Positions 1 through 39,032 of a stretch of 39,032 nucleotides of DNA are shown one piece after another (the first letter of the stretch is position 1; each line of letters opens with the position of its first letter). The notes beneath the pieces were generated by a model that did no database searches, was not told the origin of the DNA, and saw only the letters and a list, made by a program, of their open reading frames with translations. This stretch comes from Deltaproteobacteria bacterium (GTDB lineage Bacteria; Desulfobacterota; BSN033; UBA1163), in NCBI GenBank assembly GCA_018333535.1, contig JAGXTA010000085.1:1-39032 (forward strand), written 5' to 3'. The position numbers and the translations under genes are program-made.

Positions 1-135
1 CGGGGACGCACTGGGGTCAATGCGGAGACCTCCTTGCTTGCCACGTGCTTCAACCTGGCTCGGATGATCACGATTCTTGGCGTATCGGGGTTAATCGAAA
101 AACTGATGACTCTTAGAGCCCCCGTCTTGGGATAA
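1..135 (+). CDS. Transposase C-terminus (IS1182/IS4-like), 5' truncated by window edge
   Basis: Frame 1 is open from the first base to a TAA at 133-135 and encodes 44 residues. They include the stretch NAETSLLATCFNLARMITIL, which resembles the end of DDE transposases of the IS1182/IS4 type (an E followed by an NL.R..ilG helix). Only this tail is visible, so the family is a recognition call and the copy may be intact or broken upstream. Nothing coding is seen between its stop and the pilus gene at 349; that spacer holds a dyad repeat (272-327). Confidence 0.65.
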   Translation, partial: RGRTGVNAETSLLATCFNLARMITILGVSGLIEKLMTLRAPVLG

Positions 136-271
136 TATCCCGAACATGCAGCCGTGTTGGGTGAAAAAGAAGAGAAAAAGCTTTGTCAGTGGGGCTGCTA
201 CGACCGTCTATCTCTATTCAGTTTTCAAAGAACGTTTTATATCGTGATTAGATCAAGTTTGACTTAATCAA

Positions 272-327
272 CCCTCATGCCCTCCCCATTGTGACACAGT
301 CTCGTTGGGGAGAGGGATGGGTGAGGG
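272..327. repeat. Palindromic repeat with GACACAGTCTC loop
   Basis: CCCTC/CCCTCCCC blocks on the left pair imperfectly with GGGGAGAGGG and GGGTGAGGG blocks on the right, around the loop GACACAGTCTC. The same 11-nt loop and G/C-rich arms recur in reverse orientation at 24576-24610, so this is a dispersed family. It lies just upstream of the pilus cluster. Confidence 0.6.
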
Positions 328-348
328 GGGAAAATAGGTAAGTAAAAT

Positions 349-2052
349 ATGCCAGAAACGATCGGATTAGATATTGGTTCTCATTCCATTAAACTGGTGG
401 GGCTGAAAAAGACCTCAAAAGGGGCTTTTCTGACCTGTTTCGGGATGAAGAAGATTCCCCAGGGGATTGACAAAGAGGATATCAGCTCTATTTCCATCCT
501 TCTCAAAGATCTGATCGAGGAAGTTGGCATTAAAACGAAGGAAGTTAGGCTTACAGTTTCCGGTTCGGGAATCCATATTCGACGGATGACCATGCCCTCC
601 ATTCCCAAAAAGGAATTGATCCAGGCACTGCCCTGGGAGATTAAAGAACATCTCCCCTTCCCTGTCGAAACAGCCCGGATTCAATATCACATTCTTGGGG
701 AATTCGTCGAAGATGAAGCTAAAAAACTGGATTTGCTCGCAGTGGCCTGTCCGAATAATCTCATTGACCGGACCCTTTCCATCGCCAATGGCGCCGGGCT
801 TCAGGTCACTCACCTCGATGTGAACGCCTTTGCTCTCTGGAACATGCTTTTTTCCATGGACCGATTGAAAATCGGTGAAACTACCGCCTTGATCGATCTT
901 GGATCGGAAAAGATGAGCCTCTATCTTTTCAAGGATGAAATCCTCCAATTCAGCCGGGAGATGACTCCAGCCGGAGCAGACCTCACCCGGGCGGTCACCG
1001 ATGGAATCCCTTTTGAAAGAGACCTTGGTTTTCTCTATGATAAGGCAGAGAGAATCAAAGAAGAGATAGGAATTCTTTCCGACATCCAGGAAGGTAGAGT
1101 GGGAGATGAGAAACTTGATCTCTCAAAGCTCTCTTTTCTAATGAGACCCATTCTTGAAAGATGGGTGGCGGAAATCGGACGCTCTCTCGACTATTACCGA
1201 AATCAGTTCTACGGAGAAAGAATCGACCGTATCTTCCTCACCGGAGGAGGCGCCCATTTGAAGAATGTCGCCTCCTACCTCGAAAGCGAACTCCGGATTC
1301 CCATTCAGCCTTTTAACCCGCTGAAAGAGATGCCCTTTGATGCGAAGACAATCGATGTTGGGGGGCTGGATCAGATGGGTTCCATGTTCACCTCAGCCGC
1401 AGGGGTTGCCCTCTCGGAGCCTAAACAGATCGAACTCCTTCCGGCTAAGGAGCCTTTCTGGTCAAAGATACCCGTTGAAAAATCGATTTTCATCCTTGTT
1501 CCCCTCCTCACCCTTCTTATCTTTCTGGGAATCGTCTGGTATAAATCAGGGCAAGTGACCGCACTTCAGAGAGAACGGGATGAAAAGGTTGCACGAGTCG
1601 TAAAACTTGAAGACCTCAGAACGAGGCTGGCGGTTTTGAAGGAGAAAGAAGCCAAGATCAAACAGGATCTCTCTCTTTTTCCATCTTCAGTCGCCCCGCC
1701 TGTTCCGTACCGAAAAGCGCTGAAGGAGGTTAACGGAATCATCCCGGGAAATGTCACCCTGACACACCTCGAAATTCAAACCGGGGCAACGCCTTTGAAG
1801 AAAACTCCCCAGGCTTCAAAACCCCAGGAGGGAGAACCTCGAAAGAGCCTTCTCCATATCGGCGCTCTTGCCTTCGGAAATGATATCCACTGCCTTACGG
1901 CCATTGCCCAGATCATCGAAGGGCTCGAGAGGTCGCCGCTGTTTAGCCAGGTAAAATTAATTTCAACGGATGAGATCAAATTGTATAATCAACTGGCCAC
2001 AGAATTTGATATTCTTTGTGATATTGATATTCCCAATAAGGGAAAGGATTAG
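349..2052 (+). CDS. pilM: PilM-PilN fusion (MshI/GspL-like), type IV pilus inner-membrane assembly protein
   Basis: A 567-aa protein in two parts. Residues 1 to about 365 are a PilM-type actin-like ATPase fold: GLDIGSHSIKL phosphate-1 loop at the N-terminus, ALIDLGSEKMSLYLF in the middle, and FLTGGGAHLKNV adenosine motif near 300. A membrane helix at about 379-398 (SIFILVPLLTLLIFLGIVWY) and a coiled-coil/PilN-like periplasmic domain follow. In most T4a pili PilM and PilN are separate genes; the one-protein arrangement recalls GspL and MshI. It should link the cytoplasmic ring to PilO/PilP in the alignment subcomplex. It heads a tightly spaced set with pilO 20 nt downstream. The start ATG has only a weak ribosome-binding site. 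Confidence 0.88.
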   Translation: MPETIGLDIGSHSIKLVGLKKTSKGAFLTCFGMKKIPQGIDKEDISSISILLKDLIEEVGIKTKEVRLTVSGSGIHIRRMTMPSIPKKELIQALPWEIKEHLPFPVETARIQYHILGEFVEDEAKKLDLLAVACPNNLIDRTLSIANGAGLQVTHLDVNAFALWNMLFSMDRLKIGETTALIDLGSEKMSLYLFKDEILQFSREMTPAGADLTRAVTDGIPFERDLGFLYDKAERIKEEIGILSDIQEGRVGDEKLDLSKLSFLMRPILERWVAEIGRSLDYYRNQFYGERIDRIFLTGGGAHLKNVASYLESELRIPIQPFNPLKEMPFDAKTIDVGGLDQMGSMFTSAAGVALSEPKQIELLPAKEPFWSKIPVEKSIFILVPLLTLLIFLGIVWYKSGQVTALQRERDEKVARVVKLEDLRTRLAVLKEKEAKIKQDLSLFPSSVAPPVPYRKALKEVNGIIPGNVTLTHLEIQTGATPLKKTPQASKPQEGEPRKSLLHIGALAFGNDIHCLTAIAQIIEGLERSPLFSQVKLISTDEIKLYNQLATEFDILCDIDIPNKGKD

Positions 2053-2072
2053 AAGAGGAGACAGCTTAAGCC

Positions 2073-2639
2073 ATGGCGCTGAAAAAAAGAGAAAAGATTT
2101 TATTGATTTTTGTATTGATTGCTGTTGCCATCTTTCTATTTGACCGTTTTTTTGACACCCCCACGAATCGGAAGATATTAACTCTTAAAGGGGAAGTGAA
2201 GGCGGCGGACTCCAAACTGAGCGAACTTGCTCTATTGTCAAAAGGACTCGAAACAGCAGAGACAGAGATCATCAGGCTCGAGGAGGAATTGAAGGGCCTT
2301 TCTGAGCGCACGCTCAGGGGTGAGGAGTTCAGGGCTTTCTTAAGGCATCTTGCCCGGGAGAGCGACCCTCTTCAGATGAAGGTGATCTCCATCATCCCTT
2401 CTGAAGAAAAATTCTCTCCGTCCGAGGAGAAAAAAGTAACTGCCCATCCGGATTCACGAAAGGTGACGGTGCAATTGGTTCTTCATTCCACCTTCGCCAA
2501 GCTTGAGTCTTATTTGAAAGGGATTGAAGAACTTCCTTTTCTGGCCCAGATTGAGGGACTTCAGATCGAGAGGAATGCTGAAGTTCAACCCCTCTTAAAA
2601 GTGACCCTGGGCCTGAAGATGTATATTATTTCGTTGTGA
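2073..2639 (+). CDS. pilO: PilO-like (MshJ-like) type IV pilus assembly protein
   Basis: A 188-aa bitopic protein: short basic N-terminus, one membrane helix at about 9-23 (LLIFVLIAVAIFLFDRFF), a coiled coil rich in Glu/Leu (about 40-85), then an alpha/beta domain ending in hydrophobic strands. This is the architecture of PilO/GspM. PilO pairs with PilN in the periplasm and carries the alignment complex toward the secretin through PilP. Its position, directly after the PilM-PilN fusion and before the PilP-like gene, supports the call. Sequence conservation in this family is low, so the assignment relies on architecture and order. Confidence 0.8.
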   Translation: MALKKREKILLIFVLIAVAIFLFDRFFDTPTNRKILTLKGEVKAADSKLSELALLSKGLETAETEIIRLEEELKGLSERTLRGEEFRAFLRHLARESDPLQMKVISIIPSEEKFSPSEEKKVTAHPDSRKVTVQLVLHSTFAKLESYLKGIEELPFLAQIEGLQIERNAEVQPLLKVTLGLKMYIISL

Positions 2640-2664
2640 TTGGAGTGGTTGGACAGGAGACGAA

Positions 2665-3255
2665 ATGAAAATAATATTTGATGGAATCGTAAAAAGTCGT
2701 CATTCCCGTGAAAACGGGAATCCAGAGAATTTTAACTGCTCTAAAATACTGGATTCCTGCTTCCGCAGGAATGACAAAAAACCTCATTCGCGCACTTTTT
2801 GCGAGACTAACAAAATTAATATAATTTTAACCTTATTTTTTATGTGGACCTTCACCACTGGCGTTATTGTCTTGATGGAACCAGAGTTGAGTTTTGGACA
2901 ACCTAAAAAGAGAACGGTTGTCTTCCAGGAGACCCGAAAAGACCCTTTTTCTCTCCCTTCAGGAGTCCGTCTCCTCTCCAAGGAGGCGCCTGTACATGAG
3001 GATAAAAAAGTGACGGCTACGGTCACACCGGACATAAAACCAGTGGAAACTCCCTTTAAACTGAAAGCCATTTTGATTACGGACCATGTCCGTCTGGCGT
3101 CAATTGACCGGTCCATCGTCACCGTCGGAGATTTTGTTAATGGCGATAAAGTGTTAGAAATCCGTTCCGATAGGGTTATTCTCGAAAAGGAAAGCAAAAA
3201 GAGGACGCTCGTTCTGGATCAGAGCCCGGTGAAAATAACGGTGGAAGGGAGGTAA
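2665..3255 (+). CDS. pilP: PilP/GspC-like pilus assembly protein with a repeat-derived N-terminal insert
   Basis: 196 aa. The mature part (about residue 80 onward) contains FKLKAILITDHVRLASID and GDFVNGDKVLEIRSDRVIL, the compact beta domain found in PilP and GspC that touches the secretin N0 domain. It occupies the MshK position. The start is supported by AGGAG six bases upstream. Residues about 12-37 are not pilus sequence: they translate a dispersed palindromic repeat (2699-2775) inserted in frame before the export helix (about 51-66). The native N-terminus therefore seems to be MKIIFDGIVKS, then the insert, then the membrane or signal segment. Whether the longer N-terminus still exports properly cannot be told from sequence. 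Confidence 0.72.
   Translation: MKIIFDGIVKSRHSRENGNPENFNCSKILDSCFRRNDKKPHSRTFCETNKINIILTLFFMWTFTTGVIVLMEPELSFGQPKKRTVVFQETRKDPFSLPSGVRLLSKEAPVHEDKKVTATVTPDIKPVETPFKLKAILITDHVRLASIDRSIVTVGDFVNGDKVLEIRSDRVILEKESKKRTLVLDQSPVKITVEGR
2699..2775. repeat. GTCATTCC...GGAATGAC palindromic repeat inside pilP
   Basis: 77 bp starting GTCATTCC and ending GGAATGAC. Internal arms CCCGTGAAAACGGG and CCTGCTTCCGCAGG each fold as hairpins. Related copies lie at 13867-13935, 19267-19414 and 31908-32086. Here the repeat is inside a reading frame, which it leaves open. Confidence 0.85.
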
Positions 3256-3317
3256 CCCCCCTTTCCGCCTGAGGCGGATCCGCTTTGAGCGGACATCCCC
3301 CTTCATAACTCCCCCTC

Positions 3318-3340
3318 CCCCCTCTTAATATAAGAGGGGG
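3318..3340. terminator. Hairpin, 10-bp stem with ATA loop, in pilP-secretin spacer
   Basis: CCCCCTCTTA pairs perfectly with TAAGAGGGGG around ATA and is followed by AAAAAG, not a T-run. The 187-nt spacer 3256-3442 consists mainly of such C-rich/G-rich dyads and looks repeat-derived. It may slow or process the transcript; a true terminator within this gene set is doubtful. Confidence 0.4.
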
Positions 3341-3442
3341 AAAAAGAAAGGGGGCGTTAGATTGGGGAAAGAGGAGAATTAAGGGGGCAGATAAATAAAG
3401 GATCAACACTAAAACTGAAAGGACCATAAAAAGGAGATAGAA

Positions 3443-5089
3443 ATGAAAACAAAAATATTATTGATAGGTCTCATATGTCTTATAGGTCTTATATTAGCTG
3501 TAGGCTGCGCTTCTCCTCCTAAAAAGGAGCGAACCCAATTGCCCTCTCAGAAGGTGGAGCCTTCGAAACCCCAGCCGCCTCCTGAAGATAAATTGAAGGA
3601 ACTCATCATTCCCCAGAGAGAAGAGGCAAAGAAAGTGCCGGAGAAACTCTATTCATTCTTCGCAAGGGACTCAAACATCCAGGACATCCTCTTGGCCTTC
3701 TCAAAGGAGAGCGATTACAATATCGTCATCGATCCGGAGATAAGCGGCAAGGTGACCATTGATCTCAAAAGGGTAACCCTGAAGGAAGCGCTCGATGCCA
3801 TTCTCTTTCCTCTGGGATGGACCTTTCGGATTGAAGGAAAATTTGTCAAGATCATGAGACCCCAGATGGAAAGCCGCTTCTTCACGCTCAATTATCTTGC
3901 CACCAAACGGAGCGGAAAAAGAGAGATCTACGCCAGCACAGGAGGCGGGCTGCAAACCGGCGCCCTTCCGGGAACACAGTCTTCTACCGGTTCATCCGGC
4001 GCCAGAACGGGGTTCAGCGACCTCGTGAGTGTGGATGAAATGGACCTCTGGAGAGATATCCAGAAAGGTTTGGAAGCTATTGTTTTCGGTTCGGTTGAGG
4101 AGAAAACCGCATCAGATGCCGAGAAAGCAGCCTGGACGCGGGTAGATGGAAAAGGGCGAAAATTGATCATCAATAAGTCGGCCAGTGTCATATTAGTGAC
4201 GGATTACCCGATGAACCTGAACAAGATCGCCTCCTATTTGGAGACGGTCGAAGGAAGTGCACAGAGACAGGTCACCATCCAGGCCAAGATTTTCGAAGTC
4301 ATCCTCTCCGATGAAAATAAGGAGGGCATCAACTGGAAGGTCATCGAAAGCCTCCCACGAATCGCCAACCTGTCCTGGGGACTGACAAACAAGGCGGGAA
4401 CAACCGGATTTCCCGGAGTATCAGGAGGTTTTGCTCTTACAGATACTACCACCGGAACCACCATCACGACTCCGGGGGGATTTAAAATAAGACCCTTTGG
4501 AGGAACGCTTGCCGTCGGGACGGAAGTTGCCCTCTCGGATATCATGCAGGCCATTGGCGAGCAGGGAGATATCAAGGTTTTATCCAGCCCAACGATCTCC
4601 ACTCTCAACAATCAGAAGGCGATCATACGGGTGGGAAACCAGGACGTTTTCTTCATCACCGGCGCCGTTGCAACCCAGACAACGGTGACTCAGATCATCC
4701 AGCCAATGACGATCGATGTGGGAATCATTCTCGATGTGACTCCCCAGATTGCCGAGGATGGAACGATTATTATGAACATCCACCCCAGCATCACGGAAAA
4801 GACAGGAGAGAAGATGACTCCGGATGGAAAAACCACTTTTCCGCTACTGAGCGTAAGAGAGACCGATACTACGGTGAGGGTGAAGGATGGCCAGACGATC
4901 ATCATCGCAGGCCTGATGCAGGAGAAGAACGAGGAGACTTATATCGGCGTTCCTGTTCTTCATTCCATCCCGTTGCTGGGAGGGTTATTCCGCTACAGGA
5001 CCGAAAAGAAAAGGATCGCAGAGCTGGTGATCATGATCACCCCCACCCTTCAAGTGGGAAAGAAGGTGGAGGACTTTACAAAAAAATAA
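3443..5089 (+). CDS. mshL: Secretin lipoprotein (MshL/PilQ/GspD family)
   Basis: 548 aa. The N-terminus is a lipoprotein signal with the lipobox LAVG and Cys at residue 22. After a Pro-rich linker, residues about 74-136 form a secretin N0/STN domain (SNIQDILLAFSKESDYNIVI, then VTIDLKRVTLKEALDAIL). A second small domain follows (LIINKSASVILVTDYPMN). The C-terminal 270 residues are the secretin barrel, with GDIKVLSSPTISTLNNQKA, VGIILDVTPQIAEDG and PLLGGLFRYRTEKKRIAELV. It forms the outer-membrane pore through which the pilus exits. Length and gene order fit MshL better than the longer PilQ, which has AMIN domains. RBS AAGGAGA precedes the ATG. Confidence 0.9.
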   Translation: MKTKILLIGLICLIGLILAVGCASPPKKERTQLPSQKVEPSKPQPPPEDKLKELIIPQREEAKKVPEKLYSFFARDSNIQDILLAFSKESDYNIVIDPEISGKVTIDLKRVTLKEALDAILFPLGWTFRIEGKFVKIMRPQMESRFFTLNYLATKRSGKREIYASTGGGLQTGALPGTQSSTGSSGARTGFSDLVSVDEMDLWRDIQKGLEAIVFGSVEEKTASDAEKAAWTRVDGKGRKLIINKSASVILVTDYPMNLNKIASYLETVEGSAQRQVTIQAKIFEVILSDENKEGINWKVIESLPRIANLSWGLTNKAGTTGFPGVSGGFALTDTTTGTTITTPGGFKIRPFGGTLAVGTEVALSDIMQAIGEQGDIKVLSSPTISTLNNQKAIIRVGNQDVFFITGAVATQTTVTQIIQPMTIDVGIILDVTPQIAEDGTIIMNIHPSITEKTGEKMTPDGKTTFPLLSVRETDTTVRVKDGQTIIIAGLMQEKNEETYIGVPVLHSIPLLGGLFRYRTEKKRIAELVIMITPTLQVGKKVEDFTKK

Positions 5090-5093
5090 AATT

Positions 5094-5250
5094 CTAAATT
5101 CGAAGCACAAAATTCGAAACAAGCACGAATTTCCAAAATGCAAATGACCGAAACGTAGAATTTAATGTTTGGAAAATTTAAATTTTGAATTTGTTTCGTA
5201 TTGGTCCTAAGAGGACGCTTCGCCCGAAATTCGGATTTCGGATTTGAGGC
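5094..5250. repeat. AT-rich dyad spacer with CGAAACAA / TTGTTTCG arms
   Basis: The 168-nt spacer before the ATPase gene is made of repeated AATTCGAAA, TTTGAATTT and CGGATTTCGGATTT words. An inverted pair CGAAACAA...TTGTTTCG and a short hairpin GTCCT-AAG-AGGAC are present. It reads as a dispersed repeat, not a regulatory site, and no coding content is seen. Confidence 0.5.
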
Positions 5251-5257
5251 AAAAGAG

Positions 5258-6349
5258 ATGTATCTCGACTTTTACGGCTTAAAAGAAAAACCCTTTTCGC
5301 TGACGCCGGACCCTCAGTTTCTCTATATGAGTGAGAGCCACCGGACAGCGATCGATTCCCTCCTCTATGGAATTCAGCAAAGGGAAGGGTTCATGGTCGT
5401 CACCGGTGATATTGGAACTGGAAAAACGACCATTTGCCGAACCCTTCTCGAAAAATTGGACAGAAATGTGAAAACAGCGGTCATCTTCAACTCCTTTCTC
5501 ACAGAAGGAGAACTGCTGAGGGCGATCCTTCAGGACCTTGGATTTGCTTCCATTGGAAGATCAAAAACAGAACGGATTGATGCCCTGAATCGATTTCTCG
5601 TTGAACAACTGTCCCAGGGAGAACATGTGCTCCTCATCATTGACGAAGCGCAAAACCTTTCCATCCCGGTCCTGGAACAGATCCGGATGCTCTCCAATCT
5701 GGAGACGGCCAAAGAGAAAATGCTTCAGATCATCCTGCTCGGTCAATTGGAATTGAACCAGAAACTTCGGTCCGCTAAATTGAAACAATTGAACCAGCGG
5801 ATTGCCATCCGCCACCATATCCTTCCACTCAGCCGGGAGGAAACGGAGTCATACATTTACCAGCGCCTCACCGTGGCGGGGTCGCATGGGAGCGTCACCT
5901 TCTCAAAATCTGCCCTGAATGAAATCTACCGCTTTTCGCAGGGGATTCCCAGGCTGATTAATCTTCTCTGTGATCGCACCCTCATCGGGGGCTTCGTTGA
6001 TGAAACCTACCATATCGACAAGGGAGTGGTGAGAAAGGCGATAAAAGACCTTGGTGGGAAGGAAGTGATGACTCCGACCTATCCATCATTCACCTGGTCA
6101 AGATATCTCCCTCCGCTTCGCATCTTTCTCCTCATCACCCTGTGTCTTGTATTAGCAGGCATGATACTGCTGAAGTATGATCTCTTCCCTTCACTTCAGG
6201 GGACCCGAAATCTGATTCATAATCAGTTTGAAAAGATTTACCTCAAAATGGCAGGTGAACCCGCCCCTTCCCCCACCACAAATCCAACGGACCATAGAAT
6301 AGACCCTCCAAAAGAAACGGTGAGGACCTCCCTGGAGGAAACAAGATGA
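5258..6349 (+). CDS. mshM: ExeA/MshM-like AAA ATPase
   Basis: 363 aa. The N-terminus MYLDFYGLKEKPFSLTPDP is the hallmark of the ExeA/GspA/MshM family. Walker A is GDIGTGKTT (about 50-58) and Walker B is LLIIDEAQN (about 125-133). A sensor-like LLGQLEL, a C-terminal winged/lid region and one membrane helix near 290-308 follow. In ExeA systems the ATPase helps the secretin cross the cell wall. An in-frame start exists at 5201, but that extension encodes repeat sequence and lacks the family N-terminus, so the ATG at 5258 is chosen. The stop overlaps the next start by 4 bp (ATGA), giving translational coupling. Confidence 0.87.
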   Translation: MYLDFYGLKEKPFSLTPDPQFLYMSESHRTAIDSLLYGIQQREGFMVVTGDIGTGKTTICRTLLEKLDRNVKTAVIFNSFLTEGELLRAILQDLGFASIGRSKTERIDALNRFLVEQLSQGEHVLLIIDEAQNLSIPVLEQIRMLSNLETAKEKMLQIILLGQLELNQKLRSAKLKQLNQRIAIRHHILPLSREETESYIYQRLTVAGSHGSVTFSKSALNEIYRFSQGIPRLINLLCDRTLIGGFVDETYHIDKGVVRKAIKDLGGKEVMTPTYPSFTWSRYLPPLRIFLLITLCLVLAGMILLKYDLFPSLQGTRNLIHNQFEKIYLKMAGEPAPSPTTNPTDHRIDPPKETVRTSLEETR

Positions 6350-7536
6350 GTCTGATCATGGATGCCCTTAAGAAGGCCCAGCAGCTCCGATCGAAAGAAT
6401 CTAAAGGAGGACCATTCTTTAAGCAAGGCCGGGGCAATAGAGGGAATGACAAAAGGCGCTGGATCATCATGGGTGGTTCAGTTGCATGTTTTATCATACT
6501 CCTGCTGGTTATCTGGCGGGTTTTATTAGTCCCTTCGACACCCCCACCCCAGCAAACGGTCAGGCTTGTGGAAAGGAAGCCTGCGCTACCGGAGGCCCCC
6601 AAAATTACTCCGGAGACCAGCATAGAAGCAGAGAAACCGGCGCCAATGGAAGAACCGAAACCATCTCTTCCTGAAGTCCAAAAAGAGGTGGAGAAACGGG
6701 ATGTCACCAAAGAATCCAAGCCATCCCCTCCGAAAATCCTAAGAGAAGAAGGGCCCGCCGTTGAAAAGAGAAAAAAAGAAATAATAGTGGTCAAACCGAT
6801 TCCTGAAAAGGGAATAACCAGTTTGGCTAAAAAGGAAGAAAAGGTCGTCATTGAAGAAAAATCGCCTTTTCCACCTCCCCCTCCCCCTTCTCCCCCGAAG
6901 GAAGAAATGATGTCTAAACCTGTCGCGGTGGTACAGGAAGTGGGAAAGGAGCGTCCTCTAACCCTGGAAGTCATCCGGCATTTCAATTCAGGAGTTACGT
7001 TCTATCATCAGAAGGAGATGGCCAAAGCGATCCATGCCTACGAGAAAGTGATTGAACTCGACCCCAATTATATCGAGGCCTATAATAATCTTGGAATTAT
7101 CTATCAGGAGATGGGCGATCTTGAAAGCGCCCTGAAAACCTATCGGAGGGCCACCGAAATCAATCCTAAATATGAGAAGGGGCTCAATAACATCGGGATA
7201 CTTCTCCATCTCAAGGGAGAGGATGAAAAAGCGCTGGAGACGTTCAACAAAGTCCTTGCTATCAACCCGAATCATATGGAAAGCCACATCAATCTCGGGA
7301 CGCTCTATAAGAAGAAGGGACAATCGGAGAAGGGAATCGAATCATACCAGAAAGCCCTTGTCATCAACCCCCATCATGGGGAGACGCATTACAACCTGGG
7401 GCTTCTCTATGAACAGGTGGGGAAGGTTGAATTGGCCATCCATCACTATCAGCAATTTGTCCTCTTGTCCTCAGGCGCCTACCCGGAACTGGTTTCGAGA
7501 GTCCGGAGGCATATTAATCAATTGATGAAAAAATAA
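6346..7536 (+). CDS. MshN/ExeB-like membrane-anchored TPR protein
   Basis: 396 aa. It begins MSLIMDALKKAQ, the short motif seen at the N-terminus of GspB/ExeB and MshN-like proteins that pair with ExeA-type ATPases. One membrane helix follows (about 40-62), then a long Pro/Lys/Glu-rich periplasmic linker (about 65-205, with a run of prolines), then about five tetratricopeptide repeats with typical AYNNLGIIYQEMGDLESAL and NPN/NPK junctions. It overlaps the ATPase gene by 4 bp, so the pair is probably made in fixed ratio. It occupies the MshN position. Likely role: a periplasmic scaffold linking the ATPase and secretin. Confidence 0.82.
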   Translation: MSLIMDALKKAQQLRSKESKGGPFFKQGRGNRGNDKRRWIIMGGSVACFIILLLVIWRVLLVPSTPPPQQTVRLVERKPALPEAPKITPETSIEAEKPAPMEEPKPSLPEVQKEVEKRDVTKESKPSPPKILREEGPAVEKRKKEIIVVKPIPEKGITSLAKKEEKVVIEEKSPFPPPPPPSPPKEEMMSKPVAVVQEVGKERPLTLEVIRHFNSGVTFYHQKEMAKAIHAYEKVIELDPNYIEAYNNLGIIYQEMGDLESALKTYRRATEINPKYEKGLNNIGILLHLKGEDEKALETFNKVLAINPNHMESHINLGTLYKKKGQSEKGIESYQKALVINPHHGETHYNLGLLYEQVGKVELAIHHYQQFVLLSSGAYPELVSRVRRHINQLMKK

Positions 7537-7615
7537 GATATGTGGAGAGAATAACCAATAACCAAAGAGATCTTATGTTTTAAGGTGAATAGAAAGATTT
7601 TTTCAAAATAACCCA

Positions 7616-7648
7616 CCGTTCACCCTGAGGCTCTCGAAGGGTGAACGG
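7616..7648. repeat. REP-like palindrome upstream of the GIY-YIG gene
   Basis: Perfect 11-bp arms CCGTTCACCCT and AGGGTGAACGG enclose GAGGCTCTCGA. The 23-nt core recurs exactly in inverse orientation at 7974-7996, across the stop codon of the nuclease gene. A diverged family member forms a doublet at 28474-28558. Confidence 0.85.
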
Positions 7649-7697
7649 TAACAGATCGAGCTTCTGAGGGCTGACGGAAGCAAGGGGTAACAGGGAT

Positions 7698-7997
7698 ATG
7701 AGTTTTTGGGTATACATTCTACGATGTGCTGATAACTCCTATTACACCGGTCATACAGATAATCTTGAGGAGCGGATAGCAAAACATCAATTGGGTGAAA
7801 TTGAAGGTTATACTTCAACCCGACTTCCGGTAAAACTGCTCTTTTCAGAAGAATTTCCCACTCGGGATGAAGCATTGGCCTGTGAGCAACAGGTTAAAGG
7901 TTGGAGTCGGAGAAAAAAAGAAGCAATGATGCAGGGAGATTGGGTGGAGGTATCCCGATTGGCTCGCCGATATCACCCTTCGAGAGCCTCAGGGTGA
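7698..7997 (+). CDS. GIY-YIG nuclease family protein (YhbQ/UPF0213-like) between inverted repeats
   Basis: 99 aa, a single GIY-YIG domain. Signature pieces are WVYILRCADNSYYTGHT (the V-Y-I...Y-T-G strands), LEERIAKHQLGE with the catalytic-type Arg, and EALACEQQVKGWSRRKKEA with the metal-binding Glu. Single-domain members are generally of unknown function, and some are structure-specific nucleases. The last codons (HPSRASG and stop) are encoded by an inverted REP-like repeat whose partner lies 49 bp before the start. The gene interrupts the otherwise compact TPR-extension ATPase junction. The pattern suggests insertion of a nuclease-plus-repeat unit (inference). Confidence 0.87.
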   Translation: MSFWVYILRCADNSYYTGHTDNLEERIAKHQLGEIEGYTSTRLPVKLLFSEEFPTRDEALACEQQVKGWSRRKKEAMMQGDWVEVSRLARRYHPSRASG

Positions 7998-8020
7998 ACG
8001 GTGTAGCGCTTTTAGCGCTA
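7973..8020. repeat. REP-like repeat at the 3' end of the GIY-YIG gene plus TAGCGCT hairpin
   Basis: CACCCTTCGAGAGCCTCAGG and following bases (7974-8001) are the inverse of the upstream copy. They encode the last residues and stop of the nuclease. Immediately downstream TAGCGCT-TTT-AGCGCTA forms a 7-bp hairpin that could stop or stabilise the transcript. Confidence 0.75.
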
Positions 8021-8119
8021 AGACCAGAAGAATCACTAAATATAATTTTGTTTTTTTAGGTGATTGGTTATTATTTGGTGTTTGATTATTGGTGATTGGT
8101 TATTTCCCCCGGAGGATTT

Positions 8120-9862
8120 ATGGCTCAAAAAAAGAGTTTTGGCGAATTTCTGGTTGACCTTGGAGTACTTACCCCTGAACAGTTAAAAAAGGCCGTTCAG
8201 GAGCAAAGGCAGGGAGGCGAACGGCTGGAGCAGACACTCGCCCGAAGGGGATATGCTAAGGAGGAGGTCATTTATCAGTGCCTGGCTGATTATTTTAATC
8301 TTCCCTATGTGGACCTCGATACCTATCTGATCGATGATAAGATCGTAAAGACGATTTCCGATGATCTGGCCCGGCGCCATACATTGATTCCTCTTTTTAA
8401 GATCGGCACGACTTTGACGGTTGCAATGGACAATCCCCTCAATATTGTTGCTGTTGATGAAGTCCGAAACAGGATGAAGACCGACGTGGAGATAGCCATC
8501 AGCACAGAGAAGAAGATCAAAAAGGCAATTGAACAGTATTACGGGGTTGGAGCGGCCGCAATGGAGAGCGCCCTCCGGCAGAGCGCTGCTCTAAATTCGA
8601 CCGAACCTTCAAAAGAGCCTGCCGAATACCGGAAGACCTATGACCTGCAGGGAAAGGAACCCTTGGTGGGGCCTTTGGAAAGCGCTCCGGCCGCTCGGAT
8701 GTTCGACCTGGTCACGATGCAGGCCATTCGTGACCGTGCCAGCGACATCCACTTCGAACCCGATGAGAAGGCCTTGCGTGTTCGATTCCGGATCGATGGC
8801 TTTCTCTTCGAAACCCTGACCCTACCCAAAGCCGCACATCCTGCTATTACCGCACGTATCAAAATACTGGCAGAAATGGACATCACAGAAACCAGGCTTC
8901 CCCAGGATGGAAACTTCAACATCAGGATGGAGAATCGTGGCTTTGAGATCAGGGTCTCTACCTTTCCCACAATTTACGGAGAAAATGTCGTCCTTCGTAT
9001 TCTGGATCAGACGAGCCCTCTTCTCACACTCGAGGATCTTGGGTTTTCAGATGAAATGTTAACCCAATTTAAGCAGCTTCTTCGGAAGACAACGGGGATG
9101 ATCCTGGTCACGGGCCCCACGGGAAGCGGAAAGACGACCACCCTGTACGGCTCCCTTAATATGATCAATTCCGTGGATAAGAATATCATCACCATTGAAG
9201 ATCCGGTTGAATACCGGCTCTCCTTAATCCGTCAGACTCAGATCAACCCCAAGGCAGGGATCACTTTCGCAGCCGGTCTGAGATCGATTCTCCGGCAGGA
9301 CCCGGATGTGATTATGGTGGGCGAAATCAGAGATCTTGATACCTCTGAAATCGCCATCCAGGCCGCCCTCACCGGCCACCTCGTGCTCAGCACCCTTCAT
9401 ACAAATGATGCGCCGGAAGCGATCACCCGGCTTCTCGATATTGGCGTCGCACCTTATCTCATCTCATCTTCTGTCATCGGCGTGCTTGCACAACGACTTG
9501 TCAGGGCCATTTGTCCTCACTGTAAAACTCCGGCTTCGCCTGATGAACAGATATTGAAAGAAATGGCAGATCATATTTCATCATTGAAAGAGCCGCTCGC
9601 TTTTTCCCGTGGAAAAGGATGTAAACAGTGCAAACAGTCAGGCTATTTGGGCAGAATTGGGATTTATGAACTTCTCACTGTGAATGAACAGATCAAACGG
9701 CTGATCGCAGAAAAGGCCTCTTCTCAAGAGATACGTCAAGTCGCGCGTGAGACCACAGGATTGAAATCTCTCAGAGAGGATGGATTGTTAAAGGTGTTGA
9801 AAGGAGTCACCACGCGGGACGAAGTGGACCGAGTTGCTTATGAAATGACTTTTCAGGCATGA
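8120..9862 (+). CDS. mshE: Type IV pilus extension ATPase (MshE/PilB/GspE family)
   Basis: 580 aa. Start ATG at 8120 chosen because GGAGGA lies just upstream; an earlier in-frame start at 8096 lies in repeat sequence. Residues 1-150 are an MshEN domain: FGEFLVDLGVLTPEQL...AVQEQ and a second copy RLEQTLARRG..., the repeated pattern that binds cyclic di-GMP in MshE. The motor part has Walker A GPTGSGKTTT (about 332), an Asp box, Walker B DPDVIMVGEIRD, and a four-Cys zinc site (C465, C468, C501, C504). It should power pilus extension from the cytoplasm. It is the last gene of the cluster: the platform protein that normally follows (MshG/PilC) is absent here. Confidence 0.92.
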   Translation: MAQKKSFGEFLVDLGVLTPEQLKKAVQEQRQGGERLEQTLARRGYAKEEVIYQCLADYFNLPYVDLDTYLIDDKIVKTISDDLARRHTLIPLFKIGTTLTVAMDNPLNIVAVDEVRNRMKTDVEIAISTEKKIKKAIEQYYGVGAAAMESALRQSAALNSTEPSKEPAEYRKTYDLQGKEPLVGPLESAPAARMFDLVTMQAIRDRASDIHFEPDEKALRVRFRIDGFLFETLTLPKAAHPAITARIKILAEMDITETRLPQDGNFNIRMENRGFEIRVSTFPTIYGENVVLRILDQTSPLLTLEDLGFSDEMLTQFKQLLRKTTGMILVTGPTGSGKTTTLYGSLNMINSVDKNIITIEDPVEYRLSLIRQTQINPKAGITFAAGLRSILRQDPDVIMVGEIRDLDTSEIAIQAALTGHLVLSTLHTNDAPEAITRLLDIGVAPYLISSSVIGVLAQRLVRAICPHCKTPASPDEQILKEMADHISSLKEPLAFSRGKGCKQCKQSGYLGRIGIYELLTVNEQIKRLIAEKASSQEIRQVARETTGLKSLREDGLLKVLKGVTTRDEVDRVAYEMTFQA

Positions 9863-9947
9863 CTCCTAATTTGAAATTTTTCCATTTAATCTCCTCCCCC
9901 TTTGGTGGAATAGGCTTCCAGCCTGTCAACACACCGTAAGAACCTTT

Positions 9948-10628
9948 TCACTTGCGGAAAATATTGAACTTGATGATCCAGTAAAGGGCGGCTAATCCGT
10001 CCTTCCAGTTGATCTTCTTTCCCTCCGAATAGTCCCTTCCCCAGTAGGAAATGGGAACCTCATAGATCCGGCAACCCATTTTGGCGATCTTGGCCGTAAT
10101 CTCCGGTTCAAAACCGAAACGACTGCTTTCAATCTTTATTTTCTTCAGAACTTCGGAGCGAAAGACCTTATAGCCTGTTTCCATATCCGACAGGTTGAGA
10201 TCGGTGAATATATTGGATAGATTGGTTACGACCTTATTTCCAACGGAATGCCAGAAATAGAGCACTCGATGCGTTCCTCCCTGAAATCGGGAGCCATAGA
10301 CCACATCCGCCACTCCATTTAGAATCGGGCTGATCAAACGGGGATATTCAGAGGGATGATATTCCAGATCAGCATCCTGAATGATAACTATGTCTCCAGT
10401 AATGTGAGGAAGAGCTGTCCTGATGGCGGCTCCTTTGCCCTGGTTCTTTTCATGATAAAGAACTGTGATCCCCCCACCATTTTCCTTGAGAAGGCGAGCG
10501 GTCCCATCGGTAGAGCTGTCGTCCACCACAATAATCTCCTTCTCAAAAGGAGCCTCCTTCACCCTCCGGATGATTTCGAGAATGGTCCCCGCCTCATTAT
10601 AAACAGGGATGATGACAGAGAGTTTCAT
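9948..10628 (-). CDS. Family 2 glycosyltransferase, Dpm1/CsbB-like
   Basis: 226 aa from the ATG at 10628, which overlaps the upstream stop by 4 bp (ATGA); a longer in-frame start at 10676 would lie inside the neighbour. Motifs: [53 protein letters not shown] with the DxD-type metal site, and the Dpm1-like [14 protein letters not shown]. There is no C-terminal membrane domain. The class transfers a sugar from a nucleotide donor to a polyprenyl phosphate. Together with the upstream YfhO-family protein it resembles CsbB/YfhO pairs, where the GT2 charges undecaprenyl phosphate and the GT-C enzyme uses it outside the membrane. Sugar and target unknown. Confidence 0.86.
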
Positions 10629-13321
10629 GACTTCTCTCCTTTCGTCTTCAAAGAGTCTTTTCGTCGAAGAATCCACCTGATAGAAAAAAAACCGGCAATT
10701 CCCATAAAGGTAATGGCTGCGCCAAGTTTGAAACTGATGGGATCGTATGCGAATTCCACCTGATGTGTTCCTCTCCCGAGAGGCACTGCCCGGAAATTAT
10801 AATTGGCTCGAAGAATCCTCTCTTCTTTCCCGTTTACGAATGCCTTCCAGCCAGGATAGAAGGTGTCGCTCAATACCAGAATGCTCTCGGTTTTCGCCTC
10901 CACCTTGAGGGACAGTCTGTTATTGGTTTCGGAAATAAATTCAACTTCCCCATTTCCCCTCACCCTATCCCTCTCCCCCCGTCCTCGCTCCACGAAGCGG
11001 GGGAGAGGGTCAGGGTGAGGGGGCTCCTCTTCAAGAAGCACTTCTCTATCCGGTCGAAAATCTTCGCCTGTCATCGTCGAAAGGATCGCCTTTGAATCCA
11101 TGACCTTGAAATTCCTTACAAGCCATGCCCTTTTAAATGAACTCTTATTCCGATAAAGTTTGATGGTATTCTGCTTAAGGAGGTCCTCTTTGTTTCCCTC
11201 AAGACCTTCCAGCCTCGCGTAGACCAGCTCAAAACGGGGATCTTTAATCGGAGTGACAGAGACAACATACTTTATTCCATAGAGGTTTGGAAGAGCGCTT
11301 GAAGAGATGGAAGGAAGACCTGTAAACGCCTTATATAGATCATCCCCCCTTTTTAATCGAACGACATCAATTCCCCAGATGTCGCGTATCTGATAGATTA
11401 TATTGAATGACGGCAGGTTCTTCTCTTTTATGATATCGAAGGGTGTGTTACTTACAAATATAATGGGAGTTTCCATCGAGGTGGTTTTTGCCGTTGAAAA
11501 AACTCGGAAGAGTGATTTATCAGAGGTGATGATTTCTAATATCTTCGTCTTCTTAAAATAGTCCGTTGACTTTTCCTGCCCGTAAAAACCCATATTCCCA
11601 AAGAGGTCTGCGATCAGAAAAAAAACGATTAAAATCCTTGTCCAGCCTTTCCATCCTACCTCATAACCAACCCTGATAAGAAGAAAGAATAGGGTGAGAT
11701 AAAAGAAGAATCTCTTAGCGTGATAAAGGTTGACGGAAAGGTGATTGAACTGAGGGAAGTCGATCTCCCCCAATTTGAGGAACTGTTCAATCTCCCGATG
11801 ACCCAGGACTAAAAATAGAAGGAGAGAGCCTGAGATGAGTGAGAAGAGGATGAGGAGATGCTTTAACCCCTTTTTCTCTCTTTCTTTAGAAAATTGGACC
11901 AGTCTCTCAAAACCCAGGCCTGCTGTGATGGCGAGGCAAAGAATAAAAATGTAGAGAAACTTGACAGGGTACCTTATCCCATTGAAAAAGGGGATGTATT
12001 TATAAACGAACGGATAGAGGGGATTATACTGCCCGAGGGATAAAAAGAGGGAGAAAAGCATTAGGGCGAGGAAGAGCATTCGGCCTCTCCCGATCCCCCT
12101 CCCCCTCCCCTCTCCCTCTGGGAGAGGGGAGGGGTGAGGGAAGAGAAAGAATATCAAGCTCAATATAAAAGGCAGTCCACCCGTATACATTGTTTTGAGC
12201 CAGCACTGTGTGACCCAATACTTCTTCATATCCAAAAAATACCCGTAGGCATCGGGTAAAAAGAAGAGAAGGAAATCCTTCGGGGCGAGACTCCATATTG
12301 TTGCCTCATGATAGGTGATTCCCTGTCCCCGGATGGAATGCATCCAGAGTTCGAGAAAAGGAATCAACTGGACTGCCGAGAGAATGATGAAAAGGATGGA
12401 GATGATGAGAAAACTTTTGAATCGGATGAGTATAACTCCAAATCCCCCCCACCTCCCCTTGGGAGACTGGGGCGCAATCCCTTTTTTGTCATTGCGAGCG
12501 ACCGAAGGGAGCGTGGCAATCTCTGGATTATCAATGCCTTGCGAGATTGCTTCGGTCGTTTCACTCCCTCGCAATGACATTGCGAGGGAGTCTCTTGACA
12601 AAAGGGGGACACAACGTGGATTTCCAGAAAGTGGCGCAGAAAGAGAAAAAATCATCATGATCAAAAGCACAAAGAAATTACCATAGACAATTTCAATCCC
12701 TCCTCCCAGGAATGATAAGGTTATGAAGAGGGCAGTCAATATTTCATTCCCGATTCCCGTGTTGATCATTGCTCGTCTGAAAAACATCATAATCAGTGGT
12801 GTCCAGATGACAGAGAGAAGGATGTTAAGAAGACTGTGAACAGAGAGGAGGTAACCGCTGAGCATGAATATCAGACCGGAGATGAGGGATCCTGCTGAGC
12901 TGACCTTCAGGTCCCTAAGAAAAAGATAGGTAAATAATCCTGCCAGAAAGAAATGGAGGATGATGACGGCGTTAAAAGCAATGTCGAAGGGAAAAAGAAA
13001 GAAGAAACCATTGGGGGGATAGAGGAGACCGTTTTGAGGATTGGCCAGGAATGGATGTCCTGAAAACTGATAGGGATTCCATAGAGGGAAATCCCACCCC
13101 TTCAGGCTTTCCACCCAGAAGAATCTTGGGGGAAGAAAATAAGGTGCAAGATCCCTCTCGGTGAGAAGGTACCTTGCACCCAAAAGGTCGTAAAAGAAGA
13201 GAAACGAAGAAACGAAAAAGATCAGACCAGCCATAAAATCGGCTTTCCTGACCCTTCTAAAAAGCTTAAAAAGAAGTAAAAAGCGGTCGGCTACTTTTTC
13301 CATCCCCTCCTCTGTTACCAT
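10625..13321 (-). CDS. YfhO-family multi-membrane glycosyltransferase with three in-frame repeat insertions
   Basis: 898 aa. The N-terminal half has about a dozen membrane helices, with [21 protein letters not shown] and [22 protein letters not shown], the extracytoplasmic motifs of YfhO (GT-C fold). The C-terminal part is a soluble domain ending in [20 protein letters not shown] plus a last helix. The gene starts at the stop of the third pilin (overlapping TAA) and overlaps the GT2 gene, so the three are co-translated. An internal start at 13303 is possible. Three stretches are translated palindromic repeats: residues about 248-279, 396-408 and 767-789. All keep frame and seem to fall in loops. 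Probable role: transfer of lipid-linked sugar to a surface target. Confidence 0.85.
10956..11022. repeat. CCCCTCACCC palindromic repeat, in frame in YfhO gene
   Basis: Arms of 23 bp (CCCCTCACCCTATCCCTCTC... and its near-perfect complement ending GGTGAGGGG) surround a GC-rich loop. It encodes [20 protein letters not shown] in the 898-aa protein. Confidence 0.88.
12102..12134. repeat. CCCCTCCCCTCTCCC palindrome, in frame in YfhO gene
   Basis: Perfect 15-bp arms around TCT. It translates as [15 protein letters not shown] between two membrane helices. It is related to the element at 10956-11022 but shorter. Confidence 0.8.
12488..12578. repeat. GTCATTGCGAG...CTCGCAATGAC repeat, in frame in YfhO gene
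   Basis: 91 bp with terminal arms GTCATTGCGAG and CTCGCAATGAC and internal arms CGACCGAAG and CTTCGGTCG. It encodes [20 protein letters not shown] and the following residues to SVARND. A partial extra copy of the arm (CATTGCGAGGGAG) follows directly. Confidence 0.85.
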
Positions 13322-13707
13322 GTAGTGAAAGTGCCGGCGCCAGCTGTTATTGTTCCAAATGTGGTAGGTGGTCTTGGGGTTGGGGTCAACGTGAAAGTAT
13401 AAGTGTTCCCTCTCACTGTCATCGTAAAACGGGTTGCTACTGCGGTCCAGCTTATTCCCTTCAATCCTGCCACATTATTGGCGATATTGCGCATTGTGTA
13501 TGTAGCGGTAGTCCCTCTGAGAACCCGTTCACTAAAGATTAAACTGTTTTGTGTTCTGAGAGCGCCCAGTACCGATTTGGCTGTTCCATTGGTGGCATTC
13601 CTTACCAGATTGACATACCGGGGAATAGCAATTCCCGCCAGAACTCCGACAATGACAATGAGAATGATCAACTCGATCAATGTGAAACCTTTTCTGTCCC
13701 CTAGCAT
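13315..13707 (-). CDS. Type IV pilin-like protein (third of array)
   Basis: 130 aa with a class III signal: basic leader MLGDRK, cleavage site G-F, mature FTLIELIILIVIVGVLAGIAIPRY with the conserved Glu at +5. The rest is Ser/Thr-rich, has no Cys, and shares the RYxxLxxxAxxGTAxxxLGxLR layout of the two upstream pilins, but is more diverged (ARTQNSLIFSERVLRGTTATYTMRN). The helix and following segment resemble MshA major pilins, in keeping with the MSHA-like assembly genes. Its TAA stop overlaps the start of the YfhO-family gene. It may be a minor pilin or a second major one; sequence alone does not decide. Confidence 0.85.
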   Translation of the reverse strand: MLGDRKGFTLIELIILIVIVGVLAGIAIPRYVNLVRNATNGTAKSVLGALRTQNSLIFSERVLRGTTATYTMRNIANNVAGLKGISWTAVATRFTMTVRGNTYTFTLTPTPRPPTTFGTITAGAGTFTTW

Positions 13708-14032
13708 TTTTACTCTTCTAAAGTAAAGTGAGCTTCACTTGAGTGAAAGGTTAAATTTACCAAACCCCATCATCAACCTGAACCCATGACCGTACAAATG
13801 ATTTTGAAGTGAGTTAAAAATTCAATATTAGAAGACTGCTGAAAAAGTCCTCGAGCAACACTTCTTGTCATTCCTTCGAAAGCAGGAGTCCAGTATTTTT
13901 AATCGGATCTGGACTCCCGGTTTCACGGGAGCGACAGACAATTGGGTTTTTCAGCGCCCAGTTAGGAACAAAAAAAAGACAGGCACCTTTTCGAATTTAA
14001 AAAAGTAGCCTGTCCCCTCTTACTATGGTTTT
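13708..14032. repeat. 325-nt gene-free spacer with nested palindromic repeat (core 13867-13935)
   Basis: A GTCATTCC-type element (13867-13935; hairpins around CAGGAGTCCAG and CTGGACTCCCGG) sits inside an outer pair GCTGAAAAAGTCC (13851) and GGGTTTTTCAGC (13945). The outer pair resembles the ends of the elements at 14911-15083 and 35607-35685. The rest holds no ORF; a short T-rich segment lies downstream of the second pilin. No clear promoter for the third pilin was found. Confidence 0.6.
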
Positions 14033-14416
14033 TTACCATGTGGTGTTTAAGGCAGTAAATGTTCCAAAAGTTGTTGGCGCCTGGAGCGTTATCGGTGAAA
14101 GAGTAAAGGTGTAAACATAGCCTCCTGCTGTCATCGTGAAATTGGTGTCATTATAGGTGAAGACGACTCCCTGTATGCCTGCATTGTTAGCAACTACTGT
14201 CATTGTATAGGTTGCGGTCGTCCCTTTTACCAGACGGTCAGCAAAAACAATAGAATTGGCGCTCCTCAAAGACCCCAAAATACCTCTTGCCGTGCCATCG
14301 GCAGCATCACGGGTCAGGTCGAGGTATCTTGGAATGGCAATTGCTGCGAGAATACCGATGATGACGATAATGACAATCAGCTCAACCAATGTAAAACCTT
14401 TTTGATTTTTAGCCAT
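14033..14416 (-). CDS. Type IV major-pilin-like protein (second of array)
   Basis: 127 aa, MAKNQK leader then mature FTLVELIVIIVIIGILAAIAIPRYLDLTRDAADGTARG. It is nearly identical to the first pilin over the whole length (same SLRSANSIVFADRL, NNAGIQGV, YNDTNFTMTAGG, QAPTT and FTALNTTW blocks), so the two arose by recent tandem duplication. No cysteines, so no C-terminal disulfide loop. Strong RBS (GGAGGAGGGGG) before the ATG. The duplication could serve dose or antigenic variation by recombination; neither is shown. Confidence 0.9.
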   Translation of the reverse strand: MAKNQKGFTLVELIVIIVIIGILAAIAIPRYLDLTRDAADGTARGILGSLRSANSIVFADRLVKGTTATYTMTVVANNAGIQGVVFTYNDTNFTMTAGGYVYTFTLSPITLQAPTTFGTFTALNTTW

Positions 14417-14449
14417 ATTCCCCCTCCTCCTTTTTGAGATGTGAATCTT

Positions 14450-14833
14450 TTACCATGTGGTGTTTAAGGCAGTGAATGTTCCATAAGTTGTTGGCGCTTG
14501 GAGCGTTACCGGTGAAAGAGTAAAGGTGTAAACATTGCCTCCTGCTGTCATCGTGAAATTGGTGTCATTATAGGTGAAGGAGACTCCCTGTATGCCTGCA
14601 TTGTTAACGACTACTGTCATTGTATATGCTGCAACCGTCCCTTTTATCAGACGGTCAGCAAAAACAATCGAATTGGCGCTCCTCAAACTGCCCAAAACCC
14701 CTCTTGCAGTGGCATTGGCTGCATCCTGGGTTAAATCGAGGTATCTCGGAATGGCCACAGCTGCCAGGATACCAATGATGACAATGATGATGACCAGCTC
14801 AATCAATGTAAAACCTTTCTGATTTCTTTGCAT
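14450..14833 (-). CDS. Type IV major-pilin-like protein (first of array, MshA-like)
   Basis: 127 aa: leader MQRNQK, G/F cleavage site, mature FTLIELVIIIVIIGILAAVAIPRYLDLTQDAANATARG with Glu at +5. The region LDLTQDAANATARGVLGSLR parallels the MshA pattern. The C-terminal half is rich in Thr and Asn, giving many possible O-glycosylation sites beside a glycosyltransferase pair. It is first in the minus-strand run, with a TTGACA promoter 40 nt upstream and RBS GGAGGTG. 33 nt separate it from the second copy. Confidence 0.9.
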   Translation of the reverse strand: MQRNQKGFTLIELVIIIVIIGILAAVAIPRYLDLTQDAANATARGVLGSLRSANSIVFADRLIKGTVAAYTMTVVVNNAGIQGVSFTYNDTNFTMTAGGNVYTFTLSPVTLQAPTTYGTFTALNTTW

Positions 14834-14872
14834 TATTGCACCTCCATTTTCAACCCATTGATTTTTGAAGTA

Positions 14873-14901
14873 TTTTTACAGAAACAGAGCATCTTTGTCA
14901 A
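14873..14901 (-). promoter_or_regulatory. Sigma-70-type promoter for the pilin array
   Basis: On the minus strand, TTGACA (14901-14896), 17 bp, TAAAAA (14878-14873), about 40 nt before the first pilin ATG. The -35 sits in TCTTGACAAAG, found at the same distance from an identical repeat end in front of vapBC. Confidence 0.6.
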
Positions 14902-14910
14902 GACTTTTAT

Positions 14911-15083
14911 TAGAGATTTCTGAAAAAGTCCTGAAATCTCTGATTACATTGATTAAGGACCGATTACACAGATAAGAAATTTATGGGGAATCAATAAAAT
15001 CTGTGTAATCTTTTTTGAAATCCCTGCCTGCGGTAGGCAGGTGTGCAATCAAGAGAGCGTATAGTCGTTTTTCAGAGCTCTCT
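14911..15083. repeat. Long copy of AGAGATTTC/GAGCTCTC-ended repeat (MITE-like)
   Basis: One end reads, on the minus strand, GGACTTTTTCAGAAATCTCT; the other end is AGAGAGCTCTGAAAAAC. The inner part contains a GATTACACAGAT/ATCTGTGTAATC palindrome and the CCTGCCTGCGGTAGGCAGG hairpin, apparently nested. The short copy is at 35607-35685. It fills most of the 263-nt spacer between xdhC and the pilins. Confidence 0.8.
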
Positions 15084-15096
15084 ATTAAAGCAATAT

Positions 15097-16188
15097 TTAT
15101 GCCAATCTTTCCCTTCTTTTCATAATAAGTTGTGCTGCAATGCTTACAGCAATCTCTTCAGGTGTTTCAGAGTGAATGTCGAGCCCGATAGGGGCATGAA
15201 CCCTATCCAGGCCCCCCCTTGAAATCCCTTTCTTTAACAAATTTTGGTAAAGGGTCTGAATCTTTTTCTTAGAGCCGATCATCCCTATGTATCGGGCATC
15301 CGTTTTGACCGCCATCTCCAGAATTAGCCCATCGTAGAGGTGGCCCCGTGTGACAATGACAATATAGCTGGAGTTATCGATTGTGATTCGTTCGAAAGAT
15401 TTCTTAAAATCTGAAACAATGATCTCATCCGCCTCAGGAAATCGATCCCGATTGGCAAACATCTCCCGGTCATCAATGACCACCGTTTTGAAATGAACCT
15501 TTTTTACAAGGGGAACCAACTGCTGAGAAATATGGCCTGCCCCAAAGATATAGACCGTCGGTTCTGAAATGATGGGCTCCAGCAGGATCTCTATTTTCTT
15601 CCAGGGACGACCTGCCTCCTCAGAACTTATGACCAATACCTCTAACTTCCTCTCTCTCAACACCCTCTCTGCCTCTCCCAAAATCCTTTCTCCCAGGTCC
15701 TTTCCCCAAAAAAGTGAGCCGGTCTTTTCTCCGGATGCCTTTATGAATTCCTTCACACCCTCCATCTTTGGGAAAACGCCATCCACAGAGATAACTGTTG
15801 CCAGAATTCCTGATCCCCCTTGTTGTCTGACCTTTAACACCTCCCGATAGATATTTAAGGAGTCCTCCATGATGGGTTCTAAAAAAATATCGATATTCCC
15901 CCCGCAGATGAGCCCCCCTTCTGCAAGTTGCTCAGAGGTTAAGTTAAAATGAAGAACATTCCCTTCTCCCTTCTCCATCGTCTTTCTGGCTTCCTGCCAT
16001 ACATCGGCCTCAACACATCCCCCTCCGATTGAACCGATTGTAGTCCCATCTTTCTTGACCAGGTATTTCGCACCCGCTTCCCTCGGAGCGGAACCCACAC
16101 GGTTGATAATGGTGGCCAGCGCCAGCTTCTCCTTTCTTTCAAGACCTTTGACTATTTCAATAAAGATGTTTTTCATAGCCTTCTTCAT
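15097..16188 (-). CDS. xdhC: XdhC/CoxI-family molybdenum hydroxylase maturation protein
   Basis: 363 aa with both family domains. The N-terminal part has GSAPREAGAKYLVKKDGTTI, GSIGGGCVEADVWQEA and GGLICGGNIDIFLEP; the C-terminal Rossmann part has VYIFGAGHISQQLVPL, VVIDDREMFANRDRFPEA, YIVIVTRGHLYDG and YIGMIGSKKK. XdhC-type proteins bind molybdenum cofactor and load or sulfurate it for xanthine-dehydrogenase-like enzymes. It is the last gene of a minus-strand run that also contains YqeB, YqeC and a MocA-like protein, so it likely serves a selenium-type Mo hydroxylase encoded elsewhere. An alternative start at 16176 has a nearby AAGG. Confidence 0.9.
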   Translation of the reverse strand: MKKAMKNIFIEIVKGLERKEKLALATIINRVGSAPREAGAKYLVKKDGTTIGSIGGGCVEADVWQEARKTMEKGEGNVLHFNLTSEQLAEGGLICGGNIDIFLEPIMEDSLNIYREVLKVRQQGGSGILATVISVDGVFPKMEGVKEFIKASGEKTGSLFWGKDLGERILGEAERVLRERKLEVLVISSEEAGRPWKKIEILLEPIISEPTVYIFGAGHISQQLVPLVKKVHFKTVVIDDREMFANRDRFPEADEIIVSDFKKSFERITIDNSSYIVIVTRGHLYDGLILEMAVKTDARYIGMIGSKKKIQTLYQNLLKKGISRGGLDRVHAPIGLDIHSETPEEIAVSIAAQLIMKRRERLA

Positions 16189-16197
16189 TATTTTAAA

Positions 16198-17847
16198 TTA
16201 TGACATTGATTTTGTAAACCCTCCATCACATTTAGGGATAATCTGGGCATCAGGACGCTTGCGGTAAAGATGTATTCTGTATGGATGCGTAGGGAGTTGC
16301 AAGGTCAAATCGATCTCGTAGTATTCCTTAACAAATGTTTCTAACTCAGGAAAGTTTTCAAGGTACATTATTTCGATAATGTATGCTGGGGGGGACAGGC
16401 TTATCTCCTGCATTACCATAGGGGCGTAAGCTCGGAGCGCCTCAAATGCGTCATTGGTAACGACTGAACTCAGGTTGAAATTGTTGCGATATCGGGTGGC
16501 TGCTTTCCGCTGTGCCAGAAAATAAACCTGTGGAGCGATCCCCCAGACATAGATAGTATTCGTAGGATCGGTGTTTTCACGAATGTAAGAGGCAATCTGA
16601 TATTGAACGATATTATAAACCCCATATCCATATCCATCGTAAACCCCATCAACTCCTTTAAACTGAAACGCTGTCTGTTGGACAGGCGTGTAGGTAAAGA
16701 AATATTTATAGTCCGTTTTGACAGAGAGGGCGACTGTAATCACCAGAATGATCGCCCATAACCCTTGTACGACAAACCTCGGCAAATGGGAAAGGTTTTT
16801 GGCCAGTTTCCAGGCCAATCTTATTCCATAGGCGGCCATTATTGAAAAAGGGGCGATCAATTGAAGGAAGTAATGGGCGTAGAAGATTCCAGAAATCCAT
16901 AGGACTGAAAAAGACCAGAAAGCCCACCAGAGAAATATCCTATAAATACTCTCTCCTCTGCCATGCAATCTCTGCCAGCCCATATAAGCCGACGAAAAAA
17001 GAACGCCGAACCAGAGGAGACTATTCTCCTGAAGGATCAACTTCATGCTAAGGAAAAAAAACTTGAATATACTCGTGTACTCGTATCCTCTCTGAAGATA
17101 TTGAAAATTGCTTCCCAGCATGGAATCATATAATTCATTTAAAGTATAACCATGAAAGGAATAAAAAAGGATGACGCCGATGACAGGCACCAGACCCCCT
17201 GCTCCCAGGATGCTGTAACGGAAAAACCATTCCTTTTTTCTCCATCCTCTATGAATCTCACTACAGAGAAAAGCAAAGAAGAGCACCCCTCCCACCTGTT
17301 TGATGAGTGCAGCCATGGCCCCACAAAGTCCGGCAAGGAAGTACCATTTTAACCGGCCCGTTGTTGAGGCGTTGAGAAAAAAGCCAATTGCAAGGATAGA
17401 AGGAAAATGCAAAAGTGTCTCGAGATTTACTGTTCCGCCTTCAACCATGGGTCCGGAGGAAAAAACTCCGAAAAGCAAAGCCGATAGGAGTCCTACCCCT
17501 TTCCCGTATGCTTTATCTCCCAACCAATAGATCGCAACGACAGCCATGAGGACAAAGAGTGCTCCAAACATCTTGAGTCCAAGGACAGAGGGACCAAAGA
17601 ACCAGACGAAAAGACCATAAAGCATGTAATAGAGCGGGGGTTTCCCAGGACCTTCCAGATCGATCAGAACCTCTCCCTCGGCCATCCGCCAGCCCATGTA
17701 AGCTATGTTACCCACATCTGGATCAATATACTGTCCAAAGAAAAGGAGTCTGAGGTAGAATGTGAGGGCCAGAATGGCGACCAGGGCGGCGGATGTCATC
17801 GTCGTAGGCCGGAAGGTCTTGAAGAGATTTAGGTGGATATTCCCCAT
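16198..17847 (-). CDS. GT39/ArnT-like membrane glycosyltransferase (PMT_2 family)
   Basis: 549 aa with about ten membrane helices. The first extracytoplasmic loop has YIDPDVGNIAYMGWRMAEGE and GPGKPPLYYMLYGLFVWFFG, the acidic-plus-KPPLYY pattern of the ArnT/PMT_2 group. These enzymes move a sugar from a polyprenyl-phosphate donor to lipid or protein on the outer face of the membrane. The C-terminal third is a smaller soluble domain with YVWGIAPQVYFLAQRK. The gene lies between an exported protein and xdhC, nine bases before the latter, although no functional link to Mo maturation is evident. Substrate unknown. Confidence 0.82.
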   Translation of the reverse strand: MGNIHLNLFKTFRPTTMTSAALVAILALTFYLRLLFFGQYIDPDVGNIAYMGWRMAEGEVLIDLEGPGKPPLYYMLYGLFVWFFGPSVLGLKMFGALFVLMAVVAIYWLGDKAYGKGVGLLSALLFGVFSSGPMVEGGTVNLETLLHFPSILAIGFFLNASTTGRLKWYFLAGLCGAMAALIKQVGGVLFFAFLCSEIHRGWRKKEWFFRYSILGAGGLVPVIGVILFYSFHGYTLNELYDSMLGSNFQYLQRGYEYTSIFKFFFLSMKLILQENSLLWFGVLFSSAYMGWQRLHGRGESIYRIFLWWAFWSFSVLWISGIFYAHYFLQLIAPFSIMAAYGIRLAWKLAKNLSHLPRFVVQGLWAIILVITVALSVKTDYKYFFTYTPVQQTAFQFKGVDGVYDGYGYGVYNIVQYQIASYIRENTDPTNTIYVWGIAPQVYFLAQRKAATRYRNNFNLSSVVTNDAFEALRAYAPMVMQEISLSPPAYIIEIMYLENFPELETFVKEYYEIDLTLQLPTHPYRIHLYRKRPDAQIIPKCDGGFTKSMS

Positions 17848-17860
17848 AAAAGTCTTTTCT

Positions 17861-18439
17861 TCAAGGTTTCTTAACTGTTGGGGTTGGTTTCTTCTCCTTA
17901 GGGGGAGGTCCTTTTTCTACATCCTTTAAACGGGCGAGCGGTAAAAGGTAAAGTTGGTAAAAAACCGGATCGGCCCATAACTCCAGCTCCGGAGCTAAAT
18001 CGCCTACAAAGGCGGAGAAAGAAGGCATATTATTGTAAGCGTTAAAATTGACAGAGAGGTCTTTCAGGGATTTATAGAGTTTGATTGATCCCACAAGGTG
18101 TCCGGGCTTTTCTTTCAATAATTTTACTTGCTCCATTCCGGCTTCGATTGATTTCCAATCCTCTTTCAGTTTCGATATCCAGAAATCACCCTCCTGATAC
18201 CGGATGTCAATCTCTCCCGTCTGCAGGTCGCGGGTGATTTGACCGTGAACTTGCAGCGATTTCTCCAGCAGCCTCTCAATCTGGTCTAACAATTCGACTT
18301 TCTCCTTTTTCGTGAGGGCGTCAGGCTTCGAGGTAGCTTTGGTTAAAAAGTGCTGAAGAGAATAATCCTCTGCGAAGGCAAAAGAACATAGGATGAGGAT
18401 CGATAGAATCAATATTAAAAACCTCTTTCCATATCCCAC
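17861..18439 (-). CDS. Exported protein of unknown function
   Basis: 192 aa. Signal peptide MGYGKRFLILILSILILCSFAFAE with an AFA cleavage site. The rest is helical and charged (DQIERLLEKSLQVHGQITRD, WKSIEAGMEQVKLLKEK) and ends in a Lys/Pro tail (GPPPKEKKPTPTVKKP). I do not recognise a family. Start is a GTG with AGGAG eight bases upstream. It lies 13 nt before the GT39-like gene and 28 nt after yqeC, so it is part of the same transcript unit; a periplasmic partner of the GT is possible but unsupported. Confidence 0.6.
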   Translation of the reverse strand: MGYGKRFLILILSILILCSFAFAEDYSLQHFLTKATSKPDALTKKEKVELLDQIERLLEKSLQVHGQITRDLQTGEIDIRYQEGDFWISKLKEDWKSIEAGMEQVKLLKEKPGHLVGSIKLYKSLKDLSVNFNAYNNMPSFSAFVGDLAPELELWADPVFYQLYLLPLARLKDVEKGPPPKEKKPTPTVKKP

Positions 18440-18467
18440 GGTCGTCTCTCCTCTTTATAAATTTTTG

Positions 18468-19244
18468 TTACGGGAAAAACACTTCAGCGATGGGTGGCTC
18501 ACTTTTTAACTGCCCTGAGATTACCCTTTCGATTCTCGAATGGCTTTTTTCAAAGATAAGATGGGCTATCCTTCTCCCTTTGTTTAACCCATCCGAGATA
18601 TCTGCCTTGTTGAGAAAGGTGACCAATCTTGACGAATTCGGTGCACCCTTAAAAAGACCTTCGGCATGTGTCATCAGGAGAGCCATCCCCTCCTCTGTCA
18701 TTTTCTCATTTTCGGGAATCCCTGTCAATTTTGAAACCAGGCTTGGCTGAAAGACATTTTGATGATCCAGTTCTTTTCCCACCCCGTCCAGGCCGAGAAC
18801 GGCCACGACCAGTGTCGTGTTGGAAGGGATGACAGGTTCTCTTTCCCTCGGGGCTTTGATAGGGCGGCCAGCGGCTCCATCTGCCTCTATGATCAACACA
18901 TCGATATCATATAGACGCCAGAGGTTGCCTGCCAATTCTGGGGAGATTCCCTTCAACTTTCCCCTCTCGGCCTCCGCTTCCGCAAGAGTGATGTGTCGGT
19001 ATTGTTCGAGACATCGGTCAACAAATTCCATAATCTTCCCTTCATTTTCGGACATAAAAAGATGGGGACTTTCCTGATCGCTGGGCTTCAATATCTTCGT
19101 CGTCGTGGTGGTGATTACCTTCTTCCCCTCAATGGATAACTCTCTTGCAAGCCGAAACATCAGGGTCGTCTTTCCACCTGCGCCGGTCAGGCTGATCATC
19201 TCCCTTGCCTTAAGCCCTAAAGCCTCTGATAAAGAGTTTTTCAT
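18468..19244 (-). CDS. yqeC: YqeC: selenium-dependent hydroxylase accessory protein
   Basis: 258 aa. P-loop near the start (MISLTGAGGKTTLMFRLARE), VITTTTTKI, and DVLIIEADGAAGRPIKAPRE with the catalytic-type Glu-Ala-Asp-Gly-Ala, then AVLGLDGVGKEL and FLNKADI. This set is characteristic of YqeC, a putative GTP/ATP-binding protein that co-occurs with YqeB, SelD and selenium-dependent Mo hydroxylases. The in-frame ATG at 19271 comes from a dispersed repeat (GGAATGAC), so the ATG at 19244 with AAAAGGA upstream is preferred. Confidence 0.85.
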   Translation of the reverse strand: MKNSLSEALGLKAREMISLTGAGGKTTLMFRLARELSIEGKKVITTTTTKILKPSDQESPHLFMSENEGKIMEFVDRCLEQYRHITLAEAEAERGKLKGISPELAGNLWRLYDIDVLIIEADGAAGRPIKAPREREPVIPSNTTLVVAVLGLDGVGKELDHQNVFQPSLVSKLTGIPENEKMTEEGMALLMTHAEGLFKGAPNSSRLVTFLNKADISDGLNKGRRIAHLIFEKSHSRIERVISGQLKSEPPIAEVFFP

Positions 19245-19266
19245 AATTCCTTTTAGGCTTGGTTTT

Positions 19267-19414
19267 GTCATTCCGGCGCCGTATCAAGTACGGGGTAAAC
19301 TCCAGCCGGGCGACCGAAGGGAGGCGGAGTGAGCGAAGCGAGCGAGCACATCCAGTGTTTTCAATTTTTTACAAATTCGCTGGACTCCGGTTCCTGCCGC
19401 AGGACCGGAGTGAC
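19267..19414. repeat. GTCATTCC-type repeat between yqeC and yqeB
   Basis: It begins GTCATTCC and ends GGAGTGAC, with several internal hairpins (CTGCCGCAG; GTACGGGG; GAGCGAAGCGAGCGAG). It fills nearly the whole 187-nt spacer and supplies a spurious upstream start for yqeC. Confidence 0.75.
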
Positions 19415-19431
19415 GACTTTTTACGAGTTTT

Positions 19432-20247
19432 TCATTTATTAAACCAATAAAGAATCGCCTCCAGCACTCCTCCGCCGATGGCCCTCGCCTTCTCTGAAAT
19501 GGAAAAACATAGTTCTCTTTTACCCTTCGGATCGATGTCACCAACCTTCATTCCCTTTTTCACCTCAACTCCTTCACGGAGAAGTCCTCTCAGGACACCG
19601 CTGATCTGAGCCATGACAGGATAATCATCGACCACGGCAACTACCGAACCCTTTGTCACCTTGTCGCCAATCATTTTTTGAGGAAGGAAGATTCCTTTCT
19701 TCATCGTTCGAAGGAGCCGTTCGATCGTATATCCCCCCACCTCGCCCGGAATACCCGTGTCAGGCTCCGCCTCACCCTTCAGGATCATCTTTCCCAGATG
19801 ATGACCCCGGTTTGTTTCGATCACGATGTGGACATCCTTGCCCGCGCTAAATCCGGGCCCAAGACCAATGACCAGAGGCGCATCTTCCAGATGGGTCCCC
19901 AGATTTTTCTTTGCCATAATGGCATCGATGAGGACATCGGGCTTTAAAAATTCTCTTGTCTTATTCGCCTCCGGATCAATAAGAATGGGGATGTGCCCCT
20001 TCTTCCATTCTGATTCGATCCCATCTGGCACGGAGATAAGTTTTGCCCGTACCCCCTCCACCTCCTTCTCTCCCTCATAAACAGCCTCACAGAAGGAAAC
20101 CTCTCTTCTGACGGCGAGAGGATGCGAAACTTCAGTCATGCAAATCCTGAAATGGGACTGGCGAAGCCGATGGGCCACGCCGCTGGCCATCTCTCCCGCC
20201 CCCCTGATTAATATAATCAGCTCAGATAGTTTTTTGCTCGATCCCAT
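19432..20247 (-). CDS. yqeB: YqeB/EF2563-family selenium-dependent molybdenum hydroxylase system protein
   Basis: 271 aa. Features: IILIRGAGEMASGVAHRL (Rossmann-like start), MTEVSHPLAVRREVSFCEAV, VLIDAIMAKKNLGT, PLVIGLGPGFSAGKDVHIVI and a C-terminal biotinyl-like half (GSVVAVVDDYPVMAQISGVL, GMKVGDIDP). This family (EF2563/YqeB) is a phylogenetic marker of selenium-dependent Mo hydroxylases and is found with selD even in genomes without selenocysteine. The start at 20247 has GAGGGG upstream; the 29-residue in-frame extension is repeat-derived. Its neighbours yqeC, mocA and xdhC strengthen the call. Confidence 0.88.
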   Translation of the reverse strand: MGSSKKLSELIILIRGAGEMASGVAHRLRQSHFRICMTEVSHPLAVRREVSFCEAVYEGEKEVEGVRAKLISVPDGIESEWKKGHIPILIDPEANKTREFLKPDVLIDAIMAKKNLGTHLEDAPLVIGLGPGFSAGKDVHIVIETNRGHHLGKMILKGEAEPDTGIPGEVGGYTIERLLRTMKKGIFLPQKMIGDKVTKGSVVAVVDDYPVMAQISGVLRGLLREGVEVKKGMKVGDIDPKGKRELCFSISEKARAIGGGVLEAILYWFNK

Positions 20248-20276
20248 TCTTGCCCCTCTTATCTTTTGTATTAAGA

Positions 20277-20434
20277 TTCTCAAAATTGAATTGCCATAGG
20301 CATTAGAAAATCTCCCCTCGCCCCTCTTTGCCAAAGAGGGGTAATTCCTCCCTTTGGTATCTTTTCCCTGCCGAAAGCAGGCAAAGGGAGGGTAGGAGGG
20401 ATTTTACGAATCGATGTCGTTACTATTTTGAGAA
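20277..20434. repeat. 158-bp element with perfect 10-bp terminal inverted repeats
   Basis: TTCTCAAAAT (20277-20286) and ATTTTGAGAA (20425-20434) bound an inner palindrome: AAAATCTCCCCT on the left, AGGAGGGATTTT on the right, with CCCCTCTTTGCCAAAGAGGGG and CCTGCCGAAAGCAGG hairpins. It looks like a small non-autonomous element in the yqeB-mocA spacer. No ORF inside. Confidence 0.65.
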
Positions 20435-20460
20435 CATTAATAATTCTCAACTCTAAACTC

Positions 20461-21054
20461 TTAACTCCTCATTCTTAACTCTTTCTTATAGTCTCCCCAC
20501 GTATCAATATCCCTAATGACCCCTTCTGATTTGACTGGAATCATACGAACATCCTCGGGATGTTTCATGATGATGGTTTTCCCTCCTTCATCTCCTCTCA
20601 ATCTTAACAGTTCTTCTTCGCATTTTCGATGAAAGATGACCGGATGTCCCTTCCTCCCTCTGAATGAAGGGACAATGATCTTCTCCTCCGCCTTCCTAAA
20701 AGCTCCGATCAAAGCATTGATCGTCCGTGTCTTAATAAAAGGCTGGTCTCCGAGTGAAATGAGGATGCCGTCGCTCTTAGGGTCTAAAACTTTGAGTCCA
20801 CACCGGATGGAACTGCTCATCCCTTTTCTGTAATTTGGATTGACCACTACTTTAACTCTATTTTTACTCCAATGACGGACGATCATTTCGTTCCGGTCAT
20901 TGACGACCAGGATCACCTCTTTCACGTTGGAGCGAAGAAGGGTTTGAAGACAATGTTCAAGGATTGTCCTCTTTCCCCACAGGAGGGAAAGTTTTTCCCT
21001 CCCCATCCTCTTGGACTCGCCTGCCCCTAAAAGAATCGCAGAAATATTTAACAT
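20461..21054 (-). CDS. mocA: MocA/MobA-like nucleotidyltransferase for molybdenum cofactor
   Basis: 197 aa, a single NTP-transferase fold: ISAILLGAGESKRMGREKLS (G-rich nucleotide loop), GILISLGDQPFIKTRTINAL with the metal-binding Asp, and GRKGHPVIFHRKC, typical of MocA (CTP:molybdopterin cytidylyltransferase) and its relatives. The product would be MCD, the cofactor form used by xanthine-dehydrogenase-family hydroxylases, matching the neighbouring xdhC, yqeB and yqeC. Divergent from acsA, with 66 nt between the two starts. Confidence 0.85.
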   Translation of the reverse strand: MLNISAILLGAGESKRMGREKLSLLWGKRTILEHCLQTLLRSNVKEVILVVNDRNEMIVRHWSKNRVKVVVNPNYRKGMSSSIRCGLKVLDPKSDGILISLGDQPFIKTRTINALIGAFRKAEEKIIVPSFRGRKGHPVIFHRKCEEELLRLRGDEGGKTIIMKHPEDVRMIPVKSEGVIRDIDTWGDYKKELRMRS

Positions 21055-21120
21055 CTTCCATTTTCGATTAAACTTTGTTAAATTTAATCTGGATTTTCAA
21101 TCCATGTCAAGGAGGCACGC

Positions 21121-23043
21121 ATGTCTCACAGCACTCTAACATCCGGTTCGACCTACTGGCCCTTTAAGAAATACTTTGAAGTCTATAACCGTTCCATCAA
21201 AGACCCTGAAGGTTTCTGGACGGAGGAGGCCCGGAAACTCGATTGGTTTAAAACATGGGACAAAGTCCTGGACTGGCAACCCCCTTATGCCAAATGGTTT
21301 GTGGGGGGAGAACTCAACGCCTCTTTTCTCTGTGTGGACCGCCATGTCAAAACCTGGCGAAGAAGCAAGGTCGCCATCTACTGGGAAGGAGAACCCGGAG
21401 ACACACGTGTTCTCAGTTACTCCACCCTCTACCGGGAGGTCAATAAATTTTCCTCTGTTCTTCTCAATCTCGGGATCAAAAAAGGGGATCGGATCGCCCT
21501 CTACCTTCCGATGATCCCAGAACTGCCCATTGCAATGTTAGCCTGCGCCAGAATCGGCGCCACCCATACGGTCATCTTCTCCGGCTTCAGCGCCCAGGCG
21601 CTGGCAGACAGGGTCAATGATACGGGAGCAAAGCTCCTGATCACGGCTGACGCAGGCTTCAGAAGGGGAAAACCCGTGGCATTAAAGCGGATTGCCGATG
21701 AAGCGCTTGAGATGACTCCTTCGGTCGAGAAGATGCTCGTTGTGAGAAGGGCGAACATCCCCGTGGTGATGAAACACGGAAGGGATGTCTGGCTTCACGA
21801 CCAGATGGAGGAAGCCAGCCTCTTTGTCAATCCTGATCCGATGGATTCCTCCCACCCTCTCTACATCCTCTATACGTCGGGGACGACTGGAAAACCGAAG
21901 GGCATTGTTCATGGAACAGGAGGCTACCTTACCTATAACCATTCGGCCTATAAGTGGGTTTTCGATATCAAAGAGGAGTCGGTCTACTGGTGCACCGCAG
22001 ATGTGGGATGGGTGACCGGCCATAGTTCGATCGTCTATGCACCGTTGATGCACGGAGCCGCCATCGTCCTCTATGAAGGAGCTCCTGATTATCCAGCCAT
22101 TGATCGATGGTGGGATATTATTGAAAAGTATGGCGTCACCATCTTCTACACCTCTCCCACAGCCATCCGGATGCTGATGAGACACGGAGAAAAGGAGATT
22201 GATCAGCATGATTTAAGCAGTCTCGAACTTCTTGGAAGCGTAGGGGAACCCATCAATCCAGAGGCATGGACCTGGTATTATAAGCATATCGGGAAAGAAA
22301 AGTGTCCTATTGTGGATACCTGGTGGCAGACCGAGACAGGCGGGATCATGATCTCTCCGGCTCCGGCCATCGAATGTCCTCCACTCAAACCCGGCTCAGC
22401 CACCTTTCCCCTTCCTGGAATTCTGGCCGATGTTGTGGATGAGAAGGGCCAGAGCATGCCCCCTGAAGAGAGAGGCCTTCTGGTGATCAAAGCTCCCTGG
22501 CCCGGAATGTTGCTGGGAGTTTTTGGAGATCCTAAACGGTATGAGCAAAGTTACTGGTCAAAATTCCCAGGAATCTATTATACCGGGGATTATGCCATCC
22601 GGGATAAGGATGGATACTACTGGATTCTGGGCAGGGCTGATGAAGTGCTCAAGATTGCCGGCCACAGAATCGGAACAGTGGAGATTGAAGATGCCGTAGT
22701 CTCTCACCCTGCCGTTGCTGAGGCAGGAGTGGCAAGCATTCCGGACCCGATCAAAGGAGAGGCCATTGTGGTCTTTGCCATCTTAAAAGAAGGTTTCTCC
22801 CCTTCCCCTGAAATTAAGGCCGAACTCAAGGATTTGATTCGAAAGTCGATTGGTCCGGTTGCCTCTCCTGAACAGATCTATTTTGTTTCCAAACTTCCAA
22901 AAACACGAAGTGGAAAGATCATGAGACGAATTTTGAAGGCGGTTGCCACCAACACCAGTATCGGCGATCTCACCACCCTTGAAGACGAATCCTCCGTGGA
23001 AGAGGTGAAGAAGGTCTATGAAGAGCTGAAGAAGGAGGTATAG
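21121..23043 (+). CDS. acsA: AMP-forming acetyl-CoA synthetase
   Basis: 640 aa, full length for Acs. Motifs: YILYTSGTTGKPKGIVHGTG (A3 P-loop), WCTADVGWVTGHSSIVYAPL, VDTWWQTETGG whose Trp restricts the acyl pocket to acetate/propionate, YYTGDYAIRDKDGYYWILGR hinge region, and PKTRSGKIMRRIL with the Lys that is acetylated in regulated Acs enzymes. Strong RBS AAGGAGG. It activates acetate to acetyl-CoA in the cytoplasm. The octaheme cytochrome starts 9 nt after its stop, so the two are probably co-transcribed. A second, ADP-forming route is encoded just downstream on the other strand. Confidence 0.93.
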   Translation: MSHSTLTSGSTYWPFKKYFEVYNRSIKDPEGFWTEEARKLDWFKTWDKVLDWQPPYAKWFVGGELNASFLCVDRHVKTWRRSKVAIYWEGEPGDTRVLSYSTLYREVNKFSSVLLNLGIKKGDRIALYLPMIPELPIAMLACARIGATHTVIFSGFSAQALADRVNDTGAKLLITADAGFRRGKPVALKRIADEALEMTPSVEKMLVVRRANIPVVMKHGRDVWLHDQMEEASLFVNPDPMDSSHPLYILYTSGTTGKPKGIVHGTGGYLTYNHSAYKWVFDIKEESVYWCTADVGWVTGHSSIVYAPLMHGAAIVLYEGAPDYPAIDRWWDIIEKYGVTIFYTSPTAIRMLMRHGEKEIDQHDLSSLELLGSVGEPINPEAWTWYYKHIGKEKCPIVDTWWQTETGGIMISPAPAIECPPLKPGSATFPLPGILADVVDEKGQSMPPEERGLLVIKAPWPGMLLGVFGDPKRYEQSYWSKFPGIYYTGDYAIRDKDGYYWILGRADEVLKIAGHRIGTVEIEDAVVSHPAVAEAGVASIPDPIKGEAIVVFAILKEGFSPSPEIKAELKDLIRKSIGPVASPEQIYFVSKLPKTRSGKIMRRILKAVATNTSIGDLTTLEDESSVEEVKKVYEELKKEV

Positions 23044-23052
23044 AAAAGAACG

Positions 23053-24570
23053 ATGAAGAACCTGACCATTTTCATCCTTTTAGTGAGCGTATTGGTCCCG
23101 GTCCTTCTTTTCGCACAGGGAAGCGCTAAAAAAGAGATAGCCCCTCTAATCAGCCAGGAGACCAAGGCCTGTCTCGATTGCCACAAGGTTTACACTCCCG
23201 GAATCGTTGAAGACTGGTTAAAGAGCCGCCATTCAAAGACCCTGCCCTCTTCCGCTTTGAAGAAGGCGGAGAGGGTCAGAAGGATATCTGCCAAGAAGGT
23301 GCCCGCTTCTCTGGAAAAGGTTGTGGTGGGTTGTTACGAATGCCACAGTTTGAATGCGGAGAAGCATAAAGATAACTTTGAACATATGGGATTTAAGATC
23401 AATGTGATCGTATCACCTCGTGACTGTGCCACATGTCATCCTGTTGAAGTGAAACAGTTCTCGGATAGCAAGAAAGCCCATGCAGTGGGAAACCTTATAA
23501 AAAACCCTGTTTACCATACATTGGTTGAAACCGTAATCAGCAAAAAGGCCGTTGAGGATGGGAAGGTGGTTCAGAAAAATGTGTCCGACCTGACCCGGAA
23601 GGAGACCTGCTTCAGTTGCCATGGCACAGAGGTTAAAGTGTCGGGCATGGAAACGGTTAAGACAGCAATGGGAGAGATTGAGGTGCCCAAGCTGACCAAC
23701 TGGCCCAATCAGGGGGTGGGAAGGATCAACCCCGACGGAAGTATGGGCGCCTGTACCTCGTGTCACCCCAGGCACCAATTCTCTATTGAAGTGGCCCGGA
23801 AACCTTATACCTGCTCCCAGTGCCATCTCGAACCCGATGTCCCCGCCTGGAATGTCTACAAAGAGAGCAAGCACGGAAATATTTATTTTTCTAATTACTC
23901 AAAATGGAATTTCAATGAAGTCCCATGGAAGCTCGGTAAAGACTTTCAAACCCCGACCTGTGCAACCTGCCATAACAGTCTAATCACCACTCCGGATGGA
24001 AAAGTGGTGGCTGAAAGAACTCATGACTTTGGCTCAAGGCTATGGGTGAGACTCTTCGGGCTTATCTATTCCCACCCCCAGCCAATGCATGGAGACACAT
24101 CCGTGCTGAAGAATAAGGACGGTCTCCCCCTTCCTACCGCCTTCACAGGAGAGATGGCAAAGGATGGGCTGATCGATGAAAAAGAACAGATCAAAAGGAA
24201 AAAGTTGATGTCAGAGATCTGCAATCAATGTCACGGAACATCATGGACAAATAGCCACTTCACAAAACTTGAAAACACCATTCGAGAGGTAGATGGCATG
24301 GTCCTCGCGTCCACATTGTTGCTTGTCGAGGCATGGAAACACGGCCTGGCCGAAGGACTTCCTCAGGGGAAGAACCCATTTGATGAGGCGATCGAACAGA
24401 TGTGGATCAGGCAGTGGCTCTTTTATGCGAACTCCGTCAAATACGCCTCTGCCATGACCGGAGCTCCTGATTACGCCACCTTTAAAAATGGCTGGTGGAA
24501 CCTGACAGAAAATCTCCAGCAGATGAAAGACTGGATTGAACTAAAGAAAAAGGCAAAATCAAAAAATTAA
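23053..24570 (+). CDS. Octaheme cytochrome c, hydroxylamine-oxidoreductase-like (HAO family)
   Basis: 505 aa with signal peptide (cleavage near AQG) and eight CxxCH motifs: CLDCH (C40), CYECH, CATCH, CFSCH, CTSCH, CSQCH, CATCH and CNQCH. The spacing, the early TPGIVEDWLKSRHSKT segment and the helical tail (VKYASAMTGAPDYATFKNGW) match the HAO/multiheme group. Family members oxidise hydroxylamine or hydrazine, or run in reverse as nitrite-to-ammonia reductases when the heme-crosslinking Tyr is absent; I cannot place that Tyr with certainty. Periplasmic. Its stop overlaps the stop of the convergent ACD beta gene by four bases (TTAA). Confidence 0.88.
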   Translation: MKNLTIFILLVSVLVPVLLFAQGSAKKEIAPLISQETKACLDCHKVYTPGIVEDWLKSRHSKTLPSSALKKAERVRRISAKKVPASLEKVVVGCYECHSLNAEKHKDNFEHMGFKINVIVSPRDCATCHPVEVKQFSDSKKAHAVGNLIKNPVYHTLVETVISKKAVEDGKVVQKNVSDLTRKETCFSCHGTEVKVSGMETVKTAMGEIEVPKLTNWPNQGVGRINPDGSMGACTSCHPRHQFSIEVARKPYTCSQCHLEPDVPAWNVYKESKHGNIYFSNYSKWNFNEVPWKLGKDFQTPTCATCHNSLITTPDGKVVAERTHDFGSRLWVRLFGLIYSHPQPMHGDTSVLKNKDGLPLPTAFTGEMAKDGLIDEKEQIKRKKLMSEICNQCHGTSWTNSHFTKLENTIREVDGMVLASTLLLVEAWKHGLAEGLPQGKNPFDEAIEQMWIRQWLFYANSVKYASAMTGAPDYATFKNGWWNLTENLQQMKDWIELKKKAKSKN

Positions 24571-25295
24571 AAAATCCCCTCTCCCCTGTGAGACTGTGTC
24601 GTGATAGGGGAAATGGTAAAATTTTTAAGCATGATCCTGGCGTCCGCAATCACACACCGGCTTGAATTACAGATGACAGGATTTAAATCGATCGATTCAA
24701 AATCATGCTCAAGGCTCATCACCAGGTCTGATAACGTCAAAAGAAGTTTATTCAATTTCTCCGAATCGACAGGCTCGGCTCCCCTGTACCCTTCAAGAAG
24801 GGGACGCGCCCTGAGACATCTCTTCATCGAATCGATATCCTTCTGCATGAGAGGGGCCATTCTCAAAACGACATCCTGATAAATCTCAGCCCATGTTCCT
24901 CCCAATCCCAAAAGAATCACCGGACCAAACTGAAAATCATTTTTGGCGCCAATGATTAACTCTACACCGGAAACCATTTCCTCGATTAATACTCCTGCAA
25001 ACCCTTCGATCTTGCTGAGCCGGTCAAAAGTCCCCATCAGTTGCCTCTCGTTGCCAATGCCTACTTCAACCCCATTCTTTTCCGACTTATGAATCACTTT
25101 CGGAGAAACAACCTTGGCCACAACTGGGTAACCGATGCTTTTGGCAAAACGGACGGCCTCTTCAATCTGGCCCGCCAAGAAATATCGAGGGACTTCCAAT
25201 CCGGCTAAAGAAAAGAAACGCTTTGCCTGAGGTTCCAAAACCCAGCCTGTTTCTTTTGAAGTCAGGAGAATCTCTCTCATCTCTCGGGTTAACAT
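24567..25295 (-). CDS. ADP-forming acyl-CoA synthetase beta subunit (ATP-grasp)
   Basis: 242 aa. ATP-grasp domain: YPVVAKVVSPKVIHKSEKNG with His69 at the site of the beta-subunit phosphohistidine, VLIEEMVSGVELIIGAKND, PVILLGLGGTWAEIYQDVV and SIDLNPVI. With the alpha subunit it converts acyl-CoA, ADP and Pi into acid, CoA and ATP (reversible). Its start overlaps the alpha gene by 7 bp. The last about 14 residues (PITTQSHRGEGIF) are encoded by a dispersed palindromic repeat (24576-24610), so the native C-terminus was probably replaced by repeat sequence. Confidence 0.87.
   Translation of the reverse strand: MLTREMREILLTSKETGWVLEPQAKRFFSLAGLEVPRYFLAGQIEEAVRFAKSIGYPVVAKVVSPKVIHKSEKNGVEVGIGNERQLMGTFDRLSKIEGFAGVLIEEMVSGVELIIGAKNDFQFGPVILLGLGGTWAEIYQDVVLRMAPLMQKDIDSMKRCLRARPLLEGYRGAEPVDSEKLNKLLLTLSDLVMSLEHDFESIDLNPVICNSSRCVIADARIMLKNFTISPITTQSHRGEGIF
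24576..24610. repeat. GACACAGTCTC-loop palindrome at the 3' end of the ACD beta gene
   Basis: On the minus strand CCCCTATCAC-GACACAGTCTC-ACAGGGGAGAGGGG; the loop and arms match the repeat at 272-327. It lies within the last codons of the minus-strand gene. Confidence 0.65.
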
Positions 25296-26656
25296 GGCTG
25301 GTGCCTCCTCAATGCCTCAGCCATATGGACGGCCTCCTCAATGGAATGGGAAACTGGAATCTGATTCAACTGGAATCCCTCGACGAACATCATGAATTTA
25401 TCCACATGGGGCACGTAAGCAATGATGGGTTTGCCCGTTTGTCGGTAGATCTGACTTAACCTCGCTCCCAGATCGGAAGAAATCCCCGGCAGATAGGGAA
25501 GAAGCAGGATCAGGAGGCAGTCGATCTCCTCCCTTTCGCTTAAAAATTTGGCGGTGTTTACAAAGTCCTCATCCACCGCGCTCCCGGTTAGGTCAACGGG
25601 ATTTCTCAGGGAGGATATCGCCTGAATCCGGGGAGAGATTCTCTGTCTGATTTCAATTTGATCCGAATCGGCCAGAGCCGGCACGGAGAGTCCATGGGAT
25701 AAACAGGTATCCACAGCCAAGGCTCCATGCCCGCCACTTCCGGTGATGATGCCAATGTTTCCTCCGATGGAGCCCCGGTAACAGCAAAAGACTTCACAGA
25801 AAGGGATCAATTCATACTCATCTTTGGCTTCCACCACTCCATATTGGGCGAGCACGGAAGAAAACACCTCATAATCTCCTGCCATTGCCGCAGTATGGCT
25901 TGCCACCGCCCGGATTCCCATCGGCGTCTTCCCGGCCTTTAGCGCCACAACTGGTTTTCCGCATCCTTCAGCCTTCAGAATAAACTCTCTCCCTTCTCTT
26001 TTTCCAAATCCCTCAATGTAAAAAGCAATGACATTTGTTTCAGGATCTTGAGCAAAATACTCCAAAAGCTCAATTTCTCCGATCAGGGCTTTGTTGCCAA
26101 TGCTAATAGCCTTTGACAGGCCCACACCCTCTCCGGCTAATTTCACCATATGATCCACCAGGATTCCCCCGCTTTGGCTGATGAGCGCAACCCCGCCCTT
26201 CTCCGGCCTGATCATCCTTTCGCTTGGGATGAAAAAAGTGTCATAAAAAGGATGGGAGTAGATTCCCAGACAGTTGGGTCCGATAAATGGAAAATCAGCT
26301 TCTTTGGCAATAGACACGAGACGGTCCTGTAAATCCTTATTCCCGCTTTCGGCAAACCCACCTGAAATGACCACTGCGCCTTTCACTCCTGCCCGAATAG
26401 AATCGGTCACCATCTTTGGAACCATTTCGGATCGGGTGGCGATGACTGCAAGATCAATCTTCCCGGGAATATCCAGGATGCTGGCATAGACTTTTTCCCC
26501 CTGATAGAGCCCCCCGCGGTCGTTGACCGGAAACACTTCTGCCCGTAATCGAAACTTGTTCTTATTGTAAATGACATTGGCCGGATGCCTCTCGTTGGTG
26601 AGGGAAATCCCAATCACAGCAAAATTCTTAGGCTTAAAAAGGCCATGAAGGTCCAC
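25289..26656 (-). CDS. ADP-forming acyl-CoA synthetase alpha subunit (CoA-binding/ligase)
   Basis: 455 aa. CoA-binding Rossmann domain (FKPKNFAVIGISLTNERHPA), succinyl-CoA-synthetase-like domain 2 (GPNCLGIYSH, ALISQSGGILVDHM, SIGNKALIGEIELLEYF), then VASHTAAMAGDYEVFSSVL with His254 in the phosphohistidine position, and a ligase-CoA domain. The P. furiosus-type enzymes have the same alpha/beta split. Start is GTG with AAGGGGG six bases upstream. A TATAAT box lies about 30 nt before it. In acetate-forming metabolism this pair makes ATP; in the other direction it activates acids. Confidence 0.88.
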   Translation of the reverse strand: MDLHGLFKPKNFAVIGISLTNERHPANVIYNKNKFRLRAEVFPVNDRGGLYQGEKVYASILDIPGKIDLAVIATRSEMVPKMVTDSIRAGVKGAVVISGGFAESGNKDLQDRLVSIAKEADFPFIGPNCLGIYSHPFYDTFFIPSERMIRPEKGGVALISQSGGILVDHMVKLAGEGVGLSKAISIGNKALIGEIELLEYFAQDPETNVIAFYIEGFGKREGREFILKAEGCGKPVVALKAGKTPMGIRAVASHTAAMAGDYEVFSSVLAQYGVVEAKDEYELIPFCEVFCCYRGSIGGNIGIITGSGGHGALAVDTCLSHGLSVPALADSDQIEIRQRISPRIQAISSLRNPVDLTGSAVDEDFVNTAKFLSEREEIDCLLILLLPYLPGISSDLGARLSQIYRQTGKPIIAYVPHVDKFMMFVEGFQLNQIPVSHSIEEAVHMAEALRRHQPC

Positions 26657-26683
26657 GACAGCCCCCTTTCAAAAATGATTTTG

Positions 26684-26712
26684 ATTATACATCAATCCTC
26701 GGACAATGGAAA
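26684..26712 (-). promoter_or_regulatory. Promoter for the ACD alpha-beta operon
   Basis: Minus strand: TTTCCA (26712-26707), 17 bp, perfect TATAAT (26689-26684). This puts the 5' end about 20 nt before the GTG start, leaving room for the AAGGGGG ribosome site. Confidence 0.5.
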
Positions 26713-26731
26713 TGATTAAAGTTGGTTCAAT

Positions 26732-26814
26732 CCCCGTAACCTCGGTTATGGGGGGTATTTGACCCTTTTCTATTTCTTTAACTGAGGGGTTACTAACCCC
26801 CCCCCTTTTTTTTT
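26732..26814 (+). terminator. Paired hairpins ending in a U-run: orphan terminator or small RNA end
   Basis: Hairpin 1: CCCCGTAAC-CTCG-GTTATGGGG (26732-26753, one G-U). Hairpin 2: GGGGTT-ACT-AACCCC (26786-26800), followed by five C and nine T (26806-26814). The segment GTAACCTCGGTT (26736-26747) can instead pair with AACTGAGGGGTTAC (26780-26793), disrupting both. No plus-strand gene lies directly upstream, and a good promoter follows at 26818. It occupies part of the 315-nt divergent spacer 26657-26971. Confidence 0.45.
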
Positions 26815-26817
26815 ACG

Positions 26818-26846
26818 TTGACTATTTCCATGAGGTTGAATAGAAT
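26818..26846 (+). promoter_or_regulatory. Sigma-70-type promoter for the MBL/rhodanese gene
   Basis: TTGACT (26818-26823), 17 bp, TAGAAT (26841-26846). The leader to the ATG at 26972 is about 120 nt and contains a CTGCCTGCCGCAGGCAG hairpin (26927-26943) before the RBS AGGGAGG. Confidence 0.6.
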
Positions 26847-26971
26847 TCATTTATCAGCCCTTTATCCTGGCAGCATAAATATTATCTCAACCTACAGACA
26901 TTAAGATTCAGGCCTTAAACCTTAACTGCCTGCCGCAGGCAGGATCAATACAATCCTAAAGGGAGGTTCAT

Positions 26972-28411
26972 ATGTTGATCCAATCGTTCTTTGTTAACGG
27001 TCTGGCACACAATTCGTACATTTTGGGAGGTTCAAAGACCTGTGCGGTAATTGACCCCCGCCGGGATGTCCAGATCTATCTCGATTCAGCCAAGGGGATG
27101 GGCTGGAAGATCACCCACATCCTTGAAACCCATCTCCATGCGGACTTCACCTCAGGGCATATGGATTTGGCTCAAAAAACAGGGGCAAAAATCTATGCCC
27201 CCAAGGCTGGAAACTGCCAGTTTGAACATGTGGGACTTGTCGAAGGCGACCCCTTCAGGGTCGAGGACATGGAGTTTAAGGTTCTTGAAACACCTGGACA
27301 TACTCCAGAACACATCTCTTTCGTGGTGGTGGACCACTCACGGGGTGAAGACCCTACTGCATTATTTTGTGGAGATACCCTTTTTGTGGGAGATGTGGGA
27401 AGGCCCGACCTATTTCCAAATATTGCAAAAGAGTTAGCCTCTAAGCTTTTCGACAGTCTCCAAAAACTGTTGAAGCTTCCTGATTTCTGTGAAGTCTATC
27501 CAGCTCATGGAGCAGGCTCCCTCTGCGGAAGGGCCATGTCTGCCAAAAGGACAAGCACCATCGGCTATGAAAGGAAGTATAACTACGCCCTTCAAATAAA
27601 GGACCGGGAAAAATTTATTGAGTCTTTAACAACCGATATGCCTGAAGCGCCTGACCATTTTAGCCGATGTAGCGATATTAACCGAAAAGGGCCCACCCTG
27701 GTGAAGGATCTCCCTTCTTTAAACCCTTTTGACCCATCCTCTTTTTCAAGCAGGATGAACGAAAAACAGACTACCGTTCTTGACATTCGGAGTTACGATG
27801 CCTTTGGAGGACAGCATGTCCTTGGAGCTTATCATATCGACTTAGGAGGAAACTTTGCTACCTTTGCAGGTTGGGTTCTTCCTCCGGATAAGGACATTCT
27901 ACTTGTTTCAGAAACAAGGACACAGGCAGAAGAGGCTGTGGTTTGGCTCAGAAGGGTGGGACTTGACCGCACGATCGGTTTTCTTGACGGAGGCATGTTT
28001 GAATGGGGGAAGGCCGGCCTCCAAACAGAACACATTCGACAACTCTCAGCCGTAGAACTGAATCATAGACTGACCACAGGACCGGTCTTTACCCTAATTG
28101 ATGCAAGGGGAAAAGGGGAATACCAAAATGGCCATATTGAAGGGGCCATTCCTATTCCTTTCCCTGATCTCAGAAAACGCTACAATGAGCTGGATCCAAA
28201 AACGCATGTGGTCGTCATCTGCAATACCGGCCACAGGTCAAGCCTTGGGGGCAGTATTTTAAAACAGCATGGATTCAAAGATGTTTCAAATGTGGCAGGA
28301 GGGATGACGGGGTACAATGCCGCTGGTTTCGGCCCCGAATGTCCTGCCTGTGTGGCGCCCCATGGCCCCGGATTAAAACATATCAGTGAAAAATATCCAA
28401 TTAGCAATTAG
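26972..28411 (+). CDS. Persulfide-dioxygenase-like MBL-fold protein fused to two rhodanese domains
   Basis: 479 aa. Residues 1 to about 235: metallo-beta-lactamase fold of the ETHE1/CstB type (ILETHLHADFTSGH, TPGHTPEHISFVV, FCGDTLFVGDVGRPDLF, VYPAHGAGSLCG). About 260-350: first rhodanese domain whose loop reads LLVSETRTQ, without a Cys, so probably inactive. About 365-460: second rhodanese domain with active Cys417 in VVICNTGHRSS. Such fusions oxidise persulfide sulfur to sulfite and exchange it with thiosulfate in the cytoplasm. A split YeeE/YedE pair and SulP follow, making a sulfur-handling group. Confidence 0.88.
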   Translation: MLIQSFFVNGLAHNSYILGGSKTCAVIDPRRDVQIYLDSAKGMGWKITHILETHLHADFTSGHMDLAQKTGAKIYAPKAGNCQFEHVGLVEGDPFRVEDMEFKVLETPGHTPEHISFVVVDHSRGEDPTALFCGDTLFVGDVGRPDLFPNIAKELASKLFDSLQKLLKLPDFCEVYPAHGAGSLCGRAMSAKRTSTIGYERKYNYALQIKDREKFIESLTTDMPEAPDHFSRCSDINRKGPTLVKDLPSLNPFDPSSFSSRMNEKQTTVLDIRSYDAFGGQHVLGAYHIDLGGNFATFAGWVLPPDKDILLVSETRTQAEEAVVWLRRVGLDRTIGFLDGGMFEWGKAGLQTEHIRQLSAVELNHRLTTGPVFTLIDARGKGEYQNGHIEGAIPIPFPDLRKRYNELDPKTHVVVICNTGHRSSLGGSILKQHGFKDVSNVAGGMTGYNAAGFGPECPACVAPHGPGLKHISEKYPISN

Positions 28412-28473
28412 CATTTATCAATGAATGTAAAAAATTCAATTGAAAATGGAGCCCATTACACAAATGCTAAAAA

Positions 28474-28558
28474 CACCCTTCGACAGGCTCAGGGTGAGCG
28501 GAGTTTATATTGAAATCATTGACTTTTTCCGTTCGTGCTGAGCTTGTCGAAGCATGGG
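28474..28558. repeat. REP-like doublet in inverted orientation
   Basis: CACCCTTCGACAGGCTCAGG (with GTGAGCGG following, 28474-28501) and an inverse, diverged copy CCGTTCGTGCTGAGCTTGTC (28529-28558), separated by 27 bp. It belongs to the family that brackets the GIY-YIG gene at 7616-8001, here without a gene. The remainder of the 234-nt spacer 28412-28645 shows nothing coding. Confidence 0.75.
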
Positions 28559-28645
28559 AGGTGCCTTTGTGGAACAGGCTCGCTCTATGATCATGAATAA
28601 TTTAGCAGTGCTAATTCTGAACTTTGCATTGAGATGGAGTTAGCT

Positions 28646-29152
28646 ATGGAATATCTGAGCATGGTACAATGGTCACCCTATGCGGTGGGGATTGGGATAG
28701 GAATTCTAAGTGGTATTGCTTTTCTCTTATCCGATAAACCCATTGGCTGTTCGACGGCTTTTACAAGGACAAGCGGGATGATAGAAAAACTGCTTCGTGG
28801 AGGCTTCGTCGCAGAAAAAGCCTACTATAAAAAATTTGCTCCCTCCATTGACTGGGAATGGATGCTTGTCCTGGGCATCTTCATCGGCGCCTTTATCTCG
28901 TCAATCCTTTCCGGAGAGTTCAAGGCAATATGGGTGCCGATGAAATGGTCGGACACTTTCGGTCACACACCCATCTTACGATGGATGGTTGCACTTCTTG
29001 GTGGCGTCATCATAGGTTTCGGGTCGCGCTGGGCAGGGGGTTGCACCAGTGGCCATGGAATCAGCGGAACCCTTCAACTCGCTGTCAGCAGTTGGTTGGC
29101 GGCAATCTGTTTTTTCATCGGTGGGATTGTGACGGCCATGATGATTTTTTAA
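28646..29152 (+). CDS. YeeE/YedE family transporter, N-terminal half type (Cys form)
   Basis: 168 aa from the ATG at 28646 (GGAG six bases upstream; 28634 is an alternative). Four to five membrane helices. Two family cysteine motifs are intact: KPIGCSTAFTRTSGMIEKLL and WAGGCTSGHGISGTLQLAVS. YeeE/YedE proteins such as TsuA take up thiosulfate, passing it by conserved cysteines through the membrane. Here the usual two-repeat protein is split into two genes; the second half is the interrupted gene at 29275. It is the all-Cys paralogue of the TGA-containing gene at 33921. Confidence 0.85.
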   Translation: MEYLSMVQWSPYAVGIGIGILSGIAFLLSDKPIGCSTAFTRTSGMIEKLLRGGFVAEKAYYKKFAPSIDWEWMLVLGIFIGAFISSILSGEFKAIWVPMKWSDTFGHTPILRWMVALLGGVIIGFGSRWAGGCTSGHGISGTLQLAVSSWLAAICFFIGGIVTAMMIF

Positions 29153-29174
29153 AAGATGGTGATTTCCTAACCTT

Positions 29175-29254
29175 GTCATCCTGAATTTATTTCAGGATCA
29201 TGCTCTATGTTCTTAGAGTCTGGGTTGGAGATTCTGGACCAAGTTCAGAATGAC
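29175..29254. repeat. GTCATCCTGAA...TTCAGAATGAC palindromic repeat
   Basis: It opens with GTCATCCTGAA and closes with TTCAGAATGAC, with inner GATCCTGAAAT-type arms. It fills the spacer between the two halves of the first YeeE/YedE pair. Confidence 0.7.
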
Positions 29255-29274
29255 AGTAAAATATGGAGCGTAAA

Positions 29275-29832
29275 ATGCTTAAAATACTTTATCAAAATAC
29301 CAACCTCCAGTTATTCATCGGATTGCTCACAGGCGTTCTTTTCGGTTTTCTCCTCCAAAAAGGCGGCGTCACAAAATACGATGTGATCATAGGCCAACTC
29401 CTTCTGACCGACTTTACCGTTGTCAAAATTATGCTTTCTGCGGTGATAACAGGAATGCTCTGAGTCCATCTGCTCCGGAGCCTGGGCCTGGCTCAATTGC
29501 ATCCTAAACCCGGATCTTTGGGTTCTTCCGTCATAGGAGGGCTGATTTTTGGAGTGGGATTTGGAATCCTGGGTTATTGCCCCGGCACGCTGGCCGGAGC
29601 AGTTGGGCAGGGATTTCTGGATGCTCTTTTCGGAGGGATCATAGGCATTCTGATCGGCGCAGGCATCTTCGCAGAACTCTATCCAAAGCTGGAAAGGACT
29701 ATTTTGAATAGAGGTCATTTCGGCGAGTTGACCTTCCCCCGAATGTTGAAGGTCAACCCCTGGTGGGTCGTTATCCCTGTATCGTTCGGACTGATAGCTC
29801 TCCTTTTCTTGATTGAAAGATCCGGATTTTAA
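29275..29832 (+). CDS. YeeE/YedE second-half protein (DUF6691-like) interrupted by in-frame TGA
   Basis: Read through one TGA (29461-29463, codon 63), this is a 185-aa membrane protein collinear with the 180-aa paralogue at 34465: IGLLTGVLFGFLLQKGG, FTVVKIMLSAVITGM, then after the TGA VHLLRSLGLAQLHPKPGSLG, IGGLIFGVGFGILGYCPGT and GIILIGAGIFAELYPKL-type segments. The frame is otherwise intact. The TGA aligns with a Gly (GGA) of the paralogue, one substitution away. A hairpin GAGCC-TGGGCCT-GGCTC starts 14 nt after it. Options: recent nonsense mutation (likely), selenocysteine or readthrough, or a sequencing error. Start 29275 preferred over 29263. Confidence 0.6.
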
Positions 29833-29837
29833 AACCT

Positions 29838-31505
29838 ATGCTCCAGAGCATTATACCTGCTATCGGGTGGCTTAAAGATTATAAGCTCCCCGATTTGAAA
29901 AGCGACCTAACAGCAGGAACCATCGTAGCCATCATGCTCATCCCCCAGGGCATGGCTTATGCCATGTTAGCGGGGTTGCCTCCGGTGATGGGACTTTATG
30001 CCTCCACATTTCCCCTTATCCTATACGCCCTTTTCGGTTCTTCGAGACATCTCGCTGTCGGGCCGGTGGCCATGATTTCCCTGCTGGTTTTTACAGGTGT
30101 CTCTCTTCATGCAGAGCCGGGTTCAAACCAATACATCCAATTGGTCTTGCTTCTATCATTAATGGTCGGTGTGTTCCAATTTCTGATGGGTCTTCTGGGG
30201 GCCGGTTTTTTTATCAACTTCGTTTCTCATGCCGTGATCAGCGGATTTTCATCGGCGGCAGCCATCATCATAGGTCTCAGCCAATTAGGCCATCTCCTCG
30301 GGATCAAACTGTCGGTTCACCATTCGGTATTTCAATTACTCTGGGAAGCCATTGAACGAATTGGAGGGTTCCATCCCATCACGCTGGGGATCGGCCTGGC
30401 CGGTATTTTCCTCCAGGTCTTATTAAAAAAATGGGCTCCCCGGCTTCCTGCCCCTCTCCTATTGGTGGCAGGAAGCATCATGCTGACCTACCTTCTCCGT
30501 CTGGATCAATCTGGCGTCAAAATTTTGGGGGACATTCCACAGGGACTCCCTGGTTTCATCTTCCCCGCAATGAACCTTGACTCTATCAGCCTGTTGCTCC
30601 CAGCCGCCATGACGATCCTGTTTGTCGGATTTATGGAATCCATCTCTATCGCTAAATTAATTGCTGTAAAAGAAAGATATAAAATCAATTCAAACCACGA
30701 ACTCAGAGGGTTGGGACTCGCCAATATGGCTGCCGCCCTTTTCTCCGCTTATCCGGTGACGGGTGGATTCTCTCGCACCGCAGTAAACCATCAGGCAGGA
30801 GCCAAGACAGGGCTTGCCTCAATGATTTCAGCAGGGTTGATCATATTGATCCTGCTTTTTCTTACACCTCTCTTCTATTACCTTCCCAATGCGGTTCTGG
30901 CAAGCATTGTGGTGGTTGCCGTCTCAGGCTTGATTGACTTCAAAGGGGTAAGACATTTTTTCAAAATAAGACCGGTGGACGGTTGGACCTGGATGCTCAC
31001 CTTTATCACTGCCTTGATCCTTGGAGGCGAGAAGGGAATCCTCGCTGGGGTAGCCTTCTCTTTGCTCCTCTTTATCTGGCGGAGCTCTCATCCTCACGCC
31101 GCAGAATTGGGATACATCGAAAAAGAGAAGGTTTTCAGGAATGTGAAGCGATTTCCGGAAGCCAGGGCCTTTCCGGAAGTTTTGATCCTACGGGTGGATG
31201 CCTCTCTCTATTTTGCCAATACGGGGTTTCTCGAAGACCTTCTCCACAAGAACCTTGTCGAAAAACCTGAAGTGAAGCGGGTTATTCTCGATTTCTCGGG
31301 AGTAAACGATATGGATGCGATCGCCATCGATGCCCTGGAAGAGATGATGGATGCTTATCGAGAAAAGAAGGTTCTCTTTCTCTTCGCTGAAATGAAAGGT
31401 CCCGTGCGGGATCTGATCATGAAAGCAGGTTGGGAAGAGAAGTATGGAAAACAGTTTCGATATCCATCAATCGAACACGCCTTAAGGGAGATTGAATTGG
31501 GGTAA
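29838..31505 (+). CDS. SulP-family sulfate permease with STAS domain
   Basis: 555 aa. Membrane part with DLTAGTIVAIMLIPQGMAYA and LAGLPPVMGLYASTFPLILY (classical SulP signature), FSRTAVNHQAGAKTGLASMI, about 10-14 helices. Cytosolic STAS domain from about 440: ILRVDASLYFANTGFLEDLL and RVILDFSGVNDMDAIAIDAL. SulP proteins carry sulfate or other anions, including bicarbonate, so the substrate is not fixed by sequence. It starts 5 nt after the interrupted YeeE/YedE gene. Given thiosulfate-type and persulfide genes nearby, sulfate is a reasonable guess. Confidence 0.88.
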   Translation: MLQSIIPAIGWLKDYKLPDLKSDLTAGTIVAIMLIPQGMAYAMLAGLPPVMGLYASTFPLILYALFGSSRHLAVGPVAMISLLVFTGVSLHAEPGSNQYIQLVLLLSLMVGVFQFLMGLLGAGFFINFVSHAVISGFSSAAAIIIGLSQLGHLLGIKLSVHHSVFQLLWEAIERIGGFHPITLGIGLAGIFLQVLLKKWAPRLPAPLLLVAGSIMLTYLLRLDQSGVKILGDIPQGLPGFIFPAMNLDSISLLLPAAMTILFVGFMESISIAKLIAVKERYKINSNHELRGLGLANMAAALFSAYPVTGGFSRTAVNHQAGAKTGLASMISAGLIILILLFLTPLFYYLPNAVLASIVVVAVSGLIDFKGVRHFFKIRPVDGWTWMLTFITALILGGEKGILAGVAFSLLLFIWRSSHPHAAELGYIEKEKVFRNVKRFPEARAFPEVLILRVDASLYFANTGFLEDLLHKNLVEKPEVKRVILDFSGVNDMDAIAIDALEEMMDAYREKKVLFLFAEMKGPVRDLIMKAGWEEKYGKQFRYPSIEHALREIELG

Positions 31506-31552
31506 GGGTTGAAGTATAATGTCCAAAATATTTAAACGACAAGGAGGAGGAC

Positions 31553-31858
31553 ATGCCGAAAAAACCCAGCGAACTGGAAGAGGAATATTTTGCGAGGATG
31601 GAGTTTGAAAAGAGAAAAAAGATTGAAGATGAAAGGCACAGACAACTCGCCGAACAGGAGAAAAAGAGGCTGAAGGAACTCCACTACATGAGATGTCCCA
31701 AATGCGGAATGCAACTCATCGAAATTGGTTACAAAAACATCAAGATTGACAAATGTTCCGAATGTGACGGAATCTGGCTCGATGCCGGAGAACTCGAAAC
31801 CGTATCCAAACTTGAAAAGACCGGTCTGGATAAATTGTTCGGTGTGTTTAAGAAATGA
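31553..31858 (+). CDS. Small zinc-ribbon protein (zf-TFIIB domain)
   Basis: 101 aa. A charged coiled-coil N-terminal half (EEEYFARMEFEKRKKIEDER...) and a C-terminal zinc ribbon: MRCPKCGMQLIEIGYKNIKI, KCSECDGIWLDAGELE. This is the zf-TFIIB pattern of small proteins of unknown function. Strong RBS (AAGGAGGAGG). It is the last gene before a 14-bp perfect hairpin at 31882. Confidence 0.85.
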   Translation: MPKKPSELEEEYFARMEFEKRKKIEDERHRQLAEQEKKRLKELHYMRCPKCGMQLIEIGYKNIKIDKCSECDGIWLDAGELETVSKLEKTGLDKLFGVFKK

Positions 31859-31881
31859 CCTTATGGTACCAGTTTAATTTT

Positions 31882-31912
31882 ATGACACCCATTTGAAGCA
31901 AATGGGTGTCAT
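31882..31912. terminator. Perfect 14-bp hairpin after the zinc-ribbon gene
   Basis: ATGACACCCATTTG pairs with CAAATGGGTGTCAT around AAG. No T-run follows, so it is a weak intrinsic terminator at best. Its right arm merges with the GTCATTCC repeat that begins at 31908. Confidence 0.5.
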
Positions 31913-32086
31913 TCCCGCTGTTGGGTGCCAGAGCGCTTCAGAGCGCAGGCGTGGAAACGGGAATCCAGGGTTTCCTGTGGAAACAGGAATCCAGTTTCGT
32001 ATGTTTATGGTTCCCTGCTTTTGCAGTGACAATTTCTGGATTCCTGCCGAAGTTTACCCCGTACTTTGTTACGGGGCAGGAATGAC
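31908..32086. repeat. Composite GTCATTCC...GGAATGAC repeat
   Basis: Outer ends GTCATTCCCG and CAGGAATGAC enclose several hairpins (GAGCGCTTCAGAGCGC; TTTCCTGTGGAAACAGGAA; CCCCGTACTTTGTTACGGGG). It makes up most of the 342-nt spacer 31859-32200. The rest has no ORF of note. Confidence 0.75.
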
Positions 32087-32200
32087 GGATTGAATTCCCA
32101 TCCAGTAATTGGATTTTTTCGTAAAGCCAAATGGGACGAGCACATTAATGCCAAATCAAATGAGGACAGGCGTCTTGCCTATTAACGGAGGCGATAAAGA

Positions 32201-32692
32201 ATGAAAAATATGGTATTCGTCATTTCCACATTTTTCTTTCTGACGTCCCTGGGCCATGCCCAGACGAGGGGAAGTCCGCCCACCATCACTTTCTCTTATG
32301 CCCAGGAGAAAATCCGTTCAGGAGATATCTGGCGAATCTATCTCTCTGCCGATGATCCGGATGGCGATATGACAAGGATCGTTTCTGCCATTGAGCAGAC
32401 CGGAAGGGGACGTTATCCCGCTGACATCATCCGCCTGAAAAAGGGGATGGAAGGAAGATTTTCAGGCTATATCTATCTCCTCACCACTTCATTCCGGGAT
32501 TTCTGGGGAGTTACCCTCACGCTCACTTTGACCATTGAAGACCGTGTTGGAAATTCAAGCGGGCCCATCGTCTTTCCATTGGAATTTAACAGCGAACCCA
32601 TAAAACCTCTCCCTCCGGATACGGAGAAGGATTTGAACCGGCCCATCGGAGCCATTGGCATTGAACTGACCCGGCCTCCATACGGACTTTAG
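32201..32692 (+). CDS. Exported protein, Ig/cadherin-like beta domain, function unknown
   Basis: 163 aa with signal peptide MKNMVFVISTFFFLTSLGHA. The mature part has PPTITFSYAQEKIRSGDIWR, YLSADDPDGDMTRIVSAIEQ and LTLTLTIEDRVGNSSGP, the Asp-rich turn pattern of cadherin/PKD-type beta-sandwich domains; the ADDPDGD loop suggests Ca2+ binding. No specific family recognised. It lies 29 nt before a secreted propeller protein and may act with it in the envelope. Confidence 0.6.
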   Translation: MKNMVFVISTFFFLTSLGHAQTRGSPPTITFSYAQEKIRSGDIWRIYLSADDPDGDMTRIVSAIEQTGRGRYPADIIRLKKGMEGRFSGYIYLLTTSFRDFWGVTLTLTLTIEDRVGNSSGPIVFPLEFNSEPIKPLPPDTEKDLNRPIGAIGIELTRPPYGL

Positions 32693-32721
32693 AAGATTAG
32701 GACCATAAAGGAGGTGTCATA

Positions 32722-33864
32722 ATGAAATTCATTTTCAGGAATTGGTTAAAGTTCTTATGGGCGATCATTCTTACTATCTTGATACCATCTTTGTCCATCT
32801 CCTCAGAACTGACTCCCATTCAAACTCCCTCCACCGGATACCAGCCACAGTTTCAGGTCTCAGGAAATAAGATTTATTTTGTATGGCACGAATATGATGG
32901 ACCTTTTCGCCAGATCTTCACGGCGGAGATGAGTCTGGATGGAACAGGATGGAAGGCAGAAAAGAGGACATCCGGTCAATATGACAAAGTATTCCCTCAA
33001 CTTCACGTGGTAGATAACAAGATTTATTATGTTCGTCAACAGCCCGATGCAACTAAAAATCGTCAGATCTGGACCATGGAGATGAACAAAGATGGAACGG
33101 GATGGAAAGAAGTTCAGAGAACGAACCCCCCTTTTGACAAACAATTCCCTCAATTACAGGTGATGGATAAAAAGATTTATTACACCTGGAATGAATTAGA
33201 TGGGAAAAACCGGCAAATCTGGACCGCTGAGATAAATGTGGATGGAACAGGCTGGAATATGGTCAAACGGACTACAAGCCCTTTTAATAAATATGAACCC
33301 CAACTTCAGGTCGTGGGAGATAAAATTTATCTTGTCTGGAGGGAGTTTAATGGATCCCATTTCCAAGTCTGGACGGGCGTGATGAACCGGGACGGAACAG
33401 GATGGGAGGCTGTAAAACGGACAGCCACCCCCCAGGACAAGCACAATCCCACGTTTAAGGTAGATGAAGGGAAAATCTATTTCACCTGGCATGAAGCGGA
33501 TGGGCCGGATTGGCGAAAAGCCAGATACCAGATATGGACAGCCCAAATGAGCATAGACGGAACGGGATGGCAGGCGATTCAAAGGACCAACACTCCTTTC
33601 GATAAATACACCCCCCAGTTACAGGTTTACGGCGAAAAAGTCTACTATGTCTGGGAGGAGTCGGATGGTAAATATCGTCAGATATGGACCGCTGTAGTAA
33701 ATAAAGATGGTACAGGATGGGGGGCTGAAAAACGGACGAGATCACCCTACGGGAAATATGATCCCCAGTTCCAGATCCTTGGAAATAAGGTTTATTATGT
33801 CTGGCATGAGGATCATGGACCCACAGAGCCCATCTTTGTGTCCATAGAGAACCTGACTTTTTAA
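32722..33864 (+). CDS. Secreted seven-repeat beta-propeller-like protein
   Basis: 380 aa. N-terminal signal (about 1-28). It then has seven repeats of about 50 residues on the theme PQ-LQV-x-KIYYVW-E-DG, RQIWTAEM and DGTGW-xx-KRT. The KIY.VW strand occurs seven times (KIYFVWHEYDG, KIYYVRQQ, KIYYTWNE, KIYLVWRE, KIYFTWHEADG, KVYYVWEE, KVYYVWHE), fitting a seven-bladed propeller. The DGTGW motif recurs six times. Exact function unknown; propellers of this sort bind proteins or glycans. RBS AAGGAGG. Confidence 0.75.
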   Translation: MKFIFRNWLKFLWAIILTILIPSLSISSELTPIQTPSTGYQPQFQVSGNKIYFVWHEYDGPFRQIFTAEMSLDGTGWKAEKRTSGQYDKVFPQLHVVDNKIYYVRQQPDATKNRQIWTMEMNKDGTGWKEVQRTNPPFDKQFPQLQVMDKKIYYTWNELDGKNRQIWTAEINVDGTGWNMVKRTTSPFNKYEPQLQVVGDKIYLVWREFNGSHFQVWTGVMNRDGTGWEAVKRTATPQDKHNPTFKVDEGKIYFTWHEADGPDWRKARYQIWTAQMSIDGTGWQAIQRTNTPFDKYTPQLQVYGEKVYYVWEESDGKYRQIWTAVVNKDGTGWGAEKRTRSPYGKYDPQFQILGNKVYYVWHEDHGPTEPIFVSIENLTF

Positions 33865-33865
33865 C

Positions 33866-33888
33866 CCTCTCTCTTATAAAGAGAGAGG
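33866..33888. terminator. Perfect 10-bp hairpin with ATA loop
   Basis: CCTCTCTCTT pairs with AAGAGAGAGG around ATA, just after the propeller gene. The next bases are CAAAAATAAG, not a T-run. It has the same form as the hairpin at 3318-3340, so it may be a repeat as much as a terminator. Confidence 0.45.
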
Positions 33889-33920
33889 CAAAAATAAGGG
33901 TGAGAAAGGAGGCGCTTCAT

Positions 33921-34463
33921 ATGAACATTTTCAAGAAGTCTCAGTGGTCGCCCTATGTTGCAGGGGCGCTGATCGGAATGGTGAGCTGGTTTGCGGTTCT
34001 CACTGCCGGGAAGTATCTCGGCGTCTCCACTACCTTTGTTCGGACGATCGGGATGATCGAAAGCCTCTTTGTCCCGGAGCGGGTTGCCTCCATGCCCTAT
34101 TTCGTCAAAGAGAAACCGATGATCGACTGGCAGTGGATGGAGGTTCTGGGAATCCTCATCGGCGCTTTTATAGCGGCAAGGCTCCCGGGAAAGTTTAAGG
34201 GTAAATTTGTTCCGCCGATGTGGGAGAAACGGTTCGGGCCTGACCGTTTTAAACGATGGTTTGTCGCCTTTCTTGGCGGAATCATTCTAATGTTTGGGGC
34301 CCGAATGGCCGATGGCTGACCGAGCGGCCACGGAATCAGCGGTTCGCTGCAATTAGCCCTAAGTGGTTGGATCTCTCTTATCTGTTTCTTTATCGGGGGC
34401 GTCGTAATGGCTCGCCTCCTCTACGGGAAAGTTTATCCTGAGCATGTCGAAGGAGGTGAGTAG
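33921..34463 (+). CDS. Putative selenocysteine-containing YeeE/YedE transporter, UGA at codon 133
   Basis: 180 aa when the TGA at 34317-34319 is read as selenocysteine; a standard caller would stop at 132 aa. Start ATG 33921 has AAGGAGG upstream. Up to the TGA it is homologous to the gene at 28646 (SQWSPYVAGALIGMVSWFAV, STTFVRTIGMIESLF, DWQWMEVLGILIGAFIA). After it: PSGHGISGSLQLALSGW and ICFFIGGVV, matching TSGHGISGTLQLAVSSW and ICFFIGGIV. The TGA falls exactly on the Cys of the paralogue's GGC motif. The other family Cys (PIGCST) is Val here (YLGVST). The stop TAG is one base before the next start. A nonsense mutation (TGC to TGA) remains possible. Confidence 0.72.
34337..34349 (+). promoter_or_regulatory. 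SECIS-like hairpin downstream of UGA
   Basis: CAGC-GGTTC-GCTG (or CAGCG-GTT-CGCTG) lies 17 nt after the UGA, with the GGUUC loop starting 20-22 nt after it. Bacterial SECIS elements have a short stem, a G among the first loop bases (GGUCU in E. coli fdhF) and a loop 16-37 nt from the UGA. The paralogue at 28646 encodes the same residues here with codons that cannot form this hairpin. Confidence 0.6.
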
Positions 34464-34464
34464 G

Positions 34465-35007
34465 ATGGGAACTCTTATTCTGGGACTCATCACCGGTATC
34501 TTCTTTGGTTTCTTTCTCCAGAAAGGCCAGGCATTAAGATATGATAGACAGCTTGGCATGCTACGATTAAAAGACTTCACCATCCTTAAATTGATGGTCA
34601 CTGCGATTCTTGTGGGAATGGTAGGAATCTACTTCTTTGTGGATATGGGGTGGGGGAAACTGAGTCTGAAACCCACCATCCTGGGGGCCAATATAATCGG
34701 AGGACTGATCTTCGGCCTGGGTTGGGGTATGCTTGGATACTGCCCGGGAACAGCGATTGGCGCAACCGGTGAAGGAAGATGGGATGCTTTCTGGGGTGGG
34801 GTCCTTGGAATGCTGGTTGGAGCAGGAATCTTTGCCGAGGTCTATCCCTCCCTTAAAGATAGTTTTCTAAAGTGGGGAGATTATGGGAAGCTCAGTATTC
34901 CTGCGCTACTTGGGGTCAATCACTGGATTGTAATCGCTCTTGTCTGGGCTGTGATGATTACAGTGTTGTTTGTCTTAGACAAGAAAAAATCTTTGATAAA
35001 GAATTAA
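34465..35007 (+). CDS. YeeE/YedE second-half protein (DUF6691-like), intact
   Basis: 180 aa, about four membrane helices. GLITGIFFGFFLQKGQALRY, LKDFTILKLMVTAILVGMVG, NIIGGLIFGLGWGMLGYCPG with the family Cys, and GMLVGAGIFAEVYPSLKD. It pairs with the TGA-containing first half, only 1 nt upstream, so the two are translationally linked and should form one transporter. Start 34465 with AAGGAGG eight bases upstream is preferred over 34444. The ribosome site lies in a CTGAGCATGTCGAAGG word resembling the REP-like family. Confidence 0.85.
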   Translation: MGTLILGLITGIFFGFFLQKGQALRYDRQLGMLRLKDFTILKLMVTAILVGMVGIYFFVDMGWGKLSLKPTILGANIIGGLIFGLGWGMLGYCPGTAIGATGEGRWDAFWGGVLGMLVGAGIFAEVYPSLKDSFLKWGDYGKLSIPALLGVNHWIVIALVWAVMITVLFVLDKKKSLIKN

Positions 35008-35014
35008 TCTCAAT

Positions 35015-35055
35015 GAATATTCTCCTCCCCTTTGATAAAGGGGAGGAGAATATTC
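35015..35055. terminator. Bidirectional terminator between convergent genes
   Basis: A 19-bp perfect stem GAATATTCTCCTCCCCTTT / AAAGGGGAGGAGAATATTC with loop GAT, placed between the plus-strand transporter and the minus-strand bacterioferritin. Strong in either direction, though the T-runs are short. Confidence 0.75.
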
Positions 35056-35061
35056 TTAACT

Positions 35062-35520
35062 TTAGCTTGTAAGGGTAGCTAAGTAAGCGGCTCCGAGTTT
35101 ATCGATATGATCTTTCACATTCTCAAAGTAGTTGAAATGCTCTTCCTCATCCTTGAGAAGTTCTTCGAATATCTCTTTTGAAATCTGATCCTTCTCCGCG
35201 GCACAGACGACAGAGGCATCGTTATACATCTTCATGGCCCCTGCCTCAAGACCCATATTTGTCTTCAGCATTTCTCCGATTGCCTGCCCTTTTTTGGCAA
35301 CGCCATCGGGTTTGGAGGTGGGTTCGCCTTTCAGGAAGAGAATTCTCTCCGCCAATTTCTCCGCATGTTTCATTTCTGCAATCGCAATCTCCTTAAACTT
35401 GGAGGCCAGTTTTCCAAAATCCTGGTCTTCGAGTTCATAGTGCTGGGCCATATACTGGGTAATCGCAGTTAATTCCCTCGACCGTGCCGCATTCAACAGA
35501 TCAATCACCTTCTTGCTCAT
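35062..35520 (-). CDS. bfr: Bacterioferritin
   Basis: 152 aa, close to the usual 155-160. All dinuclear iron ligands are visible: Glu16, Glu49, His52, Glu92, Glu125 and His128 (in DEEEH). Met50 in AIAEMKHAEKL is at the position of the heme-binding Met of bacterioferritins, which separates it from plain ferritin. It oxidises and stores iron in a 24-subunit shell and protects against peroxide. Single gene, read toward the terminator at 35015. RBS AGGAGGGC lies just before the ATG. Confidence 0.9.
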   Translation of the reverse strand: MSKKVIDLLNAARSRELTAITQYMAQHYELEDQDFGKLASKFKEIAIAEMKHAEKLAERILFLKGEPTSKPDGVAKKGQAIGEMLKTNMGLEAGAMKMYNDASVVCAAEKDQISKEIFEELLKDEEEHFNYFENVKDHIDKLGAAYLATLTS

Positions 35521-35606
35521 ATGCCCTCCTTTCTCTTTTTAATGTTATTTAATCTTATAACATTGAATTCACTCTAAGACAAGTTAAATTTGGAATAGCA
35601 CTTAAA

Positions 35607-35685
35607 AGAGAGCTCTGAAAAACTATCTTTTGCTATCTGATTTCACAGATTATCAGAGATTTCTGGACTTTTTCAGAAATCTCTA
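35607..35685. repeat. Short copy of AGAGAGCTCTGAAAAAC...TCAGAAATCTCTA repeat
   Basis: Left end AGAGAGCTCTGAAAAAC, right end GGACTTTTTCAGAAATCTCTA. Same ends as 14911-15083 but with about 80 bp in total. Its right end abuts the vapBC promoter; TCTTGACA follows at the same spacing as in the pilin promoter. Confidence 0.8.
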
Positions 35686-35694
35686 AAAACACTC

Positions 35695-35722
35695 TTGACA
35701 AAGGAATATTTCAGCATATAAT
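35695..35722 (+). promoter_or_regulatory. Consensus sigma-70 promoter for vapBC
   Basis: TTGACA (35695-35700), 16 bp, TATAAT (35717-35722): both hexamers perfect. The RBS AGGAGG is at 35735-35740. Such TA operons are usually repressed by the VapBC complex at this site; a nearby operator was not identified. Confidence 0.8.
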
Positions 35723-35748
35723 GGTATCATATAAAGGAGGTGCGACTT

Positions 35749-35982
35749 ATGCGTGCAACATTAAACATACCTGATGATCTCCTTTCCGAGGTGCAAAAAA
35801 TATCAGGTGAAAAATCAAAGACAAAAGCCATTACTACAGCCATGGAGGAATTCATCAAACAGAAAAAGATCAAAGAACTAATTGCCCTTAAAGGCAAGGT
35901 TCGAATCGACTACGATTGGGAAAAAGAAGAAGAACTTGAAATGAAAGCCCAAAAAAAGAGGGAGAAGCTCCTTGAAAAATAG
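35749..35982 (+). CDS. vapB: VapB-type antitoxin
   Basis: 77 aa. N-terminal ribbon-helix-helix type region MRATLNIPDDLLSEVQKISG, then SKTKAITTAMEEFIKQKKIK, as in the VapB/DUF2191 antitoxins that go with PIN toxins; the tail is charged (KEEELEMKAQKKREKLLEK) and would wrap the toxin. Start 35749 has AGGAGG at eight bases; a GTG at 35740 is in frame but lies on the RBS. Its stop overlaps the toxin gene. Confidence 0.85.
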   Translation: MRATLNIPDDLLSEVQKISGEKSKTKAITTAMEEFIKQKKIKELIALKGKVRIDYDWEKEEELEMKAQKKREKLLEK

Positions 35983-36358
35983 AATATTGGCTGACACAAC
36001 CGCCTGGATTGAGTTTTTCAGGGGAAAATCAAAAGTTGCAGACCGTTTTGAAATGCTCCTCATAGAAAATGCCGTCTGCACATGCGGAGTTGTAATGTTC
36101 GAGGTTCTCCAAGGGATAAAGTCAGAAGGTGAAAAAAATAAAATTTTAAGCATCTTGGCAACCCTGCCATATTTTGAGATGATGAAAAAACTCTGGCAAA
36201 GCGCTGCGGAGCTTTCCCTATCGTTGAAAAAGAATGGCGTCAATCTGCCTTTGTCCGATATTTTGATTGCCGCCATTGCCGTTGAAAATGACCTCTCTAT
36301 CTACACCCTCGACAACCACTTTACCCTAATCCCCAATTTAAAACTCTATTCTTTTTAA
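35972..36358 (+). CDS. vapC: VapC-type PIN-domain toxin
   Basis: 128 aa. PIN nuclease acidic residues: Asp8 in ILADTTAWIEFF, Glu in VVMFEVLQGIKS, Asp in LPLSDILIAAIAVEN and Asp in YTLDNHFTLI. PIN toxins of this class cut RNA (tRNA or rRNA) when the antitoxin is lost. Probable start is TTG at 35972, overlapping the vapB stop by 11 bp. The pair sits next to a repeat, as mobile TA modules often do. Confidence 0.85.
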   Translation: MKNRILADTTAWIEFFRGKSKVADRFEMLLIENAVCTCGVVMFEVLQGIKSEGEKNKILSILATLPYFEMMKKLWQSAAELSLSLKKNGVNLPLSDILIAAIAVENDLSIYTLDNHFTLIPNLKLYSF

Positions 36359-36437
36359 AAAATTAGCCTGCGTGGGAGCTTCATATTGTAAATTAAATTT
36401 TAGAATGTTAATAAAAACAATATGTAAGGAGTAAAAA

Positions 36438-38522
36438 ATGATCCTCAAAACCTACTGCGCCAGGATGGACCATGGTGGGTGCGGGATTCTGGCCCATGTG
36501 GAAGATGGGAGAATTAAAAAGATTGAGGGCGATCCCGACTGTCCCTTAAACAGGGGAACCATCTGCGCCAAAGGCGTTGCACAGATCGAAAGGCTGAACC
36601 ATCCCGACCGACTCACGTATCCTATGAAGAGGATGGGCAACAGGGGAGAGGGGAAATGGGCCCGCATCTCCTGGGACGAGGCGCTTGAGACGATCGTCAA
36701 TAAGATCAATGAGAGCATCGAACGCTCAGGCCCGGAAGCCATTGCTTTTGCACAGGGAACGCCCAAGGGCCTGGAGCTCTTCCTGCTGATTCGGCTGGCA
36801 AACCTTCTCCGCATCCCGAATATCTCTACGCCTGGCAACATCTGCCATATGCCAAGGGAAACCGCCTCCACGCTTACCTGTGGCTTCTTTCCGGTTCCTG
36901 ACTTTGCTCACCCTCCGGCCTGCGTTTTGGTCTGGGGAAGCAACCTCTTTCAGACGAACGAGGAGGGGATTATAGGCTCGCAGTTGAAAAGGGCTCTGGA
37001 TCGCGGAGCAAAACTGATCGTCATCGATCCAAGAAAGACAGGGGTCGCCTCCAAGGCGGATCTCTGGATACAACCCAGGCCTGGCACAGACCTATTTTTA
37101 GCGCTGGGAATGCTCAGGGCCATCGTTGATGAAGAACTCTATGATAAAGCTTTTGTAGAAAACTGGACAAAAGGCTTTCCGGAACTGAAAGACCTTCTCC
37201 GGCATTATCCTCTTGATAAAGTTTCTGAAATCACATGGGTCTCAAAGGAGCGGATCATTGAGGCGGCCCGGCTTTACTCCCAGACCAAACCCGCATCTCT
37301 CCAGTGGGGAAATGCGATCGAACATAATATCAACAGCTTCCAGTGCGCGAGGGCTCTGCTCATCCTCATGGCGATCACTGGAAATCTCGATATCCCTGGT
37401 GGAAATGTAAACCGTGTTGGTCCGACTATTATGAGGCCTGGCGAATTGGTCCAGATCAAGAAATTTCCCGAAAAGAAAGATAAGATCCTCAGCCCGGAAT
37501 TCCGGCTGGCCACGATGATGGGCTTTGTACCCTCTCAGTTAATCGTCAAAGCCATCCTCAGCGGAAAGCCTCATCCCATTCGAATGCTCTATGTTCAGGG
37601 TGGAAATCCCCTTCTCAGCTACGCCAATGCACAAGAGACCTTCGAAGCTTTGAAAAAATTGGACTTCTTAGCCGTCTCAGAGATATTTTTAACTCCCACA
37701 GCACAAATGGCTGATATTGTTCTGCCTGCGGCCACCAATTTTGAGTTTGATGACATCGGCCATTTCGGTCTTCCCCATGGGTTTATCCTGGCCCGACCCA
37801 GGATCGTTGAACCGGTTGGAGAGTCCTGGCCTGATTCGAAAATCTTAAATGAATTGGGCAAAAAACTCGGCCTCGGTCATTATTTCTGGAATGACCTCGT
37901 GGAATGCCTTGACGAGATTCTCAAACCAGCGGGCATGACTTATGACGATTTCAAGACCATCGGGATATTAAAGGGGAAGTGGGAGTATCGGTCCTATGAA
38001 AAGAAGGGATTTTCAACGCCTTCGGGAAAGATCGAAATCTACTCCGAACAATTGAAAGGATGGGGATACGAACCTCTTCCCAGCCCTCTGGCTATTCCGC
38101 GAGCTCCCGGAGAATCGCTTAAAGAGTATCCGCTCATCTTCACCTCTGCCAAAGACCCTTTCTTCTTCCATTCGGCTTACCGGAATATCCCATCCCTCCG
38201 AAAACTCTCACCGGATCCTGTTCTTCTCCTTCATCCTGACACTGCATCACAATCGGGCATTGAAGAGGGAGACTGGGTCGCTGTCGAAACGGAGAGGGGA
38301 TCAATCCGTCAGAAGGCAAAACTGGATAGTGAGATCGACCCTCGCGTCATTATCGTCAGTTTCGGCTGGTGGTTTCCCGAGCGAAAAGACCTCGAACTAA
38401 ATGGGTGGAAAGAATCAAACCTCAATATCCTGACGGACAACAATCCTCCCTATGAACCGGCGATTGGTTCCACTCCCTTGCGGGCGATCCCCTGCCGCAT
38501 CTCCAAATCGGATCCATTTTAA
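36438..38522 (+). CDS. Molybdopterin (Mo/W-bisPGD) oxidoreductase, DMSO-reductase superfamily, catalytic subunit
   Basis: 694 aa. N-terminal Fe-S region is C7-x3-D11-x3-C15-x27-C43: the second cysteine is replaced by Asp (CARMDHGGCG). Mo-bisPGD binding follows (TPGNICHMPRETASTLTCG with Cys followed by His-x-Pro in the metal-ligand position of formate-dehydrogenase-like enzymes; VLVWGSNLFQTNE; VIDPRKTGVASKADLWIQPR) and the C-terminal dinucleotide domain (SGIEEGDWVAVETERGSIRQ). No Tat signal, so cytoplasmic. No partner subunits next door. Substrate cannot be told from sequence: formate dehydrogenase-like, acetylene-hydratase-like or an aromatic/thiol oxidoreductase are open. Confidence 0.8.
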   Translation: MILKTYCARMDHGGCGILAHVEDGRIKKIEGDPDCPLNRGTICAKGVAQIERLNHPDRLTYPMKRMGNRGEGKWARISWDEALETIVNKINESIERSGPEAIAFAQGTPKGLELFLLIRLANLLRIPNISTPGNICHMPRETASTLTCGFFPVPDFAHPPACVLVWGSNLFQTNEEGIIGSQLKRALDRGAKLIVIDPRKTGVASKADLWIQPRPGTDLFLALGMLRAIVDEELYDKAFVENWTKGFPELKDLLRHYPLDKVSEITWVSKERIIEAARLYSQTKPASLQWGNAIEHNINSFQCARALLILMAITGNLDIPGGNVNRVGPTIMRPGELVQIKKFPEKKDKILSPEFRLATMMGFVPSQLIVKAILSGKPHPIRMLYVQGGNPLLSYANAQETFEALKKLDFLAVSEIFLTPTAQMADIVLPAATNFEFDDIGHFGLPHGFILARPRIVEPVGESWPDSKILNELGKKLGLGHYFWNDLVECLDEILKPAGMTYDDFKTIGILKGKWEYRSYEKKGFSTPSGKIEIYSEQLKGWGYEPLPSPLAIPRAPGESLKEYPLIFTSAKDPFFFHSAYRNIPSLRKLSPDPVLLLHPDTASQSGIEEGDWVAVETERGSIRQKAKLDSEIDPRVIIVSFGWWFPERKDLELNGWKESNLNILTDNNPPYEPAIGSTPLRAIPCRISKSDPF

Positions 38523-38584
38523 GGGTAACTGCAATTCCTCAGTTATTAGGGAACATATAATTCCTGATGAAATTTAATAACACC

Positions 38585-38655
38585 CGATAGGTGGGACATT
38601 CTTGTCCCGCCTATATCGGAGGCGGGGTTAGACCTGCAGCAGGCCCCGCCTATCG
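38585..38655. repeat. CGATAGG...CCTATCG palindromic repeat
   Basis: Ends CGATAGGTGGGAC and CCCCGCCTATCG, with inner GGGACATTCTTGTCCC and GGCGGGG/CCCCGCC arms. It lies in the 241-nt spacer after the oxidoreductase. Confidence 0.7.
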
Positions 38656-38717
38656 ACTTCTCCTATCAATAAAATTACCAAAATAACCGAGTGGTTACGT
38701 GTAACTTTTCAATTTCC

Positions 38718-38777
38718 TTGACAATTCCTTCAAAATGGATAGAATTCAAAGAATTGTATCACTTTAGCTCTTTGAAA
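38718..38777 (+). promoter_or_regulatory. Promoter-like site with boxA-like word facing the IS66 fragment
   Basis: TTGACA (38718-38723), 16 bp, TAGAAT (38740-38745), then AGCTCTTTGAAA (38766-38777), which resembles an rRNA-leader boxA. It points right, antisense to the transposase end. A TTCAGTTTTCAAAGAAC word (reverse complement of a similar motif) lies beyond the left-hand transposase at 216-232. Function uncertain. Confidence 0.35.
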
Positions 38778-39032
38778 AAAGAATAAGCTGGCAATTTAAG
38801 ATCTCGTCCGTTGACCGAGCTTTCAATGCCTCTTTTGCGGTAGAGAGGATGATTTCTACCGGGTTGTGACCTTGGAGTTGGGCGGATCGGAACAGGGTCA
38901 TCAGGATCGACTGGGTTTGGGCACCCTGGTCGGACCGATTTTGTTGGGATACCTTTCGGGTGAGGACGGGAGATCTCATCTGTTGCTCCGCATGATTATT
39001 ATAAGGGCTCACCCCTTCATACTCCAGAAAGG
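38764..39032 (-). CDS. IS66-family transposase, C-terminal end, truncated by window edge
   Basis: The frame is open from the window edge (FLEYEGVSPYNNHAEQQMR...) to TAA at 38764. NNHAEQQMRSPVLTRKVSQQ and RSDQGAQTQSILMTLFRSAQ, then LQGHNP, follow the IS66 DDE C-terminal pattern NNHAERALR...RK..G..RS..GA......S......LQG.NP. The catalytic Glu would be in NNHAE. An internal GTG at 39012 is not a real start. The element extends beyond the window, so its intactness is unknown. Confidence 0.85.
   Translation of the reverse strand, partial: FLEYEGVSPYNNHAEQQMRSPVLTRKVSQQNRSDQGAQTQSILMTLFRSAQLQGHNPVEIILSTAKEALKARSTDEILNCQLILFSKS

Follow-up and report, generated by a model that had tools for sequence, protein, structure and literature searches.

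Known targets of bacterial transposons include attTn7, dif sites, REP hairpins and terminators. REP and BIME palindromes are moved by Y1 (RAYT) transposases, and Y1 transposition produces no target-site duplication (TSD). In yeast, the LTR retrotransposons Ty3 and Ty1 target Pol III promoters. The ISAjo2 group of the IS1202 family ('dif site hunters') generates a 5-bp TSD and targets a position 5 bp away from where XerC binds in dif; direct contact with XerC is suspected (PMC10132070). Correia, MITEAba12 and BrickBuilt are described, in the passages of a 2024 review of prokaryotic MITEs cited here, as elements with an internal promoter; the same passages describe an intergenic preference and no promoter-targeted insertion (PMC10969869). 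The cited part of a study of multicopy intergenic palindromes in Geobacter likewise describes no promoter register (PMC2996986). The open-access literature, to which our search was confined, yielded no report of a bacterial element whose position with respect to core promoters is exact to the base pair.

Here we describe a repeat present twice in a 39,032-nt stretch of DNA (the window) from a member of the Desulfobacterota, once upstream of a type IV pilin-like gene and once upstream of vapBC (Table 1). The sequence-only reading proposed that the repeat carries, or inserts next to, a −35 box, forming a portable outward promoter that might wire these genes together. Both element ends, both TCTTGACAAAG sequences and the −10 hexamers were present, with the TTGACA boxes at the positions given. 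The ends themselves, originally placed at 14911 and 35685, were corrected to 14913 and 35683, the next five bases in each case being the TSD.

Table 1. Coordinates of the two element copies, their TSDs and the adjoining promoters and genes in the window
Feature	Position	Strand	Remarks
Element copy 1, 170 bp, long form	14913..15082	−	ends set by 5-bp TSD
Copy 1 left end GAGAGCTCTGAAAAACGAC	at 15082	−	
Copy 1 right-end hairpin	14913–14941	−	
Copy 1 TSD TAATA, promoter side	14908..14912		minus-strand reading
Copy 1 TSD TAATA, far side	15083..15087		
Host −35 box TTGACA, promoter 1	14896..14901	−	11 nt from TSD start
−10-like hexamer TAAAAA, promoter 1	14873..14878	−	17-nt spacer; fits family pattern
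Type IV pilin-like gene (N_methyl)	14450..14833	−	downstream of promoter 1
Sigma54-like promoter TGGCATAAATATTGCT	15089..15104	−	1 nt past far TSD of copy 1
Element copy 2, 76 bp, short form	35608..35683	+	
Copy 2 left end GAGAGCTCTGAAAAACTAT		+	
Copy 2 right-end hairpin	35655–35683	+	
Copy 2 TSD TAAAA, far side	35603..35607		
Copy 2 TSD TAAAA, promoter side	35684..35688		
Host −35 box TTGACA, vapB promoter	35695..35700	+	
−10 box TATAAT, vapB promoter	35717..35722	+	16-nt spacer
vapB antitoxin (PF09957)	35749..35982	+	
vapC PIN-domain toxin (PF01850)	35972..36358	+	

Structure and distribution of the repeat family

The repeat is a MITE, that is, a non-autonomous, non-coding DNA transposon. 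It is short (60 to about 190 bp in the family; 76 and 170 bp in the window), has inverted ends GAGA..TCTGAAAAA with the terminal inverted repeats GAGAGCTCTGAAAAAC and GAGATTTCTGAAAAAG, occurs in many copies and leaves precise empty sites. In the window, the arms at 14893–14944 and 35652–35703 are 92% complementary, and the hairpin core is matched twice against an expectation of 0.04. Copies were collected with the 30-nt right-end hairpin as pattern, allowing at most three mismatches. The 4.4-Mb draft source genome yielded 49 copies and a reversed-pattern control none; together with 114 from its genus and, in a few cases, from other phyla this gave 163 copies, all from draft MAGs. Seven of nine genus relatives, which are Thermodesulfobacteriota/Deltaproteobacteria MAGs, contain 3–25 copies and the other two contain none, and a single copy was found in one family-level relative. 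The copies sit in intergenic DNA. Exact hairpin matches also occur in contigs assigned to WOR-3, Stahlbacteria and Omnitrophota, for which misbinning is possible; most of the copies from other phyla (L161, L165, L170, L171, L184, L194) have TTGAC(A/T) next to them, in the register described below. A search of Rfam with the element gave no match, and the element was not found in PLSDB or IMG/VR.

Hairpin stems in L161 and at the left ends of L036, L073 and L139 vary in sequence yet remain self-complementary, as in the WOR-3 stem GAGGGTGCTG...CAGCACCCTC, which suggests that structure may matter. Solo 30-bp hairpins are present at L085, L062, L108, L133 and L021/L102, at the same distance from TTGACA, and some begin at a stop codon. 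One promoter was found in two states, beside a solo hairpin or a full element (L085 versus L090/L146). This promoter is common to several genomes and has an AT-rich, palindrome-like spacer, TTGACAATAATAATTCTAATATGATAATTATTC, that recalls a Fur box.

No transposase gene with MITE ends was found in the draft genome among 11 DDE_Tnp_1 and 25 Y1 matches (10 Y1 loci were examined), and there were no rve matches. Pairs of ends lying 0.7–3.5 kb apart in the loci enclose what appear to be host genes, and no transposases. The genome does carry IS1380, IS1634 and IS1182 genes and many Y1 genes. One IS1380 copy (L249) is flanked by the AT-rich 5-bp TSD TAATA; derivation of the MITE from IS1380 was nevertheless rejected, because the ends of L249, CCTGAATTTTGC, differ and the other IS1380 genes lack matching ends. 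A broken IS1182-family element (L252:10-1700) has ends AAGGTGTGAAAAAATT and a 5-bp TSD, CTCAG. Similar ends bound a MITE-like sequence (L223) on the contig of genome G007, at the place where the vap genes are missing. Y1 (IS200-like) transposase genes in L051 and L053 lie between inverted ends GGGGTCAGCCCTTGACATT / GGGGTCAGGCTTGCAAT and form a separate family; in one case these ends contain CTTGACA.

The window holds two further kinds of repeat. An ORF at 32722–33864 encodes a repeat protein and contains six imperfect 47-nt repeats (32908–33722, period about 150 bp), and two 31-nt sequences that form a perfect inverted repeat, CACCGTTCACCCTGAGGCTCTCGAAGGGTGA, lie 328 nt apart at 7614–8003.

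Position of the element relative to host promoters

The element is flanked by an AT-rich TSD of 5 bp. Among 109 copies readable at both ends (110 in the tally of left and right ends below), the flanks are identical in 45 and have at most one mismatch in 72, compared with about two identical pairs expected by chance from shuffled pairs. Both window copies have perfect TSDs. On one side, TTGACA lies 9–13 nt from the start of the TSD in 58 of the 109 copies, and at exactly 11 nt in 40, whereas only 1.1% of random AT-rich intergenic WWWWW sites have TTGACA at 9–13 nt. The geometry is symmetric on either side: TSD (5), 6 nt, TTGACA. Measured from the hairpin, TTGACA starts after 10 nt in 11 of the 49 copies in the source genome, with no other offset represented by more than two copies; elsewhere it starts after 10 nt in 28 of 114 copies and after 8–11 nt in 48, 9 nt being second commonest. 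Copies without TTGACA at the offset, named in the sequence-only reading as grounds for refutation, do exist and refute an element that carries a −35 box.

The left end (GAGAGCTCTGAAAAACTA) also faces TTGACA outward, 11 nt from GAGAG. In 110 copies an exact TTGACA is faced by the left end in 27, by the right end in 34 and by both in two. As a single outward promoter can stand beside either end, TTGACA cannot be part of the element. It lies outside the TSD, and the 10-nt linkers that separate it from the element end are unrelated among copies. TTGACA is scarce at 14–19 nt and beyond 25 nt. A secondary peak one helical turn away (20–24 nt) was set aside, local tandem duplication after insertion being likely in at least two cases (compare L021 with L102, and L136 with L046). 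Two other repeat types served as controls and had no TTGACA nearby, with only 11 and 22 ends available.

About 40–45% of copies have no TTGACA at either end, and 37 of the 109 have neither TTGACA nor a one-mismatch box at either end; the copies lacking TTGACA include many with a perfect hairpin. Either the targeting is a strong preference or a second mode of insertion exists. Copies without TTGACA are often followed immediately by a Shine-Dalgarno sequence, with either end facing it (L094, L113, L117, L121, L087, L070), and left flanks adjoin Shine-Dalgarno sequences in L003, L011, L042, L072 and L147, as though the element also made use of another type of functional boundary.

Some copies are orthologous, and the 87 promoter-side ends represent 78 distinct promoters. 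Across these 78 unrelated sequences, −10-like hexamers are overrepresented at a spacer of 17 nt, where 16 have a −10 within one mismatch; most other spacers have 0–2. A −10 within two mismatches was found for 83% of the element-adjacent intergenic TTGACAs versus 57% of the others at the same loci (Fisher p=1.3e-4). The −10 sequences are often weak, and no promoter evidence was seen at the opposite ends of the elements. Judged by these sequence features, the element-adjacent TTGACAs are −35 boxes of predicted sigma70 promoters with real −10 boxes.

Base-precise empty sites were obtained at three loci (pilin, L007 and L017). At the pilin locus, five genus relatives without the element carry CTTGACAAA at the same place and retain the TTGACA of promoter 1. 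At L007, relatives have tttcaaggAGAAAtgttttTTGACA and the source genome has AGAAA-element-AGAAA-tgttttTTGACA; L017 shows the same arrangement in several relatives, but the source genome is one linker base short. In genome G002 the element is absent and vapB has a TTGACA-17-TATATT promoter, the far upstream region being different. Since relatives without the element already have the TTGACA promoter, this promoter belongs to the host and is older than the insertion, and the −35 box is neither carried nor made by the element. Insertion next to a −35 box, one of the two options originally offered, is therefore upheld and carriage of one is not. The pilin and vapBC genes were confirmed, but they are not wired together by a common promoter derived from the repeat.

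The sigma54-like motif TGGCATAAATATTGCT is the only one in the window; six genus relatives have it conserved in front of their pilin gene. Copy 1 stands between this motif and the sigma70-type promoter with its pilin gene, so a transcript from a sigma54 promoter would pass through the hairpins of the element.

Origin of the register

We consider, with a probability of about 0.85, that the element is a MITE inserting in fixed register about 11 bp upstream of pre-existing sigma70 promoters, and that insertion itself determines this register. A transposase acting in trans would make a staggered cut at an AT-rich 5-bp target, with duplication of those 5 bp. For about half of the insertions, this target stands in one register to a sigma70 promoter that was already there, which puts the cut at about −46 to −42, and the element can enter in either orientation. 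The transposition complex would read the promoter and thereby impose the register; what it reads would most likely be RNA polymerase-occupied or otherwise promoter-specific DNA, or alternatively the −35 sequence itself. Such a targeting habit may have been retained because it leaves both coding sequence and the core promoter unharmed. Any effect on host genes would be at most indirect, through loss of the sequence upstream of about −46 and the presence of a hairpin beside the promoter.

The timing is suggested by the state of the TSDs. Among copies with TTGACA, the distance is exactly 11 nt in 21 of 24 with a perfect TSD, 10 of 16 with one mismatch and 9 of 21 with two or more, while the fraction of copies beside a promoter is constant across TSD classes (0.49–0.59). 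As perfect-TSD copies are the sharpest and older copies are blurred, the register was probably set at insertion and not by selection for spacing.

It is possible, though doubtful, that the transposase recognises TTGAC(A/T) itself and that promoters are struck merely for containing it. Hexamers at the register are nearly all TTGACA (59) or TTGACT (8), and the share of TTGACA is higher than in natural promoters (p=0.007). However, these two hexamers also predominate among natural promoters in the genus, so hexamer exactness alone cannot separate reading of the sequence from reading of the promoter, and its use as proof of the former is weakened. Bare sequence recognition also does not predict the better −10 boxes near the element, which favour recognition of the promoter or polymerase.

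Random insertion followed by selection is unlikely. In that case the element end would act as an operator, UP-like element or insulator, useful only about 46 bp upstream of the start. The distance fits a class-I-like activator position and the element ends are strong hairpins, but spacing is sharpest in the copies with perfect TSDs, the opposite of what selection for spacing would give, the promoter fraction is no higher with age, two different ends can each face a promoter, and some 78 unrelated promoters would each require a beneficial insertion. Purifying selection alone, with copies lost wherever they hit coding sequence, a core promoter or a ribosome-binding site, is very improbable: it agrees with the intergenic location and with the subgroup abutting Shine-Dalgarno sequences, but predicts a one-sided cut-off, whereas the observed peak is 1–3 bases wide and TTGACAs are few at 14–19 nt or beyond 25 nt, which contradicts it as sole cause. 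Least credible is the portable promoter of the sequence-only reading, in which a −35 box at the element end turns downstream sequence into a promoter: the TTGACA distance is fixed in about half of the copies, but the box is missing from about half, perfect hairpins included, lies outside the TSD beyond unrelated linkers, adjoins the two ends in a mutually exclusive manner, and is already present in the orthologous, element-free promoters at pilin, L007 and L017, which refutes this reading for those three loci.

Other definitions of the element were also rejected. TGTCAA...TTGACA as the true termini (5′-TG...CA-3′) is present at both ends in only 2 of 110 copies, and lies outside the TSD. A right end of the IS200/IS605 type, cleaved at TTGAC, is ruled out by the 5-bp TSD, the unrelated linkers and the proper −10 boxes.

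Should bound RNA polymerase determine the register, transposition would be tied to transcription initiation in bacteria. The element would then offer a natural tool to tag the promoters that are active in uncultured genomes, and its insertion would be one way for a promoter to be insulated and cut off from upstream control. Even simple −35 recognition would amount to a safe-harbour strategy, already documented by testable insertion polymorphisms.

Comparison with described elements

The IS1380 copy L249, in the same genome, resembles the MITE in its AT-rich 5-bp TSD and differs in its ends and in the absence of TTGACA at the register. The Geobacter palindromes are likewise palindromic, intergenic and multicopy, and occur in related proteobacteria. 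REP and BIME sequences are also short, hairpin-rich intergenic repeats, and Y1 genes are numerous in this genome; however, the MITE has a 5-bp TSD, and its ends do not flank any of the 10 Y1 loci that were examined. Correia-like MITEs are similar as short, non-coding, intergenic inverted-repeat elements beside genes, but they carry their promoter, whereas here the promoter is owned by the host and predates insertion.

By analogy rather than membership, the ISAjo2 group is the closest parallel. It shares the 5-bp TSD and the fixed short distance from a site, which in ISAjo2 is bound by a host protein. ISAjo2 elements end in 5′-TGT...ACA-3′ and always insert in one orientation, at dif/pdif; the MITE ends in 5′-GAG...CTC-3′ and inserts in both (27 left-facing, 34 right-facing), at sigma70 promoters, in a genome in which no rve-type transposase was found. 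As the ends and the orientation rule differ, the MITE is not an ISAjo2 member.

Ty3 and Ty1 resemble the MITE in that insertion is positioned relative to the transcription start. The transcription machinery sets the position of Ty elements, whereas here the element is a bacterial DNA transposon and involvement of the polymerase is only inferred. We tentatively suggest, at a little short of even odds, that the MITE belongs to a transposon family that recognises sigma70 RNA polymerase-occupied promoters, inserts about 46 bp upstream of the start as a counterpart of Ty3, and has spread between phyla (Desulfobacterota, WOR-3/Stahlbacteria and Omnitrophota).
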